DNA of 64,000 bases from Polyangiaceae bacterium (GCA_019637265.1 JAHBVY010000002.1:124001-188000); one strand, 5' to 3'; shown: positions 1 through 64,000, counted from the first letter of the stretch. Notes: a model not told the origin generated them from the sequence alone. Program-made: numbers and translations.

Positions 1-2008
1 AGCGATGGTGGGCGCTGAGGCCGAGCTGCATCGGGGGGAGCTGGCCCCAGGCGGGCGCCTTCAGCCAGGTGCGCGCACCACCGACCAGCCGTGAGTGATA
101 CGGGAGCAGGTCACTCACGAGCGTGCGACCGGGGGTGACGTCGCGCGGCTCTTGCAAGGCCATGTTGACTTCGAAAGTCAGCCACGCGCCGTAATGTAGC
201 GACAGCGCGCCCTCCGCGCCCAGCACCTCCGCGCGGCCCACGTTGAACGGCGTCACCACCCCGAAGGTGGAGCGGCGGTAAGCGATGAGCTCGCGACTCA
301 CGCGCGCGAAGCCGAGCGCGCTCACCTCCAAGCCGAGCCGCTCCGTGACCTGCGTGAGCACCGTCACCCCCACGTCCGCCGACTCACCGCGCTCCGCGGT
401 GAGCGCCGCGTTGCCCCGCACCAGCGCGGACAAACCGTAGAGCTCCCCGAGCGTGGCGTGACGCGCGTAGTGGCCCACGTTGGCGCGCAGCGTGACGGCG
501 CCGAGCTGCCAGCGCGCGCCCAGGCGACCTTCGGGCGTGAGGCTATCTTCCGGCCTGCCACGATCGCCGTCCGTCGCCACCACCGAGAGCCCGCCCGCGG
601 CGAGCAGCGACACGTCCGCGCCGAGCGCGAGCGTGCCCTCCAGCGCCGGGCGCAGGCTCGTGCGGAGCGCCTCCTCGCGCTCTCGCTGGACCAAGCTGAG
701 CGAGTCGCGCGACACCTCGAGCAGCGCGAGCGCGTGCACCGGGCCCAGGCGATGCTCCAGCTTCCCTTGCTGAGTGAGGCGCAGGCTCTGGTGATGGGCG
801 GGTACCTGACCGATGCCGATCTCGCTCAGCGGATCCGTCACGTGCTCACGCCCCAGCTGGAAGCTGGTGCTGAGCTCCACCGCGCAGGCGCCGCCGCCGC
901 GCTCGTCACCGCACGGAGCCCGCCCGGAGACGCCCGCGAGCAGCCGCTCCGTCGCGCTCCGCGCGCGCCGCGCCGGGACCACCCCGAGGCCGCTCACCCC
1001 GCGCTCCCGCGTGAGCCCGTTCAGCACGCTGAGCACGCGACCGCCGCCGGGCAGCCGCGTGACGCCGATCGCCCACAGCTCGTGGTCACGATGGTCCGCG
1101 TTGTCACGCACGCGCTCGCGGTCGTCGCGAGGGTCGAAGGTGGTGCCGCCGTCGTCGAGGTAGCGGAAATCATTGTCGGCCGCCGCGTGGCGGTAGGCGA
1201 CCAAGGCGCCGCTGCTCACTTGATCCTGATGACTGTCTACTGGGTCACGACGCCTCACGCCGCGGCGCCCATCACCGTCCCCCGAAGCGACGCTCACCGC
1301 CGCGCTCTGCCACGCTTCCCCGTAGCTCCCGAGGCCCGCCGCGAGCCGCAGCTGGCTGTGCTTGGGGAGGCGCGGCGAGAGGACCACGGCGCCCCCGAGC
1401 CCGAAGCTCCCGATAGCCGCCGGCGACGCCCCGCGGAACACCTCCACCCGATCCAAGACCCACAGCGGCAGCGCGCTGAGATCCGCCGCCCCGGTGATCT
1501 CATCGTTCAAGCGGAACGGCCCAAGGTACACCGGCACCTGCGCCGCGGTCGAGCCGCGGAGGCTCAAGGTAGCGCGCTCCGCTCGCGAGCCGCTCCGCGC
1601 CACCTCGAGCCCCGGCGCCCACTTCAGGACGTCCGTCGCCGCCGCGCCAGGAGCCGAGAGCTCCCCCTCGCGGATCACGGTGCTCGCCGCGCTCAGATCG
1701 CGCGAGGAGCGCCGCGAGCGGCTCCCGCGCACCTCCACATCTCCTTCGTTAGTTTCACTGACGTTAGGCGCTCCTGAAGCATCATCGTCAGCTTCACTGA
1801 CACCCGAGGCACCCGGCTCACCCGAAGCCTCTTCATCAGCTCCACTGACGACAGCCTCTCCTAGCTCACCCGAGCCCTCTTCCTCAATTTCACTGACGTC
1901 ACCGCCCCGAGGAGCCTCCTCGTCAGCTCCCCAAACCGTCCCCGCGAAGAGTGACGCGCAGAAGAGCGCTCGAAGCGCCGCGCGTCCCACGAAACCCGCG
2001 AAGAGCAC
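1..2008 (-). CDS. TonB-dependent outer-membrane receptor, 3' end cut by window edge
   Basis: Outer-membrane beta-barrel receptor that would import a siderophore, vitamin or other ligand using TonB energy; the ligand cannot be read from sequence. The frame is open from a GTG at 2008 to the window edge (about 669 residues). It starts with a signal peptide (residues 1 to about 30, ALFCASLFAGTVWGA), then an acidic repetitive linker (about 35-90). The plug follows, beginning EVRGSRSRRSSRDLSAAST with VIREGEL and RVEVFRGASPAAIGSFGLGG (typical plug motifs). The rest is alternating beta-strand sequence of the barrel; the last strands lie outside the window. An alternative GTG is at 1990. It lies 26 bases downstream of an acyl-CoA dehydrogenase on the same strand, so co-transcription is possible. 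Fold assignment is confident; substrate is unknown. Confidence 0.85.
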   Translation of the reverse strand, partial: MLFAGFVGRAALRALFCASLFAGTVWGADEEAPRGGDVSEIEEEGSGELGEAVVSGADEEASGEPGASGVSEADDDASGAPNVSETNEGDVEVRGSRSRRSSRDLSAASTVIREGELSAPGAAATDVLKWAPGLEVARSGSRAERATLSLRGSTAAQVPVYLGPFRLNDEITGAADLSALPLWVLDRVEVFRGASPAAIGSFGLGGAVVLSPRLPKHSQLRLAAGLGSYGEAWQSAAVSVASGDGDGRRGVRRRDPVDSHQDQVSSGALVAYRHAAADNDFRYLDDGGTTFDPRDDRERVRDNADHRDHELWAIGVTRLPGGGRVLSVLNGLTRERGVSGLGVVPARRARSATERLLAGVSGRAPCGDERGGGACAVELSTSFQLGREHVTDPLSEIGIGQVPAHHQSLRLTQQGKLEHRLGPVHALALLEVSRDSLSLVQREREEALRTSLRPALEGTLALGADVSLLAAGGLSVVATDGDRGRPEDSLTPEGRLGARWQLGAVTLRANVGHYARHATLGELYGLSALVRGNAALTAERGESADVGVTVLTQVTERLGLEVSALGFARVSRELIAYRRSTFGVVTPFNVGRAEVLGAEGALSLHYGAWLTFEVNMALQEPRDVTPGRTLVSDLLPYHSRLVGGARTWLKAPAWGQLPPMQLGLSAHHR
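1747..1898 (-). repeat. Degenerate 39/48-bp coding repeat in the receptor linker
   Basis: Four copies of a CGTCAGNTTCACTGACG-like inverted repeat sit at 1747, 1786, 1834 and 1882 (spacings 39, 48 and 48, all multiples of 3). Read on the minus strand they give the peptide repeats VSEIEEEGSGELGEAV, VSGADEEASGEPGASG, VSEADDDASGAPN and VSETNEGD. They lie between the signal peptide and the plug. The same DNA seed occurs elsewhere in the window. Confidence 0.8.
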
Positions 2009-2034
2009 CCCAAGGCCTCATCTAGAGCGCCAGC

Positions 2035-3180
<1,146 letters not shown>

Positions 3181-3373
3181 GTTGGGCTCCTGGTTCGGGG
3201 CGCAGGATCAGGCACAGGGTCGGGTGCGAGCGCGAGGCGCGTCCGCTTTCAGGCGTGGCGTCTCGACGCAGGGGGCTTCGGGGCTCGAGGAGCCGGCTTA
3301 TACCGCGAGACCCAACTCGCGACATCGGGCTATAACAAGGCAGTGGCGGACGCTCCGAGCTCAAGGGTCGACG

Positions 3374-3445
3374 GCGCAGCGCCCAGTCGAAGCGCCATGC
3401 CAAGTCAAGGCGCAGCGCCAAGTCAAAGCGCAGTGCCCGGTCGAG
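3374..3445 (+). repeat. Four 18-bp tandem repeats
   Basis: Imperfect units of the type GCGCAGCGCCAAGTCAAA begin at 3374, 3392, 3410 and 3428. In the frame of the following membrane protein they encode hexapeptides AAPSRS, AMPSQG, AAPSQS and AVPGRG. They sit at or just before its N-terminus, which makes the start codon uncertain. Confidence 0.75.
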
Positions 3446-3990
3446 GCACCGCGCGGATCCAAGGCGTCGGCCCCACGCTGATCGTGCTGTACGGCGTGCT
3501 CGGCGTGGTCACCCTGCTTGGTCAGGCCATCTACCGGCTGACCCCCGTCGCGCTCGAAGCGCTCGGGCAGCTCTCCCAGCCACAGGCGGCGATGCTCCTC
3601 GGGTGGACCCTGTTCATGCTCTACAGCGAGGGGTATCGCGGCTTCCAAAAACGCTTCTCCCCCAAGGTGGTGAAGCGCGCGCTGCACCTCGCCGCGCACC
3701 CACGCCCGCTGTTCGTGTTGCTGGCGCCCGCGTACTGCATGGCCTTCTTCCACGCTACGCGCCGCGGCCTCATCACCGCCTGGGGCGTCACCAGCATGGT
3801 GGTGAGCCTGGTGATCCTGGTGCGCTTCGTGCCCCAACCGTGGCGCGGGATGATCGACGGCGGCGTCGTGCTGGGCCTCGCCTGGGGGGTGGTCACCCTG
3901 CTTTACAACACCTGGGTGGGCCTGCGCGGCGGCGACATCACCGCCCCCAGCGAGCTCCCCAACTCATCAGCCCAGCTGACCGCGAGCTGA
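3397..3990 (+). CDS. Hypothetical multi-pass membrane protein
   Basis: Unknown function. About 197 residues with roughly five predicted membrane segments: LIVLYGVLGVVTLLGQAIY, AAMLLGWTLFMLY, PLFVLLAPAYCMAFF, LITAWGVTSMVVSLVILVRF and GGVVLGLAWGVVTLLY. Between segments 2 and 3 is a basic loop (RGFQKRFSPKVVKRALH) that should face the cytoplasm. An upstream in-frame GTG at 3343 is equally possible and would add a low-complexity Ala/Pro/Ser hexapeptide repeat. Divergent from the acyl-CoA dehydrogenase. No motif points to an enzyme or transporter family. Confidence 0.65.
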   Translation: MPSQGAAPSQSAVPGRGTARIQGVGPTLIVLYGVLGVVTLLGQAIYRLTPVALEALGQLSQPQAAMLLGWTLFMLYSEGYRGFQKRFSPKVVKRALHLAAHPRPLFVLLAPAYCMAFFHATRRGLITAWGVTSMVVSLVILVRFVPQPWRGMIDGGVVLGLAWGVVTLLYNTWVGLRGGDITAPSELPNSSAQLTAS

Positions 3991-4090
3991 CTGGAGAGCG
4001 CACGAGGCGCCCCGTGGGCATCGCGGCCCTGACGCTCATGAGCCACCGACGCGACCCGCATGGCTCACCAGATTTCCGCGCAGCAATCTC

Positions 4091-4130
4091 GGGATCGGGG
4101 GGTTCGCCTGCACCGCGCCGGACGGCAGCG
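4091..4130 (+). repeat. Divergent copy of the G-rich intergenic repeat
   Basis: GATCGGGGGGTTCG followed by CACCGCGCCGGACGGCAGCG resembles the G-rich intergenic element found elsewhere (GATCGGGGGGTTGGACGG then CACCGC). It lies in a convergent gap between the membrane protein and the next minus-strand gene. Confidence 0.4.
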
Positions 4131-4140
4131 CCCCAGGCTG

Positions 4141-4680
4141 TTAGTTGGTCAGGACACCGAGCGAGTGCTCGGGCGCGGCGGCTCGCGCGTCCACGCCGCG
4201 CTCGGGCTGCGCCGATGGCGCTCGCGAGCTGTCAGCCCCGCGCTGGCCATGGCCGTCAAACTTCACGGAGACCACCAGCTCCGGGCCCGCGACCTCGCAC
4301 AGCGTACCGGCCAGCGCGAACAGCTGACGGCGCGCCTCATCGCTCGCGTCGGCGCTCGTCGTGATCACCAGCGGCGCGCGGTGCCGGAGCGCCACGCGCG
4401 CGAGCAGCCGCGCGACGCGGGCCCGCGCGTTCAGCGTGCGCTCATCGAGCGCCTCGCCGGCGGCGAGCACCACGCAGCCGAGGTAGGCCGTTTGTTTGAC
4501 TAAATCCACCTCGAGGTTCCGCAGCCGCCCGATGACGCGGCGCGTGAACTCACGGGTGCATTCGCCGGGGGGCTGCGAGACGATCACCGCGCCCTCAGGC
4601 CGCTGGCAAGCCTCGTACCAACCAGGCCACGCGGCACCCCGCTCGAGGACGATCCAACTCAGCGCGCTGGGTTCCTGCAT
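4141..4680 (-). CDS. Conserved-looking hypothetical protein
   Basis: Not recognised. 179 residues, soluble, alternating helix/strand pattern. Segments EGAVIVSQPPGECTREFTRRVIGRL, LGCVVLAAGEALDERTLNARARVARLLAR and APLVITTSADASDEARRQLFALAGTLC resemble a Rossmann-like or universal-stress-type alpha/beta fold without a clear ligand motif. The final 40 residues are Ala/Arg-rich and probably disordered. It is the last gene behind sucA-sucB-lpd on the same strand, 80 bases after lpd, so it may be co-transcribed. A function in 2-oxoacid metabolism is not indicated. Confidence 0.65.
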   Translation of the reverse strand: MQEPSALSWIVLERGAAWPGWYEACQRPEGAVIVSQPPGECTREFTRRVIGRLRNLEVDLVKQTAYLGCVVLAAGEALDERTLNARARVARLLARVALRHRAPLVITTSADASDEARRQLFALAGTLCEVAGPELVVSVKFDGHGQRGADSSRAPSAQPERGVDARAAAPEHSLGVLTN

Positions 4681-4760
4681 GTGGGCGCATCAACCCCAGA
4701 GGCGCCCAGGCTATTCCGAGCGCCCCATCCCACCGCCGGCCGACTGGCCCGCACCGAGCG

Positions 4761-6164
4761 TCAGATGTGGATCGGACGCTTGTCCACCGCGAGCGCGGCT
4801 TCCTTCACCACCTCGGCCAGCGTGGGGTGCGCGTGGCAGGCGCGGGCGATGTCCTCGCTGCTGGCGCCGTACTCCATGGCCACCGCGCACTCCGCGATCA
4901 AGTCGCCGGCGCGCGGGCCCAGGATGTGGACGCCGAGCACGCGGTCCGTCTCCGCGTGCGCGAGCATCTTCACGCGGCCCTCGGTGCTGCCCAACGCGCG
5001 GGCGCGCCCGTTGGCCATGAACGGGAAGGAGCCCTTACGATACGGGACGCCCGCCTCCTTGAGCTCCTCCTCCGTGCGGCCCACGCAGGCTATCTCCGGG
5101 TGCGTGTACACCACGCTCGGGATCGCGTCGTAGTTCACGTGACCATAGCCGGTGACGAGGTACTCCGCACAGGCCACGCCCTCATCCTCCGCCTTGTGCG
5201 CGAGCATCGGGCCGCGGATGACATCGCCAATGGCATAGACGCCGGGCGCGCTGGTCTCGAAGTGCGCCCCGACCGGCACGCGGCCGCGCTCGTCCAGCGC
5301 GACGCCGATGGTGTCGAGGGCGAGGCCCTCCGTGTTGGGGAGCCGCCCGGTGCTGAGCAGCACGCGATCGCAATGGATGGGCTCCGCGCCGTCCACCTCC
5401 ACCACCGCGCCCTCGCCTTCCTGGCGCGCGCCCGTCACCCGGGAGCCCAAGCGGAACACGAGGCCCTGCTTCTCGAAGACGCGCTTCGCCTCGCGCGCGA
5501 GCTCTTCGTCCATGCCGGGGAGGATGCGGTCCAGGTACTCGAGCACGGTGACCTGCGCGCCGAGCCGGCTCCACACGCTGCCGAGCTCGAGCCCGATGAC
5601 GCCGGCGCCGATCACCACCAAGTGCTTCGGCACCTCGGGGTAGCTGAGCGCCTCCGTGCTGCCGCCCACGCGGTCACCGTCCAGCTCCACCCCACGAAGC
5701 GGCGCGAGCCGGCTGCCGGTGGCGATGATGACGCGCGGGGCGCTGAGCGCCGTCTCCGCGCCATCGTCAGCCCGCACGACTACCTGGGTGTCGCCGCCGG
5801 CCTGGCCCGTGAAGCGACCGTGGCCAAAGTAGCGCGTGATCTTGTGCTTCTTGAAGAGGCCGGCGATACCCGAGGTGAGCCCCTCCACGATGGTGTCCTT
5901 GCGCGCGAGCATGGTGGGGAGATCCAGCTCCACGCCGGAGGCGCGCACACCGAAGCTCGCCAGCGCGTGCTGCGCCTCGTGGAAGCGCTCGCTCGCCTCG
6001 AGCAGCGCCTTGCTCGGGATGCAGCCGACACGGAGGCAGGTGCCACCGAGCGCCGGCTCCAACTCCACGCAGCCCACGTTCAGGCCGAGCTGCGCCGCGC
6101 GGATGGCGGCGACGTAGCCGCCCGGGCCCGCGCCGATCACGATGAGATCATGCTGGGTGCTCAT
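4761..6164 (-). CDS. lpdA: Dihydrolipoyl dehydrogenase (E3)
   Basis: FAD enzyme that reoxidises the dihydrolipoyl arm of 2-oxoacid dehydrogenase complexes with NAD+. About 467 residues from ATG 6164, which begins MSTQHDLIVIGAGPGGYVAA (FAD-binding GxGxxG). The redox disulfide is in GGTCLRVGCIPSKALLE; the NAD site is VVIGAGVIGLELGSVW; the second FAD motif is GVYAIGDVIRGPMLAHKAEDEG; and the C-terminal HAHPTLAE carries the catalytic His/Glu pair. An upstream in-frame start at 6203 would overlap sucB and add a non-conserved tail, so 6164 is preferred. It begins one base after the sucB stop, indicating translational coupling and a role in the 2-oxoglutarate dehydrogenase complex. Confidence 0.97.
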   Translation of the reverse strand: MSTQHDLIVIGAGPGGYVAAIRAAQLGLNVGCVELEPALGGTCLRVGCIPSKALLEASERFHEAQHALASFGVRASGVELDLPTMLARKDTIVEGLTSGIAGLFKKHKITRYFGHGRFTGQAGGDTQVVVRADDGAETALSAPRVIIATGSRLAPLRGVELDGDRVGGSTEALSYPEVPKHLVVIGAGVIGLELGSVWSRLGAQVTVLEYLDRILPGMDEELAREAKRVFEKQGLVFRLGSRVTGARQEGEGAVVEVDGAEPIHCDRVLLSTGRLPNTEGLALDTIGVALDERGRVPVGAHFETSAPGVYAIGDVIRGPMLAHKAEDEGVACAEYLVTGYGHVNYDAIPSVVYTHPEIACVGRTEEELKEAGVPYRKGSFPFMANGRARALGSTEGRVKMLAHAETDRVLGVHILGPRAGDLIAECAVAMEYGASSEDIARACHAHPTLAEVVKEAALAVDKRPIHI

Positions 6165-6165
6165 G

Positions 6166-7374
6166 TCACACCTCGAGCAGCATGCGGGTGGGCTCTTCGA
6201 CACACTCCTTGATGCGCTTCAAGAAGGTGACCGCCTCGCGTCCGTCGACGATGCGGTGATCGTAAGTCAGGGCGATGTACATCATCGGGCGGATCACCAC
6301 TTGGCCGTTGCGCGCCACGGGGCGGTCTTGAATGCCGTGGAGCCCGAGGATGCCGCTCTGCGGTGGGTTGATGATGGGCGTGGAGAGCAGCGAGCCGTAC
6401 ACCCCGCCGTTCGAGACGGTGAAGGTGCCGCCCTGGAGCTCCTCGAGCTTGAGCGTGTTGGCTTTGGCGCGCGCCCCGAAGTCGGCGATGGTCTGCTCCA
6501 CCTCGGCGAAGCTGAGGCGCTCCGCGTTGCGGATGATCGGCACCACCAGGCCCTTGCCGCCGCCCACCGCGACGCCGATGTCGGCGTAGTTGTGGTAGAC
6601 GATGTCCGTCCCTTGGATCTCGGCGTTCACCTGGGGCACCAGCCGCACGGCGTCGCACACCGCCTTCACGAAGAAGGACATGAAGCCGAGCTTGATGCCG
6701 TAGCGCTCGGTGAACAGCGGCTGCCACTCCTTACGGGCCGCCATCGCCGCGGACATATCCACCTCGTTGAAGGTGGTGAGCAGGGCAGCTGTCTGCTGTG
6801 ACTGCACCAGCCGCTCGGCGATGCGGCGGCGCATCGGCGTCATCGGGACCGCCTCCGTCTGCCGCGAGCCGCCCAGCGCGGGGGCAGGAGCCTTGGCGGC
6901 GGGCGCGGTCGGCGCCGCAGCGGGCTGAGCGCGCTGCACGTCCTCCTTCAGGAGCCGCCCGCCGGGACCGGTGGGGGTGACGTCTTGTGCGCTGAGGCCG
7001 CGCGTGGCGAGCTCGCGCGCGGCGGCGGGCATCACCCGCGTCTCGCCGCTGGGAGCCGGCGCCGGCGCGGCAGGGGCTGCTGCGGGTGCCGGTGCGGCCG
7101 GCGCTGCTGCCGCAGCCGGCGCTGCGGCCGCGACGGCGCCCGCTTCCATCATCCCCACCACGTCGCCCACCTGGGCGCTCGAACCCGCGGTGATGAGGAT
7201 CTGCGTGATGACGCCATCCGCCGGCGCCGGCAGCTCGACCGTGACCTTGTCCGTCTCGATCATCACCACCGGCTCGTCACGCTTGACCGCGTCACCCACC
7301 TTCTTCAGCCAGTCACCGATCAACACCTCGGTGATGGACTCACCCACTTCAGGCACTTTGAGTTCGAGGGCCAT
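6166..7374 (-). CDS. sucB: Dihydrolipoamide succinyltransferase, E2 of 2-oxoglutarate dehydrogenase
   Basis: Transfers the succinyl group from lipoamide to CoA in the TCA cycle. 402 residues from ATG 7374 ([20 protein letters not shown]). One lipoyl domain (1-75) with the lipoyl-lysine in [12 protein letters not shown], an Ala/Pro-rich hinge (about 80-120), a peripheral-subunit binding domain ([18 protein letters not shown]) and the catalytic domain ending with [12 protein letters not shown] (the DHRxxDG catalytic motif). The GESITE N-terminus and ETDKV context favour a succinyl- rather than acetyl-transferase. Lies 143 bases after sucA and directly before lpdA. Confidence 0.96.
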
Positions 7375-7517
7375 GGATACGTACGTGCTCCTGTCGATGC
7401 AGTCGGGGGCCCAACCCATGGGCCCGCTGAGAGCTCTCCTCGCCGGCGCCGCGCCCGCGAGACGGCGCGACCCTATCACGCCTTCCCGCGCCGCGCGCCC
7501 CGCCGAGAGGGCGCGGC

Positions 7518-10403
7518 TCAGTCCGTGCTGAACGCCCGCGCCTGAAGCTCCGTTTGCTCCAGGCGGTGCGCCGCCAGCGAGCCGGTCGCGGGGCTGGCGG
7601 ACTCCGCGCGGTAGACCCCGGAGAACGGCAGGCGCCCCAGGATTTTCTCGCCGAAGCGCGCGCGCAGCGTGCGCCACGCGCCCATGTTCTCCGGCTCGTT
7701 CTGCACCCAGACCACGGGGGTGCCGTCGGGGAACGGCGCGAGCACGTCGCGGATGAGCGCGTCCGGCAGCGGGTAATACTGCTCGATGCGGACGATCGCG
7801 ATGTCCTCACGGCCGAGCTCGGCGCGCTGCTTCAGCAGCTCGTAGTACACCTTGCCGCTGCAGAGCAGCACGCGCGAGATGCGCCGACCGCCATTCACCG
7901 GGAGGTCGTCCCCAATCACGCGCTGGAAGCGCCCGGACATGTCGTCCAGGCTGCTCACCGCCTCCGGCAGGCGCAGCAAGCTCTTCGGCGTGAACACCAC
8001 CAGCGGCTTGCGCCATGGGCGAAGCACCTGACGCCGCAGGCAGTGGAAATACTGCGCGGGCGTGCTCGGCTCCACCACCTGGATGTTGTCCTCCGCGGCG
8101 AGCGCCAGGAAGCGCTCGATGCGCGCGCTCGAGTGCTCCGGGCCCTGCCCCTCGAAGCCGTGTGGGAGCAGCAAGACCAAGCCGCTCAGCCGCTTCCACT
8201 TGTCCTCCGCGCTGACCAAGAACTGATCGATGATCACCTGGGCGGTGTTGGCGAAGTCACCGAACTGCGCCTCCCACACCACCAGCCCGTCGGGCCAGTC
8301 CAGGCTGTACCCCCACTCGAAGCCCATCACCCCGGCCTCGCTCAGCGCGCTGTTGTAGATCTCCACGCCCGCCTGGTTCGGCGACAGCTTCGCGAGCGGC
8401 GTGTAGGTGCGGCCGTCCTCCACGTCGTACAGCACCGCGTGACGCTGGCTGAAGGTGCCGCGCCCGGTGTCCTGCCCGGTGATGCGGATCCGCTTGCCCT
8501 CGGTGAGCAGGCTGGCAAACGCGAGCGCCTCCGCGGTGCCCCAGTCGATGCCGCGCTTGCCCTCGGCCATCTCGGCGCGCTGCTTCAGCAGGCGCACGAC
8601 CTTGGGGTGCGGGTGGAAATCGTCAGGCACCCGCGTGAGCCGCGCGAGGAGGTCAGCCAGGATGTCTTTGTCGACCCCGGTGTCCACCACCGCGACGCCC
8701 TCCTCGGGACCGCCGAGGTAGCCCTTCCAAATCCCGCCGAGCCAGTCCACCTGCTTCACGTAGTCGCGGCGCCGCGCCTCGCTGAGCTCGGTCTCCAGGT
8801 TGTCGCGGCGATCCACCGCGATTTGATCGGCCTCTTCCCGGGTGATGCCGCCGAGCGCGAGCAGGTGCTCGAGGTAGCCCTCGCGCACGCTCTTTCGTTG
8901 CGAGATGGCGCGGTAGAGCACCGGCTGGGTGAACGCGGGCTCGTCGCCCTCGTTGTGACCGTGGCGGCGGTAGCCGTACATGTCGATCACCACGTCGCGC
9001 CGGAATCGCGCGCGGAAATCCATCGCGAGCTGCACCACGTGAGCGACCGCGTCCGGGTCCTCGCCGTTGACGTGGAAGATCGGGCTCTGCAGCATCTTGG
9101 CGACGTCCGTCGCGTACATGGTGGAGCGCGACTGACCGGGCGGCGTGGTGAAGCCGATCTGGTTGTTCACCACGATGTGCACCGTGCCGCCCACGGTGTA
9201 GGCGGTGAGCTCGCTGAGGTTCAGCGTCTCCGGGACGATGCCTTCGCCCGCGAACGCGGCGTCGCCGTGGATCAAGATCGGGATCTTGCGGACGCGCTCG
9301 GTGTCGCCCTCGCGATCTTGCTTCGCGCGCACGCGACCAATCGCCACCGGGTTCACGAACTCGAGGTGGCTCGGGTTGAAGCACAAGGAGAGGTGCACCT
9401 TGCTGCCCGACGAGGTCTCGTAGTCCGAGCTGTACCCCAGGTGGTACTTCACGTCGCCGCCGCCGATGTAAAGCTCCGGGTCCACGTCCTCGAACTCGCG
9501 GAAGATCTCGCGGGGGCTCTTGCCCATGATGTTCGCGAGCACGTTCAGGCGCCCGCGGTGCGCCATGCCGAGCACCAGCTCATCCACGCCGTGCCCAGCC
9601 GCGCGATCGATCAGCAGATCGAGCAAGGGGATCAGGCTCTCCGAGCCCTCCAGGGAGAAGCTCTTGGCGCCGAGGAATTTCTTCTGGACGAACTCCTCGA
9701 AGATCACCGCGTCGGTCAGCTTCGAGAGGATGCGACGCTGCTCGGCGCGGGTCAGGGTGGTGCGGTTGTCGTCACCTTCCATCCGCTCTTGGAGCCAGTT
9801 CTTCGCGGCCAGGTCGTCGATGTGCATGAACTGCACGCCCACGGACTGACAGTAGGTCGCCTCGAGGCGCTCGATGATCTCGCGCAGCGTGAGCGTCTCC
9901 GTGCCGTAGATGGTGCGGCTCGAGAAGCGCATGTCGAGATCCGACTCGTCGAGCCCGTAGAAGCCGATGGTCAGCTCGACTGGCTCTTCTCCACGTGGTA
10001 ATCCGAGCGGATCGATCTTGGCGATCATGTGGCCGCGCACGCGGTAGGCGCGGATGAGCTGGTCGACGCGATCTTGCTTCACCACCAGATCGCTCACGCC
10101 CTCATCCACCGGGTGCAGCGAGCCGAGCGGCGGGTGGCGGAGCGCGAGCTGCGCGCTGCCGTTCGGCTCGAAGCCGCGCGCGGGGGCGGGGCGACCGTTC
10201 GGCTTGTAGGCGGCGCGGTCTGCCGGCGGGTTGAACAGCGACGCAGCCCGGAAGCTGGGGCCGAGCTGCGCCGAGCCCCCCTGACCCGTCGACGCGAAGT
10301 ACGCGCGCCAGTCCTCCGGCACGCTGGTGGGGTCCTGAAGGTAAGCGGCGTACAGCTCCTCGGCGAAGGCGAGGTTGGATGCGTTCAGATCCGGGTGTGG
10401 CAT
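7518..10403 (-). CDS. sucA: 2-oxoglutarate dehydrogenase E1 component
   Basis: Thiamine-diphosphate-dependent decarboxylase of the TCA cycle. 961 residues, the usual length. The N-terminal E2-binding segment ([23 protein letters not shown]) is followed by the E1 domain ([23 protein letters not shown]). The ThDP motif is [20 protein letters not shown] ending [10 protein letters not shown]. The [18 protein letters not shown] stretch, a transketolase-like pyrimidine domain and the C-terminal [23 protein letters not shown] segment are all present. First gene of sucA-sucB-lpdA on the minus strand; a GGAG lies about 9 bases before the ATG. A complete oxidative TCA step implies respiratory metabolism. 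Confidence 0.97.
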
Positions 10404-10704
10404 GTCTCGATCGCTCCGTTGGGGCTGCCTCTAGCAGCTCCGGCCTGAGAACCCCCCTTCGATATCGATTCGCGGCGCCAAAGCAAGCCCAAGCAACGCC
10501 TCCGCGGCTCAAATCGCGGGTTCCTGCGGGTGGCTGAGCCGAAATGAGACCTCGAAGGGCCGGATCGAGGTGCCTCGGCCGGCGTGCTTGGCGCCATTTC
10601 GGCGGTGTAGAGGGCCGGGAGGCCCGGTGTTTGCCAAACCCCCAAACCCGAGGACCCTCTGGTCAACTAAGCTAACTATCGGTGCCTGGTCACGTCAGCC
10701 AAGA
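10404..10704. other. Intergenic region upstream of sucA
   Basis: No gene seen. It must contain the sucA promoter (minus strand), but no convincing -35/-10 pair stands out. It holds one copy of the G-rich intergenic repeat in minus orientation (CCAAACCCCCAAACCCG, 10634-10650). Confidence 0.5.
10634..10653 (-). repeat. G-rich intergenic repeat, copy near the TetR 3' end
   Basis: Plus-strand CCAAACCCCCAAACCCGAGG, i.e. GGGTTTGGGGGTTTGG on the minus strand; belongs to the dispersed family described for 11516, 24328, 40051, 42346, 61607 and others. Confidence 0.6.
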
Positions 10705-11412
10705 TTACTTTGATGAGCGCCGGCGGCGGGGCGATCGGGGCGAGGGCAGAGCGGGCGGCGCGCCGAGGTAGCCGTGGCTCAAGAACTCGTAGAGCTGGGT
10801 CGTCAGGGCCTCTGCGCTGTCCACCGAGAGGCCCAGGGTGACGACCTGGTTCAAGAGCTCCTTCAACGCCCCGACGGTGAGGTAAGCGAGCACGCGCGGC
10901 TCGCCGTCGCGCACGATGCCGAGGCGCTGCCCTTCACGCAGGCTCTCGGTGAGCAGCTGCACCACCTCGTCATAGAAGCTGTAGAGCTTGCGATCGAAGC
11001 CGGGGTCGACCCCCGCCGCGTCGGTGAACAAGATCTTCGTCATCTCGCGCTCGTGCAGCGCGAGGCTGATGATGGCGCGGATGTTGGCGCGCGTTTGCTC
11101 GGCCACGCTGCGCCGCGGGTCGTCCAGCACGATGCTGGAGATGGCCATCGAGATGCGGCTGCTGAAGCGATCGATCAGCTCGCTGAAGACGCTGCGCTTG
11201 TCCTCGAAGTAGAGGTAGAAGGTGCCGCGCGCGACGCCCGCCTCGGCCACGATGTGATCGATGGTGGTCTGGTGGTAGCCACGGCGCGCGAACACGGTGC
11301 GCGAGGCCTCGAGGATCTGCTGACGGCGCGCGTGCTTGTCGACGTGCGCCCGGCGCGGCTCGACCACCGCGGTCTCCTTGGCTTGCTTCGTGCGCGGACG
11401 GCGCGTCGCCAT
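10705..11412 (-). CDS. TetR/AcrR-family transcriptional regulator
   Basis: DNA-binding repressor with a small-molecule pocket. 235 residues. The helix-turn-helix lies at about 28-75 (RRQQILEASRTVFARRGYHQ, TTIDHIVAEAGVARGTFYLY, FEDKRSVFSELI), the canonical TetR_N pattern. The ligand-binding region (80-220) is not assignable; the ending is basic (SPRSPRRRRSSK), as is the start (ATRRPRTKQAK). Divergent from the activase operon starting at 11911; palindromes at 11763-11807 in the shared upstream region are plausible operators. FadR- or PaaR-type TetR proteins bind acyl-CoAs, which would suit a neighbour handling CoA thioesters, but this is inference. Confidence 0.9.
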   Translation of the reverse strand: MATRRPRTKQAKETAVVEPRRAHVDKHARRQQILEASRTVFARRGYHQTTIDHIVAEAGVARGTFYLYFEDKRSVFSELIDRFSSRISMAISSIVLDDPRRSVAEQTRANIRAIISLALHEREMTKILFTDAAGVDPGFDRKLYSFYDEVVQLLTESLREGQRLGIVRDGEPRVLAYLTVGALKELLNQVVTLGLSVDSAEALTTQLYEFLSHGYLGAPPALPSPRSPRRRRSSK

Positions 11413-11515
11413 GAGGGTGGTCTAGTGGAGCGCTGCCTGCGCGTCGACGGGATGGCCGCGAGCCCGCTCGAGGGCTGAAGTGGAGGCGCCGACGGAGCGC
11501 CTGAAGCCCGCTCTC

Positions 11516-11537
11516 GATCGGGGGGTTGGACGGGTAG
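11516..11537 (+). repeat. G-rich intergenic repeat copy
   Basis: GATCGGGGGGTTGGACGGG, plus orientation; near-identical to the copy at 24328. Confidence 0.7.
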
Positions 11538-11730
11538 TCACAGCGAAGCGCTGCGAGCGGAATGACGCTGACGTCACTGAAACGCGCGCGCACCTTCAAA
11601 CGCTGACCTAGTCGTCTCACTCATGTGGCTAAACCAGTGTGGCGCCCCTCAGCGCCATCCCACTGAAATCATTGAGAAATCTGAAGGGCTCCGGATCACG
11701 GCGGGCGCGCCGAGGGCCGCTTCACGAAGC

Positions 11731-11758
11731 TTGCGGCCTGGGGCCCGCATGATACATC
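11731..11758 (+). promoter_or_regulatory. Candidate promoter of the activase operon
   Basis: TTGCGG (11731-11736), a 16-base spacer and TACATC (11753-11758) form a weak sigma70-like pair in a locally AT-richer stretch, immediately upstream of the palindrome at 11763. The position suits repression by a TetR protein. Weak match to consensus. Confidence 0.3.
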
Positions 11759-11762
11759 AGGT

Positions 11763-11786
11763 CTCACTGACGCGAGCGTCAGTGAG
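11763..11786. promoter_or_regulatory. Perfect 11-bp-arm palindrome, candidate TetR operator
   Basis: CTCACTGACGC, two bases (GA), then its exact complement GCGTCAGTGAG. The size fits TetR-family operators, and the site lies between the divergent regulator and its probable target operon. Caution: the CTCACTGACG half-site belongs to a motif dispersed in this genome. Confidence 0.5.
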
Positions 11787-11807
11787 CGGCTCACTGGGGA
11801 GCCGCTC
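11784..11807. promoter_or_regulatory. Second palindrome overlapping the first
   Basis: GAGCGGCT, 8-base loop CACTGGGG, AGCCGCTC. It shares three bases with the 11763 palindrome, so the two cannot form as hairpins simultaneously; either a second operator half or an alternative RNA stem in the leader. Confidence 0.4.
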
Positions 11808-11910
11808 ATCGGTGAGCAGCGCATGGGACGGATCACGAACCGAGGGCGCGCTGGCTCACTGAAATCGGGCGCTCGCGGAGGCAGCCAGCGTGGCAACAGA
11901 GGGTGATGTG

Positions 11911-15660
<3,750 letters not shown>

Positions 15661-15685
15661 GCACCGACCACGGGGAGACCAAGCG

Positions 15686-17551
15686 ATGACACAGCAGATC
15701 GATCTAGGGAACAAGCGGAGCCTGCCGCTGGTGAGCGACTTCGACATGGACGCGGAGCTCGCGAAATTCGAGGCGGAGGAGCGCGCGCGCCTCGGCCTGG
15801 GCGAGGAGAAGCAGTGGATCGAGGACATGGTGAACCTCGGCTTCACCAAGCGCGAGAAGGGCAAGATCACGCTCTTGGTCGGCGGCCTGACGATGGCCCA
15901 CGACTTCTTGGTGGAGGGCGGCCTCAAGAGCCTCGGCTACAACGTGCTGGCGATGGACGTGCCGGACAACGCCGCGCTCCAGGTCGGTAAGGAGTTCGGC
16001 AACCGCGCCCAGTGCAACCCCACCTATTTCACCGTGGGTAACCTGGTGAAGTTCCTGATCGAGCTGCGCGACAAGAAGGGGATGGCCACCGCGGACATCA
16101 TCGATCAGTTCGTGTTCCTGACGGCTGGCGCCTGCGGGCCGTGTCGCTTCGGGATGTACGTCACGGAGTACCGCAAGGCGCTGCGCGACGCGGGCTTCGA
16201 CGGCTTCCGCGTGATGCTGTTCCAGCAGCAGGGTGGGCTGAGCCAGGCCACGGGGGAAGAGAGCGGGCTCGAGATGAACCCGAAGTTCTTCATCACCTTG
16301 GTGCGGAGCCTGCTGGCGGGCGACGTCATCAATGGCATGGCCTACCGCATCCGCCCCTACGAGCTGAACAAGGGCGACACGGACGCCGTCGTCGAGCGCG
16401 CCAAGCGCGAGTGCTACAGCGCCCTGGAGCAAGGCCATTCGGTGCTGGCGGCGCTTCACCGCAGCAAGCGCTGGTTCCGAGAGATCCCGGTGGACCGCCT
16501 GCGGCTCAAGCCCAAGGTCGCCATCATCGGTGAGTTCTGGGCGATGACGACGGAGGGTGACGGCAACTACGCGCTCCAGCGCTTCGTGGAGCAGGAGGGC
16601 GCGGAGTGTGACATCCAGTTCCTCACCGCCTGGCTGCTCTACAACATCTGGGAGGTCAGCTTCGACACCCAGAGCCGCCAAGGCCTGCGCGGGACGGACA
16701 GCGCCAAGCTGGGGCTCTCGGAGCTCGGCGAGTACGGCGTGTTCACGCGCCGCGTGGGGCTCTACGTGGCGGACAAGGCGCTGCGCGTCATCTTCCAGAC
16801 CTTCGCTCACGCCGTCGGCTTCTATGACTACCACCTGCCGGATATGGACCAGGTGGCTGACGTAGCCGCGCCGTTCTACAACAACGACCTCCGCGGCGGT
16901 GAGGGCCACATGGAGGTGGGTAAGCTCATCCTCAACGTGGTGAAGAACAAGGCGAACATGACGCTCAGCGTGAAGCCCTTCGGCTGCATGCCGAGCTCCA
17001 GCGTGAGCGACGGCGTGCAGTCGCTCATCAGCGAGCGCTTCCCCGGGACCATCTTCTGCGCGGTGGAGACCAGCGGGGATGGCGCGGTCAACTTCTACTC
17101 GCGGGTGCAGATGTACCTGTTCAAGGCCAAGCAGGCCGCGGCAGATGAGTTCCAGAAGGCGCTCACGGAGGCGGGCGTCACGGAGGAGGAGCTCCGCGCC
17201 TACCTCCAGGCGAACCCGAAGCTCGCGAGCGGCCTCGCGCGCTCGCCGCACCGCGCCGGCAGCACCGCGACAGACGTCGTCTACGACTTGGTGGACCGCA
17301 TGCGCACGCCGCGTCACCGCCGGGTGCTCCGCTCACTGGCGAAGAGCTACGGCTGGCTGCGCCAGAGCGCTCAGGGTCTCGTGACCGAGGGCCCCACGCG
17401 CGCCCGCGCGGCGGCGGAGGTGGGCGCGCAAGCGTCAGCCGAGCTGTTCGAGATCGCCAAGGAGAAGGCACCCGTCGCGGCCGCCTCGCTGCTGTCGCGG
17501 ATCCGGGGCCGCGCGGAGCAGCCGGTGGACGTGCCGCTCGCCGCGGAGTGA
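15686..17551 (+). CDS. 2-hydroxyacyl-CoA dehydratase / CoA-activase-related protein (COG3581-like)
   Basis: Probable [4Fe-4S] component working with the upstream activase. 621 residues. The HgdB/FldC-like region contains LTAGACGPCRFGMYVTEYRK, GEFWAMTTEGDGNYALQRF and VKPFGCMPSSSVSDGVQS; the Cys residues of CGPC and GCMPS are likely cluster ligands. The C-terminal 110 residues (after AGSTATDVVYDLVDRM) are helical and basic and look like an add-on. Begins 25 bases after the activase stop: a two-gene operon. Genuine substrate-specific dehydratase alpha/beta subunits are absent nearby, so calling it a dehydratase of a given acid would be unjustified. Confidence 0.85.
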   Translation: MTQQIDLGNKRSLPLVSDFDMDAELAKFEAEERARLGLGEEKQWIEDMVNLGFTKREKGKITLLVGGLTMAHDFLVEGGLKSLGYNVLAMDVPDNAALQVGKEFGNRAQCNPTYFTVGNLVKFLIELRDKKGMATADIIDQFVFLTAGACGPCRFGMYVTEYRKALRDAGFDGFRVMLFQQQGGLSQATGEESGLEMNPKFFITLVRSLLAGDVINGMAYRIRPYELNKGDTDAVVERAKRECYSALEQGHSVLAALHRSKRWFREIPVDRLRLKPKVAIIGEFWAMTTEGDGNYALQRFVEQEGAECDIQFLTAWLLYNIWEVSFDTQSRQGLRGTDSAKLGLSELGEYGVFTRRVGLYVADKALRVIFQTFAHAVGFYDYHLPDMDQVADVAAPFYNNDLRGGEGHMEVGKLILNVVKNKANMTLSVKPFGCMPSSSVSDGVQSLISERFPGTIFCAVETSGDGAVNFYSRVQMYLFKAKQAAADEFQKALTEAGVTEEELRAYLQANPKLASGLARSPHRAGSTATDVVYDLVDRMRTPRHRRVLRSLAKSYGWLRQSAQGLVTEGPTRARAAAEVGAQASAELFEIAKEKAPVAAASLLSRIRGRAEQPVDVPLAAE

Positions 17552-17654
17552 GGCGCGCCGCAGGGTGAGGCGCCGAGTGGTGTGCGGCGCCTGCAGCGCC
17601 GAGCGCTGACGCCCGCTGGTACCAACCCCCCCCTCCCCCTGAAGGAGTCGCTTC

Positions 17655-17679
17655 GAGGCCAGGCCCAGTGCCTGGCCTC
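17655..17679 (+). terminator. Strong hairpin after the activase operon
   Basis: GAGGCCAGGC, 5-base loop CCAGT, GCCTGGCCTC: a perfect 10-bp stem about 100 bases after the operon stop. No U-tract follows, so factor-independent termination is uncertain; it may protect the 3' end or assist Rho. Confidence 0.5.
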
Positions 17680-17821
17680 ACGGCGTTCCTCGGTCGGTGT
17701 GTGGCTGCGAATGAGGCACTTCGAGCGTCGCTCGCGCGTGGCCCTGAGCACCGTTTGCTAGCGGCTTGCGGACCCTCGGCGCGGCGCGTATGAGCGCCAG
17801 CGCTCCTTCAGAAGGTCCGCC

Positions 17822-19033
17822 ATGAGCAGCAAAGATCGCATCATCCTCCACATCGCTGGCCCCGACCGCCCGGGCATCACCGCCCGCCTGGCGGAGGTGA
17901 TCGCGACGGAGCGCGCGCGCCTGGTCAACATCGGTCAGTCGGTGCTCCACGGTTACCTCAACCTGAGCGCGGTGGTCGACCTGCCGACGACGTCAGGTGC
18001 CCTGCGCGCCATCCTGTTCTCCGTCAGCGCCTTGGGCCTCAAGGTGGACGTCAGCCCCTTCACGGCGGAGATGGAGAAGACGCAGGCGGCGCCGCACAGC
18101 GCGCTGTGCATCAGCTTCCTCGGCGCGCTGGGTGACGGCTCCTCGCTCGCGAAGATCACCGGTTACATCGCGAGTAAAGATCTCAGCATCCGGCAGATCC
18201 GCCCGCTGTCCGACGACGGGATGAGCGGCGTGGAGCTGATCGCCGACGTGGACGATCGTGAGCTGAGCGAGGGGGAGATCCACAGTATCCGCGGGGATTT
18301 GCTGCTCATGAGCCGCGACCTCCAGGTGGACATGGCGGTGCAGAAGGACGACATCTTCCGCCGCAACCGGCGGCTCGTGTGCATGGACGTGGACTCCACC
18401 TTCGTGAAGGGCGAGCTCATCGACGAGCTGGCGGAGCTGGCGGGCGTGAAGGATCGCGTGGCGGAGATCACGCGGCGCGCGATGGCGGGCGAGCTCGACT
18501 TCTCCGAGGCGCTGCGGGAGCGCGTGCGGCTGCTCCGGGGGCTGCCCATCGAGCAAGCAAGGGGGCTGGGGGAGCGCTTCGAGCTGAACCCCGGCGCCGC
18601 CACCTTCGTGAAGATCTTGAAGAGCCTGGGTTTCCGCGTGGGTTTGGTGAGCGGCGGCTTCGACTTCTTCGTCGACGAGCTGCGCCAGCGTTTTGCCCTG
18701 GATTTCGCGTTCGCCAACGAGCTCGAGGTGGAGGGAGGGAAGCTGACGGGTGAGGTGACCGGCACCGTGGTGGACCCGCAGCGCAAGGCACAGCTGCTCA
18801 AGGACATGGCCAAGACCTATGAGGTGCGCCTCGAGCAGACGGTCGCCATCGGTGATGGCGCCAACGACATCTTCATGCTGCAGACGGCGGGGCTCGGCAT
18901 CGCCTACCGCGCCAAGCCGAAGCTCCAAGAGGTGGCGGACATGAGCCTGAACCACAACCAGGGCCGCCTGGACGCGCTGCTCCACCTGATGGGCTTCACC
19001 GCGCAAGAGCTGGCGGGCTTCGCCTGCTGCTAG
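17822..19033 (+). CDS. serB: Phosphoserine phosphatase with N-terminal ACT domains
   Basis: Last step of serine biosynthesis: phosphoserine to serine. 403 residues. Residues 1-165 form two ACT-like domains (RIILHIAGPDRPGITARLAE and ALCISFLGALGDGSSLAKIT), likely sensing an amino acid. The HAD phosphatase follows with VCMDVDSTFVKGELIDELA (nucleophile Asp189, acid Asp191), RVGLVSGGFDFF and VAIGDGANDIFML (Mg2+ Asp). AGAAGG precedes the ATG by six bases. Stands alone between the activase operon and a convergent lipoprotein gene three bases away. Confidence 0.95.
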   Translation: MSSKDRIILHIAGPDRPGITARLAEVIATERARLVNIGQSVLHGYLNLSAVVDLPTTSGALRAILFSVSALGLKVDVSPFTAEMEKTQAAPHSALCISFLGALGDGSSLAKITGYIASKDLSIRQIRPLSDDGMSGVELIADVDDRELSEGEIHSIRGDLLLMSRDLQVDMAVQKDDIFRRNRRLVCMDVDSTFVKGELIDELAELAGVKDRVAEITRRAMAGELDFSEALRERVRLLRGLPIEQARGLGERFELNPGAATFVKILKSLGFRVGLVSGGFDFFVDELRQRFALDFAFANELEVEGGKLTGEVTGTVVDPQRKAQLLKDMAKTYEVRLEQTVAIGDGANDIFMLQTAGLGIAYRAKPKLQEVADMSLNHNQGRLDALLHLMGFTAQELAGFACC

Positions 19034-19036
19034 CGT

Positions 19037-20257
19037 CTAGCCCTTCCATCGAGCGGCGACGGCGCTGAGCGCCATCGGCAGCGCCCCGAAGTGCGCGCAG
19101 TGGTCGAGCTTGCCGTTGCCGGCGTAGCCGCGGGTGTGAAGCGCGCCTTGGCTCCAGAACTCGATCAGCTCGAGGCCCAGCGGGTCGAGGCGCCGCGCGC
19201 GCACCGGCTCCCCTCCCAGCGCGTCGATGAGCCAACGCGTGGTCTCGGTGGTGGAGGCGTAGCTCGAGGTGGGGATCGAGGAGTAGCTGACGAACATGAA
19301 GCGCTCACCGCGCACGGCGCGGCGCGCGAAGGCGACGAAGGGCTCGAGCCGCGCGGCGCGCGCCGTGAGATCGCGCGAGCCATGGAAGCTGTCGATCAAG
19401 ATCACCGCGTCGATCTCCGCGCCGAGCCGCATGGAGTCAGGCTGCGCCAAGATCTCACCGATGGCCTCGAAGCCGCGGCTCCAACCGACCAGCGCCAGGC
19501 GCCGGAGCTTCACCGGGCGCGCCGCCTTGCGGGTCGCGACCTTGAGCGCGCCCTCGAGCAGCTCCGCGAACAGGCGCCCATCTCGAAAAGGGGGACCGTA
19601 GGCGGCGCCGATGCCGAGGCTCACGCCGAGCAGCGCCAGCTCTTCACCCGTACGCCTGACTTCTTTTCCGGCGGGGCGCTGACCATGGAAGTGCACCACC
19701 AAGTCGAGCTCACCCTCAGGCCCCAGCGTGAGGCGCCGCGGGAGCAAGAGCTGCCCCATGGGGCGCACGTGGACGAACGGATCGTGGAGGCCGAAGCCCG
19801 GGTCGCTGGCCTCACAGGGCAGCACGCCGCCGCGCTCCTCCACGCTCCGCATGTACTGGAGCTCCTTCGCCGGTGGCGCGTCGCGCCAGCCGCTCGGCAG
19901 CGGCTCGAAGCTGCGTTGCGTGACCTGAAACGGACGCCCGGGGCTCAGTGGATCCGGCAGCGAGGTCGGGTGTGGCGCAGTCGTACGCGCCGCAGACGCT
20001 GAAGCGCTCCCTGGAGGCGCCGCGAGCGCGGCGTCGACCTGCCCCGCGCCTTCGCCGTGCGCTGCACCAGGCGCACCCGCGCGCTCTGAAGTGCCGCCGG
20101 AGGCCGTGGGCGCCGAAGCGCCACCCGCTGCGCTCACGGACACCGTCGCACCATTGGCTGAGCGTGGTGCATCGTCGCAGCCCAGCGCGCTCCCCAAGCC
20201 AAGCACCGCGCTCACGCGGAGCGCGATGCGGCGCAGGGACGCTCGACGGGGACGCAC
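19037..20257 (-). CDS. Putative secreted alpha/beta-hydrolase-like protein
   Basis: Function unknown. 406 residues from GTG 20257. The N-terminus has a basic region, a hydrophobic stretch (ALRVSAVLGLGSALGC) and Cys27, probably a lipoprotein signal although the lipobox is imperfect (A-L-G-C); about 90 Ala/Ser/Gly/Pro-rich residues follow. The globular part has LDLVVHFHGQRPAG (an HG oxyanion-type motif), LALVGWSRGFEAI (GxSxG nucleophile elbow) and AVILIDSFHGSRD, consistent with an alpha/beta hydrolase. The segment HTRGYAGNGKLDHCAHFGAL near the C-terminus could supply the His. Divergent from 20287 with only 29 bases between start codons. Confidence 0.7.
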   Translation of the reverse strand: MRPRRASLRRIALRVSAVLGLGSALGCDDAPRSANGATVSVSAAGGASAPTASGGTSERAGAPGAAHGEGAGQVDAALAAPPGSASASAARTTAPHPTSLPDPLSPGRPFQVTQRSFEPLPSGWRDAPPAKELQYMRSVEERGGVLPCEASDPGFGLHDPFVHVRPMGQLLLPRRLTLGPEGELDLVVHFHGQRPAGKEVRRTGEELALLGVSLGIGAAYGPPFRDGRLFAELLEGALKVATRKAARPVKLRRLALVGWSRGFEAIGEILAQPDSMRLGAEIDAVILIDSFHGSRDLTARAARLEPFVAFARRAVRGERFMFVSYSSIPTSSYASTTETTRWLIDALGGEPVRARRLDPLGLELIEFWSQGALHTRGYAGNGKLDHCAHFGALPMALSAVAARWKG

Positions 20258-20286
20258 GGCGCTAGAGTGTCGTATAGCTCGCCCCC

Positions 20287-21048
20287 ATGAAAGGCCCTGG
20301 CCTCAAGCGGAAGCTCTCCCTGCGCATCGTCCACCAAGGCGAGGAGATCACCGGGCTCGCGCCGCTCGCGTTGGAGCGCGCAACGAAGGGCAGCCGCCCC
20401 GGCAGCGAGGATCATCGCGCGTTGATCCACACGCTGGCCACCGTGGCGGGCTACGCCGCGCGCCAGACGATGCCGCCCTCCGCGGCGCGCCTGATGCTGA
20501 GTCAACTGGAGGTCGCGCACGCCTGGGTGATCGGCGCCGCGAGCACCTCCCACGTGAGCAAGGCGCGCAGTGAGGCCTTCGAGTCGATCGTCGCGGCGGA
20601 GAAGCGCACCACCGAGAGCGTGAGCCAATCCATGGCGCTGATGAAGCGCAAGGCGGAGACCGGCCTCGATCGCCACGCAGCCACCGTGGTGCTGCGCTAC
20701 GCGGCGCTGGCCGCCAACTACGCCTGCGGCGCCACCATCCTCACCCTGGATGCCGTCAGTGATCCGACCAAAGGCCTGAACCTGGTCACCCAAGCGGCCG
20801 GTGCCGTCAGCTACCAGCGCCTGGCGCTCGGCCCGGCGCTCGGCAGCGAGCTGCGCGCCGCCGCGTGGTCGCAAGCCGAGTGGGAGGCCTCGCGCCGCGG
20901 CGCCCCGGACGTGTACCCCGCCGGCGCGCTCGCCGTGCAGCTGTTCCACGAGTTCTTGGGCGCCCAGTGGAAAGACCAGAGCGACGGCATGCGGAGCTAC
21001 TTCGAGGACTTCATCAACTGGGCGCTGCCGCACCTGGCGCCGAGTTGA
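20287..21048 (+). CDS. Hypothetical helical protein
   Basis: Not recognised. 253 residues, no signal peptide or clear membrane segment, mostly amphipathic helices. A short basic beta-like N-terminus (KRKLSLRIVHQGEEITGLAPLALE) is followed by helices including MALMKRKAETGLDRHAATVV and AALAANYACGATILTLDAV, ending EFLGAQWKDQSDGMRSYFED. No catalytic motif. Shares a 29-base divergent start region with the secreted hydrolase-like gene. Confidence 0.7.
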   Translation: MKGPGLKRKLSLRIVHQGEEITGLAPLALERATKGSRPGSEDHRALIHTLATVAGYAARQTMPPSAARLMLSQLEVAHAWVIGAASTSHVSKARSEAFESIVAAEKRTTESVSQSMALMKRKAETGLDRHAATVVLRYAALAANYACGATILTLDAVSDPTKGLNLVTQAAGAVSYQRLALGPALGSELRAAAWSQAEWEASRRGAPDVYPAGALAVQLFHEFLGAQWKDQSDGMRSYFEDFINWALPHLAPS

Positions 21049-21086
21049 TGCGCCGCCGGGAGCACGCCGAATGGCGAGGGTTGCCC

Positions 21087-21107
21087 GGGCGGGTTTGAAA
21101 CCCGCCC
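21087..21107. repeat. REP-like palindrome at a convergent gene end
   Basis: GGGCGGGTTT, one base, AAACCCGCCC (perfect 10-bp arms), followed by CCTAC. Lies between two converging genes. A near-identical copy is at 47736, also between converging genes. Could act as bidirectional terminator or 3' end stabiliser. Confidence 0.75.
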
Positions 21108-21165
21108 CTACCAAGCGACTGGAGCGCTGACGTTCCGCGGAGTCGTCGCGTGGACGGCGCGGCGA

Positions 21166-21828
21166 TCAGCGCTTGCGCGCCAGGGTCAGGCCGTCACCTA
21201 CGGGCAGCATGCTCTGGGTCACCCGCGCATCGCGGTGGATCTTCTGGTTCAGCGCGCGGATGGCGAGGGTGCTCGCCTCTTGGTCGGTTGGATCAGCCAC
21301 CTGACCTTCCCACAGCACGTTGTCGATCACCACCAGGCCCCCGGGGCGGAGCAGCTCGAGGCAGGCCTCGTAGTACGTGTCGTAGCCCGGCTTGTCCGCG
21401 TCGATGAAGGCGAAATCGTAGCTGCCCGCCTCCCCCGCGGCGAGCCGCGCCGCGAGCGTCTCCGCTGCTGGGGCGATCACCAGCTCCACCTTCTCGGCGA
21501 CGCCCGCCGCCGCGAAATAGCGCCGCGCGATCTGGGTGTACTCGTCGCTCACGTCGCACGCGAGCAGGCGCCCATCCGGCGGCAAGCTGAGCGCGACGCG
21601 GAGCGCGCTGTAACCCGTGAACACCCCCACCTCGATGGCGCGCCGCGCGCCGATCAGCTCCACCAAGAGGCCCATCAACTGCCCCTGCTCCGGAGAGATC
21701 TGCATGGCATGGCGCGGGTGGGACGCCGTCTCCTCGCGCAGCACCGTGAGCAGCTCCGGCTCACGCAGCGAGTGCTGGAGCAGGTAGTCGTAGACGGCGT
21801 CCGAGAGACCCAAGCTGCGGGTTGACAT
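21166..21828 (-). CDS. Class I SAM-dependent O-methyltransferase (COMT/CCoAOMT-like)
   Basis: Methylates a hydroxyl of a small, usually catechol-type, substrate using S-adenosylmethionine and a divalent metal. 220 residues. SAM motif I is in GARRAIEVGVFTGYSALRVA; the acidic metal site is FAFIDADKPGYDTYYE; LLRPGGLVVIDNVLWEGQV follows. The N-terminal helix has HAMQISPEQGQLMGLLVELI, typical of the family. Natural substrate unknown; no biosynthetic cluster surrounds it. Confidence 0.92.
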   Translation of the reverse strand: MSTRSLGLSDAVYDYLLQHSLREPELLTVLREETASHPRHAMQISPEQGQLMGLLVELIGARRAIEVGVFTGYSALRVALSLPPDGRLLACDVSDEYTQIARRYFAAAGVAEKVELVIAPAAETLAARLAAGEAGSYDFAFIDADKPGYDTYYEACLELLRPGGLVVIDNVLWEGQVADPTDQEASTLAIRALNQKIHRDARVTQSMLPVGDGLTLARKR

Positions 21829-21865
21829 GGGCTGCTTGTAGCACGCGGACTATGCGGTGCGATCG

Positions 21866-22975
21866 TCAGTCAGCCAGCGTGTCGACCCAGCTGGGGTCGC
21901 GGCTCAGCATGGCGCGTAGCCAGCTCGTGTACGGCACGCCGTTCACTTCGTGGTCGTAGAAGCGCGGCACCGCGGTGTGGTGATCCCCGTTGACGAAGAA
22001 GCGCTTGAAGCGTTGGGGGTAGGCCGTGTGCAGCTTGTCAGTTTCACTGATGAGGAGCGCTTTGAAGTCCAGCGGGTCGATCGATAAGAAGGGACCACTG
22101 ACTATCTCGTCCTCGTAAGCGGAGAACACGCCGACGCGCAGGGTGGGATCGCGCTCGAGCGCCCAGCCTATCACCTGGGTGAACTGCCCCTCTCGACACG
22201 CTTCACACGAGGGCGGCACCAGCGACCCGAAGCCCCACTCCTCCTTCATGAGCGCGAGCGTTTGAGGGCGCTCCGGGTTGGTCAGGCCGAGGCCCGCGTC
22301 ATTGATGACGTCGAGCGGCGTGGTCGGCCACTTTAGCCGCACCAGCAAGGTGCCCAGGATGGTGCCGTAGCCGCCCGCGCTGGTGCCCGCCAACACCACC
22401 CGGCGCGGCTCGGGGAAGCGCTCCTTCACCACGTCGAGCGCGGCGGAGAGGTTCACGAGCCCCCGGTGATATCGTACGCCCTCCTCATCTTCCATCTGCG
22501 TGTCACCGGTGAACACCGAGCCATCGCAGTAGGCGATGTGCGCGACGTTGTAGCCCGGCATCACGCTCCGCTCGTGCTGCTCGTCCATCACGCTATGGGT
22601 CGGCACGAGGACGCTCGTGGCGCTCTGCGCGGCACAAAACTCCGACCAGCAGGCGCCGCCCCCCTGGAGGAAAATCAGTAGATCTTCCGAGTCGCGCTCA
22701 CGGATCCCGAAGCGATACGGCGCGCCGCGCAGACAGATGGGCCCCTCCTCATCCACCGCGAACTCGACGCCGAAGTGGCCCTCACCCAAGTCGGTGACGG
22801 CGCTCGGCTCGAAGCGATCGAAGTAGCGATCGACCCCGAGGCTTCGTAGCTCATCCACCGCCGCCTGGTCGAAGCCGGGAGTCGGCTGCGCGCCCTCTTC
22901 CGGCTCAGACTCCCCACACGCAGCGGTGAGCCAACCGAGCGCGATGACGGGCAATAGATGTAAGCGAGACCTCAC
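21866..22975 (-). CDS. Pectinacetylesterase/Notum-like lipoprotein
   Basis: Secreted alpha/beta-hydrolase-fold carboxylesterase. 369 residues from GTG 22975, which has AGGGG upstream and yields a clean lipoprotein signal (LLPVIALGWLTAAC). The oxyanion region is LLIFLQGGGACWSEFCA, the nucleophile RRVVLAGTSAGGYGTILG (GTSAGG), and the catalytic His probably lies in FFVNGDHHTAVPRFYDH. Cys pairs (CAAQ; CEAC) suggest export. An upstream ATG at 23086 would bury the signal peptide. The codons ISETDK are written with the dispersed TCAGTGAAACTGA motif (22036-22052). Pectin as substrate is not implied; family members deacylate other polymers and proteins. Confidence 0.85.
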   Translation of the reverse strand: MRSRLHLLPVIALGWLTAACGESEPEEGAQPTPGFDQAAVDELRSLGVDRYFDRFEPSAVTDLGEGHFGVEFAVDEEGPICLRGAPYRFGIRERDSEDLLIFLQGGGACWSEFCAAQSATSVLVPTHSVMDEQHERSVMPGYNVAHIAYCDGSVFTGDTQMEDEEGVRYHRGLVNLSAALDVVKERFPEPRRVVLAGTSAGGYGTILGTLLVRLKWPTTPLDVINDAGLGLTNPERPQTLALMKEEWGFGSLVPPSCEACREGQFTQVIGWALERDPTLRVGVFSAYEDEIVSGPFLSIDPLDFKALLISETDKLHTAYPQRFKRFFVNGDHHTAVPRFYDHEVNGVPYTSWLRAMLSRDPSWVDTLAD

Positions 22976-23213
22976 AGCCCCTGAGTTTACCAGCCGAGCG
23001 ACCGAGGGTGTGATCGAGATCGATCTCCAGCGCTGCCCGCGCGCCAAATGACTGCCACGTGACTGCCAAGTGACTTGGGAGCTCACGCGCCTGGCTCAGC
23101 GCGACACCGCGCTCGACACCCTGCGCGCGACCCCTCAGAACCGCTCAGCTCCGAGCCGAGCGCCGCACAGCTCCGCGGTTGACCTCGCCGCGCGGCTCGG
23201 CTGTGCTCTCGGC

Positions 23214-24206
23214 ATGCAGCGGGCGCTGGTGACGGGCGGATTGGGGTTCTTGGGGAGCGCCATCGTGCGCTCACTGCGACAGCGCGAAGTCGCGGTGCGG
23301 GTGCTGGCGCTGCCGAACGAGCCGACGGACAACCTCGAGGGCGAGGCGTATGAGCTGGTGCGCGGCGACGTGCTCGACTTGGAGGCTTGCCGCACGGCAA
23401 TGGACGGCGTGGACACGCTGTTCCACTGCGCGGCGCTCTACAAGGCCTTCATGCCTGACCCGCGCCGCATGTACGAGGTGAACCTGCGCGGCACCTTCAA
23501 CATGCTGGAGGCCGCGCGGCGCGCCGGGGTGACGCGCACCGTCTACACCGCGAGCATCGTGTCGATCGGCAGGCCGCCCAAAGGACGTTTGGCTGACGAA
23601 TCCACGCCCTACGAGGCTTGGGACGTGGACATGCCCTACAGCCGCTCGAAGTATCACTCGCGGGAGGTCGCGGAGTCGTTCGCGAGCTGGGGCATGGACG
23701 TGCGCATCGTGTGCCCCGGCGCGGTGTTCGGGCCAGGTGACATCGCGCCCACGCCCAGCGGGAAGATCATCATCAACACGCTGAAGCAGCGCGGCCCCGC
23801 CGTGTACACCGCGGGCGGCACCAGCTATGTCGACGTGCGCGACGCCGCCGAAGTGCACGTGCTGGCGGCGACCCGCGGGCGCGCTGGGGAGCGCTACATC
23901 GCCACCGCGCACAACCTCGACAACGGCGAGCTGATGCGCGCCATCTTGGACGCCGCCGGGGACCGGCGTGCCCTCCGGCGCCTGCCGAGCGGCCTGGTCC
24001 GTCACCTGGTGCGCGGCATGGAGCGCGCCGCCCTCCGTCGCGGCGCCGAGCCCCCCGTCGCCAGCAACTTCTACGAGTTCTCGCTGACGCCCGGCTTCTA
24101 CTCCAACGAGAAGTCGCGGCTCGAGCTGGGCGCCAGCTACCGCCCCCTAGGGGAGACGCTGCGCGACGCCCTCGACTACTTCCGCGCGCGCGGTCTGTTG
24201 CGCTGA
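23214..24206 (+). CDS. Extended SDR NAD-dependent epimerase/dehydratase (HpnA-like)
   Basis: Rossmann-fold oxidoreductase. 330 residues from ATG 23214 (MQRALVTGGLGFLGSAIVRS, the NAD motif GxxGxxG). VDTLFHCAALYKAFMPDPR, VNLRGTFNMLEAARRAGVTR and the catalytic YSRSKYHSREVAE (YxxxK) closely follow the hopanoid-associated sugar epimerase HpnA pattern. HpnA acts on the bacteriohopane side chain, but no other hpn gene lies next to it, so related steroid/dihydroflavonol-reductase roles remain possible. The open frame extends upstream to 23070, but those codons encode no conserved sequence. Confidence 0.88.
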   Translation: MQRALVTGGLGFLGSAIVRSLRQREVAVRVLALPNEPTDNLEGEAYELVRGDVLDLEACRTAMDGVDTLFHCAALYKAFMPDPRRMYEVNLRGTFNMLEAARRAGVTRTVYTASIVSIGRPPKGRLADESTPYEAWDVDMPYSRSKYHSREVAESFASWGMDVRIVCPGAVFGPGDIAPTPSGKIIINTLKQRGPAVYTAGGTSYVDVRDAAEVHVLAATRGRAGERYIATAHNLDNGELMRAILDAAGDRRALRRLPSGLVRHLVRGMERAALRRGAEPPVASNFYEFSLTPGFYSNEKSRLELGASYRPLGETLRDALDYFRARGLLR

Positions 24207-24232
24207 GCCCGCGCGGGCAACGGCTGGGGCGC

Positions 24233-24312
24233 GTCACATTCCGAGGCGCCAGGGCGCAAACCGACTTCGCCGAACCACGCTCGGCAGGTCCATTCCGAGG
24301 CGTCAGGGCGAC
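24233..24312. repeat. Pair of 19-bp imperfect direct repeats
   Basis: CATTCCGAGGCGCCAGGGCG (from about 24236) and CATTCCGAGGCGTCAGGGCG (from about 24292) flank 37 bases after the epimerase stop. The G-rich intergenic repeat follows at 24328. Significance unknown. Confidence 0.55.
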
Positions 24313-24327
24313 AGCCTCTCTCTAGGG

Positions 24328-24348
24328 GATCGGGGGGTTGGACGAGAG
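24328..24348 (+). repeat. G-rich intergenic repeat copy
   Basis: GATCGGGGGGTTGGACGAG, plus orientation, between two plus-strand genes. Confidence 0.7.
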
Positions 24349-24444
24349 TCTCCCCAGCGCGCCGCGAGCACCCCTTACGAGGTGGCTCACGGCTTTGGCG
24401 TGGCACCGATAGCGGCGGGAGGCGCCGCGTGAGATAGTCGCGGC

Positions 24445-24924
24445 GTGAAGCTGCTCGCGCGCATCTGCTTGTGGTTCTATGTCGTGGTCTTCGTGCTGGC
24501 GGGGGGCGCGGTGTTGTTCGGCGCGCAAGGCGCCGCGCAGATGATGGGCATCACCCAGCTCAGCCTGGAAGATCGCGGCGTGGTGTCGCTGATGAATCAG
24601 CTGCGCTACTTCGGCGCCGTGGCGATCGGCTTCGGCGCCACCGTGGCGGTGCTGAGCAAGCAAATCCTCACGGAAAAGCGCCACGCGACGCTGTTCCTCA
24701 TCGTGCTCTTGCTCATCCCGCTGTCGCGCACCATCTCGCTGTTCATGGATGGCCTGCCGCACTACTCGCTCTTGCTGATCATGCTGGCGGAGTACGGCCT
24801 GTTCGCGCTGTTCGTGGTCCACGCGAAGCGCTTCATCTTCACGAGCCCGGAGGCCACCCCTGAGGCGCTCCCGGAGGGCAGCCCGAAGGCGGTCGCCAAG
24901 GCCAGCGCTAGCGAGAAGGTTTAG
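24445..24924 (+). CDS. Small four-helix membrane protein (DUF4345-like)
   Basis: Unknown role. 159 residues with four predicted membrane segments: ICLWFYVVVFVLAGGAVLF, LRYFGAVAIGFGATVAVL, ATLFLIVLLLIPLSRTISLF and YSLLLIMLAEYGLFALFVV, followed by a hydrophilic Pro/Ala/Lys tail. The layout resembles DUF4345-type integral membrane proteins; family assignment is tentative. Convergent with the diiron protein gene seven bases downstream. Confidence 0.7.
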   Translation: MKLLARICLWFYVVVFVLAGGAVLFGAQGAAQMMGITQLSLEDRGVVSLMNQLRYFGAVAIGFGATVAVLSKQILTEKRHATLFLIVLLLIPLSRTISLFMDGLPHYSLLLIMLAEYGLFALFVVHAKRFIFTSPEATPEALPEGSPKAVAKASASEKV

Positions 24925-24931
24925 GCGCTCG

Positions 24932-25912
24932 TCACGCGAGCTTGGCGGAGAGCGCCTCGGCGGCGAGCTCGTCGTAGCTCATGCGGGCGGCGCGCTCGCG
25001 CTCGGCGTCGGTGTAGAGCTTGCTGATGAGCTCGGGGTCGACGCCCATCAGGCGCTCGATGGCGCGACCGAACAGCGAGCGCACCAGCGGTGACTCGTTG
25101 TAATACTCCTGCACGCGCTCCATCACGTGGATGAAGCGGCTGCGGCGGACCGAGGGCTTCTTGCTCAGGAGCTGGATGCGCTTGATGGCCTCCTTCATGC
25201 GCCTGCCGGTCGGGTCCACCACCTGCATCGGCTTGAAGAATACCGCGCGGAAAAATGGCGCGCCGTAGTACAGCACGTGGGCGAAGGACCACAGCGCGCG
25301 CACCCGCTGCGAGAGCGGCGCGCGCGGCTCCTCCGTGAGCTTGTCCAGGTACTCCTGCGAGCCGTAGTAGCTTATCATGTGGAAATCCACCGCGATGTGG
25401 CGGGACTCATCACGGTTGATGAGGTCCATCGCGCGCTCGCTCATGGCGTCCCCCACGAAATCGTTGATCGAGCGGAGCAGCGCGATGTCCAAGATCAGCT
25501 CACCGCAGGTGATGTAAGCGTTGGCGATCTCCGCCGAGAGGTACCTCACGGAGGCGATGAAGTGCGGCGCGAAGCGCACCAGGGACGGGCTCATCTCGTA
25601 GCGCTCGAGCCGGCGCTGATCGTAGAAGCGCGCCAGGCGCTCCGCGGCCTCGGCGTGGCGCAGCTCGTCCTTGACGAAGCTCTCGAAGATGCGCCGGAGC
25701 TTGGGGTCCTCCGCGCGGCGCTGCTGCTCCTCGAACAGCGCCCCCGCCAGCCGCTCGATGCCGGCCATGTCGGTGAAATACTGGACGATGGCGCGCTCAT
25801 CCTCGGCGCTCATCGCGCGCGGCGTGCCAGACCAGTCGAGATCGTCCACCGACCACTGCTCGCGTTCGCACTTCTCCAGCATCCTCGCGAGGTCCATGCC
25901 CCAAGGGTACAT
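24932..25912 (-). CDS. Ferritin-like diiron protein (AurF/diiron oxygenase-like)
   Basis: Probable non-haem diiron oxygenase or oxidase. 326 residues, almost all helical. First helix-pair motif FVKDELRHAEAAERLARFY (ExxH); second ITCGELILDIALL and INRDESRHIAVDFHM (ExxH), giving the four-Glu/two-His pattern of ferritin-like diiron sites. Length and spacing fit the p-aminobenzoate N-oxygenase (AurF) group better than rubrerythrin or ribonucleotide reductase. ATG 25912 has GAAGG eight bases upstream; ATG 25897 is an alternative. No biosynthetic cluster nearby names a substrate. Confidence 0.8.
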   Translation of the reverse strand: MYPWGMDLARMLEKCEREQWSVDDLDWSGTPRAMSAEDERAIVQYFTDMAGIERLAGALFEEQQRRAEDPKLRRIFESFVKDELRHAEAAERLARFYDQRRLERYEMSPSLVRFAPHFIASVRYLSAEIANAYITCGELILDIALLRSINDFVGDAMSERAMDLINRDESRHIAVDFHMISYYGSQEYLDKLTEEPRAPLSQRVRALWSFAHVLYYGAPFFRAVFFKPMQVVDPTGRRMKEAIKRIQLLSKKPSVRRSRFIHVMERVQEYYNESPLVRSLFGRAIERLMGVDPELISKLYTDAERERAARMSYDELAAEALSAKLA

Positions 25913-26065
25913 CTGAATGGCCTTCAGATCACCCTGGGAGGTGACGGGCGCCTGACCCAGCGGCCTCGAGCGCGTGGCGGTGGGGAGTCACCGATGCCGG
26001 CAGCGCCCGAGTAGCGGGCGCGAGCTGCCGCGCTGTTCAGTGAGATCTTGGAGTAGGGTCGGCCC

Positions 26066-27013
26066 ATGGAGGAGGCCCCCGACGCCGCCCAGCTCATCAC
26101 CGACGCGGCCGCGTCCTTCGTCACCCCGGCGCTCGCGCCCGCCGTCCGTGAGGCGCTGGCGCCGGTGTTCGCAGGCTCTGAGCCCGAAGAGCGGCGCGCG
26201 CTCCTGCACCGGCTGCTCACCACCGGCGACGGTTGGGGCTACTTCCCGCCCTGCCCGCTCGCGCGCCGCGTCAACCTGGCGCTGGGGCACCTGACGGTGC
26301 TGCCCAGCTCGCGCTTGATGGGGGCGGAGCAGCTGAGCGCGCTGCAAGAGCGCGAGGTGGTGTACCTCGCCAACCACCTGAGCTTCTCCGACGCGAACCT
26401 GTTCGCCTACTTGCTGGAGCGCGATGGGCACGACCGCATCGGTGATCGCCTGTGCGTGCTGGCCGGCCCCAAGGTGTTCACCGATCCGTTCCGGCGCTTC
26501 TCCAGCTTGTGCTTCGGCGCGATCAAGCTGCCCCAGAGCCCGACCCGCGCCTCGGGCGAGGCCGTGATGCCGCGGCGCGAGGTGGCGCGCGTCGCCGCGG
26601 TGACGATCGCGGCCAGCATGGAGCGGCTGGCTCAGGGCGACCACCTGATGATCTTCGTGGAGGGCGCGCGGAGCCGCACCGCCGCGATGCAGCCAGCGCT
26701 CGGCGCCGTGTCACGCTACCTGGAGCGGCCAGACACCTTGCTGGTGCCGCTCGGCATCGTGGGCAGCGAGCTGCTGGTGCCCATCGGCGAGGAGCACGGA
26801 CACCCCACCCAGGTGACGATCCACGTCGGTGCGCCGATCGAAGCCGCCCGGCTTTGGCGCGCCACGGAGCACAAACGGGGCCTCTTGATGCACGCGGTGG
26901 GCGCCGCCATCGCGCAGCTCTTGCCGCCCGCCTACCAGGGCTACTACGCCGCCACGAACCCAGACGACGAGCTGGCTCGAGCGCGCGCCGCGCTGCGCGC
27001 TGCGTCAGTGTGA
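26066..27013 (+). CDS. PlsC-family 1-acylglycerol-3-phosphate O-acyltransferase-like protein
   Basis: Membrane-associated acyltransferase of phospholipid synthesis or remodelling. 315 residues. Catalytic motif I is NHLSFSD (H-x4-D) in VVYLANHLSFSDANLFAYLL; the glycerol-phosphate motif is FVEGARSRTAAM (EGxRSR); then LVPLGIVGSELLVP. The N-terminal 90 residues form an added helical region; no strong membrane helix is seen. The last codons carry CGTCAGTGTGACG, spanning the stop. Acyl acceptor unknown. Confidence 0.88.
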   Translation: MEEAPDAAQLITDAAASFVTPALAPAVREALAPVFAGSEPEERRALLHRLLTTGDGWGYFPPCPLARRVNLALGHLTVLPSSRLMGAEQLSALQEREVVYLANHLSFSDANLFAYLLERDGHDRIGDRLCVLAGPKVFTDPFRRFSSLCFGAIKLPQSPTRASGEAVMPRREVARVAAVTIAASMERLAQGDHLMIFVEGARSRTAAMQPALGAVSRYLERPDTLLVPLGIVGSELLVPIGEEHGHPTQVTIHVGAPIEAARLWRATEHKRGLLMHAVGAAIAQLLPPAYQGYYAATNPDDELARARAALRAASV

Positions 27014-27043
27014 CGTACTGTCAGGCTAGCTGAACGACGCCCC

Positions 27044-27634
27044 CTACTCGCCGTGCTCGGCTGCGCGGCGGCGTTCGTCGAGGCGCTTCTGGTGCTCGGA
27101 CTTGAGCTGGCCCCCTTTGCCGAGCAGCTCGCGCTTGAGCTCGCTGTGATAGCGGATCACCTGGTGTGTCTTCTCGCGCGGCTGACACCAGCGCTTCTGC
27201 GCGGGGAAGTTGAGGCCCTGGTAGCTCGCCAGCCACTGAGGGAACCAGGCGGTGCCGGTCTTCTTGCGGCACAGGTCGCGGTTCCGCTCGATCATCGTCG
27301 CGATCCAACGCAGGTTCGCCTCACCTTGCAGCAAGACTTGCTTCTGCTCACGGCAGGCGACGCTCGGATCGCTCAGTGGATCGGCATCCTGACGGCAAGC
27401 GCCGATGAAGCGCGCCCGCACCTGGCCGAGCCCGAAGTCCTCTCCGTTGGGGCTCACCACGTGGGGGAGCCAACCGCTCTCGAAGTGCACGATGGCCACC
27501 ACGCTGAGCGGATCGAAGCTGCCTCGCTGCGCCTCCTCCCGTAGGACGCTCGCGTAGCGCTCGGCCTCCTCCAGGGGCATCTCCGGGCGCGACAGGTAGA
27601 TCGCCGCCAAGATCACCGCGAGCGGTCGCAGCAT
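27044..27634 (-). CDS. Lysozyme-like lytic transglycosylase
   Basis: Peptidoglycan cleavage in the periplasm. 196 residues. A short N-terminal hydrophobic segment (LRPLAVILAAIYL) is an export signal. The SLT-like core has VVAIVHFESGWLPHVVS (catalytic Glu in ES) followed by NGEDFGLGQVRARF (GLxQ motif), then ANLRWIATMIERN and WLASYQGLNFPA. The Cys residues (ACRQ, ACREQ, LCRK, WCQ) could form disulfides. The highly charged C-terminal 40 residues (KSEHQKRLDERRRAAEH) are probably disordered. Convergent with the acyltransferase gene. Confidence 0.85.
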   Translation of the reverse strand: MLRPLAVILAAIYLSRPEMPLEEAERYASVLREEAQRGSFDPLSVVAIVHFESGWLPHVVSPNGEDFGLGQVRARFIGACRQDADPLSDPSVACREQKQVLLQGEANLRWIATMIERNRDLCRKKTGTAWFPQWLASYQGLNFPAQKRWCQPREKTHQVIRYHSELKRELLGKGGQLKSEHQKRLDERRRAAEHGE

Positions 27635-27784
27635 GCGCCTTGGCCTAGCCCACTTGCTGGGATCACGCCAATGAGCGGCTCACCTGCTGGATATCGAACG
27701 GGCGCTCCCCGCCGAGTAGCAGTTAGGGGCACTGACGTGGAGCACGACCGTCGTGCCGACTCACGCGAGGTCCGATGCGCGCTG

Positions 27785-28120
27785 CTACGGCAAAAGCAGC
27801 TGCTCGAGCAGCTCGAAGACCTCAGCCTCGTTGGGGTCGATGTTCCCATCGGCCTCGATCACGCGCTTGGCGGTGTCGAGGAACAGCTGCCGATGTCGGT
27901 GAGGCACCGTCGCTGGATCCACCTCCTCGGGCGTGGGTGGATTCTCCAACCAACCCTCCACCTGCTCGCGCTCGTCCGGAGTCAGCTTCAGCTGACGCAC
28001 GAGCCGCAACACGAAGCGCCGCTCCTTCCGATCGACCTCCAAGTCCGCCCACGCAAAGGCACAGACGAACTTGAGCAGCAAGAGCCGCTCGTCGCGCTTC
28101 AGGGTGTCCAACATGGGCAC
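27785..28120 (-). CDS. TerB-like (tellurite-resistance/DUF533-type) protein
   Basis: Small all-helical cytosolic protein, 111 residues. LLLLKFVCAFAWADLEVDRKER and AKRVIEADGNIDPNEAEVFE are the paired acidic D-x-x-V/I-D-x-x-E metal-binding-like motifs of TerB folds. The role (stress or membrane association) is unknown in single-gene contexts like this one. Confidence 0.75.
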   Translation of the reverse strand: MPMLDTLKRDERLLLLKFVCAFAWADLEVDRKERRFVLRLVRQLKLTPDEREQVEGWLENPPTPEEVDPATVPHRHRQLFLDTAKRVIEADGNIDPNEAEVFELLEQLLLP

Positions 28121-28209
28121 ACCCTACCGCGGCGCACACAGCGCTGACAACAGCCGCAGCGCGCTCACTCACGTCGCGTGCGACACCCGTCACCAGGCAT
28201 CGCAGAACT

Positions 28210-28270
28210 GTCCAACCCCCAAAAATCCAAGCTCGATCGCGTTCTTCTCTTCAGGGGGTTAGACGGCACC
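28210..28270. repeat. Inverted pair of G-rich intergenic repeats
   Basis: GTCCAACCCCCAAAAATCC (28210-28228) and GGGGGTTAGACGGCACC (28254-28270) are two copies in opposite orientation separated by about 25 bases. The outer arms (GTCYAACCCCC) can pair as a hairpin. Located between the TerB-like start and the yggX stop, both on the minus strand. Confidence 0.65.
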
Positions 28271-28311
28271 TCACCCGAGCCGCCGCTGCGAGTAAGCCGC
28301 GTGAAGCGCCG

Positions 28312-28581
28312 TCAGCCCTCGGGGTTGAACTCGGGCGGCAGCGTGGAGCCGTCTCCCCAGAAGAACTTCTCGAGCTCGGTCATCCACACCTTCTGGCCGT
28401 GCTCACTGGTCAGGTCGAGGCGATACTCGTTGATCAAGATCTTCGAGTGCTCGAGCCACTGACGCCAGGCCTCCTTCGAGACCTGCTCGAACACCTGTTG
28501 GCCCAGTGGGCCCTTGAACGGCGGGCGATCGAGCCCCTCCGCCTCCCGGCCTAGTTTGACGCATTGAACGGCGCGAGACAT
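28312..28581 (-). CDS. yggX: YggX-family Fe(2+)-trafficking / oxidative damage protection protein
   Basis: Small cytosolic protein that protects Fe-S clusters and handles Fe(II). 89 residues, family length. MSRAVQCVKLGREAEGL carries the conserved Cys7; PFKGPLGQQVFEQVSKEAW, LINEYRLDL and EKFFWG match the family closely. Single gene; the following 350 bases upstream hold no gene. Confidence 0.95.
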   Translation of the reverse strand: MSRAVQCVKLGREAEGLDRPPFKGPLGQQVFEQVSKEAWRQWLEHSKILINEYRLDLTSEHGQKVWMTELEKFFWGDGSTLPPEFNPEG

Positions 28582-28933
28582 GGGCCGCCCTTTTCGCCCC
28601 GAAAGCGCGTCAGGTCAACCGCCGCGCTCGCGGTGAGGTGAGGTGAGCTGCCGCAGGCCCCACCCCATTCATGGCGGGCTCCCTCTCCGGGAGAAGGAGC
28701 CCGTACTTCAGTACGGTCTGACGCGATCCACTCGCGTCGATGACGCCCGGCCCAGCGACCAGGCAACTCCTCGGAGGCGACCGCTACACTGAAACTGGAA
28801 GTATCAAGCAGCAACAGACTTTTCAGGGGCCCACGGACCCCTCCTGGGCTACCCACTCGGCCCCCAAGTACCTACATGGTGCCCGGGCAGCCGCCTGTGG
28901 ACGGCCGCGCTGCCACTGGCGCGGAGCCTCCCC
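28582..28933. other. Divergent region between yggX and the lipid operon
   Basis: No gene. It contains two adjacent hairpins (28676-28716) and an AT-richer stretch (28784-28822, with GAAACTGGAAGTATCAAG) about 120 bases before the PAP2 start that may carry the operon promoter. The nearest start codon with spacing is the ATG at 28934. Confidence 0.5.
28676..28716 (+). promoter_or_regulatory. Two adjacent hairpins in the lipid-operon leader region
   Basis: First: GGGCTCC...GGAGCCC, an almost perfect palindrome of 27 bases (28676-28702, inner CCCTCTCCGGGAGAAGG). Second: CCGTAC TTCA GTACGG (28701-28716), perfect 6-bp stem with a tetraloop. They share two bases. Could be a leader RNA structure, operator or the terminator of an unseen transcript; no U-tract follows. 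Confidence 0.5.
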
Positions 28934-29932
28934 ATGCCCCTCCAACGCTTAGTCACTCGTCTGAAGCCTCAGGGTTACGGGGCCAGCTGGGCCTACGCCT
29001 CGCTTGGGGTGGTCCCGGCGGGACTGCTCTTGGTGCACGCCGTCATTGGCCTGGGCTCGGAGCACTACGCCATGGCGGCGGCGTTCTTGGTGCTCGCCTG
29101 GGTGGGTCCCCGCGCGCGGCAGTTCTCGGCGCTGGTCGCGCCGTTCGCGCTGTGCGGCCTCACCTACCAGTTCTTGCCGCTGATCATGCCGCTGCGCGGC
29201 GACATCGACGTCGCCTTCATTTGGGAGCTCGAGCGCGCGCTGTTCAGCGTGGGGGATGGCCCCACCCTGGGTGACGCCCTGGCGGCGCGGCCTCACCCCG
29301 TGCTCGATACCGTCAGCGGCCTTGTCTACATCACCTACTTCGCGCAGATCATCCTGCTCACCGCCTGGTTTCATTTCCGCGGGGATCCATCGCGCGCGCT
29401 GCGCGTGGGGCTCGCCTTCGCGGTCCTGAACGTGATGGGCTGGGTCACCTGGGTGCTCCTGTGGCCCGCCGCCCCGCCTTGGTACGTGGACATCTATGGC
29501 CTCGGCCCCGCGGTGATGGACGCCGCGCCGAGCGCGGCGGGCGCGCTGCGCTTCGACGCGCTGATCGGGGTGCCGCTCTTCCACGACTACTACGCCAAGT
29601 CGACCAACGTGTTCGGCGCCATGCCCTCGCTCCACATGGGCTACGCCACGCTCGCGGCGATCGCTGGCTGGCGCTTCAACCGCCCAGTGCGGATCTTCTC
29701 GCTCGGCTACGCGCTCTTGATGGCGTTCTCCGCCATGTACCTGCGCCACCACTACCTGCTCGATCTAGTCGCCGGCGCCGCCTACGCAGCGGGCGCCTAC
29801 TTCGTGATCGGCTGGGCCATGGCGCGCAGCAAGGCGCGTTCCCACGTGGGATCTGACGAGCGCCAGCCGAGCGAGGCGGCCGAGCTCGCGCCGAGCGGGC
29901 AGCCCAGCCAAGAGGCCCAGCTCACCCAGTGA
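28934..29932 (+). CDS. PAP2_3 (Aur1-like) integral membrane phosphatase/lipid transferase
   Basis: Likely a lipid head-group transferase or phosphatase of the inositolphosphoryl-ceramide-synthase (Aur1) fold. 332 residues with at least six membrane helices (for example SLGVVPAGLLLVHAVIGLG, YITYFAQIILLTAW, VLNVMGWVTWVLLWPAAPPW). Catalytic motifs: GAMPSLHMGYATLAA (His234) and MYLRHHYLLDLVAG (His273, Asp277), typical of PAP2/Aur1 active sites facing the periplasm. The tail is hydrophilic. Its stop overlaps the MMPL gene by four bases (GTGA), which itself overlaps a CDP-alcohol phosphotransferase: all three should act on one lipid. Confidence 0.88.
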   Translation: MPLQRLVTRLKPQGYGASWAYASLGVVPAGLLLVHAVIGLGSEHYAMAAAFLVLAWVGPRARQFSALVAPFALCGLTYQFLPLIMPLRGDIDVAFIWELERALFSVGDGPTLGDALAARPHPVLDTVSGLVYITYFAQIILLTAWFHFRGDPSRALRVGLAFAVLNVMGWVTWVLLWPAAPPWYVDIYGLGPAVMDAAPSAAGALRFDALIGVPLFHDYYAKSTNVFGAMPSLHMGYATLAAIAGWRFNRPVRIFSLGYALLMAFSAMYLRHHYLLDLVAGAAYAAGAYFVIGWAMARSKARSHVGSDERQPSEAAELAPSGQPSQEAQLTQ

Positions 29933-32442
29933 CCCAGCCGGCGGACCCCAGCGGCGCCGAGGAGCGCGCGAGCGGCGTCGCCCTACGCATCGGCGCGGCG
30001 CTGGCGTTCATCGCCGTCCATTGCTTTCGGCGGCCGCTCCAGGCGCTGCTGGCCGTGGTGCTGGTGCTGGCGGCGGCAGGCTACGGTGTTTCCAAGCTGA
30101 AAATCGATCCGGACATCGCCGAGCTCTTGCCGCCCAGCTATGAGAGCGTGCAAGACCTGGAGACGCTGAAGCAGCGCTTCGGCGGGGTGGGCTACGTGGT
30201 GCTGCTGCTCGACGGCGGCACCCCGGAGGCGCGGCGCGCCGTCGCGAAGGGGCTGGCGCCAGAGCTCGCCGCGCTGCCAAGCGTCTCCTACGTGGAGGTA
30301 GAGCGCCCAGCTGCCTACCTGCGCTCCAAGGCGCTGTGGCTGTTCGAGGTGGACGACCTGCGCGAGCTCGAGCGGCGCGTCCGCATCCGCTACCACTACG
30401 ACATCGAGCGCTCCTTCCTCGACCTCGACGATCGGGCGCCGCCCAGCGTGAAGGTGGATGACCTGGTGGCGAAGCTCGAGGCGCGCTTCGGGGGGCTCCA
30501 GGGGGGCGATGACGCGCCCTCGACTTACTACGAGGACGCCTCACGCCTGGCGGTGTTCGTGCGCCCGACGGAGCTCGCCTCCAACCTCGACTTCTCGCGG
30601 CGCGTGGTGGCGGAGGTGGAGCAGGTCGCCGCCAAGAGCGCTGCCCTCACGGCGCACCCCGAGGTGCGCTTCGAGCTCACGGGTCGCTACAAGAAGCGGG
30701 TCGACTTGCAGGAGGTGCTCGCGAGCGATCTGCGGCTCACCTCCATCGTCTCGATCTTGCTGGTGGCGGGCTACCTCGCGCTGCACTTCCGGCGCTGGAC
30801 GGCGATCGTGCTGCTCATCATCCCGCTGAACGCGGGGCTGCTCTTGGCGTACGGCCTGGCGGCGGCGACGTTCGGCAGCCTGAACATCCTCACCACCTTC
30901 CTCGGCGCCATCTTGGTGGGGATCGGGGTGGACAGCGGCATCCACATCCTGGGCAGGGTGCATGAGGTGGCGGCGGGCGGCGCCTCTCAGGAGGAGGCGG
31001 TGCGCGTCGCCTTCCGCGACGCCGGGCGTGTGTCCCTCGCGGCCATGCTCACCACCGCCGCGGCCTTCATGTGCCTCACGGTGACGGATTTCCGCGCCTT
31101 CCGTGAGTTCGGGGTGCTCACCGCCGCGGGCGTGCTGCTGGTCTTCCTCTGCTACCTCTTCATGCTCCCGGCGCTCATTAGCTTGGCTGACCGTACCCGG
31201 CTCACGCGGCACCGCGCGGCGGCCGCGAGCCTCCCCGGCACCGGCTGGCTCGGCCGGCGGGCGCGGCTGGTGGTGCCGGTGATGGGCCTCGCGGCGTTGA
31301 TCTTCGCCGGCCTCTCGGCGCGGGTGCACTTCGACTCCGACTTCTCACGCCTGGACGACGCCGACCTCCCGAGCTTCCGGCTGGACCGTCAGGTGACCGA
31401 GCTGCTCGGGCGCTCCCAGACGCCGCTCGTGGCCTTCCCAGAGAACGACAGCCAGGCCACCCAAGCCGCGGAGGTCGCGCGGGAGCGCATGCGCCAGGCG
31501 GGCACGCTGGCCACCATCGGTGAGGTGGTGACGCTCTCCGAGCTGGTGCCGCCCGACGTCGAGGCCCGCGCGCCCTACGTCACCTCGGTCCAGAAGATGC
31601 TCTCCCGCATCGCGCGCGGCGATCAACGGGAGGAGCTGCTCCGCTCCTTCCCCGACCTGGACGCCCTGATCGAGGCGACCGCCCCCACCAAGGAGAGCCT
31701 CCCCGAGAGCCTGCGTCAGGTGCTGACGCCCCAAGACGGCGAGGCCGCCACGCCGCTGATGTTGCTCTACCCGAGCGTGTCTTTGTCGGACGCCGAGGCC
31801 GTGCGCCGCACCGCCGATCAGGTGCGCCACCTGAGCCTCGAGTCGGGGGAGGTGGTGCGCACCGCGGGTGAGCCGATCATCCTGGCGGACATCCTGAAGC
31901 TGATCGCTCAAGACGGCCCGCGCATCCTGCTCCTGACCCTGGTGTTCATCTTCGTGTTCCTGCGGCTCACCCTGGGCAGTTTCCGCATGGCAACGCTCGC
32001 CACCGTCCCCGCCGTGCTGACGCTGCTCGTCACCGCCGGCGCCGTGGCGGCGTTCGGGCTGTCCTTGAACATGCTGAACATCATCATCTTGCCCATCTTG
32101 CTGGGCATCGGCGTCGATGATGGCGCGCACCTCTTGGCGCGCATCGAGGCCGGGGAGCCGCTGCCCGTGGTGTGGCGCCACACCGGCGCTGACGTGGGCG
32201 GCGCCATCCTCACGGATGCCTTCGGCTTCGGTGCCCTGGCGCTGGCGGCGCACCCGGGGCTCGCGAGCCTGGGTCAGGTCGCGCTGATCGGCCTCGCCGC
32301 CAACTTCCTCATCTGCGTGGTGCTGCTGCCCGCCGTGCTCAGCCTCGTGCCCTTGGTGCGCGTGCGAGCGGCCGCCAGCGCCACGCTGAACGACACCGAG
32401 GTGTCTGCTGACGGCGTCCTCACTCACCGGAGAACTCCATGA
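29929..32442 (+). CDS. MMPL/RND-family lipid exporter (HpnN-like)
   Basis: Proton-driven transporter that moves hydrophobic lipids across the cell envelope. 837 residues from GTG 29929. Two repeats, each a large periplasmic loop followed by membrane helices: helix 1 near 35, loop about 60-260, helices 270-430 (NILTTFLGAILVGIGVDSGI, AAMLTTAAAFMCLTVTDF); then helix about 445, loop 465-655 and helices 655-810 (LNIIILPILLGIGVDDGAHL). GIGVDSG and GIGVDDG carry the transmembrane Asp residues used for proton coupling. Overlaps both neighbours by four bases. HpnN exports hopanoids, but here the neighbours favour a polar phospholipid or sphingolipid. Confidence 0.88.
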   Translation: MTQPADPSGAEERASGVALRIGAALAFIAVHCFRRPLQALLAVVLVLAAAGYGVSKLKIDPDIAELLPPSYESVQDLETLKQRFGGVGYVVLLLDGGTPEARRAVAKGLAPELAALPSVSYVEVERPAAYLRSKALWLFEVDDLRELERRVRIRYHYDIERSFLDLDDRAPPSVKVDDLVAKLEARFGGLQGGDDAPSTYYEDASRLAVFVRPTELASNLDFSRRVVAEVEQVAAKSAALTAHPEVRFELTGRYKKRVDLQEVLASDLRLTSIVSILLVAGYLALHFRRWTAIVLLIIPLNAGLLLAYGLAAATFGSLNILTTFLGAILVGIGVDSGIHILGRVHEVAAGGASQEEAVRVAFRDAGRVSLAAMLTTAAAFMCLTVTDFRAFREFGVLTAAGVLLVFLCYLFMLPALISLADRTRLTRHRAAAASLPGTGWLGRRARLVVPVMGLAALIFAGLSARVHFDSDFSRLDDADLPSFRLDRQVTELLGRSQTPLVAFPENDSQATQAAEVARERMRQAGTLATIGEVVTLSELVPPDVEARAPYVTSVQKMLSRIARGDQREELLRSFPDLDALIEATAPTKESLPESLRQVLTPQDGEAATPLMLLYPSVSLSDAEAVRRTADQVRHLSLESGEVVRTAGEPIILADILKLIAQDGPRILLLTLVFIFVFLRLTLGSFRMATLATVPAVLTLLVTAGAVAAFGLSLNMLNIIILPILLGIGVDDGAHLLARIEAGEPLPVVWRHTGADVGGAILTDAFGFGALALAAHPGLASLGQVALIGLAANFLICVVLLPAVLSLVPLVRVRAAASATLNDTEVSADGVLTHRRTP

Positions 32443-33710
32443 ATCAGAGCGAACTCGTGGCCCTGGAGGTCGTAGATGGGCTCCTCACGCCGGGCGGCTT
32501 GTCCCCCACGGCGCGCGTGCTCGGCGCGGTCAGCCCGGCGCTCTTGCTCCTCTTCTACCTCGTCATCGCCTACCTCGTGTTCCGCTTCACGAAGTCGGGG
32601 CGCGACTACACCGACGCCGAGGTGAAAGATCGCAAGACGGGGCTCTCCACGCCGGGGGTCCGCGTGTTCTTCTCGTGGCTGATGCGCCCGTGGTTCTCGC
32701 TGCTGGTGCGCGCTGATTTTCCGCCCAATGCCATCACCACGGTCTCCCTCGGCATCTCCCTCGCGGCGGGCGTGGCGCTGGCGGCGGGTCGCTTCGCGCT
32801 CGGCGGTTGGCTGTTCGCGTTGGCCGGCGCCTGTGACTTCTTCGATGGGCGCCTCGCGCGGATGAAGAACATCGCCTCGCCTCAGGGCGCGGCTTTGGAC
32901 AGTGTGGTTGACCGTTATTCGGAGTCCGCCGTGCTGATGGGCCTGGCGTGGTACTACCGCGACACCTGGGTGTTGTTCCCGGCGCTGCTCGCCCTGGTGG
33001 GCTCCTTGCTGGTGCCCTACGTGCGCGCCAAGGCAGAGGCGCTGTCCGTACCGCTCCAAGAGGTGGGCTGGCTCCAGCGCCCGGAGCGGGTGGCGCTGCT
33101 CGCTTCGACGACGGCCCTGGCGCCGATCCTCGAGGTGATCATCAACCCGGGGAACCCGCGGCCGCTCCACTGGCTCACCGTGCTGGGTCTGTTGATCCTG
33201 GGGGTGGGCACGCAGATCACGGCGGCGCAGCGCACCCACAAGCTGGTGAAGCTGCTCGCACCCACGCCGCCTTCGGGTTGCCCAGCGCCGAAGCCGGTCA
33301 GTCAGCTGCGGGTGCTCTCGTCGAGCGGCCTCGCGACCGCCTCGGACATGGGGCTCGTGGCCTTCTTGGTGTGGGTGTTCAGCGGCGGCGCGTCGTTGCC
33401 CGTGGCCACCGCCGCGGGCTGCCTGCTCGGCGCCTTGGTCAACTTCACGCTCAATCGCTACTGGGCGTTCCAGGCCACAGAGGGCTCCATCATGGGTCAG
33501 GCGCGGCGCTACACCATCGCCTCCCTCACCAGCGCGGCGCTCAACGCCGGCGGCGTGGCGGTGGTCGCCCTGTTGCCGAACGTGCCGGACGCCATCGCCT
33601 GGCTGCTGGTGCGCGGCACCGTGTTCGGGGTGTGGACGCTGCCGCTCTACCGCACCTACGTCTTCGAGCAGGTCAGCTTCCGGCCGCTGGTCGAGCAGCG
33701 GAGCGCCTGA
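32439..33710 (+). CDS. CDP-alcohol phosphatidyltransferase fused to a GtrA-like domain
   Basis: Makes a phospholipid-type bond between a CDP-activated lipid and an alcohol such as inositol phosphate, or vice versa. 423 residues. The N-terminal enzyme domain (about 75-275) has the complete CDP-AP signature CDFFDGRLAR...GAALDSVVD: Asp133, Asp136, Gly137, Ala140, Arg141, Gly150, Asp154 and Asp158. A GtrA domain follows (about 285-415, four helices, NFTLNRYWAF), usually involved in polyprenyl-linked sugar flipping. Starts with ATGA overlap on the MMPL gene. The 3' end was duplicated in tandem (repeat from 33692), placing the stop inside the repeat unit. Alcohol acceptor unknown; phosphatidylinositol-phosphate-type synthesis is the best guess. 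Confidence 0.88.
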   Translation: MNQSELVALEVVDGLLTPGGLSPTARVLGAVSPALLLLFYLVIAYLVFRFTKSGRDYTDAEVKDRKTGLSTPGVRVFFSWLMRPWFSLLVRADFPPNAITTVSLGISLAAGVALAAGRFALGGWLFALAGACDFFDGRLARMKNIASPQGAALDSVVDRYSESAVLMGLAWYYRDTWVLFPALLALVGSLLVPYVRAKAEALSVPLQEVGWLQRPERVALLASTTALAPILEVIINPGNPRPLHWLTVLGLLILGVGTQITAAQRTHKLVKLLAPTPPSGCPAPKPVSQLRVLSSSGLATASDMGLVAFLVWVFSGGASLPVATAAGCLLGALVNFTLNRYWAFQATEGSIMGQARRYTIASLTSAALNAGGVAVVALLPNVPDAIAWLLVRGTVFGVWTLPLYRTYVFEQVSFRPLVEQRSA

Positions 33711-33860
33711 TTCCGCCGTTCGCCCCATGGCAGCGACACCGACGGCACCACCCAACGCCCGTACGAGCAGCAGAGCACCTGATTCCGCCGTTCGCCCCAT
33801 GGCAGCGACACCAACGGCACCACCCAACGCCCGTACGAGCAGCAGAGCACCTGATTCCGC
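33692..33860 (+). repeat. 72-bp tandem repeat including the end of the phosphotransferase gene
   Basis: GAGCGCCTGATTCCG (33701), GAGCACCTGATTCCG (33773) and again at 33845: two full units and a partial third, period exactly 72. Each unit contains CGAGCAGCxGAGCxCCTGA, the last codons and stop of the gene, and CGCCCCATGGCAGCGACACC. The duplication therefore started inside the coding sequence. Confidence 0.9.
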
Positions 33861-33939
33861 AGGGAAACGACTAAGGGGACGAATGCGTCAGGGGAACTGA
33901 CTCGACTCAGGCGCCGGGAGCCTAGCCCGGACGAGCGCG

Positions 33940-33969
33940 GGGCTCGGGGGTCGGACGGCACCGCACCGG
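33940..33969 (+). repeat. G-rich intergenic repeat copy
   Basis: GGGCTCGGGGGTCGGACGG then CACCGCACCGG, plus orientation, six bases before the stop of the next minus-strand gene. Confidence 0.7.
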
Positions 33970-33974
33970 GGTGA

Positions 33975-34832
33975 CTACCGCGCGGTCAGCTTGCTGCGGA
34001 TGGCTTCGAGGCGGGCGCGCACCGCCTCATCGCTGACGATGACCGAGGTCTCGGCGACGATCTGCCGAGTGCGCTGAGACTTGGGGAAGCGCTCTGCGTG
34101 GCGCTCGAGCAGCTTCAGCGCCTGCTCGCGCTCCGTGGCGGAGCCGGCGCGGATGTAGCCCGCCAGGCGCAGCAGCGTGTCGCGCTCGGCGCCAAAGTAC
34201 TGGGTACTGGCGCCGAGCACGGGGTCGCGATCTCGCGCCTCGCCGTGCTTCGCGTGCTGAATGATCTCCTTGATGCCGTCCTTGCTGTGATCGTGGTCGG
34301 CGCTGCCGCTGGGCGCTGCGCTGCCGCTGGGCGCTACGCTGCCACTCGGTGCGGCGACCTTACCGTCACCATGGCCAGCGTGCGGATCCGCGCCGGGCGC
34401 GCTGCCACTCGGTGCCGCGCTACCGCCGGGCGCCGTGCCGCCGCTCGGATTCGAGTTCAGCACCAGGCGCTGGACGTACGCCAGCTCCAGCTGGGTGGCC
34501 GCGTGAGCGGTGGCGCGCGCGGCCTCGGCAGCCAGCGTGAGGTGCTGCTCCGAAGCGACGTCCTTCGCCTCCGCCTCCTCGAGCTCCTGACGCTTCTTCA
34601 CCGCCTCTCGACAGGCAGACGCCACGGAGGGCACCAGCTCCTCGCAGTCAGGCAGCGGTGGAAGCGTGGCCCAGCGCGTCTTCCAGTCCGCGCGCAGCGC
34701 CGGGAGCGAATACGGGGCCACCGAAGACCCCTTCGGCGCGGGCGCCTCTGTCTCCTGGGGCGAGTCGCAGGCCGCCGCCAGCACCAGCGACACCAAGCCC
34801 AACGACACGCAGCTCACTCGTCCTCGAACCAT
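33975..34832 (-). CDS. Hypothetical lipoprotein with Gly/Ser/Pro and His/Asp-rich linker
   Basis: Unknown function. About 285 residues from ATG 34832; the lipobox LVLAAAC gives lipidation at about Cys22. A helical region (about 45-130, coiled-coil-like KKRQELEEAEAKDVASEQ) precedes a low-complexity segment of GSAAPSGSA-type hexapeptides interrupted by DPHAGHGDG and DHDHSKDG, a possible metal-binding site. The C-terminal helical domain (LLRLAGYIRAGSATEREQAL, LLERHAERFPKSQRTRQIV) resembles TPR-like repeats. It follows the giant metalloprotease by 76 bases on the same strand, so they may be co-expressed surface lipoproteins. Confidence 0.7.
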   Translation of the reverse strand: MVRGRVSCVSLGLVSLVLAAACDSPQETEAPAPKGSSVAPYSLPALRADWKTRWATLPPLPDCEELVPSVASACREAVKKRQELEEAEAKDVASEQHLTLAAEAARATAHAATQLELAYVQRLVLNSNPSGGTAPGGSAAPSGSAPGADPHAGHGDGKVAAPSGSVAPSGSAAPSGSADHDHSKDGIKEIIQHAKHGEARDRDPVLGASTQYFGAERDTLLRLAGYIRAGSATEREQALKLLERHAERFPKSQRTRQIVAETSVIVSDEAVRARLEAIRSKLTAR

Positions 34833-34908
34833 CACGACTCTCCACAAAACGCGCTCGGCCCAGGCGTGCTACCACGCCCGGGCCGATCGCGACCGCTACA
34901 GCGCTGAC

Positions 34909-37900
34909 TCAGCCGCCGTAGATCCCCTTCATGCTCGGGTCAGCGAGACCGAAGTCGCGCATCGCCTGACGAATGAAGCTGGGGATCGAGGCGTAGTCGT
35001 GCAGCTTGAGGCACGCCGCGCTGCTGTCACACGCCCCACCACCGCGCAGCTGAGGCTGCCCGCTGGCGTCGAGCGTCGGCACGTACCAGGTGACGCCGTT
35101 GTGAGTCACGGGCGTCGTGACGTACGCCACGTTCAAGAGCTCGTTGGCGTACTCCAAGATGCGCGCCGCGATGCCGCGCTGCACCGTCTTGCAAGCCGGT
35201 GTCCCTGACGTGTTGCTACCGAAGCAGAAGTTCTCCGTGCCGTAGGTGCGAGCGACGAACACCTCACCCGTGGGCATGTGGAACTCGATGCGGTTCTCGA
35301 AGCCGGGGTCAGTGTCCGCCCCGATCGCCCAGATCCCCATCTGATCCAACCAGCGGCGCTTCTGGTTCTCTGGCAGGTAGACCAAGGTCCACGCGATCAG
35401 GAACTTCTGCTGCTCCCAGCCCACCTGCGGGTCGAGGGCGCGCATCACGCTCGGGGCGTTCGGCTTGAACTTCGAGCCGTCCACACCGTAGCCCGAGCAC
35501 ACCATCGTGCCCTTGTTCGAGAAGCACACCTCGGGGGTGTCAGGCCACCAGCTCACCCAACCGAGCGGCTGCTTCGGGTAACCCTGGGAGTCCACGTCGG
35601 GGCGCCCCTGAGAGGTCGCCGCCACGCGAGCACCCGTGACCCAACTGTCGCCGGTCAGGTGGTTCGCGAGCCAACGACGGTAACCATCGGGGAACAGGTC
35701 CGCGAGGGAGACCGCGCGCCAGCGCGCGTCGGTGAAGTCACTGAGCGAGCTGCTGATGAAGTTGTCGACCGACTCGGTCATCAGCATCGTGGTGTAGACC
35801 TTGTCGTAGTACGAGCCGGCGTTCAGGGTGAACTCCGAGTCGTACTCGCCGCGGTCCCGAGACAGCGCGTTGTTCACGCGCTTGCCACCGATACCCACCG
35901 CATCCCAGAAGCCCTGAGCGCCGTCGGGGACCAACAGAGGACCCGTGGTGCTGTTCTCGTTGGCCACCATCGCTTCCATGACGTTGGCGATCCCGAAGCT
36001 GCCTGGCTCCTCGTGCACACCCACGTTCGGGCGCTGCATCTGCCGCGTGAAGTGATCGAAGGCGAGCCCCGACGCGAGCATGATGTCGTGCCACTTCAGC
36101 ACATCCACGTAGAGCGAGAACGCACCCGGCTGCAGGTTCTGGATGTTGTTGTAGATGAGCCCGATGCCCTTGGCGCCATCGCGCATCTTCGTGTTGTACC
36201 GGTTGAGGACACGGTTGGCCGCGCTCCGCACGGTGAACGTGGACCGGTTACGCCGGTAGTTGTCGAAGATGTGCCGCAGCTCCTGCTCCGAGATGAAGAA
36301 CTCGAACAGCTCGTAAGGATCCGCGCCCTGGTCGTGACGGTACACCGCCACGTTGCCGAGGTCAGCCCAACGATCCGTCGCGAACCCATAGGGGAAGCGC
36401 GTGCGGCTCTTCTTGTCGTAGTACGGGCCGACACCACCACCCTGTGACGCAGGATCGCTCGGGTCACCACCACCGCCACGGAGGTCCTCGTAGGCGACGT
36501 AGGCGACCTTTCGGGTCTTGCAGCGGCTGTAGTTGCCGTTGACCTGCACCAACATGCCGTCGATCACTGGATCCCAGCGGCCGAGCGTCGCCTCGTCCCA
36601 ATGCGCTGGACGGTAGTCCTCGATACTGACGTCACGACAATCGTCGATCAGCTTGTACGCGCGGTTCAGCTGCGAGTAGTGGATGATGTTCAGGTTGTTC
36701 GGGAAGTCCTGGATGTCCGTCTGGTACTGGTAGCCGAGGATGCCGCCGAACGAGTCCAGGATGGTCTCGTTGATGGCGCCCGCGAGCGGGGTACCGCGCC
36801 GGAACTCGTTGTCCGCGAACACCGAGGCGGTGTCGCCGTAGAACATCCTCGTGGCGTGGAAGTCGTAAGACCCCAAGCCCAGGAAGTCCTGACTGTAGTC
36901 GCCCGCGTAGTCCATGATGGACGAGTGGGTCCACATCTGGATCAGGTTGTCCTGCTCCTCCTGAGTGACCGGATCGAAGTAGCGCGGGCCCACGCAGTTC
37001 GCCGCCGCGGCATCACCCTCGGCCAAGTCGGTGCACTCGTTCGTGACGGTGCCGTTCTTGGTGCGGAGCTGCCAGTACTGCGGGCGGTAGTTGAACGCGT
37101 TGGACGAGCTCACGAAGTTGTGACGCAGCCCGAAGGTGTGCCCCATCTCGTGGGCCATGACGGAGAAGTGCATCTTCTGCGCCAGGTACCTCGCCATCCT
37201 TTGAGCGCGCTCGTGCTGCGTCGCCGCGTCGTCTTCTCTGTTGAACGCGCCGAACTTCTCCTGCAGCTTCTTCGAGACGCCGGCCATCGCCGTGGGAGAC
37301 GGCGCGAAGCTGTCCCCGTGCAGCATGCAAGCACCGCGCGACGCGAGGCCGAGCTCCCGCATGTGATCGAGATCACGGTAGAGCGTCGGGTTGATGCGAC
37401 CGCGCAGCGGTGACGCCAGATCGCCCAGCATCCCCGGGGGCATCCCCGTCACCCCCGCCAGCTGCTGCATGGCCGGGTTGATGAGGGCCGCCTCCGTCTC
37501 CGTCCCGTACGCGGACTGCATGCGGGCGAAGTAGGTGTTCTTCATCGCCGAGGGCGTGCCCGTGGAGGCCTTGATCTGGGTGATCTCACGGACCTTGTCC
37601 AGGTTGGCCTTGGTGAGCCTCGGCAGCTCGCTCACGGGGCGCTGCACCACCAGCCCCGTCTCGATGTCGCGCCCGTAGGCCTTGATCAGCTGCTCATGGC
37701 GCGCGTCGCGCTCCGAGCGGGTCATGGTGCCCAGCGCGCCCTTGCCCGCGTTCTCCACGGCCAGCGCGTAGTCCCTCACGAACTTGCCGTCCGTGATGTC
37801 CTGCACGCTGAGCTCGCCCGCGATGAAGCGCGAGACGTCCACCACCGACTGACTGATCTGGTCCGTGGGCCAGGACCACACGTTGATGCTGGCGCTGATG

Positions 37901-39705
37901 CCCTCACCCGTGAGCGGGCTCGCGTACGTCGGGCCGAAGCCCCACGGTGCGCCCGTCTGTGGGGTGTCGAACACGTTCACCAGGTGCCGCCGCACGTCGC
38001 CGATGCGCACGGTGTAGGCGGCCTTGCAGGCATCCTTCAGCTCCTTGTCAGCCGGGTTGGTCGAGTTCCGCACCTTCTGGCAATCCCCCGCATTGAAGCG
38101 GGCGGGCAGCCGGCGCTCACCCGGGGCACACGCCGGGTGGTCGTGCTCCTGGATCGGGCTGTGGCACAGGATGACCGCGTCATCCATCAGCGTGATCCGC
38201 TCGAGCGCGCGGTACTCCGCGCTGCCCGGGTCGTAGCCACGCTTGGCGATGTTGCTGCGCGCGGTCTCTGCGCAGGCCGCGGTGTCCCAGCGACGCGCGC
38301 CGCCGTTCGCCTCACGGCAGGAGTCCACCTCACGCCAGATGGCGACGGCGTCCCCCAGCTCATCGATGCCGCCGCGCGGCACCGGGTACTCAGCGTCGCA
38401 GTCTGCATCCGGAGCGATGCGCTCACACTCGGCGTGCCGCGCCGCCATGACCGCCACGCGGATCGCGACGTCCCACTCCTGGGTGGCCCAGTTGGTGGAG
38501 TCGAAGTACCGCGGATCGCTCTTGTTCGTGTAGTACCAGACGATGGGCCGCACCGGCCGATCGCGGAACGGCACGGTGCACCGCTGAGTGTGCACGTTGC
38601 ACTGCGAGCCCGGGTGGTTGACCCCGATCGCACTCGGCTCACACGCGTCGTCCGTGCCGTTGCCGTTGGCGTCGACATCCGAGGTGCAACGGTGGAACCC
38701 GTCCGATCCGGGGTCCGTGTTGACGAGGTGGCTGCGCTCCCAAATGTTGTAGCGCGAGATGAACCGCCGCCAGTTGGTGTCCACCATGCCGTAGTTACGC
38801 GCGAAGCCGTAACGATCCTTGGTGAACGCGCCGGCGACCTGGAAGCGGTAGCCGTCCCAATCCGTGGGCTCGTAGTCCGTGTCCTGCACCTTCCAGAACG
38901 AGTGCCGGATGGTGAGCTCGCTCGGGTTGCAGTTGCCCATCGGCGCCTGCCCACCCACGAAGTCGGCGTCCAAGAAGCACGCCGGGATCTCGTTCAGCCC
39001 GAACAGGCCGCCGAGGTCGATCTTGCCGGGCTTGGCCCAGGCCTTGGTGGTGACGTCGAAGTAGTCCTTCTCGAAGCGCGGCGCGTGCTCCGAGTCTGGA
39101 TCGTTCACGTAGTAGCCCACCTCTTCATACTTGTAGGCGCCGAAGAACACGCCGTAGATGGCGAGCGTGTCGAAGTCGTAAGCCTCCGTGATGAGGTTCT
39201 TCGACCAATCCACACGGAAATACTTGCGCTCGTACCACGGGGCGTCGGAGGTGTTCTCCTCCACCACGTTGAGCTCCTCACCGGTGGACGGGTTGTAGCT
39301 GCGCTTGATGTCGAAGTGGTTCTGGATCCGGAAGGCGTAGACCACCTGCCCGTCGTTCGTCTCCACGCCAGCGCCGAAGCCGTCCGAGTTGTCGATCCGC
39401 TCGTACGCGAGGCGGCCGAGCAGGCGGTCCTCCGTGATCTGCCAGCGGATGATGGAGAGGTCGTTGCTGTAGAAGCCGTTGAAGAACGCGTCCTGAGTCG
39501 CGCCGGTGGCGATGTCCAGGACAGTCCCGTTCGCGTAGAACGCCGGGTTGTCGTGGTCCTTCGCGAGGTCGGGGCCGACGAAGAAGCTCTTCTCCAGTGC
39601 GTTCGGCTGCACGCGGTTGATTGGCTCTCGCTCTTCGGCGCACCCGAGGGTAGCGAGTAGGCCGACGGATGCTGCGAGCAGCGGCCGGGTCCATTTGAGG
39701 GTCAT
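34909..39705 (-). CDS. Giant zinc-dependent metalloprotease lipoprotein
   Basis: Surface or periplasmic protease, 1598 residues from ATG 39705 (GAAGGAG five bases upstream). The signal ALL-to-lipobox LLAASVGLLATLGC gives a lipoprotein. Zinc site: HEMGHTFGLRH (His852, Glu853, His856, His862), the extended HExxHxxGxxH motif, in FSVMAHEMGHTFGLRHNF. The N-terminal 600 residues have beta-rich DUF5117-like character; cysteine- and calcium-loop-like segments (DANGNGTDDACEPS) and a DUF4953-like context flank the site. Myxobacteria encode several such predatory/degradative enzymes. A start at 39750 would add 15 residues ahead of the signal peptide. The promoter is probably in the AT-rich patch at 39791-39820. 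Confidence 0.88.
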   Translation of the reverse strand: MTLKWTRPLLAASVGLLATLGCAEEREPINRVQPNALEKSFFVGPDLAKDHDNPAFYANGTVLDIATGATQDAFFNGFYSNDLSIIRWQITEDRLLGRLAYERIDNSDGFGAGVETNDGQVVYAFRIQNHFDIKRSYNPSTGEELNVVEENTSDAPWYERKYFRVDWSKNLITEAYDFDTLAIYGVFFGAYKYEEVGYYVNDPDSEHAPRFEKDYFDVTTKAWAKPGKIDLGGLFGLNEIPACFLDADFVGGQAPMGNCNPSELTIRHSFWKVQDTDYEPTDWDGYRFQVAGAFTKDRYGFARNYGMVDTNWRRFISRYNIWERSHLVNTDPGSDGFHRCTSDVDANGNGTDDACEPSAIGVNHPGSQCNVHTQRCTVPFRDRPVRPIVWYYTNKSDPRYFDSTNWATQEWDVAIRVAVMAARHAECERIAPDADCDAEYPVPRGGIDELGDAVAIWREVDSCREANGGARRWDTAACAETARSNIAKRGYDPGSAEYRALERITLMDDAVILCHSPIQEHDHPACAPGERRLPARFNAGDCQKVRNSTNPADKELKDACKAAYTVRIGDVRRHLVNVFDTPQTGAPWGFGPTYASPLTGEGISASINVWSWPTDQISQSVVDVSRFIAGELSVQDITDGKFVRDYALAVENAGKGALGTMTRSERDARHEQLIKAYGRDIETGLVVQRPVSELPRLTKANLDKVREITQIKASTGTPSAMKNTYFARMQSAYGTETEAALINPAMQQLAGVTGMPPGMLGDLASPLRGRINPTLYRDLDHMRELGLASRGACMLHGDSFAPSPTAMAGVSKKLQEKFGAFNREDDAATQHERAQRMARYLAQKMHFSVMAHEMGHTFGLRHNFVSSSNAFNYRPQYWQLRTKNGTVTNECTDLAEGDAAAANCVGPRYFDPVTQEEQDNLIQMWTHSSIMDYAGDYSQDFLGLGSYDFHATRMFYGDTASVFADNEFRRGTPLAGAINETILDSFGGILGYQYQTDIQDFPNNLNIIHYSQLNRAYKLIDDCRDVSIEDYRPAHWDEATLGRWDPVIDGMLVQVNGNYSRCKTRKVAYVAYEDLRGGGGDPSDPASQGGGVGPYYDKKSRTRFPYGFATDRWADLGNVAVYRHDQGADPYELFEFFISEQELRHIFDNYRRNRSTFTVRSAANRVLNRYNTKMRDGAKGIGLIYNNIQNLQPGAFSLYVDVLKWHDIMLASGLAFDHFTRQMQRPNVGVHEEPGSFGIANVMEAMVANENSTTGPLLVPDGAQGFWDAVGIGGKRVNNALSRDRGEYDSEFTLNAGSYYDKVYTTMLMTESVDNFISSSLSDFTDARWRAVSLADLFPDGYRRWLANHLTGDSWVTGARVAATSQGRPDVDSQGYPKQPLGWVSWWPDTPEVCFSNKGTMVCSGYGVDGSKFKPNAPSVMRALDPQVGWEQQKFLIAWTLVYLPENQKRRWLDQMGIWAIGADTDPGFENRIEFHMPTGEVFVARTYGTENFCFGSNTSGTPACKTVQRGIAARILEYANELLNVAYVTTPVTHNGVTWYVPTLDASGQPQLRGGGACDSSAACLKLHDYASIPSFIRQAMRDFGLADPSMKGIYGG

Positions 39706-39790
39706 GGGTTCTCCTTCGACGATCGGTGGTGGCCCTAACGGTCTTGGCACGAGAAGCGCCAGGGACTCACTTGAGCAATAAGCGGGCCAC

Positions 39791-39820
39791 TATGAAAACT
39801 AAGCAATTTCAGGTAGTTAC
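39791..39820 (-). promoter_or_regulatory. Candidate promoter region of the metalloprotease gene
   Basis: Unusually AT-rich stretch for this genome; on the minus strand TTGCTT, 17 bases, then GCTTAT, about 75 bases before the start codon. Weak consensus match. Confidence 0.3.
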
Positions 39821-40050
39821 ACGGATGATGCGGGGGCATCGTTAGGCGACTAACCCCGCGCAGCCGTCGCTAAGGCGAACGATCACACGGCGGCCGCACG
39901 CCCCGGGCCCGCGTTGATACAGAGGAACCAGGCGCTTGTTAAGGGCTTCGTGACAGCGCCGAGGCGATCCAGCGCCGCATGCGTCACGCGACCTGCGAGG
40001 GGAGCGTGAGGTGGCCAGCGCCGCCAGCCTCGAGGCTCGCGGCGGACACG

Positions 40051-40080
40051 GGTGCGGTGCCGTCCAACCCCCCAAAACCC
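40051..40080 (-). repeat. G-rich intergenic repeat copy after hisD
   Basis: Minus-strand GGGTTTTGGGGGGTTGGACG then GCACCGCACC, 18 bases after the hisD stop and in the sense direction of hisD. Confidence 0.75.
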
Positions 40081-40098
40081 TTGAGGAAAATCTGAGCG

Positions 40099-41373
40099 CT
40101 AGGCCTGGCGGATCTCCACCGCCCGCGCGTGCGCCTCGAGCCCCTCCGAGCGCGCCAGGGTGGTGATGGCCTCCGCCTGCGCGGCCAGCGCAGGAGCCTG
40201 ATAGGCGATGGTGGAGGTGCGCCGGACGAAATCCGGGATGCCCAGGGCCGACGCGAAGCGCGAGGCGCCGCCCGTCGGGAGCACGTGGGAGGGCCCCGCG
40301 AGGTAGTCCCCCGCGGCCTCGGGCGTCATCGGCCCGATGAACAGCGCGCCCGCGCCGCGGATGAGCGCGGCGTCTTCACGCGCCGTGCGCGTCTGCACCG
40401 CGACGTGCTCCACCGCGAGCAGGCTCGCCACCCGCGAGAGCTCTGCGTGGGAATCCACCACCAGCGCGTAGCCGTGCTCGGTCAGGCTCTGCGAGGCCAC
40501 CTCGCGCCGTGGCAAGGACGCGAGCTGCGACTCGAGCTCGCGCTCCACCCCGCTCACGAGCGCCGGGCTGGTGGTGACGAGCAGCGGGTACGCCGCCTCG
40601 TCGTGCTCCGCTTGGGAGAGCAGGTCCGCGGCGACCCAGCGCGGATCGGCGCTGTCGTCCGCCACCACCAAGATCTCACTGGGGCCAGCGATGCTGTCGA
40701 TGTCCACGTCGCCGTAGACGAGCCGCTTGGCCGCCGCGACGTACAGGTTGCCGGGGCCCACCACTTTGTCGACCCGCGGCACGCTCTCCGTACCGTAAGC
40801 CAACGCGCCGATCGCCTGCGCGCCGCCCGCGTCCAAGATCGCGGTGACCCCCGATAGGTAGGCAGCCGCACGAACTACCGCGGGTGGATCGGGCGTCGCC
40901 AGCACGATCTCCGGGACGCCCGCCACCCGCGCCACCACCGCGCTCATCAGCACGCTGGAAGGGTACCTGGCCTTACCACCCGGCGCGTACACCCCCACGC
41001 GCTCGAGCGCGTCGACGCGGGTACCGAGGCTGACGCCCGCCTCCTCATACTCGAAGCTCCGCACGAGCTCGAGCTGCCGCTCGTGGAAGCGCTGGATCCG
41101 CGCGGTCGCGAGCGTCAGCGCGCTGCGGAGCTCGGCGGGCAGCGAACGGAGCGCCTCCTCCCCGCCATACTCACGCTGAAAAACGACGCCCACCTCACGC
41201 GCCTCGAAGCGCCGCACAGCGGCGCGCACCGCCGCGTCACCCCCCTCGCGCACCTCCCCCAAGATGGCGCGCACCGCGGGCTCCACCGCCGCCAAATCTT
41301 GCTCCCCGCGACGCGCCAGGCGCTGAAGCAACGCATCGAACGCCGGTGAAGGTTGGCTGACTCGAGTGAGCAT
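40099..41373 (-). CDS. hisD: Histidinol dehydrogenase
   Basis: Zn-dependent four-electron oxidation of L-histidinol to L-histidine with NAD+. 424 residues. GVYAPGGKARYPSSVLM, GAQAIGALAYGTESVPRVDKVVGPGN and AGPSEILVVADDSADP are the family core; the Zn ligands include the His/Gln/Asp of LLSQAEHDEAAYPLL and GPSHVLPTGGASRF. No other his gene is adjacent: an orphan hisD, as is common in myxobacteria. Downstream sits a G-rich repeat. Confidence 0.97.
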   Translation of the reverse strand: MLTRVSQPSPAFDALLQRLARRGEQDLAAVEPAVRAILGEVREGGDAAVRAAVRRFEAREVGVVFQREYGGEEALRSLPAELRSALTLATARIQRFHERQLELVRSFEYEEAGVSLGTRVDALERVGVYAPGGKARYPSSVLMSAVVARVAGVPEIVLATPDPPAVVRAAAYLSGVTAILDAGGAQAIGALAYGTESVPRVDKVVGPGNLYVAAAKRLVYGDVDIDSIAGPSEILVVADDSADPRWVAADLLSQAEHDEAAYPLLVTTSPALVSGVERELESQLASLPRREVASQSLTEHGYALVVDSHAELSRVASLLAVEHVAVQTRTAREDAALIRGAGALFIGPMTPEAAGDYLAGPSHVLPTGGASRFASALGIPDFVRRTSTIAYQAPALAAQAEAITTLARSEGLEAHARAVEIRQA

Positions 41374-41474
41374 GGGCAGCTTGACTGATGAAGAGGGCGA
41401 CGCGGCGGAGCGCGCTCCCGAGCGCGACGAACGCGGGCCACAGCGGCCGCGAGCCCGCTATGCGGCGGCGAGGG

Positions 41475-42083
41475 CTAGGTCCAGTGCCCCGCCTTCAGCG
41501 CGGCGGGATCGTACTCGCGGATGCGCGGGCCGACCGACTCACGGAAGACGCTCTCGTTATCCATGTCGAAATCGTCCTCATCGAAGTCGCTCGCCACCTC
41601 CACGGTGATGGCGAGGATGCGGAGGAACATCGCGAAGCTCGAGGCGCAGAGGCGCGGCTTCCAAGTGTCCGTACCGCTCATCGCGGTGTAGACGGGGCAG
41701 TCACCCTCCGCGTCCGCCTCGCTCACGTCGAGGAAGTAAGGATCCCCGAGCAGCGAGCTGTGCGCGATGATGACCCACGAGGGGCGCCAACCGTTGCTCG
41801 CTGGCGTGACCAGCGGCTCGCCCTCCTCGCTCAAGGCGAAGCCCCGCTGCTCCTCGAGCAGCTCACTCGAGGGCACCAGCCGAACCCGCTCCGTCGGGGT
41901 CACGGTTTCGACGTCGACCGGGTCGCACTCGAGCAAGAACTCACGGTAGCGCCGCGGGAGCTTCAAGCGCTTCTTCAGCTCCTCCAAAAGCGCCGCCGGG
42001 GCGGCACCGAAGGTCACCGCCAAATGACGCTGCTTGAAGGACTCTTTCAGCGCTGAGATGGATTCGGCGAGATCGCTATCCAC
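41475..42083 (-). CDS. SMI1/KNR4 (SUKH) family protein
   Basis: 202 residues. AALLEELKKRLKLPRRYREFLLECDPVDV is the SUKH N-terminal motif; WVIIAHSSLLGDPYFLDVSE and CPVYTAMSGTDTWKPRLCASSFAMFLRIL match the conserved core. SUKH proteins are often immunity proteins to secreted toxins or general interaction modules. No toxin gene lies next to this one, so an immunity role is not shown. Acidic C-terminal stretch (DFDEDDFDMDNES). Confidence 0.82.
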   Translation of the reverse strand: MDSDLAESISALKESFKQRHLAVTFGAAPAALLEELKKRLKLPRRYREFLLECDPVDVETVTPTERVRLVPSSELLEEQRGFALSEEGEPLVTPASNGWRPSWVIIAHSSLLGDPYFLDVSEADAEGDCPVYTAMSGTDTWKPRLCASSFAMFLRILAITVEVASDFDEDDFDMDNESVFRESVGPRIREYDPAALKAGHWT

Positions 42084-42426
42084 GTCGCGACCCTTCGCGC
42101 CACGTCGAGGTAGCGCCAGTAGGGGGAGGCAACGCGGCCCCCGGGGAGGTTCGTAGGCGTGGGGCGCAGCCTAGTGTAAACTCGTGACGCTGGGTATCGG
42201 ATTCTCAGCGTGCGACGCGCCTCCTCGTTGGAGCCACCTCATCGGAGCCAAGTGCGCGACCGTTGGAGGACGACGCTGGGGGATGAGGGCGGAACGACCG
42301 AACGGGTGGCGCAGCCTTCGCGAGCGGGCAGGCGTCTCGGTTTCGGGTTTTTGGGGGTTAGACGGCACCGCACCGCATCGCCGCCACGCCGGCCCAGTCT
42401 TCGGCGCTGCGGCCGCCGCGGCAGCC
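42084..42426. other. Intergenic region between the SUKH gene and the App1-like gene
   Basis: About 340 bases with no credible gene. Contains a G-rich repeat (42346-42375) and the presumed promoter of the SUKH gene; a short plus-strand frame here lacks conserved sequence. Confidence 0.55.
42346..42375 (+). repeat. G-rich intergenic repeat copy
   Basis: GGTTTTTGGGGGTTAGACGG then CACCGCACCG, plus orientation: one of the best-preserved copies. Confidence 0.75.
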
Positions 42427-43452
42427 TCAGCGCTCCGAGAACGGTGAGCGATGACGACGGCGGTGACGACGCGCGAGCTCTTGGTAGTCGAGGGTGGCCT
42501 CCGGCAGCTCGAGCGGCGGCGGAGGCTGGGAGGCGTAGCGACCCAGCTCGGTGACCAAGCCTTCGAGGGCCTCGCGCGCGGGTACTGGCCCCGTCGCGAG
42601 CAAGTCGCCGAGCGCGGCCTCGAGGGGAGCCGCGAGCGCGCCCTTCACGTGCCCGCGCCGCATGAGGTCGTGATAGCTCCGCGCCAGCGCGCGGGTGTCG
42701 AAGCGCTGCTGCAGCGCGAACTCCGACGCGATCCGCAGCACCGCTTGAGGCTCGAGCACGCCATCTTCCGCCAGCACGAACGCGACCTGGAGGTAGTTGT
42801 AGAACGGCACCACCCGCGGCCCATAACCGTGGAAGCGGCTGGGCGGGGTTTGACGCTCGAGGTGGATCAAGATGCGCTGCACCGCCGCGGCGTGGCGATT
42901 CTCACTCAGCGCGAGCAGGCAGCGCGCCTCCACGTCTGGGTACACGCGCCCCGCGCGCAGGATGCGGCCGAGCGCCACCGAATCCAGCTTGCCCCCAGCG
43001 AGGTCCGCGTAGAGGGAGTAAACGAAGGCGTCCGCCTCGGCGTCGTCCCCCACCAAGATTTCCCGCGTGGCCGCCCCTGGCAGCTCCCGCCGGCTCTCGA
43101 GCAGCGCGGGCAGCTTGTAGCCGAGCTGATCGCGCACGGCCCTGAGCCGCAACCTGAGCAGGTTCGAGAGGTTCGGCTTCAAGGTGAGCAGATCCCAACG
43201 GACGCGATCGATGCGGAGCTTCTCCTCCAAGCGGGCGCGCATCTGGCGCGGGCTGCCGCTCAAGATGTGGATGAAGGCGCCCGAGCGGCCCAGCTCGCGC
43301 AGCACCGCGGCGGCGCCCGGCACCGAGCGCTTCTGATCGGGGCGCTCGAGGGCCGTCTTCACCAAGTCGCGCGCGGTGTCGAACTCCGTGCGGAGGTAGG
43401 TCTTATCGAGATCCCAGCGCGCGACGTGACGCGCCTCACTCGGCGCGCTCAT
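42427..43452 (-). CDS. HAD-superfamily App1-like (DUF2183) phosphatase-like protein
   Basis: 341 residues. VARWDLDKTYLRT (Asp14, Asp16) is the DxDxT/Y nucleophile motif of phosphatidate phosphatase App1-type HAD enzymes; FIHILSGSPRQMR is HAD motif II; and GYKLPALLESRR with REILVGDDAEADAFVYSLYADL are motifs III and IV. The C-terminal half is an added helical domain without family. May hydrolyse a phospholipid or other phosphoester. Solitary, between tandem repeats and a G-rich repeat. Confidence 0.75.
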   Translation of the reverse strand: MSAPSEARHVARWDLDKTYLRTEFDTARDLVKTALERPDQKRSVPGAAAVLRELGRSGAFIHILSGSPRQMRARLEEKLRIDRVRWDLLTLKPNLSNLLRLRLRAVRDQLGYKLPALLESRRELPGAATREILVGDDAEADAFVYSLYADLAGGKLDSVALGRILRAGRVYPDVEARCLLALSENRHAAAVQRILIHLERQTPPSRFHGYGPRVVPFYNYLQVAFVLAEDGVLEPQAVLRIASEFALQQRFDTRALARSYHDLMRRGHVKGALAAPLEAALGDLLATGPVPAREALEGLVTELGRYASQPPPPLELPEATLDYQELARRHRRRHRSPFSER

Positions 43453-43474
43453 CGCTCACGCCCCTGAACGGCGG

Positions 43475-43582
43475 GCTCACTGGGCGCTGAATAACTCGTC
43501 AGGTGAACGAGCTCACTGGGCACAGAGCAACTCGTCAGGTGAGCGAGCTCACTCGGCGCACAGCAGCTCGTCAGGCGAGCGA
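43475..43582. repeat. Three 36-bp tandem repeats
   Basis: Units start at 43475, 43511 and 43547 (period exactly 36), each GCTCACTSGGC, a variable middle, then AACTCGTCAGGTGAACGA-like. Two units are almost identical. There are no spacers, so this is not CRISPR. Lies between the kinase stop and the App1-like start (both minus strand). Confidence 0.85.
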
Positions 43583-43603
43583 ACGCATGGCTCGGTGCGC
43601 TCA

Positions 43604-46285
43604 TCAGCCCGCCCAGCTGCGCCGCGTGTCCTCCAAGGAGCGCAGCAGCTCGTGGGCGCCTGGGCGGCCGTCCGCAGCAGAGCGCCGCGCGACGTCGAGC
43701 GCCTCCGAGAGGAAGCCGATCGCCTCCTCCGAACGGCTCCGCCCATGAGCGACGTGCGCCAGCGCGCTGAGCACCCGCGCGCGATCCGTCCCCCCCGGAC
43801 CCGCCAAATCGAGCGCCTCCCTCAGCACGCCCTCCGCGTCACTGAAGTTCCCCGCGCGGGTCAGCGCGTCCCCCAGCTTACGGCTGAAGATCAGCACGGC
43901 GCGGAGCGGATCATCCAGCTCACCGCGCGCGATCTCCTGGCGCGCCAGCTCGAGCCCGCGCCGCAGCGCCAGCACCGCGGCTTGCGTGTCGCCGCGCGCC
44001 GTCCCGCGCTCCGCCACCTGCTCCAGCAAGAGCAAGGCCTGGAAGGAATCTTGAGAGTAGAAGGCGTGGAGCGCGTGCGCCTCGAGCGGCGCGCCCGACT
44101 CCTCACAGACTTTGACCGCGCGCAAATGGAGATCACGCCGCACCCCCGCTGGGATGGCGGCGAGCACGATGTCGTGCAGCAGCGGGTGCGAGGTGCTGAT
44201 GGTGCCCGCCGCGCGGCGCACCATGCCCGCTTGCACCAGCAGGTTCAGCGCGTCGAGCACGTCCACCACCGAGGGCACCATGGTGCTGAAGGCGATCGGC
44301 TCCACGTCGTCACCGAGCACCGCCACCGCTTGAAGCACGCGGCGCGCGTCCGGGTCGAGCGAGGCCACGCGCGCCGCCACCAGATCCGCGAGGCGTGACG
44401 GCGGCTCCTTGCCGCCCTCTTGAGTGAACCGCAGCGCCTGCTCCACGTACATGGGCGAGACGCCGCGCGCGTCGCTCATCTTCAGGCGCTCCTCCAAGCT
44501 GGAGCCGAGCCAAGCCGACACCGCCGCGAGCGGCAGCCCGCTCAGCACCCGCGCGGCGTGCTCCGCGCTCCACCCGGTTTCGAAGCCGGGCGCATGCGCC
44601 GCGAGCATCATCACCCGCGCCGTGGGCGGCTCCCCCAACGCGTCGGCGAAGGCGGCGCGCGTGGCGCCATCGAGGCGCTGCAGATCGTCCAGCGCGAGCA
44701 CCACGACGCCGCCCGGGCTACGCCGCGACAGCTCGAGCGACGCCTCCGAGAGCGCCCAGCGGAGCGCCTCCGCGAGCGCGAACCGCCGCTCGATCACCGA
44801 GCGTGCGTCGGGACCGCGCGCGGCACCGAACACCTCGAGCGCCGCCTCCTCCACGCCTTCGGGCGCGCCCGTGAGATCCGGCACCCCGTCGCCGTTCATG
44901 CGGTGTGAGAGCAGCGTGACCAGGGCGCCGCGCAGCCCATGGTAGGCCACCTCCGCCCAGTAGCGGTCGGGCTCCACCCGCACCACCAGATCACCCATCG
45001 CCTCCACCCGGCTCAAGAACTCGTGGATGAGCCGCGACTTGCCGACGCCGGACTCCCCCACCAAGCGGGCGCCCACCACGCCGCCCTCGGCCGCCGCCTT
45101 CTCACGCCGATCGGCGAGCCAGGCGAGGTCGTCCTCACGACCGACGAACGGCAGCGGGAAGGTGACGCTCTGAGTGGGCTCCGTGGAGGGCGACAGCCGC
45201 GCGCCGCACTCACCGCAGAACTTCTGGACCGGCACCACCGAGTAGCAAGCGCTGCACTGGACCGTGCCATAGGAGGTGGGCGGCAGTGAGCTGCCGCGGT
45301 CACCCTCCTCCATCTGGGAGACCGCCTCGCGCAGCGCGTCCGAGAACTCGACCGCGTCTTGGTAGCGGTGATCGGCGTCCTTCTCGAGCGCCCGGTTCAC
45401 GACGTCGATCAGCGACTGGGGGATGTTGCGCTCCGGCGCCACCTGCGCTGGGTCGGGCACCGGGATCGACAGGTGCATCATCACCACCTGCGTCGGGCTC
45501 TCCGCCTCGAAGGGCAGCCGCCCGGTGAGCAGCTGGAACAGGATGACGCCGACCGCGTAGAGATCCGTGCGGCCATCGATGGGATCGCCGCGCCCCTGCT
45601 CGGGCGCCATGTAGTCCGGCGTGCCGCACACGATGCCGGGGCTGGTGACGTTCGGCAGCGAGGTGTCGAGCTTCAGCTTCGCGAGGCCGAAGTCCACCAC
45701 CTTCACGTGATCACCGCCGCGCCGGAGCTGCTCACACAGCACGTTCTCCGGCTTCAGGTCGCGGTGCACGATGCCCATCGCGTGGGCCTCCGACAGCGCC
45801 GACAGCACCTGACGGAGGATATCCACCACGCGCTTGAACGACAGCGGGCCCTCCTCGTAGGCGACGCGCGCGAGATCTTTCCCACGCAGGAACTCCATCA
45901 CGAGGTAAGGCTGACCATCGCTCGTGCGCCCGAAGTCGATGACGCTCACCGAGTTCGGGTGGTTCAGCTGACTCGCCGCGCGCGCCTCGGTCATGAAGCG
46001 CACGGAGGAGTTCTCGTCGCTCAAGAGGTGCGGGTGGATGATCTTCACGGCGACGGTGCGCCCCAGCGCGCGCTGCTCGGCGCGGTACACCCGCCCCATG
46101 CCACCGACGCTCAAGAGGTCGATGATGAGGTAGCCCCCCGGCAGCTCTTGACCGATCAGCTTGTCATCGGCCTGGGTGGTGCGGAGGCTGCCGACGGGGA
46201 AGCCGCACGCCGGGCAATACTTGTGTCCCTCGGCACACTGCGTCCCGCACTGCGGGCACGGCCGCATGACCTCGTAGTCTACCAC
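43604..46285 (-). CDS. Ser/Thr protein kinase fused to zinc ribbons, AAA ATPase and TPR-like region
   Basis: Cytosolic signalling protein, 893 residues from GTG 46285 (AGGAG upstream). Order: zinc ribbon 1 (CPQCGTQC...YCPACG, about 9-29); kinase (about 50-320) with GRVYRAEQRALGRTVAVKII, IVHRDLKPENVLC, KVVDFGLAKLKL and MAPEQG; zinc ribbon 2 (CSACYSVVPVQKFCGECG); AAA/NTPase with Walker A RLVGESGVGKSRLIHEF and Walker B VVVLALDDLQRLD; then LuxR/adenylate-cyclase-type helical repeats to the end. All catalytic kinase residues are intact. Typical of myxobacterial one-protein signal hubs. Divergent from the MshEN-domain gene, so possibly functionally linked. Confidence 0.92.
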   Translation of the reverse strand: MVDYEVMRPCPQCGTQCAEGHKYCPACGFPVGSLRTTQADDKLIGQELPGGYLIIDLLSVGGMGRVYRAEQRALGRTVAVKIIHPHLLSDENSSVRFMTEARAASQLNHPNSVSVIDFGRTSDGQPYLVMEFLRGKDLARVAYEEGPLSFKRVVDILRQVLSALSEAHAMGIVHRDLKPENVLCEQLRRGGDHVKVVDFGLAKLKLDTSLPNVTSPGIVCGTPDYMAPEQGRGDPIDGRTDLYAVGVILFQLLTGRLPFEAESPTQVVMMHLSIPVPDPAQVAPERNIPQSLIDVVNRALEKDADHRYQDAVEFSDALREAVSQMEEGDRGSSLPPTSYGTVQCSACYSVVPVQKFCGECGARLSPSTEPTQSVTFPLPFVGREDDLAWLADRREKAAAEGGVVGARLVGESGVGKSRLIHEFLSRVEAMGDLVVRVEPDRYWAEVAYHGLRGALVTLLSHRMNGDGVPDLTGAPEGVEEAALEVFGAARGPDARSVIERRFALAEALRWALSEASLELSRRSPGGVVVLALDDLQRLDGATRAAFADALGEPPTARVMMLAAHAPGFETGWSAEHAARVLSGLPLAAVSAWLGSSLEERLKMSDARGVSPMYVEQALRFTQEGGKEPPSRLADLVAARVASLDPDARRVLQAVAVLGDDVEPIAFSTMVPSVVDVLDALNLLVQAGMVRRAAGTISTSHPLLHDIVLAAIPAGVRRDLHLRAVKVCEESGAPLEAHALHAFYSQDSFQALLLLEQVAERGTARGDTQAAVLALRRGLELARQEIARGELDDPLRAVLIFSRKLGDALTRAGNFSDAEGVLREALDLAGPGGTDRARVLSALAHVAHGRSRSEEAIGFLSEALDVARRSAADGRPGAHELLRSLEDTRRSWAG

Positions 46286-46388
46286 CTGGCTCCTGCTCCC
46301 ACGGCGATGGCCCCGGACTCCACGTCACGCGCTCTTACCATACCTTCCGGGTTTCGCGCAGGCGCGGTTTCGCGCTAGGGTGCGGGCG

Positions 46389-47702
46389 ATGGTTGGTTCG
46401 CGAGTCCGCCTCGGCGACCTGCTGCTCCAGGCCCAGATGATCACGAGCCAACAGCTCGAAGAGGTCTTGGAGCGGCAGCGGTCCGACAAGCGCCGCCTGG
46501 GTACGCTCCTGGTGGAGTCCGGACTCGTGTCGGAGACCCAGGTCACCCAGATCCTGAGCCAGCAGCTCGCGGTGCCGTGGGTCTCGCTTTACCACATCGA
46601 TTTCTCCCGCCAGCTCTTGAACCTGGTGCCGGGCGCGGTGGTGGAGAGCTGCTGCCTCGTGCCCATCTTCGTTCGGAGGGTTCGGGGGTTGGGCGAGACG
46701 CTCTACGTCGCGATGGATGACCCAACGGACGAAGCGGCGCTCGAGCAGGTGCGGCAACACAGCGGGCTGCCGGTCCGCGCCATGATCGCGCCGCCATCGG
46801 ACATCCGCGCGGCCATCCGCGTCTACTACGGCGCTGGCGATTCAGCCTCCGAGGCCCGCACCTCGGTGGAGACCCGCAGGCCACCCTCCAAGCCGGCGCC
46901 GGACGCTCTCGGCCAAGCGCCTCGCGCGCCCGAGCCTTCGGAGCTCGACATCGAGGTCGAGCTCGAGACGGCGCCGCCGCCACCCGTCGCGCCGCCGCCC
47001 AAGCCGCGCGCGCCGCAACCCGAGGAGCCAGCTCCCTATCGGGAGCCGGCGCCCACCCTGATCGAGGGCGTCGGCGCGCGGCGCGGCGACATCACGCCCA
47101 CCCCCGCGGTTACCTCGAGCGCCGCGGAGTCAGCGGCCACCATCGCTGAACCGGTGGCCGAATCCAGCGAAGCCGCTGCTGCTGCGCTCGAGCCCGGCGC
47201 CAAGGCCGAGCCCAGCGCGGCGATCGAGCCCAGCGCCGCCATCCAGCCTGGCTCCAAGACGGACGCGGAGGCCATCGCGCGGCGTCATGTCCCCTCCGAT
47301 CCAGAGCTCCACGAGACACCCGCGCCGCGCTCGCAGCGGCTCACGCCGGTGCCCGAGAGCGGCCCGGTGGAGGCGCGCGGGGTGGTGATGCCCAAGCCGC
47401 GCGGCCCCTCCCCGCGCATGGTGTCGCTCACCCTGCTCGACGGCACCACCATCAACCTGCCGGCGCGCGGCGCCGACGGCGCCCGCGAGCCGCGCGCAGC
47501 GAAGGCGACGGACGCGGAAGATCAGCTCACCGCGCGCGATCTGGTCGCGGCCCTGCGCGCGGTGTCACACGGCGCGGACGCCACCGAGATCTTGGGGGAG
47601 AACGTGCGCTGGGAGGCGATGTTCGCCGCCCTGCTCTCGCTGCTCCTGAAGAAGCAGCTGATCGCCGATTGGGAGTTCGTGGACGAGTACAAGCGGGTGT
47701 AG
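46389..47702 (+). CDS. Free-standing MshEN-domain protein
   Basis: About 437 residues from ATG 46389. The N-terminal domain (1-155: RVRLGDLLLQAQMITSQQLE, LGTLLVESGLVSETQVTQIL, LYVAMDDPTDEAALEQVR) matches the MshEN/GspE-N module of type II secretion and type IV pilus ATPases, known to bind c-di-GMP. There is no ATPase domain; instead comes a long Pro/Ala/Glu-rich linker (about 160-335) and a C-terminal region (LTARDLVAALRAVSHGADAT, AALLSLLLKKQLIADWEFVD) of about 90 residues. Divergent from the kinase-ATPase gene. Likely a regulator that links c-di-GMP to motility or secretion; inference. Confidence 0.8.
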   Translation: MVGSRVRLGDLLLQAQMITSQQLEEVLERQRSDKRRLGTLLVESGLVSETQVTQILSQQLAVPWVSLYHIDFSRQLLNLVPGAVVESCCLVPIFVRRVRGLGETLYVAMDDPTDEAALEQVRQHSGLPVRAMIAPPSDIRAAIRVYYGAGDSASEARTSVETRRPPSKPAPDALGQAPRAPEPSELDIEVELETAPPPPVAPPPKPRAPQPEEPAPYREPAPTLIEGVGARRGDITPTPAVTSSAAESAATIAEPVAESSEAAAAALEPGAKAEPSAAIEPSAAIQPGSKTDAEAIARRHVPSDPELHETPAPRSQRLTPVPESGPVEARGVVMPKPRGPSPRMVSLTLLDGTTINLPARGADGAREPRAAKATDAEDQLTARDLVAALRAVSHGADATEILGENVRWEAMFAALLSLLLKKQLIADWEFVDEYKRV

Positions 47703-47735
47703 GGGCGCTCGTCAGCTCGGTGTACGATTAGGTGA

Positions 47736-47756
47736 GGGCGGGTTTGAAACCTGCCC
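47736..47756. repeat. REP-like palindrome, second copy
   Basis: GGGCGGGTTT, one base, AAACCTGCCC followed by CCTAC: same element as 21087 with one change, again between converging genes. Confidence 0.75.
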
Positions 47757-47820
47757 CTACGAGTCGCTTTGCACGAGGCAGCCCCCGTGCCTAGCCAGCC
47801 GAGGCGCTCGGCTACTACCC

Positions 47821-47913
47821 CATCGCGACATCTGGGGCTCCCGTAGGGGCAGCCCCCGTACCTGCTCATCGCGACATCTGGGGCTCCCGTAGGGGCAGGC
47901 CCCCGTGCCTGCC
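47821..47913. repeat. 46-bp tandem pair carrying a GTAGGGGCAGGCCCCC hairpin
   Basis: Two near-identical units start at CATCGCGACATCTGGGGCTC (47821 and 47867), each ending in CCGTAGGGGCAG plus CCCCCGTRCCTGC. The inner GGGCAGGC...GCCTGCCC forms a stem. Together with the palindrome at 47736 it fills the gap between two converging genes. Confidence 0.8.
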
Positions 47914-47922
47914 CTAGTCAGC

Positions 47923-49080
47923 TCAGCGGACGGCTCGGCTGCTCTTCAGGGCCTCGATCTCGGCGTCGCTGAAGCCAGCCTCACGGAGGATGTCGCTCGT
48001 GTGTTGGCCGGGGCTGGGCGCTGGGCTCGGCTGGAGGTCAGGTGGGGTGACGGGGGTGCCCAGCTGGGTCATGGGGCCGCTCGGCGTCTCCACTTGGATG
48101 AAGGCGCGCCGCGCCATGAGCTGCGCGTCGGCGAGCAGCTCGTCAGGGCGCAGGACGGGCTCCAAGCAGACGTCGTGCTCCTCGTTGAACGCCGCCCACT
48201 CGTCCCGGGTGCGGGAGGCGAACAGCGCCGTGAGCTCCTGCTGGATCGCCGCTTGATGTGGGCCCGGGAGCACCACCTCGGCGCGCGCCGGGAGCCCCAC
48301 CGCCGCGAAGAACGCCTGAAAGAACTTGGGCTCGAGCCCGCCGAACGCCACCGCGCCGCCATCCTTCGTGGCGTAGGTGCGATAGATAGCCAGCCCGCCT
48401 GTCAACATCTCGTCACCGCGCGCCACCGGCTCACCCCCGAGCAGCTTGGAGAGCACCGGCGTCGCGAACGGCACCACGCTCTCCACCATCCCGATGTCTA
48501 TCAGCTTGCCCTCCCCCATTCGTTCGCGCTCACGCAGCGCCGCCAAGATGGCGATCACGCACCACAGCCCGCCGCTCACGTCGGCCAGCTGAAAGGAGGG
48601 CGTCGCGGGCGGCCCCTCCTTGGGCCCCATGGCGCCGAGCAGCCCCGAGCGCGCGAGGTAGTTCAGATCGTGCCCGGCGCGCTTGGCCAGGGGACCTGTC
48701 TGCCCGTAGCCGGTCAGCGCGCACACGATGAGCCGCGGGTTCAAGGCGCGCAGCGCCTGGTGCGAGACCCCCAAACGATCGAGCACCCCAGGACGAAACT
48801 GCTCGAAGACCACGTCGTAATGCGGCACCAGGCGCTTCAAGGTCTGGGCGCCTTCGGGGTGCTTCAGGTCGAGCACCATCGCGCGCTTACCGCGGTTCAG
48901 CGTGTGGAACATGACGCCCGTGTCGCCGTGCATCGGCGGCGTCAGCCGCGTGTAGTCGCCGGCGCCGGCGTCCTCCACTTTGTCCACGGTGGCGCCCAAG
49001 TCAGCCAACACGACGGTCGCGAGCGGGCCCGGGAGCAAACGAGTGAGGTCGAGGACACGGACACCTTCGAGCGCAGCCAT
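47923..49080 (-). CDS. CaiB/BaiF family (class III) CoA-transferase / acyl-CoA racemase
   Basis: 385 residues from ATG 49080 (MAALEGVRVLDLTRLLPGPL); a GTG at 49095 is an alternative. LADLGATVDKVEDAGAGDYTR, NRGKRAMVLDLKHPEGAQTL and LIVCALTGYGQTGPLAKRAGHDLNYLA (catalytic-Asp region GHDLNY) define the family; GLEPKFFQAFFAAVGLP follows. The motif pattern is that of alpha-methylacyl-CoA racemase-like members. Substrate unknown. Downstream on the minus strand of accC, separated by repeats. Confidence 0.92.
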   Translation of the reverse strand: MAALEGVRVLDLTRLLPGPLATVVLADLGATVDKVEDAGAGDYTRLTPPMHGDTGVMFHTLNRGKRAMVLDLKHPEGAQTLKRLVPHYDVVFEQFRPGVLDRLGVSHQALRALNPRLIVCALTGYGQTGPLAKRAGHDLNYLARSGLLGAMGPKEGPPATPSFQLADVSGGLWCVIAILAALRERERMGEGKLIDIGMVESVVPFATPVLSKLLGGEPVARGDEMLTGGLAIYRTYATKDGGAVAFGGLEPKFFQAFFAAVGLPARAEVVLPGPHQAAIQQELTALFASRTRDEWAAFNEEHDVCLEPVLRPDELLADAQLMARRAFIQVETPSGPMTQLGTPVTPPDLQPSPAPSPGQHTSDILREAGFSDAEIEALKSSRAVR

Positions 49081-49127
49081 GCCCCTCGCATACACGCCAT
49101 GGGTTGACGCGTGAAGGGCCGTCCAGA

Positions 49128-49157
49128 GCGGTGCCGTCTAACCCCCCCAATCCCTCA
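49128..49157 (-). repeat. G-rich intergenic repeat copy
   Basis: Plus-strand GCGGTGCCGTCTAACCCCCCC then AATCCCTCA; minus orientation, immediately joined to the duplicated accC end. Confidence 0.7.
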
Positions 49158-49339
49158 ACCCACGCGGCGACTCAGCACAACGTCGCGCGGCAAGCCACGG
49201 CTCACGCCATGGTCAACGGACGACACCGCTCAGCAACTCGAGATCGTGCACCAAGAGGGAGTGCACCCCCCAATCCCTCACTCGCGCGGCGACTCAACGC
49301 AGCGTCGCACGGTGCGCGGCGAGCCAGGGGCTCACGCCG
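49143..49339. repeat. Decayed duplication of the accC 3' end
   Basis: CCCCCAATCCCTCAACCCAC...CTCACGCC (49143-49209) resembles CCCCCCAATCCCTCACTCGC...CTCACGCC (49264-49339). The second copy overlaps the last codons and stop of the carboxylase gene. About 70% of positions agree by eye. Confidence 0.6.
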
Positions 49340-50799
49340 CTACTCGTCGTAGTGGGCAGGCTCGCTGACGAAGTGGCCGAGCCCAGCGCCGCCACGGCGA
49401 TCGCCTGCGCCAACGCGGCGCGCTCCTCTTTGCTGGTGGTAGGGCCCGTGAGCAGCGCGTCGCGATGCCGATCGATGAAGCCGGTGTCGTAGCGCCCCTC
49501 GATGAAGTCAGGGTGCTCCACCAGGCGCTGGTGGAACGGCAGATTGGTGCGAATACCGCTCACCAGGTACTCGCGGAGCGCGCGCCGGAGCCGCTCCACC
49601 GCCTGCTCGCGCGTCGGCGCCCACACCGAGAGCTTGGACACCAGCGGATCGTAATGTGGGCTGATGGTGCAGCCAGGGTAAGCGCCCGAATCGTCACGCA
49701 CCCCCGGGCCCGAGGGCGCCCTGAGCGCGGTGATGGTGCCCGGGCTGGGGAGGAAGCCAGCGCTCGGATCCTCCGCGTAGACGCGGCACTCGATCGCGGC
49801 GCCGCGCCGCACCAAGTCACTTTGGCTGACCGAGATCGGCAGACCGGCAGCCACTCGAACCATCTCGCGCACCAGGTCCACCCCGGTGATGAGCTCCGTC
49901 ACCGGGTGCTCCACCTGGAGGCGCGTGTTCATTTCCAAGAAGTAAAACTCGTGATCTTCGCTGAGCAAGAACTCGAAGGTGCCGGCGGAGTAGTAGCCCA
50001 CCGCCTGCGCGCCCTTCACCGCCACCTCGCCCATCCGCCGCACGATGTCCTCGTCGATCGCCGGGCAAGGCGCCTCCTCCACCACCTTCTGGTGGCGCCG
50101 CTGGATCGAGCAGTCGCGCTCGAACAGGTGCACCATGTTGCCGTGCTGATCGCCGAGCACCTGGATCTCCACGTGGCGCGGCCGGATGATCGCCTTCTCC
50201 AGGTACACCGTGGGGTCACCGAAGGCCTTCAGCGCCTCGCTCTGAGCGCGCTCGAGCGCCGCCGTCAGCTCGTCAGGCCGATGGACCAACCGCATGCCCT
50301 TGCCGCCGCCCCCGGCGGTCGCCTTGAGCATCACCGGGTAACCAATCCGCTCCGCCGTCTCGAGCGCCTCCTCCGCGGTGTTCGCGTTGCCCCCCGGCAC
50401 GATCGGCACCCCCGCCGCCGCCATCCGCTCACGCGCCGCGGTCTTGAGCCCCATGGCGCGCATCGCGCTCGCCGGCGGACCAATGAAGCGCAGGCCACGT
50501 TGCTCGCACGCCTCGGCGAACGCCGCGTTCTCACTCAAGAAGCCGTAGCCCGGGTGCACGCCATCACAGCCAGCGCGCTTCGCGACCTCGATCAGCCGCT
50601 CACCCACCAGGTAGCTCTCCGCGGCGGCGGCCGGGCCGATCGGGTAAGCCTCGTCACACACCCGCACGTGCAGGCTCTGATGGTCAGGCTCGCTGTACAC
50701 CGCGACCGACCCGATCCCCATCTCGCGCAGCGTCCTGGCGACGCGCACCGCGATCTCGCCGCGGTTCGCGATCAGCACCTTCTTCATCAGCGGAGCCAT
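49294..50799 (-). CDS. accC: Biotin carboxylase subunit of an acyl-CoA carboxylase
   Basis: ATP-grasp enzyme that carboxylates biotin using bicarbonate, for acetyl- or propionyl-CoA carboxylation. 501 residues from ATG 50799 (AGGGGG upstream; ATG 50787 alternative). KKVLIANRGEIAVRVARTLR, GYGFLSENAAFAEAC, ATAGGGGKGMRLV, FYFLEMNTRLQVEHPVTELI and ECRVYAEDPSAGFLPSPG are all present. The C-terminal 45 residues are Ser/Thr-rich and unlike standard AccC; no biotin-carboxyl-carrier motif follows, so the partner subunits are encoded elsewhere. Confidence 0.9.
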   Translation of the reverse strand: MAPLMKKVLIANRGEIAVRVARTLREMGIGSVAVYSEPDHQSLHVRVCDEAYPIGPAAAAESYLVGERLIEVAKRAGCDGVHPGYGFLSENAAFAEACEQRGLRFIGPPASAMRAMGLKTAARERMAAAGVPIVPGGNANTAEEALETAERIGYPVMLKATAGGGGKGMRLVHRPDELTAALERAQSEALKAFGDPTVYLEKAIIRPRHVEIQVLGDQHGNMVHLFERDCSIQRRHQKVVEEAPCPAIDEDIVRRMGEVAVKGAQAVGYYSAGTFEFLLSEDHEFYFLEMNTRLQVEHPVTELITGVDLVREMVRVAAGLPISVSQSDLVRRGAAIECRVYAEDPSAGFLPSPGTITALRAPSGPGVRDDSGAYPGCTISPHYDPLVSKLSVWAPTREQAVERLRRALREYLVSGIRTNLPFHQRLVEHPDFIEGRYDTGFIDRHRDALLTGPTTSKEERAALAQAIAVAALGSATSSASLPTTTSSGVSPWLAAHRATLR

Positions 50800-50924
50800 C
50801 GGCGCCCCCTATACCCTCCTCGGCCTCGGCTGGCGAGCAGCGGCGGCGCTCTCGCCTGACTGGAAGATCGCGACTCGGCTGTAGCCTCGATCGAAGCCCG
50901 CGCGGCGGTTGGGCCTGGATCATT

Positions 50925-50953
50925 GGGTTTTGGGGGTTGGGGACCACCGCGCG
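50925..50953 (+). repeat. G-rich intergenic repeat copy
   Basis: GGGTTTTGGGGGTTGGGGAC followed by CACCGCGCG; merges into a 14-bp perfect palindrome GTGACGCGCGTCAC at 50953-50966. Between divergent accC and the M15-like gene. Confidence 0.65.
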
Positions 50954-51047
50954 TGACGCGCGTCACCAGCCAGTCCATGGCCGCGACGTGAGCGTGCGGC
51001 GCCTGTCTGTACTCCGCTCCAGAGTCGAGGCGCGCTATCATCCGGTC

Positions 51048-52556
51048 ATGTTCGAGCGCCCGAGCCTGCCTCCCTCTCACGGCACCCCAACGCCTGGAGG
51101 TGCGGCTCCCAGACCGGCGCAGAGGTCTGCGAACCAGCCGCGGCGCGCAAGGCGGCGGTTGCTCGGCGCCGCGCTGGCCGTGGCGGCTTGCGGCAGCGGC
51201 GTCGCGGTGGGCTGCGGTGACGCGCCGGGCACGGGCGAAACAGGCGAGCTCGGTGAGCTGAGCGGGCGGCTCGCTCACCCCGGCCCCTGGCAAATCCCTG
51301 CGGAAACGCTCGCGCGCGGCGACACCCAGTACGTAGCCTACACCGGCGCCCCCGCTTGGAACGGCGGCGCCGGGTGCTCAGGGGGCATGACCTCCGGCAA
51401 TCAGATCCTCCGCGAGTACCTGTACGCCCACTTCCCTCAGATTGGCAGCATCGGCGGCTACTCCTGCCGCCAGAACACCGCGAACCCCTCCCAGACCTCG
51501 GTGCACGGCACCGGCCGCGCGCTGGACATCATGATCCCGGTGGTGGGCTCTCCCAACGACGCGGACAACGACGCGGGTGATCCCATCGGTAACTGGCTGA
51601 TTGAGAACGCCGAGGCGATTGGGATTCAGTTCATCATTTGGGATCGCTGGACCTGGAACGCGTCGCGCGCCGCGGGCGCCAAATCGCGCGCCTACACCGG
51701 GCCCAACCCCCACATCGATCACCTGCACGTGGAGCTCAGCCTGGCGGCGAGCCAGAACACCACCAATTGGTTCGAAGCGGTGGTGGCGCCGCCGGGCACC
51801 CCGGACTGCGATCCCATCCCAGCGGAGGGCGGCATCATCGACGAGCGCGACAGCTGCTTCCTCGCGTTCGGCCCCACCACGTACTGGCGCAGCGAGCAAG
51901 TGGGGTATGACGACACGCTCCTCTGGACCAACGCTTACGACAGCGACACGCCCTCCAACTGGGGTCGCTGGAACCTCGATCTCGCCGCCGCGGGGCGCTA
52001 CGAGGTGTCCGTCTACATCGACTCTCGCTTCGGGGTGCACACGGAGACTCAGTACGCCGTGGCGCACGCCGCCACCGAGACCGGCGTGGTGCTGAACCAA
52101 GGCACCGCGAGCGGCTGGGTCAGCCTGGGTGAGTTCGATTTCGCGGCGGGGCCAGGTCAACACGTGAGCGTGTTCGACACCGCGGTGCAACCCGACGCCG
52201 ACCAGCACATCGTGGCTGACGCGCTGCGCCTGCTCCCGGTAGTGCCAGGCAACAGCGGCGGCACCGGCGGCAGTGATGCGGGCGGTAGCAGCGCGGGTGG
52301 CGCCGGCGGCAGCGGCGCTGGCTGGGGCGCCGCGGGCACGGGCGGCAACGAGCCAGGCGCAGGCGGCTCGCTCACCGCGGGCACCGGCGGCGCCAGCTCG
52401 AATCCGCAGGGAATCAAGCGCAACATCGACTCCGACTCCGGCTGCCAAGTGAGCGCTGGCCGCGGTATGAGCAGCGGCAGCGCGACCGGCGCGAGCTGGG
52501 TGCTGCTCGGCGCCGCCTGGCTCTTCGGTTGGCGCCGCAAGCGGCGCGGCGCGTAG
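51048..52556 (+). CDS. Exported M15-like peptidase with golvesin-type domain and MYXO-CTERM-like anchor
   Basis: 502 residues from ATG 51048. Basic N-terminus with a hydrophobic stretch (RRRLLGAALAVAACGSGVAVGC) as export signal. The M15-like zinc domain has SVHGTGRALDIM (His153, Asp160) and HIDHLHVEL (His227), the HxxxxxxD...H pattern of D-Ala-D-Ala carboxypeptidases. A golvesin/Xly-type beta domain follows (about 265-400: GYDDTLLWTNAYDSDTPSNW, ADQHIVADALRLLPV). Then a Gly/Ser linker and a C-terminal signal: SGCQVS (Cys466), hydrophobic WVLLGAAWLFGW and RRKRRG, as in myxosortase substrates. Probably a surface-anchored peptidoglycan or amidase-type enzyme. Confidence 0.8.
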   Translation: MFERPSLPPSHGTPTPGGAAPRPAQRSANQPRRARRRLLGAALAVAACGSGVAVGCGDAPGTGETGELGELSGRLAHPGPWQIPAETLARGDTQYVAYTGAPAWNGGAGCSGGMTSGNQILREYLYAHFPQIGSIGGYSCRQNTANPSQTSVHGTGRALDIMIPVVGSPNDADNDAGDPIGNWLIENAEAIGIQFIIWDRWTWNASRAAGAKSRAYTGPNPHIDHLHVELSLAASQNTTNWFEAVVAPPGTPDCDPIPAEGGIIDERDSCFLAFGPTTYWRSEQVGYDDTLLWTNAYDSDTPSNWGRWNLDLAAAGRYEVSVYIDSRFGVHTETQYAVAHAATETGVVLNQGTASGWVSLGEFDFAAGPGQHVSVFDTAVQPDADQHIVADALRLLPVVPGNSGGTGGSDAGGSSAGGAGGSGAGWGAAGTGGNEPGAGGSLTAGTGGASSNPQGIKRNIDSDSGCQVSAGRGMSSGSATGASWVLLGAAWLFGWRRKRRGA

Positions 52557-52680
52557 GCGCTGCAACGGCGCGTAGACGCTGCAAGCAGTGTGGTGCGTAG
52601 ACACTACGAGCGGCGTGGCGCGTAAACGCTGCATAGGCGCTGCAACGGTGCGTAGACGCCGCGAGCAGCGCGCTGCACGA
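52551..52680. repeat. Imperfect 25-bp tandem repeats after the M15-like gene
   Basis: GCGTAGACGCTGCAAGCAGT-type units begin at 52551, 52570, 52595, 52620 and 52650 (spacings 19, 25, 25, 30). The first one contains the gene's TAG stop. Confidence 0.65.
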
Positions 52681-52784
52681 CGAGGGCAGGATGCCCCGAC
52701 ACGCATGCATCTCTCGCCCACTTGGCGGTGACCTGAAAGGGGCGCCAGGCGACACTCGCGGCGCGGGCTTGCTATAGAGCGCGC

Positions 52785-54215
52785 GTGGTCGCGCGCGAGC
52801 CCCTCAGTGTCGCTGAGCTGGCGCACCGCCTGAAGCAGGTGGTGGGTCAGACCTTGAGCCATGACGAGTGGGTCGAGGGGGAGCTGGTGCAGGTGAAGCG
52901 CGCGCCGAGCGGGCACACTTACTTTTCGCTGAAGGACGTCCAAGGCAAGGCGGTCATCAGCGCGGTGATGTACCAGTTCGACGCGCAGCGCGCGTGGCGG
53001 GTGCTGCAGGAGGGCGCGCGGGTGCTCGCGCGGGGCAAGCCGGACTATTGGGGGCCAGGCGGGCGGCTCCAGCTGGTGGTCAAGGAGCTCCAGGCGGCGG
53101 GGCGCGGCGCGCAGCTCGAGGCGCTGGAGCGACTGAAGCGGCGGCTCGCGGAGGAGGGGCTGTTCGACGCGGCGAGGAAGCGCCCGCTGCCGTCCTTCCC
53201 GCGGGTGGTGGGCCTCATCACCAGTGAGGCGGGCGCGGCGCTGCATGACGTCATCAGCGTCACGCGGCGGCGCGGCGGGGCGCATTTGGTGCTCGCGCCC
53301 GCCGTGGTGCAGGGGGAGCAGGCGGTGCGCTCACTGCTGCGCGCCATCGACGCGATCGTCAGGCACCCTGAGATGGACGTGCTCATCGTGGGGCGCGGCG
53401 GTGGGTCGTCAGAAGATCTGATGGCCTTCAACGACGAGCGCCTGGTGCGGCGCCTGGCGGCGGTGCCGGTCCCGGTGGTCAGCGCCGTGGGGCATGAGAT
53501 AGACATCACCCTGACGGATCTGGTGGCGGACGTGCGCGCCGCCACGCCATCGCAAGCGGCGGAGCTGGTGGTGGCCGAGCGCGTGAACCGCGAGCGCGAG
53601 CTGCTGCAGCTCGAGCGGCGCCTCGGCCGCGCCATCCGCGCGCGCCTCGACGACGATCACCAGGTGATCGAGCGCACTGAGGCGCGCTTGGGTGATCCGG
53701 AGGCGCTGCTCGGCGCCGCGACTCAGCGCCTGGACGATCTCACCGAGCGGCTCGAGGAGGCGCTGCGGCGCCGCGTCGACGAGGGGCACATCGACTTGAA
53801 TCGACTCGAGCAGCGCCTGCTCCGGTGTGATCCAGCGCGCGTGATCGAGCGCGCCTTGGCGCGGCTCGCGGCGCTCGAGCCGCGGCTCCACGCCTGGCCA
53901 GGGCGCGCGCTGACAGACGCGAAGCGAGAGCTCACCCGCGCCGAGCGAGCGCTCACCCGTGGCGTGCAAATGAGCCTCGAGCGCCGCTGGCGGCGCCACC
54001 AGGCACACGCCACGCGGCTCGAAGATCTATCCCCGCTGCGCGTGCTGAGCCGAGGCTACGCCATCGCCAGCTTGAGGGGCCGCGTGCTGCGCGAGGCGAG
54101 CGCCGCCCAAGTGGGCGACGAGCTGACGCTGAAGGTCAGCCAAGGGTCCCTGACGACTCGCGTCACCGCGGTGTACTCGGCTTCGTCGCCGCCCACGCAG
54201 GGCGAGGACCCGTGA
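52785..54215 (+). CDS. xseA: Exodeoxyribonuclease VII large subunit
   Basis: Single-strand-specific DNA exonuclease used in repair. 476 residues from GTG 52785. The OB fold (GELVQVKRAPSGHTYFSLKD, about 28-110) is followed by the catalytic domain (VVGLITSEAGAALHDVISVT, VLIVGRGGGSSEDLMAFNDE, VSAVGHEIDITLTDLVADVRAATPS) and a long charged coiled coil to about 420, then the C-terminal VLSRGYAIASL. The small subunit xseB is not adjacent. The stop overlaps the aroE start by one base. Confidence 0.96.
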   Translation: MVAREPLSVAELAHRLKQVVGQTLSHDEWVEGELVQVKRAPSGHTYFSLKDVQGKAVISAVMYQFDAQRAWRVLQEGARVLARGKPDYWGPGGRLQLVVKELQAAGRGAQLEALERLKRRLAEEGLFDAARKRPLPSFPRVVGLITSEAGAALHDVISVTRRRGGAHLVLAPAVVQGEQAVRSLLRAIDAIVRHPEMDVLIVGRGGGSSEDLMAFNDERLVRRLAAVPVPVVSAVGHEIDITLTDLVADVRAATPSQAAELVVAERVNRERELLQLERRLGRAIRARLDDDHQVIERTEARLGDPEALLGAATQRLDDLTERLEEALRRRVDEGHIDLNRLEQRLLRCDPARVIERALARLAALEPRLHAWPGRALTDAKRELTRAERALTRGVQMSLERRWRRHQAHATRLEDLSPLRVLSRGYAIASLRGRVLREASAAQVGDELTLKVSQGSLTTRVTAVYSASSPPTQGEDP

Positions 54216-55057
54216 TGCACTTTCAGCTGCTGGGTCACCCGCTCGCGCACTCGCTGTCCCCGGCGATCCACCAGGCAGCCTACGCGGCGCTCGGGCTCGA
54301 GCACCGCTACTCCCTCCGCCCCTGCCCCACCCCAGCCGACGTGGAGGACGCCGTCCGCGCGCTGCGCGCCGGCGAAGTCCACGGCCTCAACGTCACGCTC
54401 CCTCACAAGGCGCTGGCCCTGGCGCTCGCGGATCGAGCCGACGCGCGCGCGGCGCGCACTCGCGTGGCCAACGTCCTCACCTGCAAGCACGGCGTGACCA
54501 TCGCGCACAACACCGACGTCACGGCGCTCACGCTGGAGCTGGCGGAGGCCAGGCGCGGGACCGCGCTGGTGCTCGGCGCGGGCGGCGCGGCGCTGGCGGC
54601 GACGGCGGCGCTCAGTGAGCTCGGGTTCGCGCGGGTGGTGGTCAGCGCGCGGCGCTTCATCGGGCCGAGGCCGTGGCCGGGAGAGGTCCAGCTGACCGCG
54701 CTCGGCGCCGACCTCGCCCCCTGGGATGGCCTGGGAGCAGCGGCGGGCGCAGAGCTGGTGGTGCAGGCGACCAGCGCCGGCATGCGGGGCGGGCCCGATG
54801 GTGAGGCGATTGGCCGCCAGGTGCCGTGGGGCGACCTCGCGCCGCGCGCGCTGGCTTACGACGTGGTCTATAACCCCCGGGTGACGCCGTTCCTGAGAGA
54901 GGCCGAGGACCGCGGGCTGAAGGCGCGGGGCGGCCTGGGGATGCTGGTCGAGCAAGCCGCCCAGGCGCTCGAGCTGTGGCTCGGCGTCACGGCGCCACGC
55001 GCCGTCATGCGGGAGCGCGCGGAGCAGGCGCTGGGGGACGCAAGTGGCCCAGAGTAA
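54215..55057 (+). CDS. aroE: Shikimate dehydrogenase
   Basis: NADP-dependent reduction of 3-dehydroshikimate in aromatic amino-acid synthesis. 280 residues from ATG 54215; the preceding GTG at 54212 is also possible. LLGHPLAHSLSPAIHQAAYAAL is the shikimate-binding N-terminus; VHGLNVTLPHKALAL holds the catalytic Lys; ALVLGAGGAALAATAAL is the dinucleotide site; and DVVYNPRVTPFLREAEDRG with ARGGLGMLVEQAAQALELW completes the fold. Coupled to xseA upstream (TGATG) and overlaps the debranching enzyme by 14 bases. Confidence 0.95.
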   Translation: MHFQLLGHPLAHSLSPAIHQAAYAALGLEHRYSLRPCPTPADVEDAVRALRAGEVHGLNVTLPHKALALALADRADARAARTRVANVLTCKHGVTIAHNTDVTALTLELAEARRGTALVLGAGGAALAATAALSELGFARVVVSARRFIGPRPWPGEVQLTALGADLAPWDGLGAAAGAELVVQATSAGMRGGPDGEAIGRQVPWGDLAPRALAYDVVYNPRVTPFLREAEDRGLKARGGLGMLVEQAAQALELWLGVTAPRAVMRERAEQALGDASGPE

Positions 55058-57065
55058 GCGCAGCATCGAGCCCCCCGCCGGCTCACCGTGGCCCTACGTG
55101 AAAGTCGGCGGTCAGCTCGAGCGCGCGGAGATGGAGTGGCTGCACACCAACGGCGCGGGCGCCTTCGCGATGAGCACGGTGGCGCTGATGCACACGCGCC
55201 GCCACCACGGGCTCTTGGTGGCCGCGCTCACCCCGCCACTGGGGCGCCACGTCATCCTTTCCCACGCGGAAATGGAGCTCCAGATCGGCCCCCGCCTACA
55301 CCGCCTGGCCGCGCACCGCTTCCCTGGGGTAGCGCCAATGCCCGGCTACCGGCAGCTCGAGGAGTTCGCGCAGGCGCCGCTGCCCACCTGGCGCTTCGGC
55401 TTCGGCCGCGCGTCCCTCACCCGCAGCATGTGCCTGGTGCGCGGCCAGAACGCCGTGGTCATCTCGTTCACCCTGGGTGGTGAGGCGCGCGCGCGGCTCA
55501 GGGTGCGCCCGCTGCACCCGCTGCGCCCCATGCACGACCTCACGAGCGAGCACGGCGGCATGCGCCAGGCGGTGACGATGCGGCGGCACCACGTCGAGAT
55601 CAGGCCGCAGCCCAGCCTGCCCTCGATCCACTTCCTGCACTCGGGCCTATTCGTCGGCAGCCCTGACTGGTGGCGGCGCTTCGAGTATTCGAAGGACCAG
55701 CTCGAGCACAACACGGAAGATCTCTGGACCCCGGGCACCTTCGAGCTCACCTTGGAGCGCGACGTCACCCGCTACTTGGTCGTCTCGCTGGGGGATCCAC
55801 CGGAGGCCCCACCCGAGGCGCTGATGGAGGAGGCGCGGAGCTACCTCCTGACTCAAGATCCAGGCCCCGAGCGGCCCCGCGCCGTGCGGCAGCTGCACAT
55901 CGCGGCTGACCACTTCTGCGTCGAGCGCTGCGCGCGGCCCGCGATCATCAGCGGCTACCCGTTCTTCGGCGTGTGGTCGCGGGACACCTGCCTGGCGCTG
56001 CCGGGCCTCTTGCTCGCGCGCGGCAAGCTGGACAGCGCCAAGGCGGTGCTCGGTCAGCTCCTCACGACACAACAGGGGGGCCTGTTCCCGCGGCGCATCC
56101 CGGAGAAGGAGCTCGCCGCGCCCTCCGCCCGCCCCATCCCCGCGGGGTTTGGGCGCAGCGAGTTCAGCGCGGTGGACTCGACGCTGTGGCTGTTCCCCGC
56201 GACCGAGCAGCTGCTGAAGCACACGGGGCTCGAGGATGCGTTCGTCCGCGACCAGCTCTACCCAGCGCTGAGCGCGGCGTTCGACGCGGTCCGTGAGGGG
56301 CGGCCCGATCTAGGGCTGGGGCTGACGGAGGACGGCCTGGTGATGGGGGCCGCGCCCGGGACGAGCCCCAATGACCCCAGCCCAGGCCACAGCGCTTGGG
56401 GGCGGCGCTTGGCGCTCCCCATCGAGCTCCAAGCCCTGTGGTTCTCCGCCGCGAAGGTCCTCGGGCAGCTCGCGGCGGCCTACGGCGACCAGGGACGGGA
56501 GCTGCTCGCGGAGGTCGCCGCCGAGCAGGTGCGCGCCAGCGTGGAGGCGCGCTTCTGGTGCGACGTGCAGCGCTACCCTTACGACTCGCTCCCCGTGCAG
56601 CCGGATCAACCGGGGGACGATCGCATCCGCCCCCACGCGTTGATCGCCTTGGCGATCGCGCCCGAGCTGTTCGAAGCGTGGCAAGCGCGCGCCATCCTCG
56701 ATCGCGTGGAGGAGCACCTGCTCACGCCCGGCGGGGTCCGCAGCCTGACCCCGGACGCTCCCGACTACCTGGGGCACTTCGAAGGCAGCTTCGAGGAGCG
56801 TGAAGCGGCTTACCACCGCGGCGCGGCGTGGGTGTACCTGCTCGGGTTCTACGCGCAGGCGCTGATCCGGCACGGGTCCGATGACTTCGAGACCAAGGAG
56901 GACGTCTACTCACGCATCCAGCAGCTCTTGGAGGAGCCCGCCTGCCTGGGCCACCTGTCGCAGCTCGCCAACGGCGATCCGCCGCACCGCCCCGCGGGCG
57001 CGCCAGCCCAAGCGCTGAGCGTCGCGATGCTGCTGTGGACCCTGTGCGTGGAGCTGGGACGGTGA
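55044..57065 (+). CDS. Glycogen debranching enzyme (amylo-alpha-1,6-glucosidase, archaeal type)
   Basis: Hydrolyses alpha-1,6 branches of glycogen. 673 residues. The N-terminal GDE_N domain (about 20-230) contains WLHTNGAGAFAMSTVALMHTRRHHGLLVAAL. The (alpha/alpha)6 barrel (about 280-670) contains FFGVWSRDTCLALPGLLLARG (catalytic acid region), PNDPSPGHSAWGRRLALPIE and AAYHRGAAWVYLLGFYAQAL. The GTG at 55044 lies inside aroE, with overlap favouring co-translation. Glycogen turnover in an operon with DNA repair and shikimate genes is odd but the frames are intact. Confidence 0.92.
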   Translation: MAQSKRSIEPPAGSPWPYVKVGGQLERAEMEWLHTNGAGAFAMSTVALMHTRRHHGLLVAALTPPLGRHVILSHAEMELQIGPRLHRLAAHRFPGVAPMPGYRQLEEFAQAPLPTWRFGFGRASLTRSMCLVRGQNAVVISFTLGGEARARLRVRPLHPLRPMHDLTSEHGGMRQAVTMRRHHVEIRPQPSLPSIHFLHSGLFVGSPDWWRRFEYSKDQLEHNTEDLWTPGTFELTLERDVTRYLVVSLGDPPEAPPEALMEEARSYLLTQDPGPERPRAVRQLHIAADHFCVERCARPAIISGYPFFGVWSRDTCLALPGLLLARGKLDSAKAVLGQLLTTQQGGLFPRRIPEKELAAPSARPIPAGFGRSEFSAVDSTLWLFPATEQLLKHTGLEDAFVRDQLYPALSAAFDAVREGRPDLGLGLTEDGLVMGAAPGTSPNDPSPGHSAWGRRLALPIELQALWFSAAKVLGQLAAAYGDQGRELLAEVAAEQVRASVEARFWCDVQRYPYDSLPVQPDQPGDDRIRPHALIALAIAPELFEAWQARAILDRVEEHLLTPGGVRSLTPDAPDYLGHFEGSFEEREAAYHRGAAWVYLLGFYAQALIRHGSDDFETKEDVYSRIQQLLEEPACLGHLSQLANGDPPHRPAGAPAQALSVAMLLWTLCVELGR

Positions 57066-57210
57066 GCACGGGGGCTAGTCGAGCCTCACGCGTCGCCGCG
57101 ACCGCGCGCACCGTCAGCTTCACGTACCACAGCCTCGCGGCGCACAGCGCAGGCGCTCTAGGTGGGCACCGCATGCGTCCATCGGCCCCGCAGGTCAGGG
57201 AGTCTGACCC

Positions 57211-58230
57211 GTGAGCAGCGCCGAGCGCGAGCCGAGCGATTTCCGCACGAAGGTGCGCACCCCACGCATCGCGTCGCGCGATCTCACCGCGTTTGGCTAC
57301 CGCCGCATCGTGGTCTTGTTGGTGGCGCTGGTCGTCGTCCCCACGGCGCTGATGTTGGCGGTGGGGGTGGTGCTGCTGGTGCTCGGCGAGCTGTCCGACA
57401 TCGTGATGGGGATCTTGGTGCTGGCGCTGAGCGGCGCCGCCACCACCGGCGTGATCTTGGTGTGGGTGTTCGTGCGGCGTGAGGCGAACCTCTCGAAGCT
57501 CCAGAGCGACTTCGTGTCGAAGGTGAGCCACGAGCTCCGGACGCCGCTCACCTCGATCCGATTGTTCACGGAGACGCTGCAGCTGCGCCGCGGCGACGCG
57601 GCGACGGAGGAGCGCTGCCTGGCCGGCCTCGATCGTGAGAGCCAGCGGCTGCAAGAGCTCATCGATCGACTGCTCGACTGGGGGCGGATGGAGAGCGGTC
57701 GGCGCCTGTACCTGTTCGAGCCGACGGACGTCCGTGAGGTAGTCAGCTCAGCCGTCCAAGCCGTGGAGTCGCTCGACGCGCGCCCGGGCGGCAACCTGAG
57801 CCTCAGCCTCTCCGAGGTGCCGCTCGTGAGCGCGGACCCCGGCGCGCTCACCGACGTGCTGGTCAACCTCCTGACCAACGCGCTGAAGTACGGCGGGAGC
57901 CCCGCGGAGATCGAGGTCCAGGTGCGGAGCAAGGCCGACAAGGTCAGGATCTCGGTGCGCGACAACGGCGCCGGCATCCAGCCGACCGAGCACAAGCGCA
58001 TCTTCCAGAAGTTCTATCGGGTGGACGATCGGCTGTCGCGGGAGCGCGAGGGCTCCGGCCTCGGCCTCGCGATCGTGAAGCACGTGGTGGAGGCGCACCA
58101 AGGGCGGATCGAGCTCACGAGCGTACCCGGTGAGGGCAGCACCTTCACCGTGGTGCTAGACGCCGATCCAGAGGTCGCGGGGCTGGCGGCGGCGCCGAGC
58201 CCCGCCAAGCACTCAGCGGAGGTCGGGTGA
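57211..58230 (+). CDS. Membrane sensor histidine kinase
   Basis: 339 residues. Two membrane helices (IVVLLVALVVVPTALMLAVG and IVMGILVLALSGAATTGVIL) with almost no periplasmic loop, so it probably senses membrane or cytosolic cues. HisKA KVSHELRTPLTSIRLFTETL (His107), then HATPase: LVNLLTNALKYG (N), VRDNGAGI (G1), IFQKFYRVDD (F) and GSGLGLAIVKHVVE (G2). Followed four bases later by its response regulator. Confidence 0.95.
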   Translation: MSSAEREPSDFRTKVRTPRIASRDLTAFGYRRIVVLLVALVVVPTALMLAVGVVLLVLGELSDIVMGILVLALSGAATTGVILVWVFVRREANLSKLQSDFVSKVSHELRTPLTSIRLFTETLQLRRGDAATEERCLAGLDRESQRLQELIDRLLDWGRMESGRRLYLFEPTDVREVVSSAVQAVESLDARPGGNLSLSLSEVPLVSADPGALTDVLVNLLTNALKYGGSPAEIEVQVRSKADKVRISVRDNGAGIQPTEHKRIFQKFYRVDDRLSREREGSGLGLAIVKHVVEAHQGRIELTSVPGEGSTFTVVLDADPEVAGLAAAPSPAKHSAEVG

Positions 58231-58234
58231 CCGC

Positions 58235-58942
58235 ATGGACTCGGTGAAGCGCATCCTGGTGGTGGAGGACGACCCGAGCATCAGCATGGGGCTGCAGATG
58301 AACTTGGAGGCCGAGGGCTACTTGGTAGCACTGGCTGACGATGGCGAGCTCGCCCTCTCCGAAGCAGGCCGCTTCAAGCCTGACCTGGTGGTGCTCGACG
58401 TGATGCTGCCCAAGCTGAACGGCTTCGAGGTGGTGCGCCGCCTGCGCGGGGCGGGCTCCTCCGTCCCCATCATCATGCTGAGCGCGCGCGGCGCCGAGAT
58501 GGACAAGGTGATGGGGCTCGAGCTCGGCGCCGAGGATTACATCACCAAGCCGTTCGGCCTCGCGGAGCTGCTCGCGCGCGTGAAGGCCGTGCTCCGGCGT
58601 GACGCCATCGCGCAACAGAAGGCCAAGGCGGCGCTGCGCGCGGGTGCGCTCGAGATCGATCCCGAGACCCGCGAGGTGCGCCGCGGCGGCGAGCTGATCG
58701 TGCTGACCGCGACGGAGTTCCAGGTGCTGATGGCCCTCGTCGGCGCCCGCGGCCGGGTCCTCAGCCGCGAGCAAATCCTCGAGCGCGTGTGGGGGCCGAA
58801 CCACCACGGGACGCTGCGCACCATCGACAACTTCATGCTGCAGCTCCGGAGCAAGCTGGAGCTCGATCCCTCGCAGCCCGAGCACCTGGTGACGGTTCGG
58901 GGGGTTGGGTACCGCTTCGTGGCCTCGGCCGACAGCGCCTAG
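58235..58942 (+). CDS. OmpR/PhoB-family response regulator
   Basis: 235 residues. Receiver (1-120): ILVVEDDPSISMGLQMNLE, phospho-acceptor Asp55 in LVVLDVMLPKLNG, IIMLSARGAEMDKVMG and YITKPFG (conserved Lys). C-terminal winged-helix DNA-binding domain (about 135-232) with LTATEFQVLMALVGARGRVL, ILERVWG and VRGVGYRF. Pairs with the kinase upstream; target genes unknown. Confidence 0.95.
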   Translation: MDSVKRILVVEDDPSISMGLQMNLEAEGYLVALADDGELALSEAGRFKPDLVVLDVMLPKLNGFEVVRRLRGAGSSVPIIMLSARGAEMDKVMGLELGAEDYITKPFGLAELLARVKAVLRRDAIAQQKAKAALRAGALEIDPETREVRRGGELIVLTATEFQVLMALVGARGRVLSREQILERVWGPNHHGTLRTIDNFMLQLRSKLELDPSQPEHLVTVRGVGYRFVASADSA

Positions 58943-58986
58943 CGCGCTGCTGCGTGACCCGGAGATCGTGCTAGAGAGCCCGCGTC

Positions 58987-59454
58987 GTGGATCAGAACCT
59001 GCTCCGTTCGTACTTCGCCACCGTCTATGAGCTCCCCACCGAGTCCGGGGTGCTCCGCGCCTCGCTAGACGGAGAGATCGTCCAGGACACAGCCAGCCTC
59101 CCTGACCTCCTGAACCAATCGTTCGCGGTGCTGACCGCCTACAACCCGCGCTCGATGCTGCTCCCCCGGCGCGTCAACGAGGGGCGCCACCAGGTGATGC
59201 GCGATCTGCTCATCTTGGGCTGCTACCGCGTGGAGCACTGCGTCGGCTACGATGAGGAGCCGGAGGGCGTGTGGCGTGAGCCCGCGTGGCTCGTGCACGG
59301 CATCGACCGTGAGGAGGCCATCTACTTCGGCCGCACCTTCCGGCAGAACACCATCATCTACTGCCGCGACAGCCGCCCCGAGCTGATCGCCACCGACCCC
59401 ACGTGCGACCACGTGGGGCGCGCCTACCTCGGTAATTGGCGCGTCCGCGCGTAG
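58987..59454 (+). CDS. DUF3293 protein
   Basis: 155 residues from GTG 58987, soluble. SFAVLTAYNPRSMLLPRRVNEGRHQVMRDLL and WLVHGIDREEAIYFGRTFRQNTIIY match the compact DUF3293 family, whose biochemical role is unknown. Single gene between the response regulator and hflK. Confidence 0.8.
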   Translation: MDQNLLRSYFATVYELPTESGVLRASLDGEIVQDTASLPDLLNQSFAVLTAYNPRSMLLPRRVNEGRHQVMRDLLILGCYRVEHCVGYDEEPEGVWREPAWLVHGIDREEAIYFGRTFRQNTIIYCRDSRPELIATDPTCDHVGRAYLGNWRVRA

Positions 59455-59562
59455 CACCCTCTGGAATCGGCGCAGCTCGGCACCAGCCGCCGAACGGCGC
59501 GCCGCTAGCGCACGCACGGAGCGCCACGGCGCGCGAGCCTCCACGCCGCACGCAGCGCCACG

Positions 59563-59583
59563 CCAAACCCCCAAACCCCCAAG
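59563..59583 (-). repeat. G-rich intergenic repeat copy
   Basis: Plus-strand CCAAACCCCCAAACCCCC followed by AAG, minus orientation, between DUF3293 and hflK. Degenerate copy, same form as 10634. Confidence 0.6.
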
Positions 59584-59720
59584 TCGAAGAGCTGTTCCGC
59601 GCGTCCGCGTCGCACCTCTGAGTGGGGCCCTGAACGGCGCTCGCTGGGCGCGACGAGCGTGGTGAAGCGCGCGAAAGCGGGCTTGCGCCATGAGCCGGTC
59701 AAGGGTAGCGGCGAGGGAGC

Positions 59721-60722
59721 ATGCGAAGCCAATTCGATGACCGCGGCGGCGGCCCAGACGTCGGTGACGTCGTGGCCCAAGTCACGGCCACCCTCCGCAA
59801 CAACCTGCGCCGCGTCGGGCCCATCGTCGTGATCGCGCTGGTGCTCTTGGTCGCCTCGACCGGGCTCTACAGCGTCGGTCCCGGTGAGGTCGGGGTGATC
59901 CGCACCTTCGGGAAGGAAGATCCGGTGGAGCGCGGCCCGGGGCTGCACTACCGCATCCCGTTCGTCCAGCAGCGCGACATCGTGAACACCGATCAGGTGC
60001 GGCGCATCGAGGTGGGCTACCGCGGGGAAGAGCTGCGCAAGGACGAGGCGCAGATGCTGACGGGCGATGAGAATATCGTGGATGCGCAGCTCCTGGTTCA
60101 GTACCGCGTGGTGAACCCGAGCGACTTCCTGTTCCGCCTCAAAGATCCCGAGGAGGTGCTGGTGATGGCGACGGAGGTGGCGCTCCGGAGCGTGGTCGGC
60201 ACCATGACCATCGACGCCATCATCACGGAGGGTCGCTCGGAGGTGCAGGACCAAACACGGGTGCTGCTCCAGCGGCTGATGAACGAGTACAAGAGCGGGC
60301 TCGAGATCACCGACGTGAAGCTGCAAGATGCCTCCGCGCCGCTCGAGGTGAAGGACGCCTTCAACGGCGTGGTGCGAGCGCGCGAGAAGAAAGAGCAGCT
60401 GATCAACGAGGCCAACGGCTACAGCGAAGATCAGCTCCCCAAGGCCCGCGGCACCGCGCGTGAGATCGAGCGCGCCGCCGAGGCCTACAAAGAAGAGCGC
60501 ATCACCCGCGCCCGCGGTGACGCCGTGAAGTTCGCCACCATCTTCGAGGAGTACAAGAGCGCTCGCACCATCACGCGCGACCGCCTGTACCTGGAGGCCA
60601 TGGAGCGCATCCTTGGCCGCGTGGAAAATAAGGTGTTGATCGACGAGGAGGTCGGCAAGGGGGCGCTGCCCATCCTCCCCATTGGTCAGGGCCTCCCTGG
60701 CGCTGGAGGCAGGCAACCATGA
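59721..60722 (+). CDS. hflK: HflK membrane protease modulator
   Basis: SPFH/band 7 protein that with HflC surrounds and regulates FtsH. 333 residues from ATG 59721 (GAGGGAG upstream). One N-terminal membrane helix (VGPIVVIALVLLVASTGLYS) then SPFH: VGPGEVGVIRTFGKEDPVERGPGLHYRIPF and a coiled-coil tail (about 240-305). Overlaps hflC by four bases (ATGA). Confidence 0.95.
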   Translation: MRSQFDDRGGGPDVGDVVAQVTATLRNNLRRVGPIVVIALVLLVASTGLYSVGPGEVGVIRTFGKEDPVERGPGLHYRIPFVQQRDIVNTDQVRRIEVGYRGEELRKDEAQMLTGDENIVDAQLLVQYRVVNPSDFLFRLKDPEEVLVMATEVALRSVVGTMTIDAIITEGRSEVQDQTRVLLQRLMNEYKSGLEITDVKLQDASAPLEVKDAFNGVVRAREKKEQLINEANGYSEDQLPKARGTAREIERAAEAYKEERITRARGDAVKFATIFEEYKSARTITRDRLYLEAMERILGRVENKVLIDEEVGKGALPILPIGQGLPGAGGRQP

Positions 60723-61567
60723 AGAAGCTCATCCCCTGGTTCATCGTGGTGGCGGCGTTCATCGCGGCCAGCACCAGCGTGTTCATCATCGACGAGACGG
60801 AGGTGGCGATCGTCACCCAGTTCGGGCAGCACAAGAAGAGCATCATGAGCCCCGGGCTCAACTACAAGCTGCCGTGGCAAGACGTGACGCGGATGGATCG
60901 CCGCGTGCTCAGCAGCAACTCGCCCAGCGCGCGCATGCTGACCAAGGACAAGAAGTACCTCGTCGCGGACCCAGTGACGCGCTGGCAGATTCAGGATCCG
61001 CTGCTCTTCTTCAAGTCCGTCAGGAACGAGGCGCAGGCCAAGCACCGCATCGACGACATCGTGCTCAGCGAGCTCCGGCGTGAGCTCGGCACCGCGAACT
61101 TCGGCGACATCATCGGCAACGAGCGTGAACCCATCGTCGCCAAGGTGGCCACCGCCGCCCGCACCCGCGTGCGTGAGTTCGGCATCGACATCATCGACGT
61201 GCGCATCCGCCGCGCGGACCTGCCGCAAGAAGTGCAGAAGAGCGTGTTCGACCGCATGAAGGCGGAGCGCGAGCGCGTGGCGAAGAAGTACCGCTCAGAG
61301 GGCGAAGAAGAGGCCCAGAAAATCCGCGCGGATACCGACAAGGAGAAGCGCATCTTGCTCGCCAAGGCCTACGAAACCGAGCAAAAGCTGAAGGGCGAGG
61401 GCGACGCCGAGAGCATCCGCATCTACGCGGAGGCCTTCGGCAAGGACGAAGAGTTCTACAACTTCGTCCGCAGCCTGGAGGCCTACGAGGCCTCCATCAA
61501 GAAGGACGACACCCTGGTGCTCTCCTCCAAGAGCGAGCTCTTCCGTTACCTGAAGAGCCGCAAGTGA
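60719..61567 (+). CDS. hflC: HflC membrane protease modulator
   Basis: Partner of HflK, 282 residues. Membrane helix LIPWFIVVAAFIAASTSVFI, then SPFH domain: DETEVAIVTQFGQHKKSIMSPGLNYKLP and coiled coil (DRMKAERERVAKKYRSEGEEEAQKI). The C-terminal AEAFGKDEEFYNFVRSLEAY is conserved in HflC. Operon hflK-hflC. Confidence 0.96.
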   Translation: MKKLIPWFIVVAAFIAASTSVFIIDETEVAIVTQFGQHKKSIMSPGLNYKLPWQDVTRMDRRVLSSNSPSARMLTKDKKYLVADPVTRWQIQDPLLFFKSVRNEAQAKHRIDDIVLSELRRELGTANFGDIIGNEREPIVAKVATAARTRVREFGIDIIDVRIRRADLPQEVQKSVFDRMKAERERVAKKYRSEGEEEAQKIRADTDKEKRILLAKAYETEQKLKGEGDAESIRIYAEAFGKDEEFYNFVRSLEAYEASIKKDDTLVLSSKSELFRYLKSRK

Positions 61568-61606
61568 GCTGAGCTGACCTGAGCAACCTGAGCTGCAGCA
61601 CGCCGA

Positions 61607-61637
61607 GTTTTTGGGGGGGGTTGGACGGCACCGCGCC
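61607..61637 (+). repeat. G-rich intergenic repeat copy (with a second partial at 61649)
   Basis: GTTTTTGGGGGGGGTTGGACG then GCACCGCGCC, and a second GAGACGGCACCGCAGCG at 61649. Between converging hflC and the gamma-carboxylase remnant. One of the longest copies. Confidence 0.75.
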
Positions 61638-61675
61638 GTGACCCCCATGAGACGGCACCGCAGCGAGGCGCGCTG

Positions 61676-62404
61676 TCAGCGCACGGGGTGGAGCCGTGGA
61701 GGAGGACCGGGCGGCGCGGGGAGCACCCAAGCGTAAGGCGTGAGGCCGTCCTCGACCTCGCCGAGGTCGACCTCGGGATCGATCAGGAGCGCTGGCGCGC
61801 GACCGTTGAGCGACACCCAGGCCTCCGCTCGCACGCGCACGTCGCGGCCCTCGCGGCGCTCTCGATCGCGCAGGTGGTGCGCCAGCTGGAGCACCAAGTC
61901 AGGCTGAGTGCCAAACTCTCGCTCTTGCCGCGCGTCGAGGAGGTCGCGCGGCCGCGCGTACCAGCGCCGACCCGTGGCGCGATCTTCCAGGTGATAGGTC
62001 ACCGCGGCGTGCTTCTTGCGCACCATCACCTTCCAAGCGAACCGCATCCCCTGCTCGTGCCACAGCACGTTCCCCCCGTAGAGGTGCATCCGGAGCGGCA
62101 GCAGGAGTTGGAGCGCCACGTAGACGGCGAGCGCTCCGAGCGCCACGGGGTGCAAGGGGCGCATCGGCTCCGACCGCGGCGCTGAGCGCGCCGTTGGCTC
62201 GTCCACCGGGCGACCGCAGAGCCGCCCCGTCGCGCGACCGCAGAGCCGCCCCGTCGCGCGCTTCAGCGTGGTGAGCAGCCGGCTCGGCCAGTCGGGCGGG
62301 AAGAAGATCCTGTTCTGGTCCCGCGCTTCGGCGCGGAGAGGCTCAGTCCGCGCGCGCTCGGAAGTTCGCCACCGAGGCATATTGAGACGGCCAGCTGACT
62401 TCAA
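61676..62404 (-). pseudogene. 5'-truncated vitamin K-dependent gamma-carboxylase-like (HTTM) gene
   Basis: The frame begins at ATG 62404 inside the next gene's 3' end, but recognisable homology starts only at about 62310 (RIFFPPDWPSRLL). From there VLWHEQGMRFAWKVMVRKKH, YARPRDLLDARQEREFGTQP, LVLQLAHHLRD and VRVRAEAWVSLNGRAPALLIDP follow the C-terminal half of bacterial HTTM/VKGC carboxylases. The preceding half of the family (about 250 residues, the HTTM membrane bundle with catalytic Lys) is missing; the neighbouring gene's stop occupies the place. A 24-bp direct repeat (GACCGCAGAGCCGCCCCGTC at 62211 and 62233) sits inside. Probably a non-functional remnant; if translated it would have one membrane helix. 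Confidence 0.75.
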
Positions 62405-64000
62405 CGCCCTGCGCGCGCGCCGCGTGCTGGGTGAAGTAGGGGTCGAACAGGTGCCCGCGGGCGAGCAAGCAGACGTCCGCGCGGCCCCCCGCGATGATGC
62501 TGTTGATGTCGCTGAACGAGGAGATGTTGCCCACCGTCATCGTCAATAGGCCTGATGAAAGCCGGATCAGCTCGCTGAACGGCGTCTGATACAGGCGCCC
62601 GTACACCGGGCGCGCTTCAGGCAGCGTCTGCCCCGTGGAGACGTCGATGATGTCGGCGCCGCTCTGACCGAGCAGCTCCGCCAGGCACACCACCTCCGCC
62701 TCGGAGATCCCCTCAGGGTACCAATCCGACGCGGAGATCCGCACACTGAGCGGGCGCTCCTCCGGCCACGCCTCGCGCACCGCGCGCAGCACCTCGAGCG
62801 GGAAGCGGGCGCGCGCCTCGATGCTCCCGCCGTAGCCGTCGGTGCGCCTATTGGTGAGCGGTGAGATGAAGCTCGCCAACAGGTAGCCGTGCGCCATGTG
62901 CACCTCGAGCAGATCGAAGCCAGCGCGCGCGGCGCGGCGCGTTGCCGCACGGTAATCTTCCAGCGCCTGGTCCATCTCCGCGCGGCTCATCTCGCGGGGG
63001 ACTTGGCTGCCCGCCTCATAGGCGATGGGCGAGGCCGCGACGAGCGGCCACGCGCCCTCCGTGAGCGGCCGCTCACCGCGCCAGGGGACATCCGTCGCGC
63101 CCTTACGCCCGGCGTGCCCGAGCTGGATCCCGACCAACGCTGCGCTGTGGCGGTGCGTGAACTCCACCACGCGGCGCCAGGCGACCTCGTGCGCCTCCGA
63201 GTAGAGCCCGGCGCACCCCGGCGTGATGCGCGCCTCGGGTGAGATGGCCGTCATCTCACACACGATGAGCCCCGCGCCGCCCACCGCGCGACTCCCCAGG
63301 TGCACCAGGTGCCAGTCATCGATCAGGCCCTCTTGGGCCGAATACTGACACATGGGGGAGACCCCGACGCGATTCATCAGGGTCACGCCCCGAATCGTCA
63401 GTGGGGTGAACATGGGTGGGGTGTCGCTCGGCACCGTGAGCCCAGTGCGGTCCTGAGCCTCCGCCGCCACGAAGCGATCCACCTCACTGACCAGCTCCGG
63501 ATCCCGGAGCTTCAGGTTGCCGTGGCTCACCCGGAGCGACCGCGTGAGCAAGCTGAAGGTGAACTGGAGCGGGCTGAGGCCCAGGTAGCGCTCCGTCTGC
63601 TCGAACCAGCGGAGGCTCACCTCCGCCGCGCGCTGCACGCTCGCCACCTCGGGGCGACGCCCCGCCTCGAAGGCCATGAGCGCCCGATCCAAAGCCGCCT
63701 TACGATCGAAAGAAGGCGGCAGTGCGAGCGCTGCTTTGATGAGGCTATCCGGTACCGGCAGCTCTCCGCCCGAAGCCACCACGGCATCCTCCACCCCAGG
63801 CTCAGACAGTCTTGCTGTCAACTCACTCAACGCCCGACCTGAGGCCTCCAAGGCCTCACACAGTGCCTCCGAAGCATCAGCCACCTCGCGCTGAAGGTGC
63901 TGCAAGCTCTGTAAGAGCGAAATAGCGTCCTCCAGCGCGAGCTTGGTGCCGGAGCCGATCGAGAAATGCGCGGTGTGCAGCGCGTCCCCCAAGAGCACGA
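62343..64000 (-). CDS. Salicylyl-CoA 5-hydroxylase-like FAD monooxygenase fused to old yellow enzyme, 5' end outside window
   Basis: At least 552 residues visible. The first about 35 residues ([24 protein letters not shown]) are the end of a class A FAD monooxygenase (GD motif) of the salicylyl-CoA/anthraniloyl-CoA hydroxylase type. A helical linker follows to about 190. The last 355 residues are an OYE barrel: [80 protein letters not shown] and SVRISASDW. Such bifunctional proteins hydroxylate and then reduce an aromatic CoA ester in aerobic aromatic degradation or biosynthesis. Companion CoA ligase and thioesterase genes, if any, lie beyond the right edge. Confidence 0.88.

Follow-up and report, generated by a model that had tools for sequence, protein, structure and literature searches.

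A three-gene operon in a Polyangiaceae bacterium probably makes inositol phosphorylceramide (IPC), also called ceramide phosphoinositol, and transports this lipid outwards. Inositol-bearing sphingolipids are better known from fungi and plants. The operon lies in the window analysed here, a stretch of 64,000 nucleotides (G000:C12:124001-188000) from a 5.7 Mb genome, and the closest named relatives of its locus belong to Polyangium. The original prediction was that the three genes serve an inositol- or polyol-phosphate lipid, possibly a sphingolipid. It is largely supported by protein family profiles, by a fold shared with the yeast IPC synthase Aur1, by the residues of a phosphatidylinositol-phosphate synthase (PIPS) and by gene order in other genomes.

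Organisation of the operon

The three open reading frames lie on the plus strand at 28934-29932, 29929-32442 and 32439-33710. Their coordinates and frames were verified, and codon-position GC in all three is consistent with real genes. They encode, in this order, an Aur1-like PAP2_3 protein of 332 aa (predicted IPC synthase), an RND/MMPL transporter of 837 aa from the HpnN-like branch (predicted lipid exporter), and a 423 aa fusion of a CDP-alcohol phosphotransferase (CDP-AP), the predicted PIPS, to a four-helix GtrA domain. Both proposed four-base overlaps are present: GTGA at 29929-29932 joins the PAP2 stop to the RND start, and ATGA at 32439-32442 joins the RND stop to the CDP-AP start. The four protein families named in the original prediction were all confirmed by Pfam matches above curated cut-offs, with E-values of 1.8e-24 for PAP2_3 (PF14378), 1.1e-36 for MMPL (PF03176), 8e-15 for CDP-OH_P_transf (PF01066) and 1.6e-11 for GtrA (PF04138), and the catalytic and transporter motifs it listed were found where it had placed them.

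The nearest upstream neighbour is an Fe(2+)-trafficking gene (PF04362; 28312-28581, minus strand), which is divergent from the operon and outside it. A PlsC-like acyltransferase gene (26066-27013) is found on the same strand as the operon, about 2 kb upstream, with opposite-strand genes between. At the downstream end, a tandem repeat with a 72-bp unit (2.3 copies, 96% matches; 33692-33860) starts within the final codons of CDP-AP::GtrA and continues into the gap that follows.

The PAP2 protein resembles yeast Aur1

The PAP2 protein carries the catalytic motifs GAMPSLH (residues 228-234, including His234; 29615-29635, plus strand) and HHYLLD (residues 272-277, including His273 and Asp277; 29747-29764, plus strand). 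Residues P231, S232, H234, H272, H273 and D277 were invariant in an alignment of 51 homologues. Its sole NCBIfam match was NF052609, phosphoinositol dihydroceramide synthase (1.3e-40), at 139.7 bits and thus below the equivalog cut-off of 480; the Myxococcus xanthus PAP2 protein reached the same score (140). The genome's second PAP2_3 protein, at C1:115231, had no match in the NCBIfam profile search and was not considered further.

Yeast AUR1 gave the only PDB sequence matches of the PAP2 protein (1.8e-22). An AlphaFold2 model built from 51 sequences had a pLDDT of 92, and when it was used in a Foldseek search Aur1 alone fell below E 0.001 (best 5e-11). Alignment with VIA-align gave Z 25.2 over 292 residues (rmsd 5.9) and Z 24.8 over 264 residues (rmsd 5.1) for two Aur1 entries. 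For the PAP2 phosphatases the aligned spans were 163-193 residues, with LpxE at Z 16.8 over 163 residues and PgpB lower. The likeness to Aur1 is thus a nearly full-length fold match (Z 25) with about 27% identity and the catalytic His/His/Asp motifs, whilst the window protein differs in being bacterial and in having a predicted substrate.

The CDP-alcohol phosphotransferase is PIPS-like

The catalytic domain of the fusion protein (residues 96-228; 32724-33122, plus strand) contains the full set of signature aspartates, Asp133, Asp136, Asp154 and Asp158. Inositol-phosphate enzymes ranked first among its NCBIfam profiles, at 127, 105 and 100 bits (1e-28 to 7e-37). The 105 bits obtained against the PIPS equivalog NF045883 lie below its 170-bit cut-off, and the pgsA equivalog TIGR00560 gave 29.4 bits (E 1e-6) against a cut-off of 109.1. 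In a fold search with the fusion model, all best matches were PIPS crystal structures and PGP synthase structures ranked far lower. Three arginines of the Mycobacterium tuberculosis enzyme PgsA1 (MtPgsA1), R94, R155 and R195, cripple inositol-phosphate use when mutated (PMC4634129, PMC6506517). They align with R159, R217 and R265 of the window protein, the last of these just outside the catalytic domain. The MtPgsA1 pair K135/R137 appears swapped, as R196/K198, and S132 aligns with P193. The enzyme is thus PIPS-like by profile, residues, fold and synteny, short of a proven equivalog. It is closest to PIP synthases, and a PGP synthase identity was rejected on the 29 bits scored against 127 for the best inositol-phosphate type, with the fold search also against it.

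The GtrA domain (residues 297-409; 33327-33665, plus strand) scored 44.8 bits against PF04138, above the cut-off of 26.1. Its four transmembrane helices span residues 286-313, 320-343, 351-376 and 384-408 in the predicted model. The fold search with the whole-fusion model found no convincing solved relative for this part of the protein (5mm1 at E 0.12).

The gene set recurs across genomes

When named genomes were scanned with the PAP2 alignment, 80 loci were returned, giving 81 clusters with the window. Among these, PIPS is present in 56, GtrA in 52 (fused to PIPS in 39), myo-inositol-phosphate synthase (MIPS) in 41, RND in 32, PgpA in 12 and AOS in 6. Dereplication at 70% PAP2 identity left 52 clusters, 25 of them with an RND gene. 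In a phylum-wide sample, 33 of 377 genomes had a close PAP2 relative (E 1e-15 or better). Some sampled genomes are the same record as loci of the scan (G061 is L198, for example), so the class sample and the named-genome set are not independent. Dozens of genomes have members of the PAP2, PIPS, GtrA and RND families next to one another, so the gene arrangement is not chance. Synteny is conserved far beyond close relatives, as the original prediction needed. The same counts overturn its view of the CDP-AP-GtrA fusion as non-standard: 39 of the 81 clusters have it, M. xanthus included, and it is a common form in Myxococcota and normal for myxobacteria.

Gene order varies between genomes. Among the sampled genomes of the class, G061 and G055 have MIPS-PIPS-GtrA-PAP2-PgpA-RND in one row, and in G055 PgpA and PAP2 form a fusion; the row of G107 is alike, but its MIPS gene is an end fragment only. 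PIPS-PAP2 faces RND-GtrA in G111 and G094, and G121 has PIPS-PAP2-RND-GtrA. The closest relatives of all three window proteins, at about 50% identity, are in the Polyangium MIPS-PAP2-PIPS::GtrA-RND clusters (L143-L145). The Polyangium RNDs fall in one clade with that of the window, but the gene order differs, and MIPS, which is inside the Polyangium operon, is on a separate contig in the window genome. In M. xanthus (L161), the cluster is MIPS-PAP2-PIPS::GtrA with genes overlapping or closely spaced. Its PAP2 protein belongs to the family of the window protein (38% identity across residues 3-301) and it has the same PIPS::GtrA fusion (47% to the window), but it differs in having MIPS inside the operon and no RND gene directly beside the cluster. 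A passage of PMC9246714, citing Lorenzen 2014, reports ceramide phosphoryl-inositol from M. xanthus.

The best characterised comparison is Bacteroides thetaiotaomicron, where BT1522 (PAP2), BT1523 (PIPS), BT1525 (PgpA) and BT1526 (MIPS) make phosphatidylinositol (PI) and IPC, with BT1524 as the GtrA protein (PMC8791184, PMC9246714). Neither paper mentions an MMPL protein or a transporter. All five families are also present in the window genome, and they lie in one operon in related myxobacteria; the window operon differs in its PIPS::GtrA fusion, in having MIPS and PgpA at other sites of the genome, and in its inserted RND exporter. Across the 80 named loci, the PAP2 gene is commonly accompanied by PIPS, GtrA and MIPS, and in subsets by PgpA and RND; together these are the components of the BT1522-1526 operon with an exporter added.

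The RND protein and its association with PAP2 clusters

The RND protein contains the motifs GIGVDSG (residues 331-337; 30919-30939) and GIGVDDG (residues 726-732; 32104-32124), both on the plus strand. Its best profiles were HpnN and other HAE-3 families, none above cut-off. At 254 bits against 751.85 for TIGR03480 (HpnN), it is HpnN-like but not HpnN, and its best solved-structure match was also HpnN (PDB 5khn, 1.4e-27). It thus shares with the HpnN and MmpL lipid exporters an RND architecture with two GIGVD motifs, but differs from them in that its neighbours are inositol-lipid genes and not hopanoid genes.

These profile matches would also suit a hopanoid, sterol or drug exporter that is unrelated to the lipid pathway and merely shares the operon as its third gene. 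The genome carries further MMPL-type proteins, and the M. xanthus cluster has no directly adjacent RND. Against this, 25 of the 30 RND matches were within 3 kb of PAP2 (loci dereplicated at 70% PAP2 identity), and RND density there was 6.8 times that beyond 5 kb (binomial p 7e-6, an optimistic value as the loci are related). The RND tree has two deeply split clades, both of which are found in PAP2 clusters. The window RND is inside one of them, where it and the RNDs from the Polyangium clusters and from L146 form a group with 100/100 support. PgpA, of the PIP-phosphatase family, is fused to the RND C-terminus in L146 (12188-15106), L147 (9236-12181), L036 and L041, and the fusion is also listed for G057 and G137, which ties the RND to the inositol-lipid pathway. 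In one genome PgpA is instead fused to PAP2 (L124:5550-6875). On this evidence an unrelated exporter is rather unlikely. The original prediction of a built-in exporter stands in part: an RND gene is present in about half of the dereplicated clusters (25 of 52), and coupled export is a likely role for it, but it is not directly beside the M. xanthus operon. RND in these clusters is thus frequent and not universal.

Partner genes and the link to ceramide

The genome has one MIPS gene, at G000:C1:496054, on a contig other than that of the operon. The expected co-occurrence with MIPS therefore holds at the level of the genome, and MIPS is in the operon itself in about half of the related clusters. 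In this region (L034:8823-14795; G000:C1, about 495.8-501.8 kb) the genes for a nucleotidyltransferase, a nucleotidyltransferase fused to a HisC-like aminotransferase, and a second CDP-AP enzyme run divergently from MIPS, a neighbourhood that is possibly another CDP-activated headgroup pathway. The single PgpA gene, at C18:139907, is outside the operon, whereas several relatives have PgpA inside it.

A candidate serine palmitoyltransferase (SPT) is encoded on the contig of the operon, with NF047600 as its best model (451 bits, cut-off 640). It stands in a row with a GNAT-like protein, an assignment that rests on weak Pfam hits in relatives, and an SDR, forming a candidate ceramide operon. The SPT reading frame (L099:10194-11873) has an N-terminal extension of about 160 residues with no Pfam match, and its start codon is provisional. 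The other two AOS-family proteins of the genome are glycine C-acetyltransferase and BioF. The same gene trio occurs in Saprospiraceae (L205), where SPT-GNAT-SDR-MIPS-PgpA-GtrA-PIPS-PAP2 lie in one locus, the SPT there being a fragment that is clearly recognisable as SPT. Opitutaceae have AOS-GNAT-PAP2 rows in which the AOS is not clearly an SPT by profile. By gene neighbourhood, these two arrangements would tie PAP2 to ceramide.

The original prediction also looked to co-occurrence with SPT. A candidate SPT is indeed present in the genome, but strict co-occurrence of the inositol module with the SPT of this genome was not found, as only 8 of 144 class genomes have such an enzyme (E 1e-120 or better). 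In six module-bearing genomes of this 144-genome sample a different AOS clade replaces this SPT, and a degenerate ketosynthase adjoins it in those examined. Thus ceramide may not be the acceptor everywhere, and the backbone lipid of these six relatives is uncertain. The members of this AOS clade are seen in Polyangiaceae and relatives (among them L104, L107, L101, L114 and L116).

Proposed pathway

The steps from inositol phosphate to IPC would follow the Bacteroides pathway, a reading well supported by sequence, fold and synteny. MIPS would supply inositol phosphate, which the CDP-AP domain would join to CDP-diacylglycerol on the cytoplasmic side to give PIP. The PgpA-type phosphatase encoded elsewhere in the genome would then take the phosphate off PIP to give PI, and the Aur1-like PAP2 protein would move phosphoinositol from PI onto ceramide, with release of diacylglycerol. 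A phosphoinositol lipid is very probably the product, and ceramide is a probable acceptor. Counting against this reading, MIPS, PgpA and SPT are all outside the window operon, and the PAP2, PIPS and SPT scores are below the NCBIfam equivalog cut-offs, although these thresholds were probably shaped by references from other phyla.

The active sites of Aur1 and PAP2 proteins face the side of the membrane opposite the cytoplasm, and a flipping role is commonly proposed for GtrA proteins. The inositol-phosphate pocket of PIPS faces the cytoplasm (PMC6506517). Because these sites are on opposite faces, PI would have to cross the membrane between PIPS and PAP2, and we propose that PI(P) is presented, or flipped across the inner membrane, by the GtrA domain that is fused to PIPS. 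GtrA proteins have been linked to lipid-linked glycan synthesis, and in Bacteroides deletion of the GtrA protein lowered IPC and raised PI (PMC8791184). The effect is disputed, as TLC was unchanged in a second study (PMC9246714). The former result would fit a flipping role and the latter would not, and we put the flippase assignment forward tentatively. The HpnN-like RND would take either the completed lipid or PI towards the outer membrane, and we lean cautiously towards it as the exporter of the inositol lipid. A full make-flip-finish-export line for inositol sphingolipids is a speculative extension that we hold to be doubtful. Here GtrA would be the PI(P) flippase, RNDs of two clades, some fused to PgpA, would be dedicated outer-membrane exporters of inositol lipids, and a sister form with dehydrogenase and aminotransferase would make amino-inositol sphingolipids.

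Alternative products

The operon might instead make and export PI, a glycerolipid, with the PAP2 protein acting as a PIP phosphatase or other lipid phosphatase and not as a transferase to ceramide. Members of the PAP2 superfamily are often phosphatases, and no PgpA gene lies within the window operon. Moreover, clusters in G057, G137 and G064 contain PIPS::GtrA or PIPS with RND and/or PgpA but no Aur1-like PAP2, so that PI itself may be the substrate of GtrA and RND. However, several relatives have PgpA and PAP2 within one operon (G107, G061, G013, L201 and L206), so the phosphatase slot is already filled there, and in Opitutaceae PAP2 lies directly behind the AOS and GNAT-like genes. Separate PgpA genes and an Aur1-like fold over nearly the whole length make a plain phosphatase less likely, and we regard PI as an improbable end product.

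The same chemistry could also act on a different polyol phosphate, such as amino-inositol. Sister clusters of the form MIPS - Gfo/Idh/MocA dehydrogenase - PIPS(::GtrA) - class III aminotransferase - PAP2 - RND (L125, L039, L197, L202, L211 and L218; also L204, L216, L182 and L219) add an inositol-dehydrogenase-like oxidoreductase and an aminotransferase, the latter present in 12 of the 81 clusters. At the PIPS position that corresponds to MtPgsA1 K135, close to the inositol ring, 10 of 11 sequences from clusters with the aminotransferase have Thr/Ser, and 39 of 44 from clusters without it have Arg. This suggests that the sister clusters make amino-inositol lipids; a literature search on such lipids in bacteria found no paper. 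The window operon, however, has neither extra gene, its PIPS has Arg196 at this position, and its nearest relatives (Polyangium and L146) have MIPS and no aminotransferase. An amino-inositol or other non-inositol headgroup is thus very unlikely for the window operon, and IPC is the product we favour.

Significance

In the literature collection searched, no paper names ceramide phosphoinositol genes in myxobacteria. The operon gives candidates for these genes, including in M. xanthus, which is genetically tractable. A paper from 2024 on bacterial sphingolipid enzymes in Caulobacter stated that the flippases and lipid transporters for sphingolipids were unidentified (PMC11087976), though a possible flippase gene and an additional LptCFG set have been suggested in that organism (PMC11324152). 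For the flippase and transporter roles, the GtrA fusion and the RND that adjoins the pathway or is fused to it are concrete candidates. What is new here, as a proposal, is the arrangement of a cytoplasmic-face PIPS fused to a candidate GtrA flippase, with PAP2 predicted on the far side of the membrane and an RND that is adjacent, or fused in relatives. The gene set may also serve as a marker for finding inositol sphingolipids in the genomes of several phyla.
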